From an uncultured bacterium (GTDB lineage: Bacteria > Chloroflexota > Anaerolineae > J036 > Brachytrichaceae): DNA of 45,668 nucleotides. Positions 1-45,668 of the stretch are shown piece after piece. Positions within the stretch are counted from its first letter, which is position 1. Each line of letters starts with the position of its first letter. Under the pieces are notes generated by a model that worked only from the letters and a program-made list of their open reading frames with translations, searched no databases and had not been told where the DNA came from. Position numbers and translations under genes: made by a program. The stretch is from assembly GCA_903921365.1 (NCBI GenBank), contig CAIXPS010000397.1, positions 1 to 45,668 of the forward strand, written 5' to 3'.

Positions 1-255
1 AACAAGACCCAGATCCAAGCCATCCGGGCTAAATATGGCCCGGAGGTGACCCTGCGCGTCTATCACGAAGAGGGCTGCTTCACCCTGCAGTCTAACCGCC
101 CGGATTTGTCCGTCAGCGCACTGAGCGCCGAGTTCCAACTCGACCCGCTCAAGGATTACCTCGCGCGCAACCGTCGCCTCCAGGATGCCCTGCGCGATGG
201 CTTGCCTGTGCCCGACCTGCCTCCTCCCTACGGCGCGCGCGCACAGTGGGTTTGA
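1..255 (+). CDS. C-terminal end of an unrecognised protein (5' truncated by window edge)
   Basis: The reading frame is open from base 1 and ends at a TGA at 253-255, so this is the last 84 or so residues of a longer gene; a GTG at 46 is only an internal candidate start. The residues are hydrophilic and mostly helical-looking, with a Pro-rich stretch (PVPDLPPPYG) near the end. There is no signal peptide, membrane segment or familiar motif. The gene converges on the LCP gene with only 12 bases between the two stop codons and no clear terminator hairpin. I do not recognise the family, and no function is assigned. Confidence 0.55.
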   Translation, partial: NKTQIQAIRAKYGPEVTLRVYHEEGCFTLQSNRPDLSVSALSAEFQLDPLKDYLARNRRLQDALRDGLPVPDLPPPYGARAQWV

Positions 256-267
256 CCAAGGCGTTAT

Positions 268-1662
268 TTACTGTTTGGGTCTGTAATCCTCACCCAGCGC
301 AACCAGCACATCAACATCGTTGGTTCCCACCGTAGTGGTGACGACCGTCTTCGGCAGCCCGATCGTCAACGCCAGATTCTGCGCGAACTGACTGCTGCCA
401 GAATAGTCGTAGATTACGGTGTTGGTATATTGGGCTTGCGAATCCATGACGCCTACGACAGTGTAACCCTTACTCTGCAAGAATGCTTGCGTGCTCTCAG
501 CCAATCCCCTGGTCGATGACCCGTTCTCTATGGCCACTTTCAAGACCGTCGGGGTCTGATTGTAAAGCTGAGCAGCGAGTGCGCTGATTCGGTCGCGAAG
601 CGGGACCAATACGTCCGCGCCTTCGTTTGTAATCCAGTCCTGGGTGGCATGCTCATCCACACTCAAGCGGGTGATTTTATCCGGGGTGATATCCTTTGCA
701 AACGATATCAGGTTGATGATATCGGTCAGGCTCAGGTCGGTGGCAATGGAACTGCTTAGCGTGCTGAATATCTGCGGCGCCTTCGGCAACAGTTGTGGAA
801 TGGCGTTTGTGCTCAACACCCGGTCGCGCAAGGCCAGCATGATCTGCTGCTGCCGGCGCATGCGATAGAAGTCACTGGCGCCATGGCGGGTGCGCGCATA
901 CTTCAGCGCTGTCGCGCCATCCATATGGTGCATGCCCTTGCTGATGACAAACGGATCATAGCCGTAATTCATGTCCGGATAAGTTGGGTCATTGATGTCC
1001 TGATCCACGTTCACGTCGATGCCGCCGACCAGGTCAACCAGGGCCGAGACTGCGTTGAAATTCACGCGGATGTAGTGCTGGGTCTGTATGCCGGTGTTGT
1101 ACTCCACAGTCTGCATCGCGTAGCGGGGGCCGCCGATTGCCATGGCGGTGTTGATGCGCCCCAGTTTGTCGCTGTTCGGCATGGGCACAAACAAGTCTCG
1201 TGGCATGCTGAGCATGCCCGCCATGTGTGTCGTCATATTAAGGGACAGGATAACCATCGTATCCGTTTGAGCTAGATTTGGATTCTCATTGGGGCGCTGG
1301 TCAAGTCCCAGCAGGAGAATGTTCAGGCACCCGCTGCACTTCCGAACAGGCATAGGATTGAGATCCATCGGAGGCGTGGTGTCTGGCTCCGGAGTGGCGG
1401 TTGGCGTCACAACAACGTCTGTGGAGACGACATCTGTGGATATGATCTCCTGTATCGGAGTTGGCGCCGGCGTCAATGTCGCTTGCGGGGTGATCACCAC
1501 TGAGGGTGTAAATGCCCCGTTCGAGGCGCCTGGCGCGGCCTGGCTGCTGTTATTGCACCCGGCCAGCAGTAGCGTTACTACCAGGACAGCCATGCCCGCT
1601 GTGCCTGTTGTAATTGTGATGACGCCGAAACAGCGGGATATGCCTTTTGAGAAACTGCTCAT
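268..1662 (-). CDS. LytR-CpsA-Psr (LCP) family lipoprotein, cell-wall polymer ligase
   Basis: This 464-residue protein belongs to the LCP family, whose members move undecaprenyl-phosphate-linked glycopolymers onto peptidoglycan outside the cell membrane. A hydrophobic N-terminus ends in a lipobox (LLAGC, Cys36), so it is probably a lipoprotein. A Thr/Pro-rich linker (about 45-105) leads to the LCP domain (about 112-285). Expected phosphate/pyrophosphate-binding residues are visible: LGLDQR (118-123), TDTM with Asp134, MPRD with Arg155, YARTR (255-259) and the Arg-rich YRMRRQQQ. A C-terminal LytR_C domain (about 373-460) starts at VLKVAIENGS. Length and order are normal for the family. The two flanking genes show no clear link to wall assembly. 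Confidence in the family is high; the polymer attached is unknown. Confidence 0.93.
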   Translation of the reverse strand: MSSFSKGISRCFGVITITTGTAGMAVLVVTLLLAGCNNSSQAAPGASNGAFTPSVVITPQATLTPAPTPIQEIISTDVVSTDVVVTPTATPEPDTTPPMDLNPMPVRKCSGCLNILLLGLDQRPNENPNLAQTDTMVILSLNMTTHMAGMLSMPRDLFVPMPNSDKLGRINTAMAIGGPRYAMQTVEYNTGIQTQHYIRVNFNAVSALVDLVGGIDVNVDQDINDPTYPDMNYGYDPFVISKGMHHMDGATALKYARTRHGASDFYRMRRQQQIMLALRDRVLSTNAIPQLLPKAPQIFSTLSSSIATDLSLTDIINLISFAKDITPDKITRLSVDEHATQDWITNEGADVLVPLRDRISALAAQLYNQTPTVLKVAIENGSSTRGLAESTQAFLQSKGYTVVGVMDSQAQYTNTVIYDYSGSSQFAQNLALTIGLPKTVVTTTVGTNDVDVLVALGEDYRPKQ

Positions 1663-1710
1663 AATAATGCGATCGAAGTTGAAAGCGCGTATTTACACGA
1701 AATAACAAAG

Positions 1711-2526
1711 CTAATGCATGTCTTGAATGAGTTGGAGCACTGCGCTGCGACTGAGTTTGGATTCACCACGAGCAAGGGCTTGCAGTGTTTCTTGCGCCAG
1801 AATAAGCGGGATCTTCATAAAGTACGCGACAGGGCCGGGCGGTAGAGTGCTTGTATACGCCTCGGCCTGCATGAGATTGTGGGCTGCATACTCCTGCATA
1901 TTCGCTTGGGTCCAACCAACCGGAAAATAATCCACATTGCGCGCCAGGTCTTCATCACGATTGCGCAGAATATTGACCGCCTGGAGCCCTCGGCCAAACT
2001 GGATAGCATGCGAGCGATTCATCTGCACGCCATCAAACCAGGCCCACAGGTCGCAGAGCAGCAATCCGACTGCGCCTGCCACTCCAAAGGTGTAGCGATC
2101 AAGATCAGCCTCTGTCTGAATCTTCCAATCAGCAGCGACCCACTGAGCCATGCGTTCGGCCATGGTAGCCGCAGCATCCCAGATGCGTGGCGCGATTACT
2201 TCCGGCGCATGGCATGCCCACTCGGCAATACGAACAGTCACCTCTGGCAATACATGCTGTTGTGCTCTCAATAATTCCGAGAAGTCATCAAGCGCGAAAG
2301 TCGCCACCGACGTCTGTGCCTGGAAAAGCTGACCAATTGATGTCAGGTACCTTATCTTGCTGAGTTTATCGAGGTGAGGATGGTCTTCAATCTCATCAAT
2401 CGCGCGCATGCACAAATAAGCTGACGCAACAGCTTCTTGCAGCCCATGCGGTAAACGACTGATGGGTATAAAGAAAGTTCGACTTGTCTCTTTTAGCGTA
2501 TCGATTACATCTTGATAGAAAATCAT
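1711..2526 (-). CDS. Squalene/phytoene synthase family protein
   Basis: The 271-residue protein matches the trans-isoprenyl diphosphate head-to-head synthase fold, which joins two prenyl diphosphates to make squalene or phytoene. The first Asp-rich motif is DEIED (44-48) in AYLCMRAIDEIEDH. The second lies in NILRNRDED (185-193) and is followed by NVDYFPVGW, as the family usually has YLP after this motif. The usual first Asp of the second motif (NILRD) is Asn189 here, with an extra Asp at 191. That could change Mg-diphosphate binding or substrate choice. YTFGVAGAVG (145-154) resembles the conserved Y..VAG.VG segment. No other terpenoid gene lies beside it, so squalene versus phytoene cannot be decided. 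It is a little shorter than typical members. Confidence 0.85.
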   Translation of the reverse strand: MIFYQDVIDTLKETSRTFFIPISRLPHGLQEAVASAYLCMRAIDEIEDHPHLDKLSKIRYLTSIGQLFQAQTSVATFALDDFSELLRAQQHVLPEVTVRIAEWACHAPEVIAPRIWDAAATMAERMAQWVAADWKIQTEADLDRYTFGVAGAVGLLLCDLWAWFDGVQMNRSHAIQFGRGLQAVNILRNRDEDLARNVDYFPVGWTQANMQEYAAHNLMQAEAYTSTLPPGPVAYFMKIPLILAQETLQALARGESKLSRSAVLQLIQDMH

Positions 2527-2632
2527 TTATAAAACCCTTGCGCCTGTTCCAGCATTATATTTGCTTATGCTCCTCAACCCCATTCTACGAGGATTGGTTT
2601 AGGCTTGACTATAATGCCGCGCAGAGGAAGGC

Positions 2633-3478
2633 GTGAAAACATTCAAAGGCAAAGTGGCCGTGATTACCGGCGCCGCCAGTGGCATCGGGCGCGCGCTGGC
2701 CGCACACGCAGCCAGACTCGGTATGCAGGTGGTGCTGGCCGACGTTAACGCGGCGGACCTGGCGGAAACCGAGGCAGTGTTGCGCGCCGGCGGGGCGCGG
2801 GTGCTGGCCGCGCGCACCGATGTCTCGCAGCGGGCCGATGTGGAAGCGCTGGCACAGCAAACGCTGGCCGTGTTCGGAGCCGTGCACCTGCTTTTCAACA
2901 ACGCCGGCGTGATCGCCGGAAGCACCCTATGGGACAGCACATCCCAAGATTGGGAGTGGGTGATGAACGTCAACGTGTGGGGCGTCATCCATGCCCTGAG
3001 CGTGTTCGTGCCGATCATGCTGGCGCAGGACGCCGAGGGACACATCGTCAACACCGCGTCAGCCACGGCCTTATTGTCCAACAACCCCGTGGCCCCCTAC
3101 ACAATGAGCAAGCACGCCGTGATCGGGCTCTCCGAGACCCTGCGTTACTCACTGGCGCAACGCACAGATAAACTCAAGGCGTCAGTGCTATGCGCGGGCT
3201 GGGTCAGGACGCGCATCATGGACGCTGCGCGCAACCGCCCCGCCGAGTTGCAGAACGATGCGGCGCCGCCCCGCGAAGCATGGCGTATTGCGTCGCCGCC
3301 GTTCCATCCTGCCCGCGAGTTAGCCCTGCTGCCGGAGCAAGTGGCCGAGATCGTATTCGCGGGCATCGCCGCCGAGCAGTTCTACATCGTCACCCATCCG
3401 GAGATATTGCCGTGGGTGCAACACCGCGCCGACGAGATCACCCACAGTGCGCCTGGCGCGCCCGGCGCGACGCCGTAA
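2633..3478 (+). CDS. Short-chain dehydrogenase/reductase (classical SDR)
   Basis: The 281-residue NAD(P)-dependent oxidoreductase has the classical SDR signatures: TGAASGIG (12-19) for dinucleotide binding, NNAG (89-92), the structural Asn113, catalytic Ser143, and YTMSK with Tyr156 and Lys160. An Asp (LADVNA, 37) after beta-strand 2 hints at NAD preference, which is only inference. The C-terminal third (about 205-281), which usually sets substrate choice, shows nothing diagnostic. The start is GTG at 2633 with AGAGG at 2623-2627 ahead of it. It is transcribed away from the squalene synthase-like gene, and the next co-directional gene, 64 bases on, is an aldo/keto reductase, so the two may share a transcript. 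The substrate is unknown. Confidence 0.92.
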   Translation: MKTFKGKVAVITGAASGIGRALAAHAARLGMQVVLADVNAADLAETEAVLRAGGARVLAARTDVSQRADVEALAQQTLAVFGAVHLLFNNAGVIAGSTLWDSTSQDWEWVMNVNVWGVIHALSVFVPIMLAQDAEGHIVNTASATALLSNNPVAPYTMSKHAVIGLSETLRYSLAQRTDKLKASVLCAGWVRTRIMDAARNRPAELQNDAAPPREAWRIASPPFHPARELALLPEQVAEIVFAGIAAEQFYIVTHPEILPWVQHRADEITHSAPGAPGATP

Positions 3479-3542
3479 TTCGCTATACGCCGCTATACTC
3501 AAACCTCATAGAACCGCAAGCCGTCAAAAGGAGAAACCAACG

Positions 3543-4592
3543 ATGGAATGGAGACTACTGGGCAGGTCTGGATTTAAGGTGCCCGTGCTGTGCCTGGGCA
3601 CCGCGACGTTCGGCGCAGGAAACGAGTTTTTCCGGGCATTTGGAGGCACCGACGTGAGTGAAGCCCGGCGACTGGTGGATATTTGTCTGGACGCGGGTCT
3701 TAACATGTTTGACTCAGCCGATGGTTATTCCAACGGCGCGTCAGAAGAGATACTGGGGCAGGCGATCAAGGACCGCCGGGATCAGGTCATTATCTCGACA
3801 AAGGCCACCTTCGGGACCGGGCCGGGGCCCAACGACGTTGGCTCGTCGCGTTTCCACCTGACCCGCGCGGTCGAGGCCAGTCTGCGTCGCCTGGGCGCCG
3901 ACTACATTGATCTGTTTCAGTTGCACGGCTTTGATGCGATGACGCCGGTGGAGGAAACCCTGAGCACGCTGGAAGACCTCACGCGAGCAGGCAAGATCCT
4001 GTACACGGGGTGTTCGAATTTCTCCGGCTGGCACCTGATGAAGTCCCTGGCCGTCTCCGATCGCTATGGCTGGACGCGCTACGTGGCTCACCAGGCCTAC
4101 TACTCTCTGGTCGGGCGCGAATATGAGTGGGAGTTAATGCCGCTCGCGCTGGATCAGCAGGTGGGCACAGTGGTCTGGAGCCCGCTGGGTTGGGGGCGCT
4201 TGACTGGCAGGATCCGCAGGGACCAGCCGCTGCCCGAAACAAGCCGGCTTCGCAGCAAGGTCGCCGTGGACGGCGGCCCCCCGATCCCCAATGACTATCT
4301 CTTCAACGTCGTTGACGCGCTCGACGCCGTTGCAGCCGAAACAGGCAAGACGGTTCCGCAAGTTGCCCTGAACTGGCTACTCCAGCGTCCAACTGTCGCG
4401 ACGGTGATCATCGGCGCTCGAAATGAGGCGCAACTGCGCGAGAACCTGGGCGCAGTGGGATGGTCGCTCACCACGGCGCAGGTGGCGCGACTGGATCAAG
4501 CCAGCGATATCCAGAAGATTTATCCGTACTGGCACCAGGCAGGCTTTAGTCGCAACCCATCACCGCTGGCCCGCGCCGGGAACACGCCATAA
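3543..4592 (+). CDS. Aldo/keto reductase
   Basis: The 349-residue cytosolic (alpha/beta)8-barrel oxidoreductase has the AKR catalytic tetrad: Asp57 and Tyr62 (FDSADGYSNG), Lys87 (ISTKATF) and His128 (FQLHGFD). These enzymes reduce aldehydes or ketones with NADPH. The C-terminal VIIGARNEAQLREN segment is the usual cofactor-binding region. The frame is open upstream to 3447, but the start is placed at ATG 3543 because AAAAGGAGA (3526-3534) sits at ideal spacing and the protein then begins MEWRLLGRSG, the normal start of this family. The length resembles the YajO/AKR11-like groups. It lies downstream of the SDR gene. The substrate cannot be told from sequence. Confidence 0.93.
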   Translation: MEWRLLGRSGFKVPVLCLGTATFGAGNEFFRAFGGTDVSEARRLVDICLDAGLNMFDSADGYSNGASEEILGQAIKDRRDQVIISTKATFGTGPGPNDVGSSRFHLTRAVEASLRRLGADYIDLFQLHGFDAMTPVEETLSTLEDLTRAGKILYTGCSNFSGWHLMKSLAVSDRYGWTRYVAHQAYYSLVGREYEWELMPLALDQQVGTVVWSPLGWGRLTGRIRRDQPLPETSRLRSKVAVDGGPPIPNDYLFNVVDALDAVAAETGKTVPQVALNWLLQRPTVATVIIGARNEAQLRENLGAVGWSLTTAQVARLDQASDIQKIYPYWHQAGFSRNPSPLARAGNTP

Positions 4593-4707
4593 GACGAATT
4601 CCTTCTCCCAAGCCATGACCCGACTGGGGGAGTGCCAGACTCCCCTACTGCAGGATAGCACTGAGAGCGGTCGCATTGTATGATGACCTTGTCAAAAGGA
4701 GCCAAAT

Positions 4708-5214
4708 ATGTCTACCGTAAAAGAACAACAGAACAAATGGGTCGTGAGCATCGCCGATGGCAAGAAGCTGGGTGAAGTGAAAGACGTTTACTTCGACAGC
4801 GAGGTGACAAAAGTGGCTGCTATCCTCGTCGCCGTAGAGGGTCTCTTTGGCCGCAGATTCTTCGGCATTGCACGGGAGGCCATTCAGGTCTACGGGATAG
4901 ACGCCTGGTTGGTGTCCGCCTCGGACAAGGTTGTCGATCTTGATCAAATTCCCGGTTCTGATGCATTTATTCCAGTCGATGACTTGCGCGGCCGCGCGAT
5001 TCATTCGGAGGGCGGCACCCAAATTGGCGTGATTGAGGACATCTTGCTTGATGCGGACACCAACGTGCTGGGGTTTACACTTAGCAGAGTGTTTGCCTAC
5101 GGCCCGCTGTCCGAGAGAAAAACCATCGCCAGAGCCGCGATTACAAGCCTGGGGAGGAAGGATAGTTCAATGACGACGATATTAAGCCAGGCCGAATCGC
5201 TGGTTGTTTCATAA
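4708..5214 (+). CDS. PRC-barrel domain protein (two barrels)
   Basis: The 168-residue protein has two consecutive PRC-barrel-like halves (about 10-85 and 93-165). Both show the pattern of a Gly-rich start, a V.DV..D turn and a hydrophobic strand: KKLGEVKDVYFDSE in the first and TQIGVIEDILLDAD in the second. PRC barrels are small beta-barrels found in RimM, in photosynthetic reaction centre subunit H and in many stress or sporulation proteins; stand-alone copies have no fixed role. There is no signal peptide or membrane segment. AAAAGGAG (4694-4701) before ATG 4708 fixes the start. It is monocistronic as far as can be seen. Confidence 0.85.
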   Translation: MSTVKEQQNKWVVSIADGKKLGEVKDVYFDSEVTKVAAILVAVEGLFGRRFFGIAREAIQVYGIDAWLVSASDKVVDLDQIPGSDAFIPVDDLRGRAIHSEGGTQIGVIEDILLDADTNVLGFTLSRVFAYGPLSERKTIARAAITSLGRKDSSMTTILSQAESLVVS

Positions 5215-5299
5215 GGCGCCTGCGAACGGATTTCACTCACTTTAATCGCATGCCCATCGACTTCACGTCCGTTTAGCAACACGATGGCACTTACACAGA

Positions 5300-5965
5300 T
5301 CAATGCCGGATGCTGACATTAACCCTGGGTTTGGGACTCTGTTCAGTGCCGAAACACACGGCTACCAGCTCCAGCCCATAGTCGCCAGCCATCACACCAG
5401 TCGTGTCCCACTGCAACAATAGGCCATTGTTGACCATCGTATGGTCTCCGGGCGCCGGCAGCACGCACGGCCTGCAAACATCATTCGAGATGCTCCACAG
5501 GTTGAGCTTGTAGAAATTGAAGCCCGCGCACATGGCAGCGCCCATCACTCTCGTCACCGGCGGCAGTGCCTGGCCGTTCTGTGGTGAACTCAAAATCACC
5601 GTTGTAGGGATATCCGTCGCCGCTGGTGTTGTAAGCGATTGCGCAGTGTCTTTGATCACAGGCTGAGCCGTGACATCTGCTGGCACAAAGTCAGTTGGCA
5701 GATCGCCCGGCGCCCGTGTGGGGCTCGACGACATCGAAGGCGCCAGGACATGAAATGTTGCGGTCATCTGGGGGCTGGATTGGGTTGCTCGATCCCGTGG
5801 CGCGATGGCAAGGGCGATGCCGCCAATCACATAGCATGGCAACGTCAGCAGGATGATGCCTATCAACACGCTGTAAATAGATCTGCGACGGGCGAGCAGA
5901 TTAGATAGATTCTGCAACAACACAGGTATTATAGTTGCGTTTTGAACGCTACAATAGCACCCCAT
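5300..5965 (-). CDS. Membrane-anchored extracytoplasmic protein of unknown function
   Basis: This 221-residue protein has one strong membrane segment (about 31-54, SVLIGIILLTLPCYVIGGIALAIA) followed by a Ser/Thr/Pro-rich linker (about 60-125). The C-terminal domain of about 95 residues looks beta-rich and Ig-like: VILSSPQNGQALPPVTRVMG opens it and GDYGLELVAVCFG closes it. Four Cys residues in the domain (CAGFN, CRPC, CFG) could form disulfides outside the cell. The first ATG overlaps the ATG of the divergent gene at 5964 through a shared CATG, so the true start may be a little further inside, before the membrane segment. I do not recognise a family. Confidence 0.7.
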   Translation of the reverse strand: MGCYCSVQNATIIPVLLQNLSNLLARRRSIYSVLIGIILLTLPCYVIGGIALAIAPRDRATQSSPQMTATFHVLAPSMSSSPTRAPGDLPTDFVPADVTAQPVIKDTAQSLTTPAATDIPTTVILSSPQNGQALPPVTRVMGAAMCAGFNFYKLNLWSISNDVCRPCVLPAPGDHTMVNNGLLLQWDTTGVMAGDYGLELVAVCFGTEQSPKPRVNVSIRH

Positions 5966-6302
5966 GCAGCTTTACCCTTACACCGATACGTGGGATGAAC
6001 AAGACCCCCACGCCAACTTCAAAGCCGATGTGGCGCATTACACCATCGTCGATCCGCTACCGACCCTCGCAGGGTTATGCCAGGCGACTGGCGTGCCTGT
6101 TCCATGCCTGATCCGCTATGTGCTGGTGAAATATGCGGCGTCTGGTTCTGACGCGATGATGGCCATGGGGCCATTGGTGCTGCGCCAGATGCAGGAACAG
6201 ATCGACGCCGCCGAGGTCGCGGACACTGTCGAAGCGCGGCTGAAGGCGTATGAGGCGCTCCGGCAGATCGTGTCGTGGCTACAGGCCGGAATGCAGGAGT
6301 AG
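5964..6302 (+). CDS. Small conserved protein, DUF6027-like
   Basis: The 112-residue soluble protein begins MQLYPYTDTWDEQDPHANFKAD, followed by a helical core (DPLPTLAGLCQATGVPVPCLIRYVLVKYAASGSDAMMAMG) that looks like a compact HTH-like bundle. From memory this pattern fits small actinobacterial and Chloroflexi proteins named DUF6027; that identification could not be checked here. The function is unknown. The start codon overlaps the start codon of the divergent membrane-protein gene, which leaves no room for an upstream untranslated region if both starts are right. The mRNA may therefore be leaderless, or the other gene may start further in. Confidence 0.7.
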   Translation: MQLYPYTDTWDEQDPHANFKADVAHYTIVDPLPTLAGLCQATGVPVPCLIRYVLVKYAASGSDAMMAMGPLVLRQMQEQIDAAEVADTVEARLKAYEALRQIVSWLQAGMQE

Positions 6303-6421
6303 AGAAACGATCACACCAGACAAACCCGATTTTGTAATGACTGTAACACCGACCCTGAATTGATCACCGCTCGATCAATACGTCCAATAATATTGCATTC
6401 ATCAGTTGCAGGAGCATACGT

Positions 6422-6922
6422 ATGCCATTCTGGCGCGCTTACTATCACCTCGTCTGGACAACACACAATCGCGAGCCATACATTACTCCACAGATAGAGC
6501 CTCGCTTGTACAGTTACATTGTTCGCAAGGCATACGAACTTGGCGTTGTTGTGTATGCCATCAATTGATGGACAGAGCACGTGCATCTGCTTGTGGCGAT
6601 ACCCCCAAAGCACTCCGTCTCAGATGTTGTCAAGACGCTTAAAGGCGCGAGTTCGCATGATATGGGTGTGCAAGGGTACGCTTTTGAGTGGCAACGGGGT
6701 TACGGCGCATTAACCTGCGGCGAAAAACAACTTTCCGGCGCGCAAGCTTACATTGCGGCTCAGAAAACACACCACTCAGACAATACGACGAACAAAATGC
6801 TAGAGTACTGCACTGAGATTGACGAGGGTCCGACGATCTCAGGAATGCAGATTGACTGTGTGCAAGCCATAGTCAAGGACGATAAGGTAGATTACGACGT
6901 AATTGGGACTTCACCGTTTTGA
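6422..6922 (+). pseudogene. REP-associated tyrosine transposase (Y1/HUH, RAYT) with in-frame TGA
   Basis: A frame of 166 codons reads as a TnpA_REP protein: MPFWRAYYHLVWTTHNREPY at the start, the HUH metal motif EHVHLLV, IPPKHSVSDVVKTLKGASS, and the catalytic-Tyr helix in AYIAAQKTHH. RAYTs cut and join single-stranded DNA at REP hairpins. The frame is whole except for TGA at 6566-6568 (codon 49), exactly where relatives usually carry Gly before the HUH motif, so a GGA to TGA change is likely. AGGAG at 6410-6414 precedes the ATG well. An internal GTG at 6581 could give a shorter product that lacks the first strands and probably activity. Two palindromic repeats lie just downstream, as expected for a RAYT with its REPs. 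Confidence 0.85.
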
Positions 6923-6985
6923 AACCCGGGTCCCGTGAATAACTGCTACGATTGCTGCGAATAGCGATTCGTCGCCAATCGTCGC

Positions 6986-7096
6986 GAATGAATTCTGACA
7001 CCCATGCCAAACGCGCTGAAAGCGCGTTCAGAACCACGCCTCCCCTCTTAACCGGCTTTCAGCCGGTTTGGGCTGTGTCAGACACCGAATTCATTC
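6986..7096. repeat. Composite palindromic (REP/BIME-like) repeat, copy A
   Basis: The outer ends are a perfect 10-base inverted repeat: GAATGAATTC (6986-6995) and GAATTCATTC (7087-7096). Inside are two hairpins with 8-bp stems and 3-base loops: AACGCGCT-GAA-AGCGCGTT (7010-7028) and AACCGGCT-TTC-AGCCGGTT (7050-7068). The cores of the two hairpins (GCTGAAAGC and GCTTTCAGC) are reverse complements of each other. A GTGTCAGACA stretch near the right end partly pairs with CTGACACC near the left. It starts 64 bases after the RAYT frame ends, so it is probably a RAYT substrate. Flanking DNA holds short degenerate GATTCG/CGCC repeats. Confidence 0.85.
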
Positions 7097-7222
7097 GGTG
7101 ACGATTCATTCGGTGGCCATCCTCGGTGCCGATGCCCATCACCGTCCATCACGATGCGCCGCCGTCCATCGCGATTCGTCGCGATTCGCCGCCAATCGCC
7201 GCCATCCATCGCGATTCGCCGC

Positions 7223-7339
7223 GAATGAATTCGCGCCTGACACCCACGCCAAACGCGCTGAAAGCGCGTTCAGAATCACGCCTCCCTCTTAACCGGCTTT
7301 CAGCCGGTTTCCGCAGGGTATCAGACACTGAATTCATTC
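7223..7339. repeat. Composite palindromic (REP/BIME-like) repeat, copy B
   Basis: This is the second copy of the element at 6986-7096, in the same orientation. The outer inverted repeat is identical (7223-7232 and 7330-7339), as are the two hairpins (7252-7270 and 7291-7309). Small differences lie only in unpaired parts, for example an added CGC beside the left end and one C fewer in the spacer. The 126 bases between copies are built from imperfect repeats of CATCGCGATTCG and GATTCGCCGC. The same motifs occur just left of copy A, so the mobile or duplicated unit is probably longer than the palindrome itself. Confidence 0.85.
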
Positions 7340-7352
7340 GGTGGCCAAGCAT

Positions 7353-7664
7353 TCACAATTCAACGCGTATACTTTTATCATCCTCCTCCACCGGTCCATA
7401 CCGCTTCAGCACATAACCACCCTTTGTCAAGACTGATGCCTGGAGGACAGGCCAGATAGCATCAAATAGTCGATCAGCATCGGGTCCATACATGTACATG
7501 GTGAACTCGCCAATCCCGATGTCATTGCCGTCATATGCACCGTTGTTATGGCCTTCGACGGCAGCCATGACCTTCTCTTCGAGATCAAACAGCGCGTCAA
7601 CCATCTCGCCGGTTCCAGCTTTGTCCGAGAATTTCAGAATTACTCTCACGCAATGATCTGCCAT
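7353..7664 (-). CDS. Small protein of unknown function
   Basis: The 103-residue protein looks soluble and alpha/beta, with a conserved-looking centre: YDGNDIGIGEFTMYMYGPDADRLFDAIWPVL. The N-terminus (MADHCVRVILKFSD) reads as an edge beta-strand. Many bacteria have short proteins with this GEFT.Y.YGPDADRLF pattern, but I cannot name the family. Its ATG follows the stop codon of the frameshifted gene upstream by only three bases, so the two were translated as a pair. It is the last gene of the minus-strand group 10778-7353, and the RAYT-linked repeats begin directly after its stop. Confidence 0.75.
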   Translation of the reverse strand: MADHCVRVILKFSDKAGTGEMVDALFDLEEKVMAAVEGHNNGAYDGNDIGIGEFTMYMYGPDADRLFDAIWPVLQASVLTKGGYVLKRYGPVEEDDKSIRVEL

Positions 7665-7667
7665 GCT

Positions 7668-8068
7668 TCATCTTACCCCATACATCTTCAATACCTCGTC
7701 CCCATACTGCTGATCCGCGCCGGTGAAATACGCGTGCTGCACCTGCGCCGTAGGGGCACGCTCCGCGCTTGCGGTTGCCCAGTTTCCGGTTGGCCTGTTC
7801 CCGGTTGCCGTTGCACCGCGACCAGGGCAGACGCAAGGCCTGCCCCAACACCGACCGGTTGCCCGATTTTCTTCAGGAGTTCGTCACCCATCGCCAGGTC
7901 GGGGTTCATGTGCGCCAGCAACACGGTCAAGCGGTTGATAAAGACGTTCTCCTCGACACGATCCTGCGTCCATTCGGTGTCAAAGGCGAGTTGACCGCCG
8001 CGCTTACGCGGCTTGGCAATGGGGATGAAATGCGAACTCACACGGCGCTGTTCGATGATCTCATTCAT
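7668..8068 (-). pseudogene. Frameshifted small gene of unknown function
   Basis: From ATG 8068 the frame reads MNEIIEQRRVSSHFIPIAKP and continues convincingly to DLAMGDELLKKIGQPVG, then degrades into a low-complexity PGTGQPETGQPQ and Arg-rich tail. A different minus frame then gives a protein-like end, HAYFTGADQQYGDEVLKMYG, with a TGA at 7668-7670 just three bases before the next ATG. The switch falls in a run of imperfect direct repeats of CCGG(T/A)TTGCC-type sequence at about 7768-7815, a likely place for slippage. The best reading is one gene of about 130 codons carrying a net frameshift, real or a sequencing error. It starts 28 bases after the upstream NHL gene ends. The family is not recognised. 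Confidence 0.6.
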
Positions 8069-8095
8069 AATGCCGTCGTCCGTGAAGCGAAAGTG

Positions 8096-9310
8096 TTACC
8101 GTCCGAGCGTGTAGCGCGTGATCGACGCGGTCTGCGCCACCCACAGGGCGTCATTGTCGTCGAAAGCCATGCCATGGCCGCCGTCATCGATCTTGAACCG
8201 GCGGATGAACCTGCCTGTCGCATCAAAGATGGCGATGCCGCGCGCGTCCGAGAGATACACCTTGTTCTGGCTGTCGATGGCGATAAAGTTTACGGATTGT
8301 ATTTGATCGGCTCCGTTGCCCCCGGAGCCAAAACGGTTGATGAACTTGCCATCCGGCCCGAACACGAACACCTCGTTGCTGCTGGCGCTAACGATATAGA
8401 GGTTGTCGTTACCGTCGAATGCGAGCGCGAGCGCCATCTCATCGCTGCCGCTGCGCTCACTCACCGGCGCCTTCAGCGTCTGCAACACTTTACCGCTGGC
8501 GTCATACAGCGCAACGCTCTCGGGCGCGAGCCTGCTGCCATCGGGGCGCAGAGGATAGAGGATCGCCGCCATGCCGCCTTCCGGGCCGACCGCAACTTCG
8601 GTTACGCCGGTCCCCGGCGGGACGGGTAGCGCGTTAAGCTTCTCGCCAGTGAGTCCGTTGAACCGCAACATTGCTGTGTGATCGGTCATCGTCACGATGC
8701 CCTTTCGATCCACCGCAAAGCCATCGAGATGGTACTCAAGGTCGCCATTGGTGAACGACGACAGGTACTTGCCGTTCGCGTTGAACACCTGCACGCGCCC
8801 ACCGGTGTAGTCGGCGACGTACACATTGCCCTTGCCGTCCACCCCGATGCGATAGGGGTTGGTCATCTGACCGGGCGCCTTGCCAGCAGAGCCGAAGGTC
8901 AGGGTGTTCTGCGCAAACGGCGGGATCGGTGAGGGTGTGGGAACAGTAGTCGGCGTCGGCGCGCGCGTGGACACAACCGCTGCGACTGTCGGCGCTTGCA
9001 GCCTGGCATATTTCGCAGTCGTATTCGATATGGCGATGATGGCGACGATGACGATGACAACGAGGATAAGGATTAGCGGGACCAGCGTCACTCCCCACGC
9101 GCCGCCGGATGAAGTGCGCGTAACCCTCTGGCGCGCATCAACGCTGCTATAGACGCGGTTTGCGGATTCTTTGGGCAGTAACTGCGCGGGCACTAGCGCA
9201 GGTTCGCCGCAGAACGGGCACTTGACCGTCTTCTCGCCCTGGCCATCATACTCGATTGGCGCGCCGCAGTTGGGGCATTTAAAACTCTCGACGCGCGTGA
9301 TCTCGCTCAT
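8096..9310 (-). CDS. Zinc-ribbon, transmembrane, NHL-repeat beta-propeller protein
   Basis: The 404-residue protein starts with a zinc ribbon (Cys12, Cys15, Cys31, Cys34 in KCPNCGAP and KCPFCGEP). One membrane helix follows (about 73-95), then a Thr/Pro linker and an NHL-type propeller (about 140-404) with repeated blades of the form GVDGKGNVYVADYTGGRVQVF and FGPDGKFINRFGSGG. The likely topology puts the ribbon in the cytoplasm and the propeller outside. NHL propellers bind proteins or other ligands; nothing here suggests catalysis. It begins 4 bases after the stop of its longer paralog upstream, so the pair is one transcription unit and arose by duplication. Confidence 0.85.
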   Translation of the reverse strand: MSEITRVESFKCPNCGAPIEYDGQGEKTVKCPFCGEPALVPAQLLPKESANRVYSSVDARQRVTRTSSGGAWGVTLVPLILILVVIVIVAIIAISNTTAKYARLQAPTVAAVVSTRAPTPTTVPTPSPIPPFAQNTLTFGSAGKAPGQMTNPYRIGVDGKGNVYVADYTGGRVQVFNANGKYLSSFTNGDLEYHLDGFAVDRKGIVTMTDHTAMLRFNGLTGEKLNALPVPPGTGVTEVAVGPEGGMAAILYPLRPDGSRLAPESVALYDASGKVLQTLKAPVSERSGSDEMALALAFDGNDNLYIVSASSNEVFVFGPDGKFINRFGSGGNGADQIQSVNFIAIDSQNKVYLSDARGIAIFDATGRFIRRFKIDDGGHGMAFDDNDALWVAQTASITRYTLGR

Positions 9311-9314
9311 AAGG

Positions 9315-10778
9315 TCACCGCCCCAACACGTATTTGCTTAACACGGTGCTCTCAATCGCCCACAACGCGTCGTTGTTATCGAAGACGATGCCGCGCGCGC
9401 GATCAAGCGCGATCCGCCGGATGAACCGGCCGTCGCTCCCATACACGATGACGCTCTGCGCGTCCTTGATGTACACCTGATTCCTGCTGTCAATCGCCAT
9501 CGAGTAGGCCATGCTGAGCTGGTCGGGCGCATTGCCGGGGCTGCCAAAACGGTTGATGTACTTGCCATCCGGCCCAAACTTGAACACCGCGTTGCTCACG
9601 TAGCTGGCGATGTACAGGTTGCCGCCGTTGTCGAAGGCGATGGCATTCGTATGTTCGAGTTCGCCGGTGCGCGAACTGAGCGGCGCGCTGATGACCAGCG
9701 TGACTTTGCCGCTGGCATTGAATTGCACAAAGTTTTCGCCCTTGCCACGCAGTCCATCGTCGCGCGTGGGATACCACAACGCCCCCACCCCGCCATCAGG
9801 CGCGATCGCCAGTTCACCAAAGCCAGGGCCGCCGGTGTAGGCCAGTTGCCCCAGCTTCTCACCGGTCAGCCCATTGAAGCGCGAGATGAGCGTGCCATCC
9901 GCCGTGTAGACCGTGCCTTTGAAATCAACAGCCAGCCCCGTCAGCTTGCTCTGGGCGTTGCCGCTGAAAAACTGCGACAAATACTTGCCAGTGCGGTCGA
10001 ACACCTGCACCCGTCCGCCGTTGTACTCGCCGACGTATACGTTGCCCTTGGCATCAATGCCGATGCGATTGGCGTTGGTGAACTGACCGGCGCCGCTGCC
10101 TTCCTTGCCAACAGTGAGCGCCTGCACCGCATAGGGCGGCGTTGGTGTTGGCGCTGGCGCGCGGGTGGGCGATTTGGTCGCGGCGAGGGGGATTTGCGCC
10201 AGCACAGTGGCTTTCACCGACTTTTGCAGCGAAGACACATCGATACCTGAGATAGAGCTGACCTGCTGATTTACCGAGAAGAACACGGCGCCCAGTATGC
10301 CCAGTGTGAGCACCAGGATAAAAATGGTGACGATGCATCCGGCATTCGAACTGCGCGTCGTGACAGGCGAGCTGACGGGGATCGCCGTCGCCTGCGCGAA
10401 ATTCATGTTCATCATCATTGGCTGGCCCGAACCCGCGCCCGCCATGCTGCGCTCAATCGCCTCAACCTGCGCCTTCGCCACCTGGAGGGAAACGGGGAAC
10501 ATCTGGCGATACAGCTTGATCGCCTCGATCTTGTTGCCCAGCTTGATCTGTTTCATGACCTGCGCCATCTCGACCGCCGCGCCGAGTGATCCCATCTGTG
10601 GCATCTCGAAAACGCCGCCGGTCGCCCGTCCACCGTTCGGCGACAGCAGATTCTCCGGCACCGGCGCGGGTTCACCGCAAAACGGGCACTTGACGGTGCG
10701 TTCGCCGGCGCCCCTGATCTCGATCGGCGCGCCGCATGATGGGCACTTAAATGACTCGACGTGGTTGGTTTCGCTCAT
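9315..10778 (-). CDS. Zinc-ribbon, L7/L12-like, transmembrane, NHL-propeller protein
   Basis: This 487-residue paralog of the next gene has the same zinc ribbon (Cys12, Cys15, Cys31, Cys34), a membrane helix (about 147-169), a Thr/Pro linker and an NHL propeller (about 215-487). Between ribbon and membrane it carries an extra helical segment (about 70-110), LGNKIEAIKLYRQMFPVSLQ, followed by VAKAQVEAIE. This resembles the ribosomal L7/L12 C-terminal pattern KI.AIK.YR...GL.L.EAK..VE that appears in several otherwise unrelated bacterial membrane proteins. It heads the minus-strand group running to 7353. The role is unknown; the shared ribbon suggests a common cytoplasmic partner for both paralogs. 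Confidence 0.85.
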   Translation of the reverse strand: MSETNHVESFKCPSCGAPIEIRGAGERTVKCPFCGEPAPVPENLLSPNGGRATGGVFEMPQMGSLGAAVEMAQVMKQIKLGNKIEAIKLYRQMFPVSLQVAKAQVEAIERSMAGAGSGQPMMMNMNFAQATAIPVSSPVTTRSSNAGCIVTIFILVLTLGILGAVFFSVNQQVSSISGIDVSSLQKSVKATVLAQIPLAATKSPTRAPAPTPTPPYAVQALTVGKEGSGAGQFTNANRIGIDAKGNVYVGEYNGGRVQVFDRTGKYLSQFFSGNAQSKLTGLAVDFKGTVYTADGTLISRFNGLTGEKLGQLAYTGGPGFGELAIAPDGGVGALWYPTRDDGLRGKGENFVQFNASGKVTLVISAPLSSRTGELEHTNAIAFDNGGNLYIASYVSNAVFKFGPDGKYINRFGSPGNAPDQLSMAYSMAIDSRNQVYIKDAQSVIVYGSDGRFIRRIALDRARGIVFDNNDALWAIESTVLSKYVLGR

Positions 10779-10988
10779 AACATCCCTACTCCAACTGGTT
10801 CTCTCGGATCACACTATACCTGCATGGATGCAGAGCCACAATATCCACAGGAGGGATGAAAAAGGGGATAAGACAGCCGTATCCCCTGCAAGGGAGCGCC
10901 TTGAGCCATCTTAACCCGCGAAGCGGGTTTCTCTGTGAACCAGGCGTCCCCTTCCAGGGGATGCCTCTGCCGATGTCGCCGCCACCGC
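10779..10988. repeat. Intergenic region with three consecutive hairpins (10864-10964)
   Basis: The stretch between the UroD-like gene and the NHL gene holds three stem-loops: GGGGATA/TATCCCC (10864-10870 with 10880-10886), AACCCGC-GAA-GCGGGTT (10913-10929), and GCGTCCCCT-TCC-AGGGGATGC (10944-10964, one G-T pair). The last two have 3-base loops and resemble the twin hairpins of the repeats at 6986 and 7223 in form but not in sequence. They lie after the minus-strand UroD-like stop, so termination or mRNA 3' protection is possible, though no T-run follows. The promoter of the minus-strand NHL operon must also lie in this stretch; no clear -35/-10 pair was picked out. Confidence 0.6.
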
Positions 10989-12245
10989 CTATGCCGCCGC
11001 CGTTACCTCTCGCGCCAGTTGAACCCAGCGTCCCAATCTCTGCGGCTGGCCCTTCAGCGTGTGCACATCCTTCATGGCAAACTCCAGCGGACAAAGACCG
11101 CCAGCAGCCTGCACGGTCGCGCGGATATCCGCGCGGATGGCGTCCTCGTCGAAGTGGTCGGTGCTGATCAGCGTCGGGCTGGGTTTGCGACAGAAGATAT
11201 AGTTCGCGCCCAGCTCGCGCGCCAGTATCTCCTGGTTGCACCACGGCGACACGGACAGGCTGCGCAAGTTCGGCAACCGTTTGATGATGTGGATGCGATT
11301 GTGCACCGGTTCGCAACACCCGTAGTAGCTCAGCCCGAAACGGCTGATGACGGGAACCTGATACTGGAACACAAACTCCTCGAACATCGCCGGTGAGACC
11401 CCGACGGTCTCCTGCGATTCGCACAACCCCCACATATTTTGCAGCTTCACCGGTTGGCCTGTGCCATATCCAGCACCCGGCAGTTCGTCCGTGTAGCCGA
11501 TGCCGCCCGACCCGACGTAGTCGTTCTCATTATTCAGGCTGAGCAGCCCTTCGCGCTCGCACCAGTCCAGTATCTGCAGGTGATCATCGCGCAGGAAGGC
11601 CATCAAGCGGTGCAGGCCGGCGGGGTTATCGTACATCGCTGTCATCAGCATCTCCATGCCGATCAAGTCGATAGCGGTCCATGTCATGCCGGTAGTCCAC
11701 CAGTAATTGGCGCGGATGCGCACCGGCAGGATATCGCCGAAGTGCTCCTGCATAAACGCCAGCCAGGCCAGTGTCTTCTCGCGATTCACGCTAGGGCGGC
11801 GAAAGTGGAGTTTGGCGAAGTCGCGATCCAGATCCTTGATCGGCGGATCCCAGTGATAACTCCCCAGCCGCTCGCCGTTGTCCGCGCGCACCTTGGCAAC
11901 CTCGACGCCATAGTCGCCCAGCGACACATCCCAGCCGATGTTGATCCACGGTTCGACGACGTAGTCATCGCCCACCTGCTCGTAACGGTAGACGAGGTCG
12001 CGCAGGCCGCGTTCGAGATCGCGCGCCCACGGTTCGGTGCAGCGCAGCGAGGATATGGGGACGCACTCATCAAGCACGCCGCTCGTTTCGGCGAGGAACA
12101 TCGGGCGCATACTGCGCAGTGCGGAATGCTGCTTCCACAGCCAGCGCCGCTCCGCCATGATCGGGTCCTGCGCGATTTCGCCCTGGCGCCGGCACAGGCT
12201 GCGCAAGATGGAGATATCCTCGGTGTTTACAATCCAGGTGTCCAT
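10989..12245 (-). CDS. Uroporphyrinogen decarboxylase (URO-D)-like family protein
   Basis: The 418-residue protein resembles the broad URO-D/corrinoid methyltransferase superfamily of TIM barrels, especially catabolic or uncharacterised members, not HemE. Supporting segments are the EPWINIGWDVSLGDYGVE region, the AIDLIGMEMLMTAMYDNPAGLHRLMAFL helices typical of URO-D-like proteins, and YYGCCEPVHNRI followed by LPNLRSLSVSPW near the barrel end. The first is not a HemE active-site signature. Such proteins often transfer methyl groups with a corrinoid partner, but no corrinoid protein gene is nearby. The start ATG 12245 is two bases after the DUF433 stop, and AAGGA inside that gene's end serves as its ribosome site. 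The substrate is unknown. Confidence 0.7.
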   Translation of the reverse strand: MDTWIVNTEDISILRSLCRRQGEIAQDPIMAERRWLWKQHSALRSMRPMFLAETSGVLDECVPISSLRCTEPWARDLERGLRDLVYRYEQVGDDYVVEPWINIGWDVSLGDYGVEVAKVRADNGERLGSYHWDPPIKDLDRDFAKLHFRRPSVNREKTLAWLAFMQEHFGDILPVRIRANYWWTTGMTWTAIDLIGMEMLMTAMYDNPAGLHRLMAFLRDDHLQILDWCEREGLLSLNNENDYVGSGGIGYTDELPGAGYGTGQPVKLQNMWGLCESQETVGVSPAMFEEFVFQYQVPVISRFGLSYYGCCEPVHNRIHIIKRLPNLRSLSVSPWCNQEILARELGANYIFCRKPSPTLISTDHFDEDAIRADIRATVQAAGGLCPLEFAMKDVHTLKGQPQRLGRWVQLAREVTAAA

Positions 12246-12247
12246 GG

Positions 12248-12556
12248 TTAATATCCTTGTGCCTTTAGTTTCGCCACCAGCGAGGGAGTCGGCAGCAAGT
12301 GTTGAATATCACGCACATATGTAGCGCGTCGCGCGATATCCTGGTCCAATTGCTCCTGATGGTCATAGTAATACGCCAACGCCGAATAGATTTGTCCAAT
12401 GGTGAGGTAGGGAAACTGGAAATGCAACTCCTCAGGGCTCCAGCCGTAAGCCAGTTTCGCCAACACCAACTCGATTACTTTCATCGTGGTGCCGTCGATT
12501 AGCGCGACGTGATTCTCATCCACAACGATGTGCTCATACCGGGTTGTTACTGTCAT
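12248..12556 (-). CDS. DUF433 domain protein
   Basis: The 102-residue protein has the DUF433 pattern: ENHVALIDGTTMKVIELVLAKLAYGWSPEELHFQFPYLTIGQIYSALAYYYDH. DUF433 proteins are small winged-helix-like proteins, some of which act as antitoxins to PIN or DUF5615 toxins. The start is placed at ATG 12556 because AGAGGTGG stands before it; an in-frame ATG seven codons further up is also possible. No toxin gene follows: the neighbour, translationally coupled, is the URO-D-like gene. So either this is an orphan DUF433 or it has a regulatory link to that enzyme. Confidence 0.8.
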   Translation of the reverse strand: MTVTTRYEHIVVDENHVALIDGTTMKVIELVLAKLAYGWSPEELHFQFPYLTIGQIYSALAYYYDHQEQLDQDIARRATYVRDIQHLLPTPSLVAKLKAQGY

Positions 12557-12704
12557 CGGTTCCACCTCTTCACCCATTGTAATGCGCTATATCCTGACAT
12601 TCGAAGACCGGCCTTATGGTCTTTACGTATAATAACGTCCGTTATAGCGGTTGGATTGTCCAGTTGATGTAGTTGATGTATCGGCATAGACACAGAGGTG
12701 ACAC

Positions 12705-15700
12705 ATGGGTCGGTCGAGGTTTGTTTCGCAATGGCTTGCGCGCGGTGTGAGTGTGATGATGGTGTTGTTTGCTCCCGTTCTGGCTCAGGCCAGTCCGGCA
12801 ACGCCACCGCCCGGAACCACTGAACGGCTGAACGTGGCCGCCGCCGGGGATACCCACACAGTTGACATCAGCGCGGATGGTCGCTATATGGCATTCGAAT
12901 CCACCAGCGATATCATCGTGCCCAACGACGCGAACACACATGCCGACATCTTCGTCAGCGACCTGGTGTCGAAAACCGTGCAGCGGGTCAGCGTCACCAA
13001 CACCAGTTCCGGCGAGGCAACCGGGGGCGATAGCGTAAAACCCGGCATATCGGCTGATGGCAAAGTCGTCGCATTCATCTCGCAGGCCGTGAATCTGACC
13101 TCGGATGCCTATACCCATGCAAATCAATGGAATGTGTTTGTGCGGGTGATATCCACCTCGCAGACCATCCGCATCAACGGGCTACTCGGTAGCGAGCCAG
13201 ACGCGTCTGCGGACACCGACTTCAACGTGAGCGTTTCCGGCGATGGGAACTGGGTTGCCTTTGGATCGTCTGCATCGAACCTGTCATCCCCCAGCCCGGC
13301 GAACACCAGCCGGGTGCACGCCTATGTATGGGGTCCCCTTTCCGGGGCGCCAACCGTAAGCATGCTTGACGTCACGCCGTCGAACACCGTGTGCAGCACT
13401 CAACCTGCCTATAACTTCCTTACCAAAGCCAGTTTGTCGCCGCACCTGTCATTTGATGGTCACTACGCGGCATTCGCATCGGTGTGCGACGACCTGATGT
13501 CGCCGCTGACGCCGCAGGGCTATAAAAACATCTACCGGCGCAATCTTGTCTCTGGCGTCACCGAACTTCTCACGCGTGATACTGCCGGCAATCCCCTGGC
13601 GTTCCCAGTCAGCGGCATCCCGCATGGGATATCGCCGGACGGGTGCTTCGTGTCCTTCGACGCCATGAGCACCGAACTGGTGCTAACCGACACGAGCAGC
13701 TACCAGGAAGCTTTCCTGTGGGATTGCACAGTCGTGGGGATTACTAACAAACTCGAACGGATCAGTGTCGCGGGACCCAGCATTGAATTAAATGGCGACA
13801 GCATCGCCGGCAGCGTCTCATCGAACGGGCGCTATGTGACCTTCACCAGCGACAGCACCAATGCCATCGCCGGCGACACCAATAACGCTACCGACATCTT
13901 CTTCCGCGATCGCGTGAATCATACGACCACACGCCTCAGCATCAGCACAAGCGCCGCACAGTTGAGCAAGGGCGTCGCAACTGCCTATCACGCCATGACG
14001 CCGGATGCGCGATATATCGCATTCATTGCCAACTCCCCGGAGTTGAATGTGAACAGTCTGGGCGCCTTCCGCCACGACCGCACCGGCGGCGCCACCGTCC
14101 TTGGCAGCGCCCCGTATAAACCGCCGGAGACCAGCAAGTTCAGCGCCAGCGTTCAGCCCTCACTAAGCCAAAACGGACGCTATGTGGTATTTGCCAGTAA
14201 TGCAACCAACCTCACGTCAGCGAACAACGGCCTTGCGACCCAAATCTACATGCGCGACCTGCTCAATGGGGTCAACACGCTGCAGAGCTACTCCGGAATT
14301 GGCAATGATTATTCGGATGGCAACAGCGAGACGCCGGTGATTTCGAGCGCTGCGCCCGGCTGCCGGGTTGCATACACATCCTATGGAACAACCATGATCA
14401 TCAGCGGCACAAATGGGATCAGTGTGACGAACGGTGTGAAGAATATCTTCACGAAAGGCTGCGCTATCACCGATCTGCCCTTCCAGACCTATCGCCTGAG
14501 CGCCCAAACGACCTACACTGGCTACCAGTATGAAGCAACTGCCGACAGTTCCAACCCCAGCATCAATCGCGCCGGCACAGCAGTAGCGTTCGAGTCGGCT
14601 GATAGCCGCCTCGTCGATGATGATGCAGTAACAACAGCCGGTTCGCAGATCTACATTGCCAGCATTGCTCGCATGACCCAGCAGGCCACCTTGCTTTTCC
14701 GCGCCAGCGGCTATCTGTACCGTTCCGACGGTGACAACAACCATCCGCGCTTGGCGGGAGATGCCAATTGCGTTGTCTGGGATGCCAATGCAAATAACAA
14801 TACGCCGTTCCAGACGCCAGAATCACACCGGGGTATTTACCTGGCCGCATACGATCTCGATGCGATGGCCGCACTCTCGCCCACACTCCTGAGCAACCGC
14901 CACAACTTCGAGGCAGTCTATCCTGGCGTCAGCGCAGATTGCCGCTTTGTGGCATGGATACAATGGTCCCCGTCAACACCGTTGACGCAAACGCTGGAGA
15001 TCGTTGACCGGGCAGCCAACACACAACACACTCTGGATACGGCAACACAGTTCTATGGCGCCCCGTCGATATCCGACGACGGAAGATTTGTCACCTATTG
15101 CGCGCAGGACGCTAGCTCTGTATACAGCGCCGTGTATAGCTACGATCGCGCCTTCCACACCCGCTATCTCGTCTCGCGTGATCTGTCGTCAGCCCTCGCC
15201 GACGGTGCAACGTGCCAGAACGACCTGCTCGGCCCCACTACCGACCAGACCGGCCGGTTCGTCGCCTACTCCTCTTACAACAGTAACCTGGTGGTCAGTG
15301 ACACCAACCAGGCCTTCGACGTGTTCGGGACATCGATCCTCGCCGCAACCGTCCCCACGATCACCTGGGCAATCACACAGGTTACAGCACATGTCGGCGG
15401 CGGCGTCATTCCGCTGGTGATCCAGCGCAATGGGCCTGCCAGCATCACCTCCACAGTCCATTTACACGTTGGCTACTCAGAAGCCCTTGCAGGCCCTGAA
15501 TACAACGTGGTTGGAGAGCACACAGATATCACTTTCCTGCCGGGGCAGTCAATCACGACAACCCCATTGATCATGGGAAACACGGTCATCAGCAACGGCG
15601 CCCATGAAAAAGTGCAATTGCTCCTGTTCGAACCCGGACAGGCTGTTCTAGGCGACCCGAACCTACTGACCGTCACGATCATCGACCAGATTCAGGTGTA

Positions 15701-15722
15701 TCTGCCAAGGCTGTTGAGGTAA
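12705..15722 (+). CDS. Secreted PD40/TolB-like beta-propeller protein with Calx-beta-like C-terminus
   Basis: This 1005-residue protein has a Sec signal peptide (about 1-29, ending VLAQA before SPA). It is built mostly from repeated PD40/TolB-like blades with the recurring pattern ISADGRYMAFES, SISDDGRFVTYCA, SPDGCFVSFDA, VSSNGRYVTFTSDST and TDIFFRDR. These blades (about 45-870) probably form two propellers. The last 130 residues (from about 880) look like a Calx-beta-type domain (LVIQRNGPASITSTVHL, ITFLPGQS), and the protein ends IQVYLPRLLR. Similar YLPL-like tails close many secreted Chloroflexi proteins. AGAGGTGA precedes ATG 12705. It stands alone and converges on uxuA. It is likely an extracellular binding or surface protein, with no catalytic motif seen. 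Confidence 0.85.
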   Translation: MGRSRFVSQWLARGVSVMMVLFAPVLAQASPATPPPGTTERLNVAAAGDTHTVDISADGRYMAFESTSDIIVPNDANTHADIFVSDLVSKTVQRVSVTNTSSGEATGGDSVKPGISADGKVVAFISQAVNLTSDAYTHANQWNVFVRVISTSQTIRINGLLGSEPDASADTDFNVSVSGDGNWVAFGSSASNLSSPSPANTSRVHAYVWGPLSGAPTVSMLDVTPSNTVCSTQPAYNFLTKASLSPHLSFDGHYAAFASVCDDLMSPLTPQGYKNIYRRNLVSGVTELLTRDTAGNPLAFPVSGIPHGISPDGCFVSFDAMSTELVLTDTSSYQEAFLWDCTVVGITNKLERISVAGPSIELNGDSIAGSVSSNGRYVTFTSDSTNAIAGDTNNATDIFFRDRVNHTTTRLSISTSAAQLSKGVATAYHAMTPDARYIAFIANSPELNVNSLGAFRHDRTGGATVLGSAPYKPPETSKFSASVQPSLSQNGRYVVFASNATNLTSANNGLATQIYMRDLLNGVNTLQSYSGIGNDYSDGNSETPVISSAAPGCRVAYTSYGTTMIISGTNGISVTNGVKNIFTKGCAITDLPFQTYRLSAQTTYTGYQYEATADSSNPSINRAGTAVAFESADSRLVDDDAVTTAGSQIYIASIARMTQQATLLFRASGYLYRSDGDNNHPRLAGDANCVVWDANANNNTPFQTPESHRGIYLAAYDLDAMAALSPTLLSNRHNFEAVYPGVSADCRFVAWIQWSPSTPLTQTLEIVDRAANTQHTLDTATQFYGAPSISDDGRFVTYCAQDASSVYSAVYSYDRAFHTRYLVSRDLSSALADGATCQNDLLGPTTDQTGRFVAYSSYNSNLVVSDTNQAFDVFGTSILAATVPTITWAITQVTAHVGGGVIPLVIQRNGPASITSTVHLHVGYSEALAGPEYNVVGEHTDITFLPGQSITTTPLIMGNTVISNGAHEKVQLLLFEPGQAVLGDPNLLTVTIIDQIQVYLPRLLR

Positions 15723-15743
15723 TGTCGGAACGGTAGATACGAC

Positions 15744-16796
15744 TTACTCCGACATCACGACCTTCATCAACGCCTTCAGATAGCCTAACTGAAACGCCAT
15801 TGCCGCATGACCCGGCGCGGGACAATTCATGGCGGGCGCATGGTCGGGTGTGATCAAGCCATCATAACCAGCGCGATGCAGGATGCGCAGAATGCGCAGG
15901 ATGTCGGTGTCGCCCTCGTCGACAAAGACTTCAACGAAGTTGGGCACTCTGCCGCGCACGTTGCGCAGGTGGACATACGCAACCTTGCCTGCATTCGCAT
16001 ACGTCTCGACCCACTCATACAGGTCGGTCTCGGTCATCTCGGCCAGGGTGCCGACGCACAACTCGGCCTTGCTATTGGCGCTGGGAACAAGGTCGAACAA
16101 ACGTTGATACAGACGCGGCTGATGGACGAGTCGCGCGGTTCCACGAATCGTGGTCATGGGCGGGTCATCGGGATGGGCGGCCATCACCACACCAGCCTCT
16201 TCGGCAACAGGCAAAATCTCACTAAGGAAGTATTCGGCCCGTTGCCAGATCTGTTCCTGACTCACCGTGCCAATATCGCCAACAGGGGCAGCGGGGTCGT
16301 AGACCATATTCCACACCATTCCGTTGGGAATAGGTTTCTGCTCGGGGTTGAGGAACGCCGCGGTCAGCGCGCCGCCGCGCGCCTCGGGCACAGACGTCAG
16401 TCCCCACACACCCGCCAGGCTGAAGTTGTAGCCAAAGGTGGGGATGCCCGATTTGCCGACAGCGCGGATGATTTGCTTGAGGGTCTCCATCTGCTCATGC
16501 TTGCGCGGGCCGTCAAGGAGAACATCGTGCCAGAAGTAGGGGTTGAAGTTTTCCAACGCTTCGAGGACGAGACCCTCGTCGTTAACCATTTTCTTGACGC
16601 CGCTGAGGAATTCGTAATCCCACAGTTTGGGTGCGCCGGTAAAGCCAGCCGCGCCCCTATAGCGATCAGGGAGTTCATCGCGCTTATAAGCGTAATCGGT
16701 CAGGTGGAGCACGACGTGCGTAACGCCCGCCTGGCGGGCAAACTTCAAGTTGTCGCGGGTAATCCCGACGCCGCCGAGGGCATAGCCTAGTTTCAT
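15744..16796 (-). CDS. uxuA: Mannonate dehydratase
   Basis: The 350-residue TIM-barrel enzyme fits UxuA, which removes water from D-mannonate to give 2-keto-3-deoxy-D-gluconate in hexuronate breakdown in the cytoplasm. Metal and substrate motifs are present: AAHPDDPP, ELCVGTLAEM, YVHLRNVRG and FVDEGD. GITPDHAP-like TPDHAP also occurs near the end, where the family has a conserved His/Asp. It is the last gene of the sugar operon, 33 bases after the GH130 gene, and converges on the propeller gene. E. coli UxuA is about 394 residues; the shorter form is common in other phyla. Why a mannonate enzyme sits with a mannoside phosphorylase is discussed under findings. Confidence 0.88.
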   Translation of the reverse strand: MKLGYALGGVGITRDNLKFARQAGVTHVVLHLTDYAYKRDELPDRYRGAAGFTGAPKLWDYEFLSGVKKMVNDEGLVLEALENFNPYFWHDVLLDGPRKHEQMETLKQIIRAVGKSGIPTFGYNFSLAGVWGLTSVPEARGGALTAAFLNPEQKPIPNGMVWNMVYDPAAPVGDIGTVSQEQIWQRAEYFLSEILPVAEEAGVVMAAHPDDPPMTTIRGTARLVHQPRLYQRLFDLVPSANSKAELCVGTLAEMTETDLYEWVETYANAGKVAYVHLRNVRGRVPNFVEVFVDEGDTDILRILRILHRAGYDGLITPDHAPAMNCPAPGHAAMAFQLGYLKALMKVVMSE

Positions 16797-16829
16797 GTGG
16801 AAATCCTTGTGAAGAGACAGGTCAATTTG

Positions 16830-17849
16830 TTAAACCGGACAGGTTAAAAGATATTCTAGTAGCTCATCTAGTTTACAGGTAGCCAGCCCGACGTATTTGT
16901 CCGCGCCGCCGTAATAGACAAACAGCGTGCCGTCAATCACCACCTTGCCGCAGGGGAAGCACACGCCTGGGTAATAGCCTTCCGTCTCGTAATATTCTTC
17001 TGGCTGGAGCAGCCAATCATATGAGCGATACCGCGCGATGGATGGGTCGTGCAGGTCGAGCAGCAGCGCGCCCAGGCGGTAGCGTTTATCTGCGCCCACT
17101 GCATGGTACAGGGTCAGCCAGCCGTATGGAGTCTTGATCGGGGGCGTATTGCCTCCGATCTTCTTGTTTTCCCAGTCGAAAGCGCCTTTCGCCAACAGCT
17201 TGCTGGCATGCCAACTCAGCAAATCCTTGCTCCTGGATATCCAGATCGCCGGGTACTCTGTGCCATATTGCTCTCCCACCCAGTTCACCGGACGGTGCAG
17301 CATCCAGTAATCCCCGTCGATCTTCTCTGGGAACAGAATCACATCCCGGTCGTCGACGGTCGGGTCGGTCATCCGCCCCGCCCGAATCCAGGCGCGGAAG
17401 TCCCGGGTCAGCGCCAGGCCGGTGGAGGTTTCATTGTTGCGCAATGCCCATGGAAAATCGTCCGGGCAGTCCATTGGGCGATAGGCGATGTGGTCGGTGT
17501 TCAGCCAGTAACGCCCCGGCGGAAAAGGCCGGAAAGCATACGTCACATAGTACCAGTCGCCCATTTTGATAATGCGCGGGTCTTCAACGCAACCGGCGTC
17601 AAAGCCATCCAAACTGGGGGCAAACACCGGCTGATGCGACTGCCGCTCAAAATGGTAGCCATCGTGGCTGGTTGCCAGGCCAAAGGTGATGCGATGTTCT
17701 TCATCGTCCCCCGCCGCGCGGTACAACAAGGTCACCTGATGGGCGTCCTCGTCATACCAGGCGCCTGGGTTCGTGCTGACCATCGCCTCCCACGCATTGG
17801 CGGGGTTGGGACAGAGAATTGGATTGCCTGAATATCGTGTCAGCTTCAT
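16830..17849 (-). CDS. GH130 family beta-mannoside phosphorylase-like protein
   Basis: The 339-residue five-bladed propeller enzyme matches glycoside hydrolase family 130. That family mostly splits beta-mannosides (Man-beta-1,4-Glc, mannobiose or Man-GlcNAc) with phosphate, giving mannose-1-phosphate. The N-terminal RYSGNPILCPNPANAWEA and the motif VEDPRI (88-93), whose Asp90 is the likely general acid, are typical. Later blades show LHRPVN, ISRSKDLLSW and IGGNTPPIKTPYGWL, the family's usual phosphate and ligand-side segments. It has no signal peptide, so it acts on imported sugar. It starts two bases after the permease stop. A hydrolytic GH130 member cannot be excluded from sequence alone. 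Confidence 0.88.
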   Translation of the reverse strand: MKLTRYSGNPILCPNPANAWEAMVSTNPGAWYDEDAHQVTLLYRAAGDDEEHRITFGLATSHDGYHFERQSHQPVFAPSLDGFDAGCVEDPRIIKMGDWYYVTYAFRPFPPGRYWLNTDHIAYRPMDCPDDFPWALRNNETSTGLALTRDFRAWIRAGRMTDPTVDDRDVILFPEKIDGDYWMLHRPVNWVGEQYGTEYPAIWISRSKDLLSWHASKLLAKGAFDWENKKIGGNTPPIKTPYGWLTLYHAVGADKRYRLGALLLDLHDPSIARYRSYDWLLQPEEYYETEGYYPGVCFPCGKVVIDGTLFVYYGGADKYVGLATCKLDELLEYLLTCPV

Positions 17850-17851
17850 TT

Positions 17852-18718
17852 TTATCCTTTCAGTGATCCCATCATCGCGCCTTCGATGAAGTAGCGTTGC
17901 AGGAAGATAAACAACAGGATTAACGGGGCCGCGGTCATCAACGTCGCCGCAGCCAGGGGCGTCCAGTCATTGCCGTACTGCCCGTAGAAGATCATCAGCC
18001 CGCGCGTGATCGGGTAAAAAGCCTTGTCCGTCAAATAAATCGTGGGGCCAATGATGTCATTCCAGATGCCAATGGCGTGCAGCAGGGCGATGGTTGCCAG
18101 TGCCGGCTTGATTAAAGGGAGGATAATCTGTAGAACAAACCGAAAATAACCGCACCCGTCCATTGCCGCAGCTTCATCCAGTTCCTTGGGAACCGATTTT
18201 AGATAGTTCACCAGGAAGAGCGGTGCGATTCCCCCGCCAGCGGTCAGCAGGATATAGCCGATGCGGGTGTTATACAACCCCAAATTGAGCATCAACTGGA
18301 ACTGCGGAATCAACCCTGAAGGTAAAAACAACGCCATGACAAACAACAGGTAAAGAAAGTTGCTGCCTTTGACATACTTGCGGGCAATTGGAAAAGCCAC
18401 CAGCGTCACCGTCGTGACATAAAGAATCGTCGAGAGAACGGTATAAACCAACGTGTTGACGATATACAATGGGAAATTGGCGCGCTTCCAGGCTTCAACG
18501 AAATTCTCGAAATACGGGCTTTGCGTGAGTGACGCCGGGTCCAGCATGAACGCCTGCGGGGATTTCAATGACACATTGACAACGACCAGCATAGGCGCGA
18601 GGTAAATCACAACGAAAAACCCCACAACGATGTAAGCCACAATACGCCCCAGCCGGTTCCAGCGCATGCCCGACTGCTGGTTTGCCCGCGAGGTGATCTC
18701 CCTTGGTAGGCTGCTCAT
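17852..18718 (-). CDS. ABC sugar transporter permease (CUT1, MalG type)
   Basis: The 288-residue inner-membrane subunit has six predicted helices and the EAA loop that docks the ATPase (ELDEAAAMDGCGYFRFVLQI, then ILPLIKPAL). The N-terminal stretch before the first helix (about 28-50, IVAYIVVGFFVVIYLAPML) is cytoplasmic. It pairs with the MalF-type permease upstream, whose last codons it overlaps by 4 bases (ATGA), a sign of coupled translation. With the binding lipoprotein it imports an oligosaccharide, probably a mannoside given the GH130 gene that follows. No ATPase gene is in the operon; CUT1 systems often use a shared MsiK-type ATPase. Confidence 0.94.
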   Translation of the reverse strand: MSSLPREITSRANQQSGMRWNRLGRIVAYIVVGFFVVIYLAPMLVVVNVSLKSPQAFMLDPASLTQSPYFENFVEAWKRANFPLYIVNTLVYTVLSTILYVTTVTLVAFPIARKYVKGSNFLYLLFVMALFLPSGLIPQFQLMLNLGLYNTRIGYILLTAGGGIAPLFLVNYLKSVPKELDEAAAMDGCGYFRFVLQIILPLIKPALATIALLHAIGIWNDIIGPTIYLTDKAFYPITRGLMIFYGQYGNDWTPLAAATLMTAAPLILLFIFLQRYFIEGAMMGSLKG

Positions 18719-19620
18719 GACAACCGCTCCTCTCGCCGGCGCATATAGGTCTGAACGACCAGCGCAACGACGAGGATCAACAAGAACTGAATCATCGAAA
18801 TCGACGCGGCATATCCCTGGCGCATGCCGCCGCCAAACGCATTCTGGTAAATCTGGAAGCCAATGACGGAAGTCATAAACTGGCCTCCTGTCAAAACCAG
18901 AACAATGGCCCAGCTTTGCAGCGATCCAATAACCGCCAGCATTATGTTGGTCGTCAGCGTTGGAGCCAGCAGCGGGAAGGTGATGTAGTAGAAACTCTGC
19001 CAGACCGTCGCGCCGTCAATAGTCCCGGCTTCAATCAACTCTTTGGAAATGTTCTGCAGACCGGCCAGGAAAATGACCATGGAATAGCCCATGCTCGACC
19101 AGATTTGCACGAAAATGACCCAGGCAAAAGCAGACTGGGGTGAGCCCAGGAAATCCGAGCGCGTCCCGAATAACTTCAAAATACTCTGCGCCGGCCCGTC
19201 CAACGGATACAGGAACAGGTTCCACATCATTCCGTTGACGGTCACGCCCAGGATCACCGGGATAAAAAACAGCGCCCGGTACGCGTTCGTGCCCTTGAGC
19301 TTTAGATTGAGCAGCATGGCGACCAGCAGCGAAATGGAGGTCTGTACAGTCGTGACAAAAAAGCAGAAGATCAGGGTGCGCACCAACGGCTCAATGTTAT
19401 CGCGCACGCCAACGCCGAGGAACAAAAATTCGCTGTAATTCTTCAGGCCGATCCATTGCCAGAGTGCGCCGGGGACTCCGGAAACATCGGTGAATGAAAA
19501 AATCGCTGTCGCCATTGAAGGACCAACTCCAAGCATCAGGTACAACAGCAGCCCAGGCAGTAGAAGAAGATAGGGGATTAACCTCGACCAGCCGCGACCG
19601 AAATGGTACGAATTTTGCAT
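18715..19620 (-). CDS. ABC sugar transporter permease (CUT1, MalF type)
   Basis: The 301-residue polytopic membrane protein has six helices, the first at about 13-35 (LIPYLLLLPGLLLYLMLGVG), and the EAA motif ELIEAGTIDGATVWQSFYYI followed by TFPLLAPTL. It forms the heterodimeric channel with the MalG-type permease encoded next, with which it overlaps by 4 bases. It is separated from the binding-protein gene by 82 bases that contain a strong hairpin, which may lower its expression relative to the binding protein. The ligand is inferred from the operon to be a mannoside or related oligosaccharide. Confidence 0.94.
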   Translation of the reverse strand: MQNSYHFGRGWSRLIPYLLLLPGLLLYLMLGVGPSMATAIFSFTDVSGVPGALWQWIGLKNYSEFLFLGVGVRDNIEPLVRTLIFCFFVTTVQTSISLLVAMLLNLKLKGTNAYRALFFIPVILGVTVNGMMWNLFLYPLDGPAQSILKLFGTRSDFLGSPQSAFAWVIFVQIWSSMGYSMVIFLAGLQNISKELIEAGTIDGATVWQSFYYITFPLLAPTLTTNIMLAVIGSLQSWAIVLVLTGGQFMTSVIGFQIYQNAFGGGMRQGYAASISMIQFLLILVVALVVQTYMRRREERLS

Positions 19621-19644
19621 GCTGAATCCTTCTTTGCGCTTAAA

Positions 19645-19685
19645 ACGGCCTTCTCACCCGGCAGTGCGCCAGACGAGAAGGCCGT
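19645..19685 (-). terminator. Strong intercistronic hairpin between binding protein and permease
   Basis: A perfect 11-bp stem, GAGAAGGCCGT with ACGGCCTTCTC, encloses a 19-base loop that itself can fold (GGC..GCC). On the minus strand the stem is followed by TTTT. It stands after the stop of the binding-protein gene and before the first permease gene. This is the usual place for a leaky terminator or RNA-stabilising hairpin that keeps the binding protein more abundant than the membrane subunits. Confidence 0.75.
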
Positions 19686-19702
19686 GAATAATGTGAATGG
19701 AA

Positions 19703-21073
19703 TTACTTGGCAGCGTTCAGACCGGCTTCCAGGTCGGATTGGGCCTGATTTGCCAGTGCCTTGGGGTCAGTAAAGTCGCCATAGGGTTTGAAGAATGTGG
19801 AGTTGAAACCGGCGAATTTGCCTGCGCCTTTTGGCATAACCCAGTACCGCTCCAGTGCAACCCGGAAAGTGGGCAGCATCGGGGCGATTTCCTTGCCGAA
19901 AGCAGTATCCAGGGTCACACCTGTCATCGTGGGCAGAATGCCAACCGCGTTGACGTACAGGCTGTAGATATCCTTGGTCGAGAAGAAATCCAGCCATTTG
20001 ATCGCGGCGTCGGTATTCTTACCCTTGGCGGCCACCGAGAAGCCAACGTCGTACTTGCCTGCGATGTATTTATTATCGGCGGCATTGTCAGACCCAGGCA
20101 TCGGGAAGTAACCCAGTTTCATATCGGGGTTGGCTTTGGCGATGGCGGGGGCATCCCAGGTGCCGGCAGGGTACATGGCGCTCTTGCCAGCGGCGAAACG
20201 GCCCGGAGCCGAGGTGTAATCGATGCCAGAGACGCCGTCTTCCATGAAGGTGAGCATCTGCTGCAGACGATTCCATACAACCATTGATGTCGGATCGTTA
20301 AACTTGATCGTTCCGGTCCATAGACCCTTGGCCAGGGCTTCCTGGTCAGGATACTGCGCCAGCAGGATGCCGTTGCCAGCGACTGCCAGCGGCCACACAT
20401 CTTTGCCGCCCGAGGTCATGCAGGCTACGCCAGCCTTTTTGAAGGTGTCGCAGGCCGCAACCAGGTCGCTCCAGGTGGTCGGCACTTTGACGCCATTTTT
20501 ATCGAACAAATCTTTGTTATAGAAAACGCCGGTAAATGCATAGCGCCCGGTGTTAATCTCGTAAACCTTGCCGTTGACCGAGCCAACCGCTTTGACCACG
20601 GCCGGATCCCAGGCCTTCACAAATGGCTGATCGGTCAGGTCCAAATACAACCCGGCTTCAACATATTTCTGCCAGGCGGGCTTCTCAACGCCCTTCATGT
20701 AATCCATCACGGCCTGGTCAAAGGCGAACTGATCGACCAGGTCGACATCACCGGCGGTCAAGCGGGTCTGCACGGCGGTCGCCAGGTTTTCAGAGCGCTC
20801 AACGGTCATGTCAACGGTGATGTTCGGATACTTCTCCATGAACTTCTTGTTGATCTGGTTCATCGCCTCTACAAAGGGCGGGTTGTTGTGGATGAGAATG
20901 CGCAGGGTGCTCTTTTCGCCAGAGGCGACCGGCGCCTTGGTCGCTTCGCTTGCGGCAGCCGGCGGTTGAGTTGCCTGGCTTGCGCCAGACTGGGGAGCGG
21001 GGGCAGGCGAACAGCTTGCCAGCACGCCCATCGACAGCGCGGCAAGCATCATCACGGATAGCTTCTTATACAT
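19703..21073 (-). CDS. ABC transporter sugar-binding lipoprotein (CUT1)
   Basis: The 456-residue extracellular solute-binding protein (family 1, MalE-like) has a lipoprotein signal: MYKKLSVMMLAALSMGVLAS before Cys21, followed by a Pro/Gln/Ala-rich spacer. The mature part begins KSTLRILIHNNPPFVEAMNQ and includes the family segments MEKYPNITVDM (here FMEKYPNITVDMTVE), GRYAFTGVFYNKDLFDKNGV and AMYPAGTWDAPAIAKANPD. ATG 21073 is chosen because GGAGAAACAACA precedes it and the lipobox then sits correctly; the frame is open upstream to a TTG at 21154. It is the first gene of the LacI-linked operon. The ligand is probably a mannoside, by context only. Confidence 0.93.
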   Translation of the reverse strand: MYKKLSVMMLAALSMGVLASCSPAPAPQSGASQATQPPAAASEATKAPVASGEKSTLRILIHNNPPFVEAMNQINKKFMEKYPNITVDMTVERSENLATAVQTRLTAGDVDLVDQFAFDQAVMDYMKGVEKPAWQKYVEAGLYLDLTDQPFVKAWDPAVVKAVGSVNGKVYEINTGRYAFTGVFYNKDLFDKNGVKVPTTWSDLVAACDTFKKAGVACMTSGGKDVWPLAVAGNGILLAQYPDQEALAKGLWTGTIKFNDPTSMVVWNRLQQMLTFMEDGVSGIDYTSAPGRFAAGKSAMYPAGTWDAPAIAKANPDMKLGYFPMPGSDNAADNKYIAGKYDVGFSVAAKGKNTDAAIKWLDFFSTKDIYSLYVNAVGILPTMTGVTLDTAFGKEIAPMLPTFRVALERYWVMPKGAGKFAGFNSTFFKPYGDFTDPKALANQAQSDLEAGLNAAK

Positions 21074-21143
21074 TGTTGTTTCTCCAAATAGAATGATGAA
21101 AGGGTCGTTACCAGGTATCAAGGCACGAAAAATACTCGCAAAC

Positions 21144-21161
21144 TCACGCGGCAAAAGCCAT
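21144..21161 (-). other. Possible five-residue leader ORF (MAFAA) with a strong ribosome site
   Basis: On the minus strand AAAAGGAGGTGC (21164-21175) is the best Shine-Dalgarno sequence in the region, but the ATG it serves (21161) opens a frame of only five codons before TGA at 21144. This lies about 70 bases upstream of the binding-protein start and in another frame. A GC-rich hairpin (GCGCGTAGCGCGCTAAGCGC) stands just before it. It may be a leader peptide in the operon's untranslated region, or a relic of an older start. Confidence 0.35.
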
Positions 21162-21239
21162 CAGCACCTCCTTTTCCTTCTACGCGCTTAGCGCGCTACG
21201 CGCGAAAAACGTTCCATTGTCTCCTGTGGCTGACAAGAA

Positions 21240-21350
21240 TAAACAAAACCGATGGAGAGGATTTCATTATATAAAATATTTTTCAAATGTCAACGCTATT
21301 TATTGAATATTATTCATTTTTTCACTGATTTTGATGGAAATACTGATAAA
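21240..21350. promoter_or_regulatory. AT-rich divergent promoter region with candidate LacI-type operator
   Basis: This 110-base stretch is far more AT-rich than its surroundings and separates the sugar operon from its divergent regulator. TATAAAATAT (21271-21280) is a good -10-like box. A perfect inverted repeat TGAATA-T-TATTCA (21304-21316) could be an operator half-site pair, although LacI-family sites usually have a central CG, which is absent here. The placement suits autoregulation plus control of the operon. The operator is inferred from symmetry and position only. Confidence 0.45.
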
Positions 21351-21375
21351 ATGGAATCATGGAGTTATTGATTGC

Positions 21376-22404
21376 ATGCCGCGTAAAGTGACCCTGCGTG
21401 ATGTCGCCGAACTGGCGAATGTCGCCATTGGAACCGCTTCGCAGGCATTAAATGGCAAGGGCAGTGTGTTGCCCGAAACACGCGAGCGCGTTATCCAGGT
21501 TGCCCGCCAACTCGGCTACGACCAACGCTTCCAGTTCAGCGAAACGGTGCGCGCTAAACCTGGCACGGTGGGAGTGATCAAGCATGACAGTTATGACCGC
21601 CCTGGCCTGGACCCCTTCTACTTTCCGGTGATCTGCGGCGTTGAACGCGAGTGCCGCGAAAACAGCCTGTCGATGATCTACACCACCATCGAGGTTGACG
21701 AGAATAACCGCGCCATCCGCTTAAATTCCGACCTTACCCGGTCGCACTTTGATGGGCTTTTGGTGATTGGCGCCTACTTGAACCGCGATATGATCCGCGA
21801 TGTGGGCGCGACGCAGTGTCCAGTCGTCCTCGTTGATGGGTATGCCGAGATTAACCGCTGGGATCGTGTCTTGATGAACAACGGGGATGGCGCATACCGG
21901 GCAGTGAGTTACCTGATAGAGCAAGGTCACCGCCATATCGGACTGATCGCCAGTTCAACCACCAGCTACCCCAGCGTCGTTGAGCGCCGTGAAGGGTATC
22001 TGCGCGCCATTCACGAACACCGCCTCCCCGACGGCTATATTGTTGACGGGCTGCTCAAACGCGATACTGCCCACCACGACACGATCGATCTGCTGAAGAA
22101 GCACCCACAAATCACCGCGCTGTTCATTTGTAATGACAACTCAGCCATCGGGGCCTACAGCGGCATCCGTGAATTGGGGCTCAGCGTGCCTGAAGATATT
22201 TCAGTCATCGGGTTTGATGACATCGCCTTCTCCCAGGATATGGTCCCGGCGTTGACCACCATGCACGTGGACAAAATGGAAATGGGCAAAGTTGCCCTGC
22301 GCCAGTTGCTTTACAGAATCCAGAACAAAGAAGCCCCCATCAGCACCACCCTGCTGGATACGGCGCTGACCATCCGAAAATCCGTCCAGTCAGTGAAGGA
22401 GTAG
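21376..22404 (+). CDS. LacI-family transcriptional regulator
   Basis: The 342-residue repressor has the LacI helix-turn-helix at its N-terminus (MPRKVTLRDVAELANVAIGT, then ASQALNGKGSVLPETRERV) with the hinge helix after it. A periplasmic-binding-protein-like sensor domain follows (from about 68), with DGLLVIGAYLNRD, GHRHIGLIAS, ALFICNDNSAIGAYSGIREL and the family-typical PEDISVIGFDDI. Start ATG 21376 is chosen because it puts the HTH at the N-terminus and has GGAG at 21361-21364. A TTG at 21331 and an ATG at 21334 are in-frame alternatives with no ribosome site. It is divergent from the mannoside operon and very likely controls it in response to an imported sugar. Confidence 0.93.
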   Translation: MPRKVTLRDVAELANVAIGTASQALNGKGSVLPETRERVIQVARQLGYDQRFQFSETVRAKPGTVGVIKHDSYDRPGLDPFYFPVICGVERECRENSLSMIYTTIEVDENNRAIRLNSDLTRSHFDGLLVIGAYLNRDMIRDVGATQCPVVLVDGYAEINRWDRVLMNNGDGAYRAVSYLIEQGHRHIGLIASSTTSYPSVVERREGYLRAIHEHRLPDGYIVDGLLKRDTAHHDTIDLLKKHPQITALFICNDNSAIGAYSGIRELGLSVPEDISVIGFDDIAFSQDMVPALTTMHVDKMEMGKVALRQLLYRIQNKEAPISTTLLDTALTIRKSVQSVKE

Positions 22405-22495
22405 CCTTGTTGTTCGACCGTGGACATCATCATCGCGCTGGTGGAGTCGCTGTTGCGCATCCACTCAACGGCGCCCGTCTGTAATACGGGTCTGG

Positions 22496-23251
22496 TTAGG
22501 CCTGCATATACCTGGTCAATCGCTGGTTAGATATCCATCCCGTCAGTGGCTCACCCTGCGTGCCGCCCTTGGTTACAAATATGTCGAGGCACCCATCAAC
22601 TGCTTCCATAGCATGTTTGGCATCAGCCAGTGTAGTCGCTTCCGAAACCAGGACAAACCCTTGTTTCAATCCAAACTCAATCCCATTCGCCTTCTGCTTT
22701 GCGATAAAGGCGTCCAATAGATCATCCTTACTGGCGTTTTTCTCATTCGCCAGGTAACTGTCAATACTGCTTTGGTGAATCATGTATTTGGGTTTGGAAT
22801 CAGCATCGATAACGGGCAAGCGGCTGATGGTATCGCTGAATTGGCTGTACAGATCGCTCAGCTTGAAGTCATGCTCACTTTTTCCCGCCGGAATCACCAA
22901 AGAAGTAATATCGGGGATGCGTCGCATGATGACTGTGACGTTTACCTGCGCCCGCTGCCCCGGCGGCGTCTGTTGAACTCTATCTACCAATTGCTGTACT
23001 TGTAGATTGGCAGACTCAAAGTTCGCGCGGCCAAAGAAGAATGCCAGCACGGTGCCGATCCAGGTAGCCACTACCGGCAAAACCATATTCAAGATCGTCA
23101 TCCCATTTGAGTTACTACTGGGATTGATGATGGCGACTACTGCCAGAATGGTGATGCTTGCGAAGCCAAAAATTACGACGCCAAGAGCGAGCCAATTCCG
23201 GGATGAACCGTCTGATTGACTGCTGCCAGTTTGACCACCTTTCGTTGCCAC
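22496..23251 (-). CDS. Two-helix membrane protein with CBS-like C-terminal region
   Basis: The 251-residue protein has a polar N-terminus, two membrane helices (about 20-43, and 53-73 with MVLPVVATWIGTVLAFFFGR), a Gln/Val-rich coil (about 80-105) and a cytoplasmic C-terminal region. The latter contains two stretches that look like CBS halves: SRLPVIDADSKPKYMIHQSS, and DAKHAMEAVDGCLDIFVTKG followed by PLTGWISNQRL. CBS modules sense adenosyl nucleotides in other proteins. The start is GTG at 23251, set by AAAGGAGGT directly upstream. It is transcribed alone, tail to tail with the LacI-type gene. The function is unknown and the CBS assignment is tentative. Confidence 0.65.
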   Translation of the reverse strand: MATKGGQTGSSQSDGSSRNWLALGVVIFGFASITILAVVAIINPSSNSNGMTILNMVLPVVATWIGTVLAFFFGRANFESANLQVQQLVDRVQQTPPGQRAQVNVTVIMRRIPDITSLVIPAGKSEHDFKLSDLYSQFSDTISRLPVIDADSKPKYMIHQSSIDSYLANEKNASKDDLLDAFIAKQKANGIEFGLKQGFVLVSEATTLADAKHAMEAVDGCLDIFVTKGGTQGEPLTGWISNQRLTRYMQA

Positions 23252-23487
23252 ACGACCTCCTTTGACCTTGTAAGAAGACTACTCGCGCACATCACGGAAA
23301 TCCGAACTGCGCCGCGCGAGCACACCTGTTCACGCACAAACCACTCAATAACAACAGACGATTTTCAGTGAAGACAGTGAAGACAATAAGAGCTACGTAG
23401 ATGTTGAACGAGAGCGAGAGGGAGACAAACAAAGTATAGTGTGTTGGAAGCAATTGTCAAGCCTGATAAGTGATTCGAAATCGAGTT
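23252..23487. other. Intergenic region, no gene recognised
   Basis: These 236 bases hold no convincing reading frame. A short direct repeat CAGTGAAGA occurs twice at about 23366-23384. The part next to 23251 supplies the ribosome site for the downstream membrane-protein gene and probably its promoter. No clear terminator hairpin was found after the zinc-ribbon gene that ends at 23488. Confidence 0.5.
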
Positions 23488-23775
23488 TCACTTCGGCAAC
23501 TGGTTCAGCAGGAGTGTGGCAATGATTACTGCAAGCGCCATCAGGATGAGCATGCCGCAGCCGAACACGCCAAGCCATGGGCTGGCCTTCGGGATGGGCG
23601 TGACCGGCGGCGGCGCGGGCGGCGGCCATAGTTCAGGCGGGACTGCAATTTCAGTTCCGCAGTACGAACACGCCTGCGTCTTGCCCTGACCGTTGTGCAG
23701 GTTTGGCGCGCCGCAGTTCGGGCACTTGAGCATGCGCGGGCTGGGCGCCGCGCCGCGACCTCGTGGATCGGTCAT
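23488..23775 (-). CDS. Small zinc-ribbon membrane protein
   Basis: The 95-residue protein has an N-terminal zinc ribbon (LKCPNCGAPNLHNGQGKTQ, then ACSYCG, giving two CxxC pairs), a Pro-rich spacer and one C-terminal membrane helix (about 68-90, WLGVFGCGMLILMALAVIIA). The ribbon closely resembles the first domain of the NHL proteins at 8-10.8 kb, so it is likely of the same stock without the propeller. Its ATG overlaps the end of the upstream gene by 4 bases, showing coupled translation. Function unknown. Confidence 0.75.
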   Translation of the reverse strand: MTDPRGRGAAPSPRMLKCPNCGAPNLHNGQGKTQACSYCGTEIAVPPELWPPPAPPPVTPIPKASPWLGVFGCGMLILMALAVIIATLLLNQLPK

Positions 23776-24077
23776 GGAGTCGTCTCCTCGCCGCCGGCGG
23801 GCTCCTCACTGCTGGCCTGATCGTTGATCAGATCGGCCAGCGCGGCCATGAACTGGGGCAGTCGGTCGTCCGCAGACTCATCTTCCTGTTCCAGATAGAG
23901 CGCCACGATCAACGCGAGCGTGGCCTCGGCGCGTTGCGTCATCGTCGCGCCATCGGTCAGGCGATCATAAAAATCAGCGATTGAATAAATCGGGCCATCA
24001 TCGCGCGGCCAATACACGACCTTGATCGCGTTGATCCACGCCGGCAGGCGGCTCAGAGAATCGGCAAGATTTGGCAT
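23772..24077 (-). CDS. Small protein of unknown function
   Basis: The 101-residue protein is acidic and probably helical: MPNLADSLSRLPAWINAIKV at the start, RAEATLALIVALYLEQEDES in the middle and a Glu/Thr-rich tail. There are no Cys pairs, signal peptide or membrane helices. It overlaps the following zinc-ribbon gene by 4 bases, so the two may work together. It begins just after the 18-base tandem repeats that end mtlD. Not recognised. Confidence 0.65.
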   Translation of the reverse strand: MPNLADSLSRLPAWINAIKVVYWPRDDGPIYSIADFYDRLTDGATMTQRAEATLALIVALYLEQEDESADDRLPQFMAALADLINDQASSEEPAGGEETTP

Positions 24078-24092
24078 ACCTATTTATATCAC

Positions 24093-24164
24093 CAGCCATA
24101 CCATGGCTCACAGCCATTCCATGGCTCACAGCCATTCCATGGCTCACAGCCATTCCATGGCTCA
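24093..24164. repeat. Four tandem 18-bp palindromic repeats at the mtlD stop codon
   Basis: Units at 24093-24110, 24111-24128, 24129-24146 and 24147-24164 read CAGCCATTCCATGGCTCA; the first differs by one base. Each contains the inverted repeat AGCCAT/ATGGCT with a 3-base loop, so the array can fold into four small hairpins or pair between units. The last unit includes the TGA stop (24162-24164) of the mtlD-like gene. The unit length is a multiple of three and, on the minus strand, each unit carries an ATG and a TGA. Confidence 0.95.
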
Positions 24165-25322
24165 CGCGCCGCGATAGCGTTGCGCGATCTGCGCGGCCAG
24201 CGGTTCGTCCCCATCGAGTTCGCACACCTCGCGCAGCGTGCGCGCCAGCCCGTAGCCGTGCAGTTTGGCCTGCAACTCCGCCGCGAGCGGGTCATCTGGA
24301 TGGCGGAACTTGAGCGCCGCAACGATGCCGGTCACCAGGTGTGCCGGAGTGACACCCTCGGCCAGCGCATTCAGCGCCGCGCCCACCAGCCGGTCCGTGC
24401 GTCCAAGCTTGCGGATCGGATCGCGCCCCAGCCGCAGGATCGTGTCGCCAAGAACGGTGTTCTCGAAGCGGTGCAGCAGATCGTCAATGTTGGCGCGCAA
24501 TGCGCCTTGTGGCGGATGATACTTGCGCGCCAGCGTCAACGCCGACTCTTCCATCGCCCCGCGCACCTGGAAGTAAATCTCATCGTCGGCCAGCGCGTCG
24601 TAGCCATACTCGAAACCGCGCAGATAGCCGAGATACGCGAGCACCGCATGGCCGGCGTTGTGGATGTACAGCTTGCGCTCGGTGAAGAACGAGAACGGCG
24701 CATATGGCGTCATGCCGACGATGGCGGGCGGCTGGCCGATGAACCCGTTGCGATCCACCGGCAATTGCTTGTAGGGTTCGACGACGATCATGCTGGCATC
24801 CTGTGCGCGTTGTTCTGGCGTAGGCGGCGGAACCATGCGCGCAATCACCGTGTCGACAAAGCCAACATGCGCCTGCATGAAGGCGTGGTGCTCGGCGGGC
24901 AGCAGTTCCTTGACCATGCCGCGCGCGATCGCCGCTGCGCCTTTCAGGTTCTCGCAGATGATCAGGTGCAGGGGAGCAGTGTTGCCTTCAGCCGCGCGCC
25001 GCGCGATACCCCTGGCGATGTTGGGCGCGACGAACTTCAGCACGTTCGCGCCGACGGCGGTCGCGCCAATATCGGCGCGGCTGACCAGTGCTGCCACCTC
25101 TTCCACGTTGCTGGCATGCAAGGCGCGCACTGGCCCGACATGGACTTCCTCGGTCGCCTCGTTGGTCACCAGCCGGATGTTATAGGCGCCGCGCTGATTG
25201 ATTGCATCGAGCAGCGGTTGATCGACATCGACGAATGTGACCTGATAGCCGCTCTCGCAATACAGTTGCCCGATGAACCCGCGCCCGATGTTGCCTGCGC
25301 CAAAAATAACTGCTTCTTTCAT
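24162..25322 (-). CDS. mtlD: Mannitol-1-phosphate 5-dehydrogenase-like protein
   Basis: The 386-residue protein fits the polyol long-chain dehydrogenases of the MtlD type, which interconvert mannitol-1-phosphate and fructose-6-phosphate with NAD. The N-terminus MKEAVIFGAGNIGRGFIGQL is the Rossmann fold, VDVDQPLLDAIN follows, and HLIICENLKGAA and VGFVDTVIARMVPP match the family's central segments. The catalytic region has YIHNAGHAVLAYLGYLRGFE, corresponding to the usual HN.GH..AAYLG. ATG 25322 is chosen because the Rossmann motif then starts at residue 7; an upstream in-frame start at 25382 adds no family-like sequence. No mannitol PTS genes are nearby, so the substrate source is unclear. Confidence 0.85.
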   Translation of the reverse strand: MKEAVIFGAGNIGRGFIGQLYCESGYQVTFVDVDQPLLDAINQRGAYNIRLVTNEATEEVHVGPVRALHASNVEEVAALVSRADIGATAVGANVLKFVAPNIARGIARRAAEGNTAPLHLIICENLKGAAAIARGMVKELLPAEHHAFMQAHVGFVDTVIARMVPPPTPEQRAQDASMIVVEPYKQLPVDRNGFIGQPPAIVGMTPYAPFSFFTERKLYIHNAGHAVLAYLGYLRGFEYGYDALADDEIYFQVRGAMEESALTLARKYHPPQGALRANIDDLLHRFENTVLGDTILRLGRDPIRKLGRTDRLVGAALNALAEGVTPAHLVTGIVAALKFRHPDDPLAAELQAKLHGYGLARTLREVCELDGDEPLAAQIAQRYRGA

Positions 25323-25404
25323 AGCGTAAATGGTACTTGAAAATCGCGCTCCTGCGAAGGTTGGGCTTGCGCGAAACGTCACCTACCTGAGTCCCTTCGC
25401 AGGG

Positions 25405-27093
25405 TTAAGAGGCTAAGTACAGCACCGCTTCGAGCTTCACCGCCAACGGTTCGCGCGACTCGCACCGGATCGTCACTGGCGCGCCCGCATCGAACCGCTC
25501 TGCGGGAACCTCGCCCACTGCCCATGACAACCCGCTCCAGATGGCTTTATCGTAGTTCACATCCACCGTCACCGGCTGACCATTCTGCGTCGCTGTGATC
25601 TTGAGCAATTGGCCGAGTGTGACGCCGTTCGGCGGGGCCCCGCCAGTCGTGCGCCTCGCGCCGCCGCGCGGATCGACCTGGCGCAGGATGATGCGCAGCG
25701 TTCCATGTGGTGGTGGGAGGATAGTGGCCGAGATTGCCCTCTCGCCCTCCGCAACAAATGACGCCTCCAATGGCGCGATCTCCGTTGGGATGCGCACGTC
25801 GGCCTGCACGCCCAGGTCATAGGCTGCGCTCGCGTAGCTGCCCGCGCCGATCAGCGCCAGTTGTTCCGCACCGAGCGTCACCGCGCCGCCGTCGAGTTGC
25901 GGCACATACCCGGCATCATGGAACAGCACGCGTAGCGGCGTCAGCCCAGTGGGCAGATGGAGCCGCGCCGTCTGCTGCGCCGGGTTGACCACTGCATACA
26001 GCGCGCCATCGCGATCAGTCGCCGCGAACCCATAAGCAGAGCCAGTTCCGGGCAGCGGCCCAAATGTGTCAAAGCGTCCGTATGCCTGCAGGTCGAGGTA
26101 GAGCGATTGAACGCGCGCAAACCAGCGCGCCTGTTCGTCGCTCAACAGGTCGAGGTTGCCATAGTAGGTGTTGGCCCAGCCGCCGCGCGCCAGACCAAGC
26201 AGCAACATGCCCTGCCACGCCGAGGTGCGCCGGTAGTAACAGGTGCCGGTCGTCCCAATCATGAAGGCGCTGTTATCGATACACCGGAGTGGGAAGCCGT
26301 TCAACTCGTAAACGCGCACCATGTGATCCGAGTAAATGTCCTTCGAGCGCCAGAAATTCATCGTTGGGACATCGGCGGGGCGCGGGTCGCCGCAGTAGAG
26401 CGCGTCGAACACCTCCAGCCACTTCGTGTCGACGGTCTTGCGGAACGGCAGGCTGGTGTTGCCTTGCGTCGAGTGGGCGGCGCCCGCGAACCACAACGAT
26501 TCCTCCAACCCGTTGTAACCGAGCAGCACCACCTCCGGATGCTGCTGCCGGAACACCTTCAGCCCGGCCTGCAATGCGGCGATATTCTGCGCGCGGATCT
26601 CCGACGGCAGCATGGTGCGTTCGATTTCTGGCGTGGCCGCGGACAGGTTCATGAAATCGAACTTGAACATGCGCACACCGCGCTCAACCCAAAGGTGTTG
26701 CGACTCGAGGAAATGCGGCAGAAAACCGCCGCTGAACAGGCACATCGAACCGCCATCGGCGGTAAGCGAATCACGCCAGGCGGGGATGGGGTCGTGACTG
26801 TGCGTCGAGTTACCTGCTACCCACAGCCCAGGCTTGACGTCGTTCTCCAGACACTTCGCCAGCCAGGCGTCCGGGCCATTCGGCCAGTGCGGCTTGCGCC
26901 ACGTCCGGTACGCGCCATCGCGCGCATACCAGAACGCGTCCATGAGGTAATAGTCGAAGCGCGCGCCAGAACGGCGCAGGCGCAGCAACTCGTCAAGCTG
27001 GCGCATCGCCAGTGCCTCGGTCAGTTCGACGTTATCGGAAAGCTCGTCGTACGCGGCCCAGTTGATATAGATGGTGATGGGAGAGTTGATCAT
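25405..27093 (-). CDS. GH36-like (clan GH-D) alpha-galactosidase-type glycosidase
   Basis: The 562-residue protein shows the TIM-barrel layout of GH36-like enzymes: FDYYLMDAFWYA (46-57) on an early strand, VKPGLWVAGNSTHS, and FKFDFMNLS with Asp146 as the likely nucleophile. GYNGLEESLW then matches a later strand. The C-terminal 180 residues are beta-rich. No signal peptide is seen, so it works inside the cell or is exported another way. Start ATG 27093 gives the usual domain beginning; the frame runs open to 27192. It follows in the same direction upstream of mtlD with 82 bases between. Alpha-galactosidase is the best guess; related alpha-N-acetylgalactosaminidase-type activity is possible. 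Confidence 0.7.
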   Translation of the reverse strand: MINSPITIYINWAAYDELSDNVELTEALAMRQLDELLRLRRSGARFDYYLMDAFWYARDGAYRTWRKPHWPNGPDAWLAKCLENDVKPGLWVAGNSTHSHDPIPAWRDSLTADGGSMCLFSGGFLPHFLESQHLWVERGVRMFKFDFMNLSAATPEIERTMLPSEIRAQNIAALQAGLKVFRQQHPEVVLLGYNGLEESLWFAGAAHSTQGNTSLPFRKTVDTKWLEVFDALYCGDPRPADVPTMNFWRSKDIYSDHMVRVYELNGFPLRCIDNSAFMIGTTGTCYYRRTSAWQGMLLLGLARGGWANTYYGNLDLLSDEQARWFARVQSLYLDLQAYGRFDTFGPLPGTGSAYGFAATDRDGALYAVVNPAQQTARLHLPTGLTPLRVLFHDAGYVPQLDGGAVTLGAEQLALIGAGSYASAAYDLGVQADVRIPTEIAPLEASFVAEGERAISATILPPPHGTLRIILRQVDPRGGARRTTGGAPPNGVTLGQLLKITATQNGQPVTVDVNYDKAIWSGLSWAVGEVPAERFDAGAPVTIRCESREPLAVKLEAVLYLAS

Positions 27094-27300
27094 TGCAATA
27101 TCCTGTATATCCCTGTGTGGATTGGTATAAGGATACTGCGTTTCACGAAATGCTGTGCGCCTTTCCCCTGCAAAGGCCATGGGCTTGCGCAAAACGGCAC
27201 ATATCTAAGACCATTCGCGTGTCAGCGGCGAATTATGAAGATTAAGCAAATTAACCGTACAGACTGCATGCGCCACATCAGACGGCCACACGGCGCATAG

Positions 27301-27433
27301 CGGCCGCTACGTGGATTAATGACGTAGCGGCCGACCCGCGTGTCGGCCAGGTGCGGCCTGACCTCCAGCAAAGGGCAACGCCGCTACGTGGGTTAATGAC
27401 GTAGCGGCCGACCCGCGTGTCGGCCAGGTGCGG
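27301..27433. repeat. Two dispersed copies of a 53-bp twin-hairpin repeat
   Basis: Copies at 27304-27356 and 27381-27433 differ at one base. Each has hairpin 1, CGGCCGCTACGT with ACGTAGCGGCCG in the first copy (27301-27312 and 27322-27333, loop GGATTAATG), and hairpin 2, GGCCGAC-CCGCGT-GTCGGCC (27329-27348). The two stems share five bases, so they cannot form fully at once. Loops and order match the tandem units at 35228-35624. They lie upstream of the GH36-like gene and downstream of the gene relic at 27482. Confidence 0.88.
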
Positions 27434-27481
27434 TGTACGGAGTTATTTTTTAATAGTCATCATTCGCTGTGTCATCCCCAC

Positions 27482-27679
27482 TTAGCCCTGCTCCAGATCA
27501 AATTGCGCGTTTTTTAATGCAGGAATACACTCGGTCGCGCCATCAGGAACGAACACAATGAACTTGGAAAACCACTCAAACTGACTGTCCAACTTGAAGG
27601 CTTTTTGACCAAGTGTCCTGAACAGGTATTGAGATACAGCCAGAGCAAAACGCTGGTGAGCAAAAACCGTCTCGGTGTG
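27482..27679 (-). pseudogene. In-frame duplicate of the C-terminus of the preceding gene
   Basis: Directly after the TAA of the gene at 27680-28243, in the same frame, 65 sense codons continue to a second TAA at 27482-27484. The translation includes AHQRFALAVSQYLFRTLGQK, which clearly matches PHQLFVLAASNYLFMSLGDE in the C-terminal part of that gene, and then diverges. It is either the end of a second gene copy whose front was lost in a tandem deletion, or an extension reached only by stop readthrough. No start codon or ribosome site precedes it. Confidence 0.7.
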
Positions 27680-28243
27680 TTAACTCAATTCCAGTAGGAA
27701 TCGCATCCCCATCGAGGAGATTGTGTCAATTGCATCATCGGCAACAGCGGTGACCCATCTGCAAGACCATGTATAGGGTTCACTGTTCTTGAAAGCTTCA
27801 TCCCCCAGCGACATAAAAAGATAATTTGACGCTGCCAATACGAAAAGTTGGTGCGGGTATGCTTTTCCCGGTCTTCCATTTTCTGTCTGATATCTCTTCA
27901 CGTCGGTGAGCCAAAACCGACGCCGCAGGGGATCAATTGCACACAAGTTCACAAGTGTGCCGTTGAGTGTTTGTATCCCGCCGCTACCGTTCACCAAGTT
28001 GTGTTGATTAATCCTATAGAGCCGTTCGAATTCTGCCTGGAATTGGTCTGATAAAACGTCTGCGACGGCTTTTGCTCCAATCGCCCTGTAACCTGTGCCA
28101 GCGGAATCTGCCGATATAACGGTCTGTGCCAGCGCGTAATTCTCAAAAAATACGCCGTCACGCGGGAATTCCAGGTTCTGAATGAGGTATTCAGCGTATT
28201 TGACTTCGGGGTAATACTTGGTTGTCTTTGGCTTGGTTTTCAT
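27680..28243 (-). CDS. Protein of unknown function, 187 residues
   Basis: The soluble protein has no signal peptide or membrane helix. Notable segments are KYAEYLIQNLEFPRDGVFFE, a central helix with QFQAEFERLYRINQHNLVNG, and a C-terminal YPHQLFVLAASNYLFMSLGD. ATG 28243 has AGAGGGGAAAAG upstream. A homologous C-terminus follows the stop codon in frame, so the gene has been through tandem duplication. The region around it also has relics of other genes and lower GC than the operons nearby, which suggests an accessory, transferred stretch. I do not recognise the family. Confidence 0.65.
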   Translation of the reverse strand: MKTKPKTTKYYPEVKYAEYLIQNLEFPRDGVFFENYALAQTVISADSAGTGYRAIGAKAVADVLSDQFQAEFERLYRINQHNLVNGSGGIQTLNGTLVNLCAIDPLRRRFWLTDVKRYQTENGRPGKAYPHQLFVLAASNYLFMSLGDEAFKNSEPYTWSCRWVTAVADDAIDTISSMGMRFLLELS

Positions 28244-28403
28244 AAGTCTTTTCCCCTCTATTCAGACATCCAATCCTCCGAAACATTTTGTCGAATTTGC
28301 CGTCATCGCCAATGTGCCACGCACCTGCGCCCCATTCTTTATATTCACTGGCTGAGAATTGAAACTGTGATTCCTCGATGTATATAGATGCGATCATAAT
28401 CAA
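28191..28403 (-). CDS. Possible small ORF of 70 residues, uncertain
   Basis: The frame begins MIMIASIYIEESQFQFSASE and keeps a protein-like texture (EWGAGAWHIGDDGKFDKMFR) for about 48 residues. It then runs into the start of the next gene, overlapping it by 53 bases in another frame. The last 20 residues look like out-of-frame sequence, so the real end may have been lost through a frameshift near 28260. No ribosome site stands out. It may be a small gene or a relic. Confidence 0.35.
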   Translation of the reverse strand: MIMIASIYIEESQFQFSASEYKEWGAGAWHIGDDGKFDKMFRRIGCLNRGEKTYENQAKDNQVLPRSQIR

Positions 28404-28476
28404 TACCTCTCATACAAAAACGCTGCGCCCGCTGGAGCTGCAATAGCAAACAAGTTACGCGTCTCAGGGTTGTAAT

Positions 28477-28863
28477 TTACCATCCGAGCACAAAATCGTA
28501 ATCTTCGGCATAGGCATTCCAGTCGATCAGAGGAAGCACTGCATTAATCTCTGCGTCGACGCTTTGGTCCAGCCTCTCGGTGTACCATTGCACCCACATC
28601 TTGGACATGTAATCAGAATTGTCGGTGCGCGCTGGGCTCCGTGAGCTTAGCATTGCCACCCATGTGTAGCCAGGTAATGGTAGCGACTTCGGTATGATTG
28701 TGATGAGGGCTTTTGGCTCATTCTTTTGATGGGACCCGTCACCCAGATTTCTCAAAATGATTCGGGCGCCGTCCTCGATACTGCCTTCCATCAATCCCGC
28801 ATAGGTGCTGTGAATAGATAAATGATTCAGGCTGATGGTGCGACCATCGGCGAGTTTATACAT
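28477..28863 (-). CDS. Small protein of unknown function, 128 residues
   Basis: ATG 28863 is chosen because AAAGGAGG stands six bases upstream; a longer frame to 28890 lacks a site. The protein starts MYKLADGRTISLNHLSIHST, has a beta-rich middle (ALITIIPKSLPLPGYTWVAM) and a Trp/Tyr-rich helical end (KMWVQWYTERLDQSVDAEIN). There is no signal peptide or membrane helix. It lies in the same low-complexity accessory stretch as the 187-residue gene and the AbiEi relic, and may be part of that cargo. Not recognised. Confidence 0.65.
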   Translation of the reverse strand: MYKLADGRTISLNHLSIHSTYAGLMEGSIEDGARIILRNLGDGSHQKNEPKALITIIPKSLPLPGYTWVAMLSSRSPARTDNSDYMSKMWVQWYTERLDQSVDAEINAVLPLIDWNAYAEDYDFVLGW

Positions 28864-28896
28864 GCCATGCCTCCTTTGTGCTGATGACAAGAACTC

Positions 28897-29028
28897 TCAG
28901 GCCTGCACCTGCCCCGTCGCTTGTTGTAAGACACGTTGGGTGAGTTCTTCTATGCTCGGACCGATATCTGCTTTATCGTTAATGTATGAAATTTGTCGCT
29001 GGATAATGATGTCTGCGAGGTCATACGA
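28897..29028 (-). pseudogene. C-terminal fragment of an unrecognised gene
   Basis: A 43-codon frame reads SYDLADIIIQRQISYINDKA, then DIGPSIEELTQRVLQQATGQ, and stops at TGA 28897-28899. It has good protein texture, but an in-frame TAA at 29029-29031 cuts it off on the 5' side and there is no start codon. It probably is the tail of a gene whose front was deleted. Given the AbiEi relic just upstream, a second half of a toxin-antitoxin locus is possible but not shown. Confidence 0.4.
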
Positions 29029-29122
29029 TTAACCGGTCCCGTTACTTAAGAGTATGACACAGCTTCTCAAAACTCATATAGGCGATTATGCACATTATGT
29101 CGGTTTCCCGTGAGGCGATGCT

Positions 29123-29331
29123 TTACGTCGCGCCCAGTGACTCCAGATATGGGCGCATCACGCGCTCTACGCGATCGATCCGCGCGTACTTAAGCAGATC
29201 GTTGACGCTGCAACGCCGGCGCGCAAGGCACTCCTTGAGCGCCTCCACAGCTACATCAATACCGATCTTGTTGCGGAACTTGAAGCAGTCGGCCACAGTC
29301 TTTGCAACGCTCCTTGTCAAAACCTCAGAGC
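29123..29331 (-). pseudogene. AbiEi-type antitoxin, C-terminal relic
   Basis: The fragment reads SVAKTVADCFKFRNKIGIDV followed by AVEALKECLARRRCSVNDLL and ends RVMRPYLESLGAT. This matches the C-terminal part of AbiEi-like antitoxins/regulators, which carry a .KTVADCFK.RNKIG.DVA.EAL pattern and end near MRPYLE. The N-terminal winged-helix part is missing: the frame enters the end of the large STAND gene, whose TGA is at 29325. No complete AbiEii toxin is found downstream. It looks like a decayed abortive-infection or toxin-antitoxin locus. Confidence 0.75.
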
Positions 29332-31841
29332 GCCTGCGCCGTTAACGCCAGCGCCGCCTCTACCGTCCTCTCAAAACTCATCCTGCGCCCGTCACTGCGC
29401 AGCACGGCGTTGTGTTCATCGCCCAATGCGTCGCTGGCCGCGTCGACGCGCACGCAATAGTCGTCTTCGCGCAAGGGCGGGCGCGGCGAGCCAATCGCCG
29501 CCCGGATGCTCTCGATGGCCGCCCAGTACATCACCGCGGGTTCCGGGTTCTCGGCCATCGCCAGCGTCGCAGCAATCCCGGCCAGACACCAGGTCGAGCG
29601 CTGCCGGTTGACGTTGGCGCTGAACAGCCGCAGCCCGGTCTGATAGTGCGATAACGCTGCGGGCAGGTCGCCCTGGAAGAGCGCAATGTCGCCGAGACTG
29701 TGTTCGGTCGTGGCGACGCCGTGGATGAAGTGCGCGCGCTGGAAGACATCGAGCGCGGAACTGCATAGGCGCAAGGCGGTCGCGTAGTCGCCGCGCATAC
29801 AGGCCAGCGTGCCATCCAGGTTATTCAAATGCGGCGCGTCGTCACGCAGGCCACCGATCTGGCGCGCCTGCTGCAGCAACGCTTCGGCGCGCTCCGGGTC
29901 GCGCCGAGCCAGCGCCACCTCCGCCAGCGTAAATAGCGCCGTATTCTGGATGGAACCGACGCCGAGATCGCGCGCCAGTTCAAGCGCTTCCTCGTATAAA
30001 GCCTGCACCTGCGGAAGGTTGTTGCGTTCAAGCTCCACCGTCGCCTGGCTGGGTATAAGCACCAGCAGTTCGTAAGGGCTGCCGAAGCGCCGGATGCTAT
30101 CCAGTGCTTCGGCGGCGTGCGCAACGGCGCGCGGGTTGTCCACCAGCACCAGGTAACCGCTGAGCAGTGACTGGATAATCGCCCGCTCGCGCGCCTGCGT
30201 CTGCGCGTCGCAATGCTTCAGCGCCAGTTCAAGCCACCCGGTCGTCTCCTGCCACGGCCCGAAGAAGCCCCACAACGGGTGCTGCCACACCACTAATTCG
30301 ACGCCCGCGCGCGGGTCATGCGCATCGCGCAACCCCCATTCCAGCGCAGCGCGCAAGTTGTCGCGCTCCCGACGCAGGTAGTGGATCCAGCGACCAAACA
30401 CGTCGGGTTGTGAGAGCACCGGCGCCACCAGCGGGAACTGCAGTCTGCGGCACACTTCTGGCGCATAGGCCATCGCATCATGCAGATAATGGCGCAGATG
30501 GCGTTGCCGCACCGCGTCTGCTTCGCCCTGTGCAACCAATTGCCCGCCAGCGTAATCGCGGATCACCGTCAGCAGTGTGAACCGCCCCTCGCCTTCCAGC
30601 CCATCCGCGCGTTGCACCAGGCTGCCATCCACCAGCGCCTGCAGGTCGCTGGTCAGGTTCGCCTCATCAACAGGGTGCACAGGGTGCACGGAGTGCATAA
30701 CCGCGGCAACGGCATCGATGGTGCAACCGCCAACAAAGACGCTTATAGCGCGCAGCAGCCGCTGTTGGCCGGACGTGAGCAAGCCGTAACTCCAGGTGAG
30801 CGTGGTGCGCAGGGCGCGTTGGCGCGCGGGCAGGTTGCGCGGGCCATCCGACAGTAAATCGAGCAGCCCTGAACCGTCGGGGATGTTCTGTTGCTCTAGT
30901 CGCATCAACAGCGCATGCGGGCTGAACAGTCGCAGCCGCGCAGCGGCAAGTTCGATGGCCAGCGGCAGTCCGTCGAGATGACGGCAGATACCTGCAATGA
31001 CTTCGCGCACTTGAGGCGTAGGATCGATATCCGGGCGAATCGCGCGCGCGCGATCCAGAAACATCTCGACCGCCGGGTCGATGGTCAGCGGCGCTACCTC
31101 AAAGACCCTTTCGCCCGTGATGCGCAGTGCGGCGCGGCTGGTGGCGATCACCTTCACCTGCGGCAGCGCGCCCAGCAACTGCGCGACCTCTGCCGCAGCG
31201 CCGAGCAACTGCTCAAAGTTGTCGAGGACGAGCAGCATGTGCTTGTCACGCAGTTGGAGCGCGAGGCTGTCCAGCGGCGCGGCGAGCGAGGGCTCGATCC
31301 CCAGTGTCTGCGCGATGACCGCCGGCACAAGCGCCGGGTCGCTCACCGTCGCCAGCGGGATCAGCCACGCGCCGTCGAGGAAGGCGTCAACTGTGGCGCG
31401 CGCAGCCTCGATCGCCAGACTCGTCTTGCCCACGCCGGGCGGGCCAAGCAGCGTAATCAACCGATGCTCTCCGCGCGTGATCAGTTCGGCCAACGTTTTA
31501 ATATCGCCCTCGCGATCAATCAAGTGCGTGAGCGATTCGGGCAGATTGTGCCTGGGCGGGCCAGAGCGCTGTCCACTCGGAGAGTGGTGCGCGGCAGTAG
31601 CAGGACGCGCAGCCACCGCCAGCCGGACAAGGCGCTTCAACAACGGGGGTTCCAGTTCCAGACCCAATGCCTCGGCAAAATTCGTCTGCACGGCCAGCAC
31701 ATCGGGCAGGCGCTGGCCGCTCTCCAGTCGCGCGATCTGCGACTCGGAGTAGCCCACCTGCTCACCAAGTTCCTTCAGAGTCAGCCCGGCGCGCCGGCGC
31801 AAATAGTGCAGCAGTTCACCAAACGTGGTGAACGACTCCAT
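29325..31841 (-). CDS. XRE-HTH / NB-ARC / TPR STAND regulator
   Basis: The 838-residue protein (from ATG 31841) starts with an XRE-type helix-turn-helix (7-60; AGLTLKELGEQVGYSESQIA). A STAND NTPase follows with an intact P-loop GPPGVGKTS (133-141), Walker B LLVLDNFE (203-210), a sensor-like ATSRAALRI and GLPLAIELAA. The last 400 residues are helical repeats of TPR type (for example FTLAEVALARRDPERAEALL). Such proteins are signal-gated ATPases used in transcription control and, in some cases, in phage defence. The start is chosen so that the HTH is N-terminal; in-frame ATGs further up, to 32024, are possible. It is divergent from the small membrane protein gene. Confidence 0.88.
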   Translation of the reverse strand: MESFTTFGELLHYLRRRAGLTLKELGEQVGYSESQIARLESGQRLPDVLAVQTNFAEALGLELEPPLLKRLVRLAVAARPATAAHHSPSGQRSGPPRHNLPESLTHLIDREGDIKTLAELITRGEHRLITLLGPPGVGKTSLAIEAARATVDAFLDGAWLIPLATVSDPALVPAVIAQTLGIEPSLAAPLDSLALQLRDKHMLLVLDNFEQLLGAAAEVAQLLGALPQVKVIATSRAALRITGERVFEVAPLTIDPAVEMFLDRARAIRPDIDPTPQVREVIAGICRHLDGLPLAIELAAARLRLFSPHALLMRLEQQNIPDGSGLLDLLSDGPRNLPARQRALRTTLTWSYGLLTSGQQRLLRAISVFVGGCTIDAVAAVMHSVHPVHPVDEANLTSDLQALVDGSLVQRADGLEGEGRFTLLTVIRDYAGGQLVAQGEADAVRQRHLRHYLHDAMAYAPEVCRRLQFPLVAPVLSQPDVFGRWIHYLRRERDNLRAALEWGLRDAHDPRAGVELVVWQHPLWGFFGPWQETTGWLELALKHCDAQTQARERAIIQSLLSGYLVLVDNPRAVAHAAEALDSIRRFGSPYELLVLIPSQATVELERNNLPQVQALYEEALELARDLGVGSIQNTALFTLAEVALARRDPERAEALLQQARQIGGLRDDAPHLNNLDGTLACMRGDYATALRLCSSALDVFQRAHFIHGVATTEHSLGDIALFQGDLPAALSHYQTGLRLFSANVNRQRSTWCLAGIAATLAMAENPEPAVMYWAAIESIRAAIGSPRPPLREDDYCVRVDAASDALGDEHNAVLRSDGRRMSFERTVEAALALTAQAL

Positions 31842-31993
31842 AGTTGCCTGTTTCGCGATCTTTATGCGGGTGCGCGGCATACGACTATTGTAACCAGCGT
31901 GTTCCATCCATTCGCTGCGCCTGCTTGTCAAGTTTGGCAAGTTGTTTGTCATGAAATGCCCCCGCGAATGGTGATAAGGGTGATATAAGAAAT

Positions 31994-32038
31994 AGATGTC
32001 GGACTTCTCAAAGAAGTCTGACATCTGCTTGTCAGATG
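31994..32038 (+). promoter_or_regulatory. Leader with two mutually exclusive hairpins
   Basis: AGATGTCGGACTTCT (31994-32008) pairs with AGAAGTCTGACATCT (32012-32026) across a 3-base loop, giving a 15-bp stem with one G-T. A second, smaller stem CATCTG-CTTGT-CAGATG (32022-32038) uses the last five bases of the first. Only one can form fully. The pair ends 8 bases before the ATG at 32046, so the switch could expose or hide the ribosome site. It may instead be an ordinary dispersed palindrome. Confidence 0.55.
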
Positions 32039-32045
32039 ATTATTT

Positions 32046-32414
32046 ATGAAGAACCCTTACGGGCCCAAACAGCCCAGCTTTTTGCAGTATATCGTGTGCT
32101 ATGTGATCTATGTCGTATTAGCAGCGGCCACTGTGTGGTTTGCGCTGCAGGTGCGAACGAATCTGATTGGTATGCCGCTCCTGTTTACCGGGCTGGATTA
32201 CAGAATGGTGCATCTGCTCGATAACGTCAGCGTCATCCTCATGGGTCTCGCAGTTCTTTTGTTCATCATCGTGATGGAGCATCTGCTGCGCACGCGCCTG
32301 CAGAAAAACAAATTCTGGCCGATGGTGGCGCGCATCGTTGCCTTTGACGTAATCGTGATTGCGTTTTCGTACGCAGGCAACTTCGTGCTCATGAAAATCC
32401 TGTTGCACACCTGA
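32046..32414 (+). CDS. Small three-helix membrane protein of unknown function
   Basis: The 122-residue protein has three predicted membrane helices at about 14-36 (YIVCYVIYVVLAAATVWFAL), 59-80 (NVSVILMGLAVLLFIIVMEH) and 95-118 (IVAFDVIVIAFSYAGNFVLM). Between helices 2 and 3 is a basic loop, LLRTRLQKNKF, likely cytoplasmic. There is no recognisable family motif. It has its own leader with alternative hairpins and a clear intrinsic terminator, so it is a single-gene unit. It is divergent from the STAND regulator gene, which might control it; that is inference from position. Confidence 0.75.
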   Translation: MKNPYGPKQPSFLQYIVCYVIYVVLAAATVWFALQVRTNLIGMPLLFTGLDYRMVHLLDNVSVILMGLAVLLFIIVMEHLLRTRLQKNKFWPMVARIVAFDVIVIAFSYAGNFVLMKILLHT

Positions 32415-32440
32415 ATCTAATAGTCGCTCCCTTCTGTAAG

Positions 32441-32472
32441 ACCACACAGATACCCCCTCCGTGTGGTTTTTT
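32441..32472 (+). terminator. Intrinsic terminator
   Basis: The stem ACCACAC/GTGTGGT (32441-32447 with 32461-32467) is followed directly by a run of T (to 32472). It stands 27 bases after the stop of the small membrane protein gene and is the cleanest Rho-independent terminator in the window. Confidence 0.9.
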
Positions 32473-32603
32473 GTTGCCCGCGCCATATAGACAATTATTA
32501 GATTTAACCTAGAATACACTCTTGGCGCCCCAATGCGGATTGACGGACGGGACGCTCGTTGTTACTATCAGTCGCTATTCAGTATACGTATAGGAACGGA
32601 GTC

Positions 32604-33686
32604 ATGATGATGAACAGTTTGAGCCGGCGCGATGTGTTGAGACTGGCAGGCGGGCTCGTAACCGCCGCTGCGGCGATGCCCTTGACGAACCTGATGCCTG
32701 CGTTGGGACAAGCCAACGCTGCGTTGGGACAAGCCACCGCGTCCGGGCTGGCGCTTGCGCCAGACACGCCAGATGCGCCTCCAACACCGCTGGGCCGCGT
32801 AGCCGAGATCAGCGCCGTCATCCGCGCCGATGCCGTCAGCACTTCCAAGCTGGTGCGCACCGTGAAGCGTGACGACGTGCTTACACTCACCGGCCAGGTG
32901 AAGGGGCAGGCTGTCATGCCATACAACGACATCTGGTTCAAGACCGACGACGGCTACATCTATTCTTCCGGCGTGCAACCCGTGCAAAATATCAAGAACG
33001 ACCCGCTCCCTGACAAGGCCGCCGAACACTTCTGGGGCGAGATTACGGTGCCTTTCACCGACTCGCGCGCGACACCGGACGCAAGCGGGCGTAAAGGCAT
33101 GCGGCTGGAGTACAGCACGGTCTATCGCGTCATCGCCGCGGTGCAAGACAAATCAAAGAACTGGTGGTATCGGCTGCAGGACGGCGTCTCGTACTCACCG
33201 GGGCCGTATATCCTCGCGTCCGACATCCGCCGCATCGACCCATCCGACGTGACCCCGCTCTCGCCCGACGTGGTGAATAAACGCATCGAGGTGAACTTGA
33301 AGGCGCAGACCATCACCGCCTTCGAAGACGATAAACCCGTGCTGACGCACCTGATTTGCAGCGGCGCCGGCGGTTTCGGCACGCCGCGCGGCACGCACAA
33401 GGTATTGTTCAAGACCGTCACCTCGCGCATGATCGGCGGTTCGGGCAATTCATACTACGACCTTCCGGGCGTGCCGTTCTGCACATTCTTCACGTGGTCA
33501 GGCGTGGCAATCCACGGCACCTACTGGCACAACGACTACGGCCGCCCGCGCAGCCACGGGTGCGTCAACGTCCCCTCGGACGTGTCGCGCTGGTTTTGGC
33601 GCTGGACGCTGCCCACCGCGCCGTACGACAATAAGGTGTTCTACTCGCCTCGCGCCGCGCCGGCGACGAAGATTGTAGTGTTGTAG
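32604..33686 (+). CDS. L,D-transpeptidase (YkuD domain) with Tat-type signal
   Basis: The 360-residue exported enzyme belongs to the L,D-transpeptidases, which make 3-3 peptidoglycan cross-links or attach proteins to the wall. A twin-arginine-like signal (SLSRRDVLRLAGG, then a hydrophobic run to ALGQ) opens the protein. A short repeat of ALGQAN/ALGQAT follows. The middle (about 60-210) is an SH3-like or pre-domain; the YkuD domain (about 220-345) ends in HGTYWHNDYGRPRSHGCVNV with His and catalytic Cys320. Start 32604 is the first of three consecutive ATG codons after CGGAG; the third (32610) has the best spacing. It could act with the LCP protein on the same wall, though not as an operon. Confidence 0.92.
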   Translation: MMMNSLSRRDVLRLAGGLVTAAAAMPLTNLMPALGQANAALGQATASGLALAPDTPDAPPTPLGRVAEISAVIRADAVSTSKLVRTVKRDDVLTLTGQVKGQAVMPYNDIWFKTDDGYIYSSGVQPVQNIKNDPLPDKAAEHFWGEITVPFTDSRATPDASGRKGMRLEYSTVYRVIAAVQDKSKNWWYRLQDGVSYSPGPYILASDIRRIDPSDVTPLSPDVVNKRIEVNLKAQTITAFEDDKPVLTHLICSGAGGFGTPRGTHKVLFKTVTSRMIGGSGNSYYDLPGVPFCTFFTWSGVAIHGTYWHNDYGRPRSHGCVNVPSDVSRWFWRWTLPTAPYDNKVFYSPRAAPATKIVVL

Positions 33687-33697
33687 TATAGGCGCGC

Positions 33698-33736
33698 GCC
33701 CACCTCACACCTAGACCCAATTATGAATTGGTGGGC
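33698..33736. terminator. Nested hairpin between convergent genes, likely two-way terminator
   Basis: Outer stem GCCCACC/GGTGGGC (33698-33704 with 33730-33736) and inner stem CCAATT-ATG-AATTGG (33717-33731) share two bases. The element is the only structure in the 76 bases between the stop codons of the L,D-transpeptidase and the diguanylate cyclase. There is no long T-run, so it may be a weak terminator or a block to antisense reading. Confidence 0.55.
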
Positions 33737-33762
33737 ACGGCATCTACTGGTTCGTTTTATTG

Positions 33763-35139
33763 CTACATAATCACTACACAGTTGCGCCCGGCGTCTTTGG
33801 CCGAATAGAGCGCCTTGTCGGCCTGTTTAACAAGGTCGTTCTCGTCCTTTGCATCGAGATCGGGGTAAGCAGTGCCCCCCACGCTCATGGTGACGTGAAT
33901 CTCCTGCTCGCCATCCAGGAGCGGCGTTTCTTCAACCATACGCCGCGCGCGTTCGCCCACTTGCGCGGCATCCTCGCGCGAGGCCGCGGGCAGAATGGCG
34001 AAGAATTCGTCGCCCCCATAGCGCACCAGGATGTCCCCTTCACGCACCACAGAGCGAATCACCCTGACCACCTGTGCCAGGAAGCGGTCGCCTACATGGT
34101 GACCATAGGTATCGTTGATGTTCTTGAACCTGTCGAGGTCGAACATGAGCAAAGCCAGAGGCGAGTTGATGCGGGTCGCCCGGCTAAGTTCCTCGCGCAA
34201 CCGCATCGTCCCGAAATGCCGGTTGAAGACGCCGGTCAGCCCGTCCAACGCAGCCAGGCGCTGCATGCGATCGTGCATCATCGCGTTGTGCAACGCCAGC
34301 GCAAGACCCTGGCGAAATAGATCAAGGCGCTTCAAATCATCGTCTGTGAAGCCGCCTGCGCTGGCCAGAATAATGACTCCCAACGCCGTACTCTTGTAGA
34401 AGATCGGATCGATGAGCACTTCACGCGGTCGAAAATCGGTCAGGACGCCCTCGACCAGCACGTCTGTCGGCAAAAGCACGCGCACGAGCTGCTCCGTGCG
34501 CAGTGCGCGCCGGACGTGGTCGCTGGCGCAGAGCGCCTGTGGGGTGCGAATCCCGTTGACCATGGAGACCGTCATCTCGCCTTCGCTTTCGATCAGAATT
34601 GCGCCAGCGCCGGCGTTGGTGTGCTGCATCAGTTGCTGCAATGCCTTCTCCGTCAGAACGTTCAGATCCAACTGGCTGGACATGGTTTGAGTAAACGCGC
34701 GCACCGCGCCTTCGGTCTGGATCATGCGGAAAAGCGACTGCACCAGCCGGTTGAACGCCCTGGCGCTGTCGCCTATCTCATCATCTGAGTCGCTGTTGAC
34801 GTAGCAGTCTTCGGGTTTGCACCGCTCCATGTTGCCGTCTTTGGTCATTGCCTCCAGGTTGGATTCCACATGGCGCATGCGGTCAGCCAGAAGGGTTAAC
34901 CGACGCCCCACCACCGACTTCGCCAGAGCGATGTTGGCGGCGCCCACGATCATGCCGGCCGCAATGCAGGCGGCGAAAAACACAGGGGTTAGAACAGACG
35001 CCGGAGGAAGCCCCATGAGTGTCACAAAGAAGGGGAAAATGACGCCCATCAGCACACCCAACCCAATCATCCAGATGGCGAGATCAGTGAATACCTTACG
35101 TGTCAAACGGATTATGGCGTTACTCCTGGTGTTTTGCAA
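33763..35139 (-). CDS. Membrane HAMP-GAF-GGDEF diguanylate cyclase
   Basis: The 458-residue protein has two N-terminal membrane helices (about 20-43 and 52-74), a HAMP-like linker (75-140), a GAF-like sensor (about 150-285) and a GGDEF domain (about 292-458). The active site RYGGDEFF (373-380) is intact, so it should make cyclic di-GMP from two GTP. RxxD at Arg366-Asp369, five residues before GGDEF, is a complete inhibitory I-site, so product feedback is expected. Metal and substrate residues LLMFDLDRFKNINDTYGHHV are present. The start is at ATG 35139, 89 bases from the tandem twin-hairpin array. The signal sensed by GAF is unknown. Confidence 0.93.
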   Translation of the reverse strand: MQNTRSNAIIRLTRKVFTDLAIWMIGLGVLMGVIFPFFVTLMGLPPASVLTPVFFAACIAAGMIVGAANIALAKSVVGRRLTLLADRMRHVESNLEAMTKDGNMERCKPEDCYVNSDSDDEIGDSARAFNRLVQSLFRMIQTEGAVRAFTQTMSSQLDLNVLTEKALQQLMQHTNAGAGAILIESEGEMTVSMVNGIRTPQALCASDHVRRALRTEQLVRVLLPTDVLVEGVLTDFRPREVLIDPIFYKSTALGVIILASAGGFTDDDLKRLDLFRQGLALALHNAMMHDRMQRLAALDGLTGVFNRHFGTMRLREELSRATRINSPLALLMFDLDRFKNINDTYGHHVGDRFLAQVVRVIRSVVREGDILVRYGGDEFFAILPAASREDAAQVGERARRMVEETPLLDGEQEIHVTMSVGGTAYPDLDAKDENDLVKQADKALYSAKDAGRNCVVIM

Positions 35140-35227
35140 TAACTAAAATTGACTCGCAATGTAAGCTATTGCTCACTATGATCGACGAATTGCAATGATT
35201 GTATTACCATGTCGGAAATACATGTCA

Positions 35228-35624
35228 CTACGTGGATGTATCACGTAGACGCGGACCCATGTGTCCGCCCGGCCGCTTACGTGGATGTATCACGTAGGCG
35301 CGGAGCGGGACCCATGTGTCCGCCCGGCCGCAACGTGGATGTATCACGTAGACGCGGACCCATGTGTCCGCCCGGCCGCATGCGCGGATGTATGACGTAG
35401 ACGCGAAGCGGGACCCATGTGTCCGCCCGGCCGCAACGTGGATGTATCACGTAGACGCGGACCCGTGTGTCCGCCCGGCCGCAACGTGGATGTATCACGT
35501 AGACGCGGGACCCATGTGTCCGCCCGGCCGCTTACGTGGATGTATCACGTAGACGCGGACCCATGTGTCCGCCCGGCCGCTTACGTGGATGTATCACGTA
35601 GACGCGGACCCATGTGTCCGCCGC
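35228..35624. repeat. Tandem array of eight twin-hairpin units (48-55 bp each)
   Basis: Units: 35228-35276, 35277-35331, 35332-35379, 35380-35434, 35435-35482, 35483-35531, 35532-35580, and a cut-off last unit 35581-35624. Each carries hairpin 1 (TACGTG-GATGTAT-CACGTA), then GCGGAC-CCATGT-GTCCGC as hairpin 2, then CCGGCCGC. Units 2 and 4 have a six-base insert after GCG that keeps the second stem. Unit 4 has a damaged first stem. Unit 5 has loop CCGTGT. There are no spacers, so it is not CRISPR. The array sits between the zinc-ribbon gene stop (35637) and the diguanylate cyclase start. Confidence 0.95.
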
Positions 35625-35636
35625 GACATATTGGTG

Positions 35637-36392
35637 TCACACATCCTGGTACTTTGAGTCATCGAGATCCTTTTTGAGCTTGTCGGCGTCTGACATAACC
35701 GGAATTTGGGCATGCCCGCCAGCAAGTTCGGCCTGCTCGGCGGCGCGCAGTTTGTCGAGCGCGGCAGGGCGGATCACGCCCCACTTGCCGCACGCGGGAC
35801 AGCGCTGCAGCTTGGCGCCCAGCAGGTTCATGCCAAAGAGTTGAAAGGCTACCGGACTCCCGCACCTGGGGCAGATGCCGCCGCCCATGGGATACTGCCG
35901 ATGGGCACCTAGTGGGAGCGCGCGCCCCTTTCGACCTGCCAGCAGCGGCACAATAGCCGCCAGCACAATCGCTCCGAAGACGATGACAAGAATCGGGACG
36001 ACGAAACCCAGCATGTTTCTCGTCGCATCGGCAGCAGCAATGAACCGCGCGGTCAGCGGCCGCGACGCCAGTGCTGCGCCACTTGTGGTCGTGCCTTTAG
36101 CATAGAGCGTGTGCATGCCGGTCGGGTAGTCGTCCGTGATGAACTGGATGGCGAACGGCGCCCGCGTAGCCTCGCCGATCTTCTTCGTGTCGATGTAAAA
36201 CTCGATCTTCGTAATGTCCGCCGGCCCAGTAGCTTTGAGCGTGAACGCGCCCTGGATGTCGTCGTTGAAACCGCCGTAGCCCCAGTCGCGCGTGAGTTCG
36301 AGATTTAACATCGCACTCTGCGCCAATAGTTTTGGTGCGATTAACAATCCGCCCAACAGGGTGATTAGGGCGGCGATAGAACGCGTTTTCAT
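35637..36392 (-). CDS. Exported-domain membrane protein with C-terminal zinc ribbon
   Basis: The 251-residue protein has a signal peptide (about 1-25, ending LLAQS), an Ig-like beta domain (about 28-120; ATGPADITKIEFYIDTKKIG, YPTGMHTLYAKGTT) and a membrane helix (about 127-150, MLGFVVPILVIVFGAIVLAA). A cytoplasmic zinc ribbon (CPRCGSP and RCPACGKWG) and a Lys/Asp-rich tail follow. It begins 4 bases after the ABC-2 permease stop and closes a three-gene unit with that transporter, so it may be an accessory or sensor subunit. The Ig-like part resembles the domain that follows glycosidase or adhesin cores (a Big_9-like fold), which is tentative. Confidence 0.8.
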   Translation of the reverse strand: MKTRSIAALITLLGGLLIAPKLLAQSAMLNLELTRDWGYGGFNDDIQGAFTLKATGPADITKIEFYIDTKKIGEATRAPFAIQFITDDYPTGMHTLYAKGTTTSGAALASRPLTARFIAAADATRNMLGFVVPILVIVFGAIVLAAIVPLLAGRKGRALPLGAHRQYPMGGGICPRCGSPVAFQLFGMNLLGAKLQRCPACGKWGVIRPAALDKLRAAEQAELAGGHAQIPVMSDADKLKKDLDDSKYQDV

Positions 36393-36396
36393 GGAT

Positions 36397-37197
36397 TTAC
36401 CTCCAGCGTGTGAGGATCGATTCGCGTTGGAAGACGCGCGCGGCGAAGTAGACCATCAGCGCATCCACGGCAAGCATAACGACGGCGACGCCGCTGATGG
36501 CGCGTATGTCCAGCACGAACAGGCCGGCCAGTTGGCCGAAGAAGCTGCCGAGCACCGGCACGATGATGACCATCGAAATCTGTTCGGCGGCGCGCGGGTC
36601 GTTGACGCGCGACGATACCATCATGCCGAAGGTCACAGCCAGCAACGCCAGCAGCGGCCCGACGACGAAGATGGCTACCAGCCAGCGGGCGTCGAGCAGC
36701 ATGGCCAGCAGCGTCTTGTTTGTTACGATAATCCACGATCCGAGGGCAAAGAGCAGGTACGCGCTGTATGTGGCCACGATCGCCGGGATGACTGCCGCCA
36801 GGCACTTGCCGACGAGCAATTCGACTGTGGTGATCGGCGTCGCGAGCAGGGGTTCGAGGCTGCGCGTGGTCTTCTCGCCAACGATCGAATAGGCCGCTAT
36901 GGTCGCCGGGATGATCACGGGCACGAGCATGAAGAGCAGCATAAACTGGTTGACCAGAAGCAACTGGATGCACTCGCCGCCGTTCAGCCCCTGCGGGCAC
37001 ATGGCGGCGCTCATCTCTGCCGGCAGGCGACTGCTCACGCCGCCGCCGCTCACCGACTGCCCGCCCTGCATGCTGTACAGGATCGCCAGCGGAATTGCAG
37101 TCATCAGCAGCGGCATAAACGCAATGGTGAAGATCACCATGCGGTTTTTGAAAACCTCGGCCCATTCCTTGCGCAGGATGGTTTTGATCTTGTTCAT
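36397..37197 (-). CDS. ABC-2 type transporter permease
   Basis: The 266-residue membrane protein (from ATG 37197) begins MNKIKTILRKEWAEVFKNRM, the usual cytoplasmic lead-in of ABC-2 permeases. Six helices follow, with a large outer loop after the first (Cys-containing, about 47-75). SIVGEKTTRSLEPLLATPIT is the conserved cytoplasmic segment of NatB/YhaP-like exporters (..EKE.GT...LL..P). An upstream in-frame stretch to 37308 belongs to the overlapping ATPase gene. It follows the ATPase gene by 7 bases. The substrate is unknown; relatives export sodium, drugs, peptides or lipids. Confidence 0.92.
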   Translation of the reverse strand: MNKIKTILRKEWAEVFKNRMVIFTIAFMPLLMTAIPLAILYSMQGGQSVSGGGVSSRLPAEMSAAMCPQGLNGGECIQLLLVNQFMLLFMLVPVIIPATIAAYSIVGEKTTRSLEPLLATPITTVELLVGKCLAAVIPAIVATYSAYLLFALGSWIIVTNKTLLAMLLDARWLVAIFVVGPLLALLAVTFGMMVSSRVNDPRAAEQISMVIIVPVLGSFFGQLAGLFVLDIRAISGVAVVMLAVDALMVYFAARVFQRESILTRWR

Positions 37198-37204
37198 ATC
37201 AGCC

Positions 37205-38113
37205 TCACACGCGCTTGACCAGTTGCAGGTAAGCGTCTTCGAGCGAATGGCGCAACTCGCCGACGAACTGCACGTCTGCGCCGGCCTGAACCAGGGCGCG
37301 CACGGCAACAGGGTTGTTGGCTTCGGGATCGTCCAACCTGACGACCAGCTTGTTATCGACCACGCTCACCTCGCGCGCGAACGGCAGTCGGCGCAAGACC
37401 GTGGCGAGCGCCTCGTCCGCGACGCGCAGATGGAACACCACCTTGCGCCCGAAGACCGACGCGCGCAGGTGCGCCGGGGTGTCGACGACGAGCAGGCGCG
37501 TCTTGAACACGCCGACATGGTCGCACAGGCGGTCGGCCTCGTCGAGGTTGTGGGTGCACAGAAAGATCGTGCGCCCCTCCTTTTTTAGCTCGGCGATGAA
37601 CTCGCGAACGAGGTGCGACGCTTCCGGGTCCAGCCCTGCCGTCGGTTCATCGAGGAACACCAGGCGCGGCTCATGCAGCAGCGCGCGCGCTATCGCGAGC
37701 TTCTGCTTCATCCCTTTGGAGAACGTTCCCGCCGCATCGAGCCGGCGATCCCACAGCCCCAGCATGCGCAGGTACTTCTCGACCTGTCCCTTGACATCCT
37801 TCACCTCGTACAACTCGGCGAAAATGCGCAGGTTGTACTCGGCGGAGAGGTTGTCATACATGCCGGGCGTCTCGGTCAACACGCCGACGTTACGGCGGAT
37901 GTCGGTGTCGCGCCGGCCAACGGTGAAGCCAGCCACGGACGCTGTTCCCGCAGTCGGCGCAATCAGGCTGGTCAACAGGCGCACCGTGGTCGTCTTGCCG
38001 GCGCCATTAGGGCCGAGGAAGCCAAACACCTCGCCTTCGCGCACATCCAGGGTGAGGTCGTCCACGGCGACGACATCGCCAAACTTCTTTGTCAGATTTT
38101 TGGTATGGATCAT
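37205..38113 (-). CDS. ABC-2 transporter ATP-binding protein
   Basis: The 302-residue ATPase has Walker A GPNGAGKTT (34-42), a Q-loop region near LTETPGMYDNLS, the signature FSKGMKQKLAIARAL (131-145; Ser-Lys-Gly-Met-Lys-Gln in place of LSGGQ, a normal variant in this group) and Walker B LVFLDEPTAGLDPE (151-164). The switch His is in FLCTHNLDEADRLCDHV. The C-terminal 80 residues are the extra domain usual in NatA/CcmA-like proteins. It starts the three-gene minus-strand unit and should energise the permease at 36397-37197. Confidence 0.95.
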   Translation of the reverse strand: MIHTKNLTKKFGDVVAVDDLTLDVREGEVFGFLGPNGAGKTTTVRLLTSLIAPTAGTASVAGFTVGRRDTDIRRNVGVLTETPGMYDNLSAEYNLRIFAELYEVKDVKGQVEKYLRMLGLWDRRLDAAGTFSKGMKQKLAIARALLHEPRLVFLDEPTAGLDPEASHLVREFIAELKKEGRTIFLCTHNLDEADRLCDHVGVFKTRLLVVDTPAHLRASVFGRKVVFHLRVADEALATVLRRLPFAREVSVVDNKLVVRLDDPEANNPVAVRALVQAGADVQFVGELRHSLEDAYLQLVKRV

Positions 38114-38133
38114 TGATACTTTTCCAGGGTCAA

Positions 38134-39144
38134 TTACGCCAGCCTGTCGCGCACCAGCACCTGCGGCTCGTACCCGATCAGCTTCGCTGCGTGGTCGTAG
38201 CTTACGATCGACGCGGCGCCTGTGATGGGGCGCTTGCGCTCCCCAACTTCTGGATAGAACAGGTCAAGCAGCCTCTCCGATTCGACGCCCGTCGCATTCT
38301 CGCGCTGACACACAAACAGCGCGTGGCTGCCTTCAAAGTCGGCCAGCAGTGACTTCTCAAACGCTTGCGCCGCGTCCTCGACATCGATGATCGCCCAGAA
38401 ATCAGTGTGGCCAAAACCCGCAATAAAGACTTCGTCTGGCGGCCCCGGCATGCGCTCGCGCCACGGCCGCTCGGTCATGCGCCGGGCGCGCTGGTCGGCC
38501 AGTCGGTCGGCAATCTTCGCTATCCACTCGTGTTGTCGTTCGAGCGGCGCAGTCAGCAACTCCTTCAGCACCTGCTGGCGCGCTTCAAGGATCGGGCGCA
38601 CAAACGACAGCGTCATCTCCGCGGCGAACACGGACGGCAGGCGTAGACATGTGCTGACAATGCCATCCCTCCGCCAGTAGTATGCGGCGGTGGATTCGAG
38701 CGTCTGCTTCGAAAACGAGTAGGGGTCAGAGGCGCCGGTCGGGTGGTCTTCGTCGATCGGGAAGTACCTTATCGGGAAGCTCTTCACGCCAAAGTTGTAC
38801 CCCAGCGCGTTGATCGAGCTGGCGCACGTCACGCGCTGGATGCCTTCGGATGCTGCGGCTTCGAAGATGTTATACGCGCCGGTGCAGTTGACCCTGAAGA
38901 TATCCTGCCCCGCTGCCGCCGCCGGGAATGTGTATGCCGCCAGATGGACGATGCCGTTCATCCCGCGCACCTGCTCTCGGACATCGTCGAAGCGGGTGAT
39001 GTCGCCGATCACATACGCCGCGCCTGCAATCGGGTCTTTGTCTGCCCGCGTATCGAGCACACGCACCACGTGGCCGCTGTTCACCAGCCGGGTCACAACG
39101 CCGCGCCCGACTGTGCCTGATCCACCTGTCACCAATATGTTCAT
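38134..39144 (-). CDS. NAD-dependent epimerase/dehydratase (extended SDR)
   Basis: The 336-residue protein has the extended-SDR nucleotide motif TGGSGTVG (6-13), Asp31 for the NAD ribose, VHLAAYT, a Ser pair in CASSINALGY and YSFSK with Tyr142 and Lys146. Such enzymes change sugar nucleotides or related sugars. The insert SFVRPILEARQQVLKELLTA and the C-terminal part do not match UDP-glucose epimerase closely. The start is ATG 39144. It is 20 bases upstream of the ABC ATPase start on the same strand, so it may share a transcript with the transporter. The substrate is open; sugar or uronate oxidation are possibilities. Confidence 0.88.
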   Translation of the reverse strand: MNILVTGGSGTVGRGVVTRLVNSGHVVRVLDTRADKDPIAGAAYVIGDITRFDDVREQVRGMNGIVHLAAYTFPAAAAGQDIFRVNCTGAYNIFEAAASEGIQRVTCASSINALGYNFGVKSFPIRYFPIDEDHPTGASDPYSFSKQTLESTAAYYWRRDGIVSTCLRLPSVFAAEMTLSFVRPILEARQQVLKELLTAPLERQHEWIAKIADRLADQRARRMTERPWRERMPGPPDEVFIAGFGHTDFWAIIDVEDAAQAFEKSLLADFEGSHALFVCQRENATGVESERLLDLFYPEVGERKRPITGAASIVSYDHAAKLIGYEPQVLVRDRLA

Positions 39145-39197
39145 GTAATCTTGTCCTGCAGGTGATTGTAAGAGGAATCAGGTTTAACGCCATCTCG

Positions 39198-39845
39198 TTA
39201 CCCCGCCGCTTGCCCGACCGCCATCTGGTACAGCGTCTTTAACTCAGATGCTGCGGATACACACACGTTCAGGTCCTTTAGCAGACCATTGCTGATGCTG
39301 TACACCCAGCCGTGCACGTTCAGCTCCTGCCCGCGCTGCCACGCGCCCTGCACGATGGTCGTGTGACAGACATGGTAAACCTGCTCGATCACATTCAGTT
39401 CGCAAAAACGGTTGGTGCGATCTATGGGGTCGTCGATTGCGCCCAAGACAGTTTCATGCTTGTGATAAATGTCTTTGAGGTGGCGCAGCCAGTTGTCGAT
39501 CAGCCCATACTGGCGCGTTTGCATCGCGGCAGCGACGCCGCCGCATCCGTAATGTCCACACACGATGATATCGGTGACGCCCAGCACGTCGACTGCGTAT
39601 TGCAACACGGACAGGCAATTGAGATCAGTGTGCACGACGACGTTGGCGATGTTGCGATGGACGAATATCTCACCCGGCATCAGGCCGGTAATCACGTTGG
39701 CGGGCACACGACTGTCCGAGCAGCCGATCCACAGATACTTTGGCTTTTGCTGCGCGGCCAGTCTCTCGAAGAACTGCGGGTCACGCGCCAGCATCTGTGC
39801 CGCCCATGCCTGGTTATTTTGAAATAGCTGTTTCAGCACGCGCAT
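39198..39845 (-). CDS. can: Beta-class carbonic anhydrase
   Basis: The 215-residue enzyme interconverts carbon dioxide and bicarbonate. Zinc ligands are in place: Cys42 (GCSDSRVPA), His98 and Cys101 (GHYGCGG), and the Asp44-Arg46 dyad is intact. MPGEIFVHRNIANVV is the family's conserved strand. Length, N-terminal helix and the LRHLKDIYHKHE segment are like E. coli Can (plant-type clade). The symbol is by family resemblance. It is cytoplasmic and probably supplies bicarbonate for carboxylations. It begins 12 bases downstream of the STAND gene end and is followed by the epimerase gene, all on the minus strand. Confidence 0.95.
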   Translation of the reverse strand: MRVLKQLFQNNQAWAAQMLARDPQFFERLAAQQKPKYLWIGCSDSRVPANVITGLMPGEIFVHRNIANVVVHTDLNCLSVLQYAVDVLGVTDIIVCGHYGCGGVAAAMQTRQYGLIDNWLRHLKDIYHKHETVLGAIDDPIDRTNRFCELNVIEQVYHVCHTTIVQGAWQRGQELNVHGWVYSISNGLLKDLNVCVSAASELKTLYQMAVGQAAG

Positions 39846-39857
39846 AGCAGGCGTCCA

Positions 39858-41984
39858 CTATTGTTTCGCAACCGGTCGGCGCAGCCGATCCGCGAGCGTC
39901 TTGCGCAGTGATGCCCGTGGCGGCGCCGGCGTCTTGAGCATGAGCAGGTTCCCCGGCGTGCTGCTGATCATCGATCCCGGCGAGGTCTCGACGCCAATGG
40001 GCGTTCCGCCGCGAGCGATCTCTGCAGCCAGCTCATCTTTCAGTTTGATGAGTTTGGTCTGATGCTTGTTCAGTTCGGGCGAGGCGGTCAGCTTGTCCAG
40101 TTCGACCACCCGCTCCATGTGGCTGACGGCATCCTTCAACGGGCCGCGCAGGTGATGGAACTTAGCCAGGTTCGCGCGCGTAATGGCTTCGCCGGAGTGA
40201 TCCCCCAGCCTGATGTGGATGTTCAGGCTGTTCATGAAGTGCCCGGCCGCCTCGTGCCCATACCCCAGGTTCGTATAGACCACGCCGAGGTTGTTCAGCG
40301 TCTGGCCGAGTTGTGAGCTGGCGTTGTCGCCGATGTGCTCGCGACATTGCACGCTCAGGCGCAGGTAATCGAGCGCCTTGCCCGGCAAGTTCAGTTCATA
40401 ATAAATGCTGCCGATGTTGTTCAGCGTGATCGCCAAACCGGCGTCGTCGCCGCACTTTTCCTGCAACGGCCACGCGCGCGCATAGTACTCCAGCGCCAGT
40501 TCGCGCCGGCCCAGACTGTCATACGCGCTGCCAATGTTGAACAACACACCTGCCTGGGCGCCTATCGCCCCTGCGCCACCTGCGACCTCGACATTGTCGA
40601 CCAGTTCGAGCGCACGGTGAACGGCTTCCATCAGTTCGATCCCACGATCGTCAAAGGCGGCGTCAGGCGCGCCGGCGCTGGCCGCATGCGGCATGTTCCT
40701 GCACCGCCACATCCACGATTGCAGCGCCCGTCTCAGACCGCGCTTGATCTGATAGAGCCGCGCAGCCCAGATAAATTCGAGCAGCAGCGGTTCATCGGGC
40801 GAGCAAGCCCAGGCGTGCTCCACCTGCGCGTAAATCGCGTCGAGATGCGCGATATCCTCGCGATGCGCCATGATCTCGGCCAGGTAGAACGCCCGATGTC
40901 GCGCGACGGTCTTGGGATCGCGGCGGACGCGCGCCACACCGGCGATCACCGGGTGAATCGAGAGCTGGTCGGTTGCACCGGTTGCGCCAGCCGCGACCTC
41001 GATCAGGTTGCGAGAGATAAGCTGGTCGATCGTGCCCGCATCGGTCTGGGTGACAGCGATGGCGGCTGCGCGGGTGAATGTCGCGGGGGCGGGGACGAAG
41101 GCGCCAAGGTCATAAAAGGCGCGCAGCGTCTGGGCGGGCAGCCCGGTCAAGCTGAGCGCGAGCGACTGCTGCAGCGTCGTGTTGGTGTGATCGTGCGTCC
41201 CCAGCCGGCCCAGCGCAACCGTCAACCGCGCATGCGGGACGCGCGCCGCCGCCGTTTGACTGGACAATTCGGAAGCTATCTCACTCGATCCCGGCGCGTT
41301 CAGGTAGCCGGCCAGCAGCTTGATGGTGAGCGGCAACCCGCCGGTGGCATGCGACACCTGCACCGCCAGACTGGGGTCGGCGGCACAGACGGCTGGCGCA
41401 AGCGCTTGCAGCATTTCGTGCGCAGCGCTAGGCGTCAGTTCGCGCACGATGCGCGCCACTTCCGGCTCGACAAATTCGCGCGCCACGGCGCGATAGTTGG
41501 ACGTCAACAGATAACCGCAGTTCATGCCGCCGCATTGCAACACTTGCGCGTCAGCGGTGTTCCACACATCGTCAAGGATTAACAGCATACGGCGCGCGCC
41601 CATAGCCCCGGTGATCGCGCGGGCGCAAGCCATCTCGTCCTCAGCAGCGCCAACGTCGATGCCAAGATCGGTCGCCCAGCGGGTCAATATGGCAATGAGG
41701 TCGGGTTGTTGCCCAAGCGTGGCCCACAGGATACCGCTGTTGAAGCGCGAGCGGATGCTGGGGGCATGTGCAATAGCGGCCCCAAGCGTGGTCGTGCCAA
41801 TGCCCGGGACGCCACCTGACGAGAGCGCCACCTTACGCCCGGAGATGAGCTGGTCTATGACCGACCTCATCAGTTCGTCGCGCCCGGCGAAACCCTGCGG
41901 GGCGGCGGGTAGCCCGGAGAAAATGGGGGCAGGCGCGCTGTCCCTGAGCGGTGTTTGCATACTGATGGTGCTGGTCAGAGTCAT
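39858..41984 (-). CDS. STAND/NB-ARC protein with TPRs and an altered Walker A
   Basis: The 708-residue protein (from ATG 41984, with GAGG before it) has an NB-ARC core: FAGRDELMRSVIDQLISGRK leads to SSGGVPGIGTTTLG (55-68), Walker B RMLLILDDVWN (132-142), a sensor-like LLTSNYRAVA and GLPLTIKLLAG. Helical repeats of TPR type occupy about 420-650 (GSAYDSLGRRELALEYYARA, TLNNLGVVYTNLGYGHEAAG). The invariant Walker A Lys is Thr64 (codon ACG at 41793-41795), so nucleotide binding or hydrolysis should be impaired. There is no HTH or obvious effector domain. It may be a scaffold or an inactivated signal protein. Confidence 0.82.
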   Translation of the reverse strand: MTLTSTISMQTPLRDSAPAPIFSGLPAAPQGFAGRDELMRSVIDQLISGRKVALSSGGVPGIGTTTLGAAIAHAPSIRSRFNSGILWATLGQQPDLIAILTRWATDLGIDVGAAEDEMACARAITGAMGARRMLLILDDVWNTADAQVLQCGGMNCGYLLTSNYRAVAREFVEPEVARIVRELTPSAAHEMLQALAPAVCAADPSLAVQVSHATGGLPLTIKLLAGYLNAPGSSEIASELSSQTAAARVPHARLTVALGRLGTHDHTNTTLQQSLALSLTGLPAQTLRAFYDLGAFVPAPATFTRAAAIAVTQTDAGTIDQLISRNLIEVAAGATGATDQLSIHPVIAGVARVRRDPKTVARHRAFYLAEIMAHREDIAHLDAIYAQVEHAWACSPDEPLLLEFIWAARLYQIKRGLRRALQSWMWRCRNMPHAASAGAPDAAFDDRGIELMEAVHRALELVDNVEVAGGAGAIGAQAGVLFNIGSAYDSLGRRELALEYYARAWPLQEKCGDDAGLAITLNNIGSIYYELNLPGKALDYLRLSVQCREHIGDNASSQLGQTLNNLGVVYTNLGYGHEAAGHFMNSLNIHIRLGDHSGEAITRANLAKFHHLRGPLKDAVSHMERVVELDKLTASPELNKHQTKLIKLKDELAAEIARGGTPIGVETSPGSMISSTPGNLLMLKTPAPPRASLRKTLADRLRRPVAKQ

Positions 41985-42095
41985 ATTCGCCTCGGCTGAC
42001 GGTGCTGTAATTCGGCCGTACTTAGAAAGCACTACGAGGATACTACGAACTTGCAAGTTGCGCAAGCTATAGGCGCGTATTGAATATTCGGCGCA

Positions 42096-44597
42096 TCATT
42101 GCTCAGGCGCGTTAAGGCGCAGCGTGATGATATCATTGCGGACGCGTTCCCTGGTTCGTGCGTCGATGGCCTGTAACCGTTGTCCGCTCTGCGCTATATA
42201 CATCCCCACGCCCAGGCTTACGCGATTGGCATTGACGCCATCCGGCAGTTTGATCTGAAAAGCGTCATCGATGACATCACCGGTCAGCCAGTAGCTTGTT
42301 GGGAACCACCCGCCATCGGGCTGATGGTCATCCTGTGCGATGACCTTGCCTGTGTCCTGATCGATCACTTGCAGGAGCACCCTGGCATCGATGCTGTTCT
42401 GTTTCAGCGCTAACCATCGTAATGTGATGCTGAGCACGGATCCTGGAAGCACTTGGAAGGACTCACCGGTGAGTCCGGCGAGTTCCCCTAACTGATACGT
42501 GGGCGTAACAATTGGCATATATTGTGGGGCTACACGCACGCGCCCTGCGATCGGATACACGTGCTTGTTTGCGGCATCTACCACCGGAAGTGGCGCTCCT
42601 GGATGATAGGCCGGCGGGAGCATGGGGAATAACGTAACCACCAGGTTATAGGCGCGCGGTCGAATTACAGGTTTAGTCACTCTAATTGTGGTTGGATCGC
42701 AGAACTCTTCGCCTGGGCGCCATCGGACGATCGGGTAACTGCCGAACCCATGATATGAATTGCGCATCCCAAGTACCGCGTCGCCAGGGCCAACCAATTC
42801 TGCTGAATATGGGAAACTCTGCGTTAAATAGCCGTGCGATTTCCAGCACAGATCGACCGCGATCGCATACCCGCTGGGAAAGCCGTCAACAAGCCCGAGA
42901 GACCCGGCCAGACTTCCACCCACAGTAGATTCTTCGGTTGCATCCAATAGCGTAAAATCATCAGCGTGCACGCGAAACCCGGTGAGACCTGCCACGGGTG
43001 TCTTGCCGTCGCTGGGGTCGAGATAAGTCAACTGTGTGCGGCTGATATCGGTTGATGTAGGTGAGAATAGCCCATGCGGATTGAGCGCGGTGAGTGTGAA
43101 GCTTGTGCAATACCATGCGGCGCCCTGCGCGATGAATATCACACCGGCCAGCGCAACACGAGGTGTCCAAGTCGGCAACCGCAAACGGCGCAGGTAGGAT
43201 GCTAGCAATAGCAGTCCAATGGCCGCAAGAGCAGATGTCCCACCAAACCCGGTATAAAGGAGGCGCCCTAACCACCATGGTCCAGTCAGCAGCCATAAAA
43301 AAGCGCCGAGTGTCGTAAAGAATATAACAAGCAGAATACTTATCCCCAGCAATATTTCTACGGGCATCTCAGTTCGTCGACGATTATCCGTCATCAGCCA
43401 CAAAGCCCGCACGTACACCGTTGACAGGCCAGCCACATAAATGTAGCGAAAGATCGAGTAGATCCAGGTGGGACCGAATAGAAACGCCCATGCTGGTGAG
43501 TACCAGGTTGTGCGATCCCATACTAACAGGTCAGAACCCAGGCTATTTACGAAAAAGAAGGGTGGCAAATTGTAGGCGCCAGGACCGGCAAGTCTGTGCA
43601 TCGAGAAGCCTAGAGGGTCGCCGTCTGCAAACAGGCCGAAAATGAACCACCAGCCACAAACCAGCAACCAAATCACACCTGAAATCGCCACGACAGGAAG
43701 AACCTTTTTCAGGAGCCCCGCCAGGCGAGGACGCATACGACCGAGTTCAATCAACACGGCGCCAATGAGTGCGACCCACACCACACCAATGATCCATGCC
43801 CCGCTCAGCTTTGATAAAGTCGCAGCGCCGGCAACGACACCGCCTGCAATGGCCAGGCGCGCGCTAGCGCCGGTGCGTGCAATTCGCACAGCAATGAACA
43901 GACCGAGTGTGTCGAACAATATCACTGAAGCATCGTTTGTGATCATGCTGAAGACATAGATGATCCCGGGAACGCTTGCGAACAGCGCTGTTGCGAGTAA
44001 CGCTGTGCCCGGTCTGGAGGGATCCAGAGAGCGGGTAATACCCCATACTGTGAATATGGTTCCGGCGCCCATTGCCACGGATATCAATCGCCCTAGATGA
44101 ACCGCCAACGCCGCGCCCTCGTAAGGGAAATCGCCCTCCGTCCCATGCAGGAAAACATTATGGTTGTCGAAGTCGGAAGCAGTGTAACTGCTTTGTTTGA
44201 GAAACGAGTTGAAGTTAGTGAACCTTGTGATGTCATCTGCTTGCGGTACCGGCCCGGTAATCAGTGCAATCATCAGGTAGTACAGTGGAGGTTGGCCTGC
44301 TTCCTGACCCACTTTATACGTAACGTACGACCCATCGACGTCATCGATGCGTGGTGGTAATTGCCAGTGATTGACCAGATAACGGGCGTAGGCATAATGT
44401 CGTTGCTCATCAGAACCCTCAAAAATAGGAACGGCCAGTGACTGGACGAGTGCATTCAGGGTGAACAACACAACGATGGCAAATAAACCGTATCGCCACA
44501 AGTGAGACGTCGCTGTGACGGGTTGACTTAACCTGGTGCGCCAAATAGACAATGAGCGCTTTGAGTTAGTCGATGAGCCGGGTGCACTGATTCGCAT
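42096..44597 (-). CDS. Large polytopic membrane protein, GT-C/DUF2142-like glycosyltransferase
   Basis: The 833-residue protein has a first membrane helix at about 35-55, then FEGSDEQRHYAYARYLVNHW, the Asp-Glu motif seen early in GT-C and DUF2142 proteins. About ten more helices follow to about residue 490 (for example VLPVVAISGVIWLLVCGWWF). The last 330 residues are an outer beta-rich region. Such enzymes move sugars from lipid-linked donors to wall or surface molecules. ATG 44597 is a reasonable start. It is divergent from the truncated membrane gene at 44853, which begins like a relative, so this looks like a small surface-glycan cluster broken by an IS. Confidence 0.8.
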   Translation of the reverse strand: MRISAPGSSTNSKRSLSIWRTRLSQPVTATSHLWRYGLFAIVVLFTLNALVQSLAVPIFEGSDEQRHYAYARYLVNHWQLPPRIDDVDGSYVTYKVGQEAGQPPLYYLMIALITGPVPQADDITRFTNFNSFLKQSSYTASDFDNHNVFLHGTEGDFPYEGAALAVHLGRLISVAMGAGTIFTVWGITRSLDPSRPGTALLATALFASVPGIIYVFSMITNDASVILFDTLGLFIAVRIARTGASARLAIAGGVVAGAATLSKLSGAWIIGVVWVALIGAVLIELGRMRPRLAGLLKKVLPVVAISGVIWLLVCGWWFIFGLFADGDPLGFSMHRLAGPGAYNLPPFFFVNSLGSDLLVWDRTTWYSPAWAFLFGPTWIYSIFRYIYVAGLSTVYVRALWLMTDNRRRTEMPVEILLGISILLVIFFTTLGAFLWLLTGPWWLGRLLYTGFGGTSALAAIGLLLLASYLRRLRLPTWTPRVALAGVIFIAQGAAWYCTSFTLTALNPHGLFSPTSTDISRTQLTYLDPSDGKTPVAGLTGFRVHADDFTLLDATEESTVGGSLAGSLGLVDGFPSGYAIAVDLCWKSHGYLTQSFPYSAELVGPGDAVLGMRNSYHGFGSYPIVRWRPGEEFCDPTTIRVTKPVIRPRAYNLVVTLFPMLPPAYHPGAPLPVVDAANKHVYPIAGRVRVAPQYMPIVTPTYQLGELAGLTGESFQVLPGSVLSITLRWLALKQNSIDARVLLQVIDQDTGKVIAQDDHQPDGGWFPTSYWLTGDVIDDAFQIKLPDGVNANRVSLGVGMYIAQSGQRLQAIDARTRERVRNDIITLRLNAPEQ

Positions 44598-44805
44598 ACG
44601 GGTTGGATTTTAGCGCAGCGATAGACTGACGCTAAACCTTATGTTGTCGCAATCTTGTTTATGCTTACAATTTGAGGAAACTATGCGCCGGTTTTGAACA
44701 ACACTTACATGGCGTCCAATCACCCCGATGATCAAGCTGAAACTGAAGAGCATACCTTGCCCAACAGGCTGTTAGACAAAGTATCTGTGCAGGCCCATAA
44801 TAAGT

Positions 44806-44835
44806 GCTGAGTGCTGTGCCTTCTGAGCACTCAGC
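44806..44835. promoter_or_regulatory. Perfect 10-bp hairpin in the divergent intergenic region
   Basis: GCTGAGTGCT (44806-44815) pairs with AGCACTCAGC (44826-44835) across a 10-base loop. It lies 17 bases before ATG 44853 and would be part of that gene's untranslated leader. No T-run follows, so it is more likely a leader structure or protein-binding site than a terminator. Confidence 0.6.
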
Positions 44836-44852
44836 CAATGACTAGGGAACTT

Positions 44853-45248
44853 ATGACATCAACAGAATTGCATCATATGCCTGGGAAGCATAGATTCCTG
44901 CGTCGTTTTCTCATGCCCATTATCGCAATCGTGGTATTTGCCGGAATCCATTATGGGAACCCAACGGTGGCAGACGATATTGCCGCCGTAGCCACGATTG
45001 GAGCATTAGTAGATCATGGCACACTTGCGATCTCGTCTCTGCAATTCCTGGATGACCAGGTGGGTATCGGCGCGCTGGGACCAGACGGGCAGTTGCACTC
45101 GAAATACGGAATCGGCCAGGTGCTGCTTGGCGCACCTCTATATATGTTGGGCCGCCTGATTCCGTCGCCGCCATTTGAGGTTTATGGCGTCACGATCGCA
45201 GAATCACAAAATGGCGTCCTTTTCCTGCTATTGTTAAATTCTCTGTAA
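44853..45248 (+). pseudogene. Membrane glycosyltransferase-like gene truncated by IS66-family insertion
   Basis: From ATG 44853 (AGGGA upstream) the protein begins MTSTELHHMPGKHRFLRRFL, then a membrane helix (MPIIAIVVFAGIHYG), ADDIAAVATIGALVDHGTLA and LHSKYGIGQVLLGAPLYMLG, and breaks off in LLFLLLLNSL. The layout matches the N-terminus of Chloroflexi GT-C-type membrane proteins, which run to several hundred residues. The stop TAA (45246-45248) belongs to the end of the inserted element, which starts GTAACTGCTC at 45245. The rest of the gene should lie beyond the element, outside this window. A frame open to GTG 44811 is a less likely start. Confidence 0.75.
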
Positions 45249-45668
45249 CTGCTCAGGCTGAAAAACCCAGAGTGGGCATGACGATTGAACCCTCGAAGAG
45301 AGAGCGTAAGGCGTTCAGCACGGGGATACCTTGCTTGCGCAGGGTGGAGATATAACCACGAATCCGGCAGAAGTGCTCCGCGCCCTTAGAACTGCGAAAG
45401 CAGCCAGATATCTTTTGCTTGACCTTCATCATGCGCAGATCGCGCTCAGCAAGATTGTTGTCAAATGGCACCCTGAAGTCGTACATGAAAGCCAGCACAG
45501 ATTTGCGGTGCTCGTCCAGACGATCAAGCAGATTGCGCGCCGGGGTTTGTTTCAGGCGACCGCGTTGTCCAGCTGCTCTATCGGGTGGCGGGTGGGCTTG
45601 CTGGCCAAGCGCGAGCAGCTTGGCATAGCGGCCTTCATAATCTCGCCGTTGTTTCCAATCCAAGCGCT
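45245..45668. mobile_element. IS66-family insertion sequence, one end
   Basis: The end begins GTAACTGCTCAGGCTGAAAA at 45245; IS66 elements typically start with GTAA. The tnpC-like stop lies 8 bases inside the end, and the transposase gene runs out of the window. The other end and the expected 8-bp target duplication are outside the window, so the exact boundary is set only by where the membrane-protein reading ends and the GTAA begins. Confidence 0.8.
45253..45668 (-). CDS. IS66-family transposase (TnpC), C-terminal part
   Basis: The visible 137 or so residues are the end of the DDE transposase: FDNNLAERDLRMMKVKQKIS with the catalytic Glu, then SGCFRSSKGAEHFCRIRGYI and STLRKQGIPVLNALRSLFEG. 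These match the DDE_Tnp_IS66 domain and the C-terminal domain that follows it. The frame is open to the last base of the window, so the N-terminus is missing only because the sequence ends. No stop or frameshift is seen in the visible part, so the copy may be active. Confidence 0.93.
   Translation of the reverse strand, partial: RLDWKQRRDYEGRYAKLLALGQQAHPPPDRAAGQRGRLKQTPARNLLDRLDEHRKSVLAFMYDFRVPFDNNLAERDLRMMKVKQKISGCFRSSKGAEHFCRIRGYISTLRKQGIPVLNALRSLFEGSIVMPTLGFSA

Follow-up and report, generated by a model that had tools for sequence, protein, structure and literature searches.

The repeat array and its genomic context

Positions 35228 to 35624 (plus strand) of the window, i.e., the entire 45,668-nucleotide stretch of DNA analysed here, are occupied by an array of eight contiguous, head-to-tail units that was delineated with a repeat finder, among other analyses (Tandem Repeats Finder: 35228-35622, with a period of 49, 7.9 copies and a score of 581). 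The array is flanked by two genes that are both on the minus strand and are considered here as context only. One encodes a Big_7/zinc-ribbon protein (35637..36392), with 12 bases between the end of the array and the stop of the gene at 35637; the other encodes a GGDEF protein (diguanylate cyclase; 33763..35139), with the array lying upstream and 88 bases separating its start from the gene start at 35139. The array is real and non-coding, as originally proposed, and the previously assigned coordinates, the absence of spacers and the distances to both genes all hold.

The units measure 49, 55, 48, 55, 48, 49, 49 and 44 bases, in agreement with the predicted lengths of 48, 49 or 55 bases for units 1-7 but not for unit 8. 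Each unit had been described as two hairpins followed by a linker; unit 8, however, lacks the linker (CCGGCCGC), and in unit 4 the first (upstream) hairpin, a palindrome, is disrupted (ATGCGCGGATGTATGACGTAG). The second hairpin together with the preceding GTAG, which is the REP proper as argued below, was located by pattern search in unit 1 (GTAG-AC-GCGGAC-CCATGT-GTCCGC; 35245..35268), unit 3 (35348..35371), unit 5 (with the loop CCGTGT; 35451..35474), unit 7 (35549..35572) and unit 8 (35598..35621), and only in these units is its stem perfect. The claim that this stem survives in every unit has to be relaxed for the other three REPs, which are likewise on the plus strand and keep it with a bulge: those of unit 2 (35294..35323) and unit 4 (35397..35426) contain a six-base insert (GCGAAGCGGGAC in unit 4), and that of unit 6 (35499..35523) has one extra G. 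The folding of unit 4 is no better than that of its own shuffles.

The variant with the six-base insert (GCGAAGCGGGACCC) is not a local feature because it is also present on three other contigs (C576, C471 and C268). In unit 4 as well as on these contigs, this variant contains GCGAAGC, an unusually stable DNA mini-hairpin. A search of the window with the pattern GTAG-NN-GCNGACCC-NN-GTGTCNGC, allowing at most three mismatches, yielded 8 matches compared to 0.13 expected in shuffled sequences; among these, two, at 27324 and 27401, are located outside the array and one matches unit 8 weakly, on the minus strand. The window also contains a near-perfect tandem repeat with an 18-base unit (CAGCCATTCCATGGCTCA) that includes the palindrome CCATGG and is present in 4.1 copies (24093-24165).

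A single conserved hairpin preceded by GTAG

Selection on the structure was assessed with copies that were picked solely by the GTAG and the loop CCRYGT, with pairing disregarded. All six stem pairs are present in 60 of the 97 sites selected in this way, against 1 of 246 in shuffled sequence. Conversely, when perfect hairpins with the CCRYGT loop were collected without requiring GTAG, this tetranucleotide was found to precede 54 of the 65. An alignment of 38 distinct copies was built from the GTAG-plus-loop sites at fixed spacing, and in this alignment the second stem, the one that follows GTAG, is 99.6% paired, with two-sided changes in 4 of the 6 pairs (32 cells) and one-sided changes, resulting in wobble pairs, in only 2 of the 228 cells. 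The covariation score of the whole structure is not reached by any of 500 shuffles. The structure of the second hairpin is, then, under selection.

The first hairpin behaves differently. In the same 38 copies, pairing in the upstream palindrome amounts to 80%, and two-sided changes are absent; the invariant GTAG is part of the right arm whereas the left arm is variable and, in some subtypes, unrelated. The conserved unit therefore consists of GTAG followed, after about two bases, by one hairpin with a 6-bp stem and the loop CCRYGT (consensus GTAG-NN-GCNGAC-CCRYGT-GTCNGC) and is not a twin hairpin. In inverted pairs of such units, the CTAC of the left arm is nothing but the GTAG that the adjacent unit carries on the opposite strand, so that the pairing of the palindrome probably comes for free. 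Accordingly, the original prediction of a twin hairpin maintained by structural selection is upheld only for one of the two hairpins, and what had appeared to be the other is the GTAG-bearing arm of the unit with a loosely kept partner strand. The conserved twin hairpin was rejected as a description of the family, given that the upstream palindrome is also missing altogether in several subtypes.

A dispersed repeat family in the host genome

The array is not unique but belongs to a family that is dispersed in the host genome. A BLAST search with the array finds 28 places in this genome, and a covariance model derived from 29 units, a search that had been proposed along with the array, gives 126 matches (E 0.001 or better). 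The copies occur as single elements, as inverted pairs with a palindromic linker between the two REPs (CTACGTGGATNNATGACGTAG; many copies, e.g., on contigs C389, C602 and C272) and as head-to-tail runs (e.g., on C4 and C460). They are mostly intergenic: only 9 of 60 REPs fall within open reading frames of at least 150 aa, which cover 78% of random positions in the stretches examined, and six of these nine belong to one array at a contig end.

The second locus in the window, previously suggested to be linked to the array on account of a repeat pair at 27304-27433, indeed represents the same family according to both the pattern search and the covariance model. It is a composite (27255..27440, plus strand) of two REPs, with GTAG at 27324 and 27401, and has the ends CCGTACA...TGTACGG. 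Its left (GATTAAGCAAA) and right (GTTATTTTTTAATAG) arms recur on other contigs, and the right arm also occurs alone on contig C114. The composite is possibly a larger miniature element built around REPs.

Several explanations other than a mobile repeat were considered. It is very unlikely that the array is an assembly artefact in which short reads of a dispersed repeat were collapsed or the repeat was falsely expanded. Admittedly, the draft genome consists of 603 contigs, and many family copies are found at contig ends, as can be expected for repeats in a draft assembly, so that the number of units in the array may be inaccurate. Nevertheless, the array is internal to a contig of 45.7 kb and is made of units that differ from each other, and similar arrays are present on other contigs and in other genomes. 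The regularity of the short repeats might also bring to mind a CRISPR array or another spacer-bearing system, a reading that has practically no chance of being correct given that the units are contiguous, without spacers, and are scattered over many contigs.

Another option is that the array is maintained as an RNA element which would be transcribed in the direction from the zinc-ribbon gene to the GGDEF gene, with the hairpins shielding the upstream message from 3' exonucleases or damping the read-through into the latter gene. The position of the array, 12 bases past a stop and between genes of the same orientation, would suit such a role, and REPs are often found downstream of genes, where some are thought to be active in RNA (PMC3733652). 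We nevertheless consider this option unlikely. A search of the 35000-35800 region for hairpins followed by a T-run identified none, so that the terminator stack of the original prediction is not supported, and the search of the window against Rfam 15 gave no matches above the gathering score. Moreover, the near-exclusive two-sidedness of the stem changes appears to fit pairing in DNA better than pairing in RNA. Finally, the family is dispersed genome-wide in the same form, and therefore the structure needs no local role.

The flanking genes in related genomes

Among the seven relatives searched, only one (G001) possesses the zinc-ribbon gene, and there is no array beside it. An empty site or an insertion junction of the array could not be read in this genome because the sequence past the zinc-ribbon gene does not align. 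By eye, a different, long GTAG hairpin (GTAGGGGCGAAAGCATTGCC...GGCAATGCTTCGCCCC) can be seen in G001 next to the zinc-ribbon orthologue, on the side where the window has its array (L149, 140-210).

The location of the array upstream of the GGDEF gene, at a distance of 88 bases, is compatible with a set of tandem sites for a host protein, such as gyrase, an IHF-like protein or a repressor, that would set the expression of this gene, and in E. coli, gyrase is among the host proteins that REPs are known to bind (PMC3733652, PMC6006769). The retention of the zinc-ribbon gene without an adjacent array in G001 argues against an essential local role, and copies of the unit are found on many contigs in unrelated surroundings; a regulatory multi-site thus appears improbable. 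The array probably has a minor effect on the genes next to it, and its presence can be explained without any benefit to them.

Affiliation with the GTAG-REP superfamily

T. roseum is a member of Chloroflexota. It is one of the organisms for which GTAG repeats are listed in the description of the GTAG-REP superfamily (Di Nocera et al. 2013, PMC3733652), which comprises 20-40-base hairpins that carry an unpaired GTAG on one side and are present in high copy number, mostly in intergenic regions. These repeats display complementary stem variation, form dimers and tandem clusters, and are associated with RAYT genes (PMC3733652). The window family resembles them in all these respects: it combines a GTAG foot with a short, GC-rich stem-loop that undergoes complementary changes, is high-copy and intergenic, includes dimers and tandem clusters, and shows an association with RAYT (see below). 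The two unpaired bases between GTAG and the stem in the window subtype are also found in the GTAG-1 and GTAG-2 families (PMC3733652). The assignment was made by the definition of the superfamily, for which 24 consensus sequences have been published (PMC3733652). The upstream CTACGT...ACGTAG palindrome is a local feature of the window units that distinguishes them from other GTAG-REPs. Contrary to the original suggestion that the unit lies outside any named repeat class, it belongs to one, that of the GTAG-tagged REPs (PMC3733652).

Two other known systems show partial similarity to the array. Many of the host copies elsewhere consist of two inverted, linked REPs, like the REPINs and BIMEs (PMC3116915, PMC2817692), whereas the window array differs from that arrangement in being composed of direct repeats of one REP. 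The subterminal hairpins of IS200/IS605 elements, recognized by TnpA-IS200, share with the REPs the combination of a single-strand hairpin with an adjacent tetranucleotide guide and the involvement of an HUH Y1 enzyme family; unlike these elements, the REP copies contain neither a transposase gene nor the left and right IS ends.

RAYT genes in the host and in related genomes

The assembly encodes a RAYT homologue (contig C110; 168 aa) that yields a match to PF01797 above the cut-off and a match to the profile for REP-associated tyrosine transposases (NF047646; E 1.5e-18) with a score of 67 bits, which is under the curated NCBIfam cut-off of 80. It contains the motifs PNHIHG, WQ (in WQRD) and YIENNP, and a profile built from this protein and its relatives matches the solved structure of TnpA-REP (4er8). 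The gene is surrounded by hairpins with the loops CCGTGT, CCACGT or CCGCGT, the same loop consensus as in the window; these hairpins are present on both sides of the gene, but an intact GTAG is found only on one side. Other features of these REPs are distinct: the stem is 8 bp long, starts directly after GTAG, without the two unpaired bases of the window subtype, and has other sequences. A RAYT would mobilise the exact REP subtype of the window as well, and the C110 enzyme is the best candidate for this role in the assembly, despite the differences in stem and spacer. Inspection by eye revealed no such hairpin beside either of the other host RAYTs (on C474 and C29).

The C110 protein resembles subclass 2.4 of TnpA-REP, which is characterized by the motifs NH[IFV]H, WQ and YIxNNP and by in-frame REPs inside the RAYT gene (Quentin et al. 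2018, PMC6006769). The likeness consists in the NHIH, WQ and YIxNNP motifs and the REP-flanked gene, i.e., a match by motifs and gene context, and in the in-frame REPs that are present in many homologues, although the C110 coding sequence itself has no internal REP pair. These in-frame REPs are inverted pairs of GTAG-hairpins that lie between the HUH and tyrosine motifs of RAYT open frames from many phyla (e.g., at 1747/1804 in locus L046, 1744/1831 in L049, 3241/3359 in L150 and 3238/3358 in L158, with many more in the L150-L229 set), including metagenome-assembled genomes labelled Omnitrophota, Nitrospinota and Daviesbacteria. This arrangement was not taken as novel because it has been published for subclass 2.4 (PMC6006769).

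The window also harbors the frame of an IS200-type Y1 transposase (6431-6763) that is interrupted by one in-frame TGA; a relative on contig C505 is an open frame of 166 aa. Neither gene has a GTAG-hairpin of the window type right beside it, and both were set aside as a source of the repeats. Moreover, the IS200/IS605 model (NF033573) matches the C505 protein far better than the RAYT model does.

The linkage between RAYT genes and GTAG-hairpins is well pronounced in related genomes. Homologues of RAYT were identified in 153 of the 298 genomes of the class. Perfect 8-bp GTAG-hairpins are present at 24 of 29 RAYT loci (72 hairpins) compared to 3 of 30 control loci (3 hairpins) that encode an ABC-transporter protein in the same genome set. 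Across another 80 RAYT loci, which come from many phyla, GTAG-hairpins drop in density from 2.28 per kb inside the gene to 0.96 within 500 bases and to 0.093 farther away. A by-eye comparison of RAYT presence with REP presence in the relatives was left out of the evidence. In a genome from the family of the host, a RAYT gene (L050) is flanked by two arrays in opposite orientation, one of 6 units with a 59-base period and the other of 10 units with a 49-base period; therefore, head-to-tail REP arrays of such a period accompany RAYTs in this lineage.

Taken together, these observations leave us highly confident that the array consists of tandemly clustered GTAG-tagged REPs, i.e., non-autonomous, single-stranded DNA hairpin elements of the kind processed by the RAYT (TnpA-REP) family of HUH transposases. 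Among the roles that had been put forward for the array (a terminator stack, an RNA buffer or a substrate of a hairpin-cutting transposase), the last one is the best supported.

A scenario for the spread and expansion of the repeats

The array was probably made by RAYT-driven spread followed by tandem amplification. By analogy with the mode established for the GTAG-REP family (PMC3733652), the REPs of the window would have spread as mobile elements, with one of them tandemly multiplied afterwards. When the DNA becomes single-stranded, for example at a replication fork, each REP could fold into its hairpin; a RAYT would then recognize the hairpin together with the GTAG foot, cut at GTAG and transfer REPs, singly or as inverted pairs, to intergenic sites elsewhere. 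The invariance of the loop and GTAG, against a stem that varies by paired changes, is what recognition of a foot plus a hairpin predicts. At the array site, one REP would have been multiplied head-to-tail, either through repeated insertion or because units slipped or recombined with each other, to give eight slightly different copies. As for the route of this expansion, the heterogeneity of the units, along with the presence of the insert variant on three other contigs, suggests a contribution of recombination, or of repeated insertion, between subtypes.

A more elaborate possibility, to which we give little credence, is that the foot can be locked. In the window units, GTAG is part of the 3' arm of the CTACGT...ACGTAG palindrome and might be hidden in a hairpin of its own, so that only one of the two alternative folds would be cuttable; tandem arrays could then act as RAYT decoys that limit the spread of the repeats.

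Under the scenario of RAYT-driven spread and tandem amplification, the array is a known kind of bacterial mobile repeat that has expanded locally. These findings show that an uncultivated lineage of Chloroflexota has a rich population of GTAG-REPs, complete with tandem arrays and a RAYT flanked by REPs.
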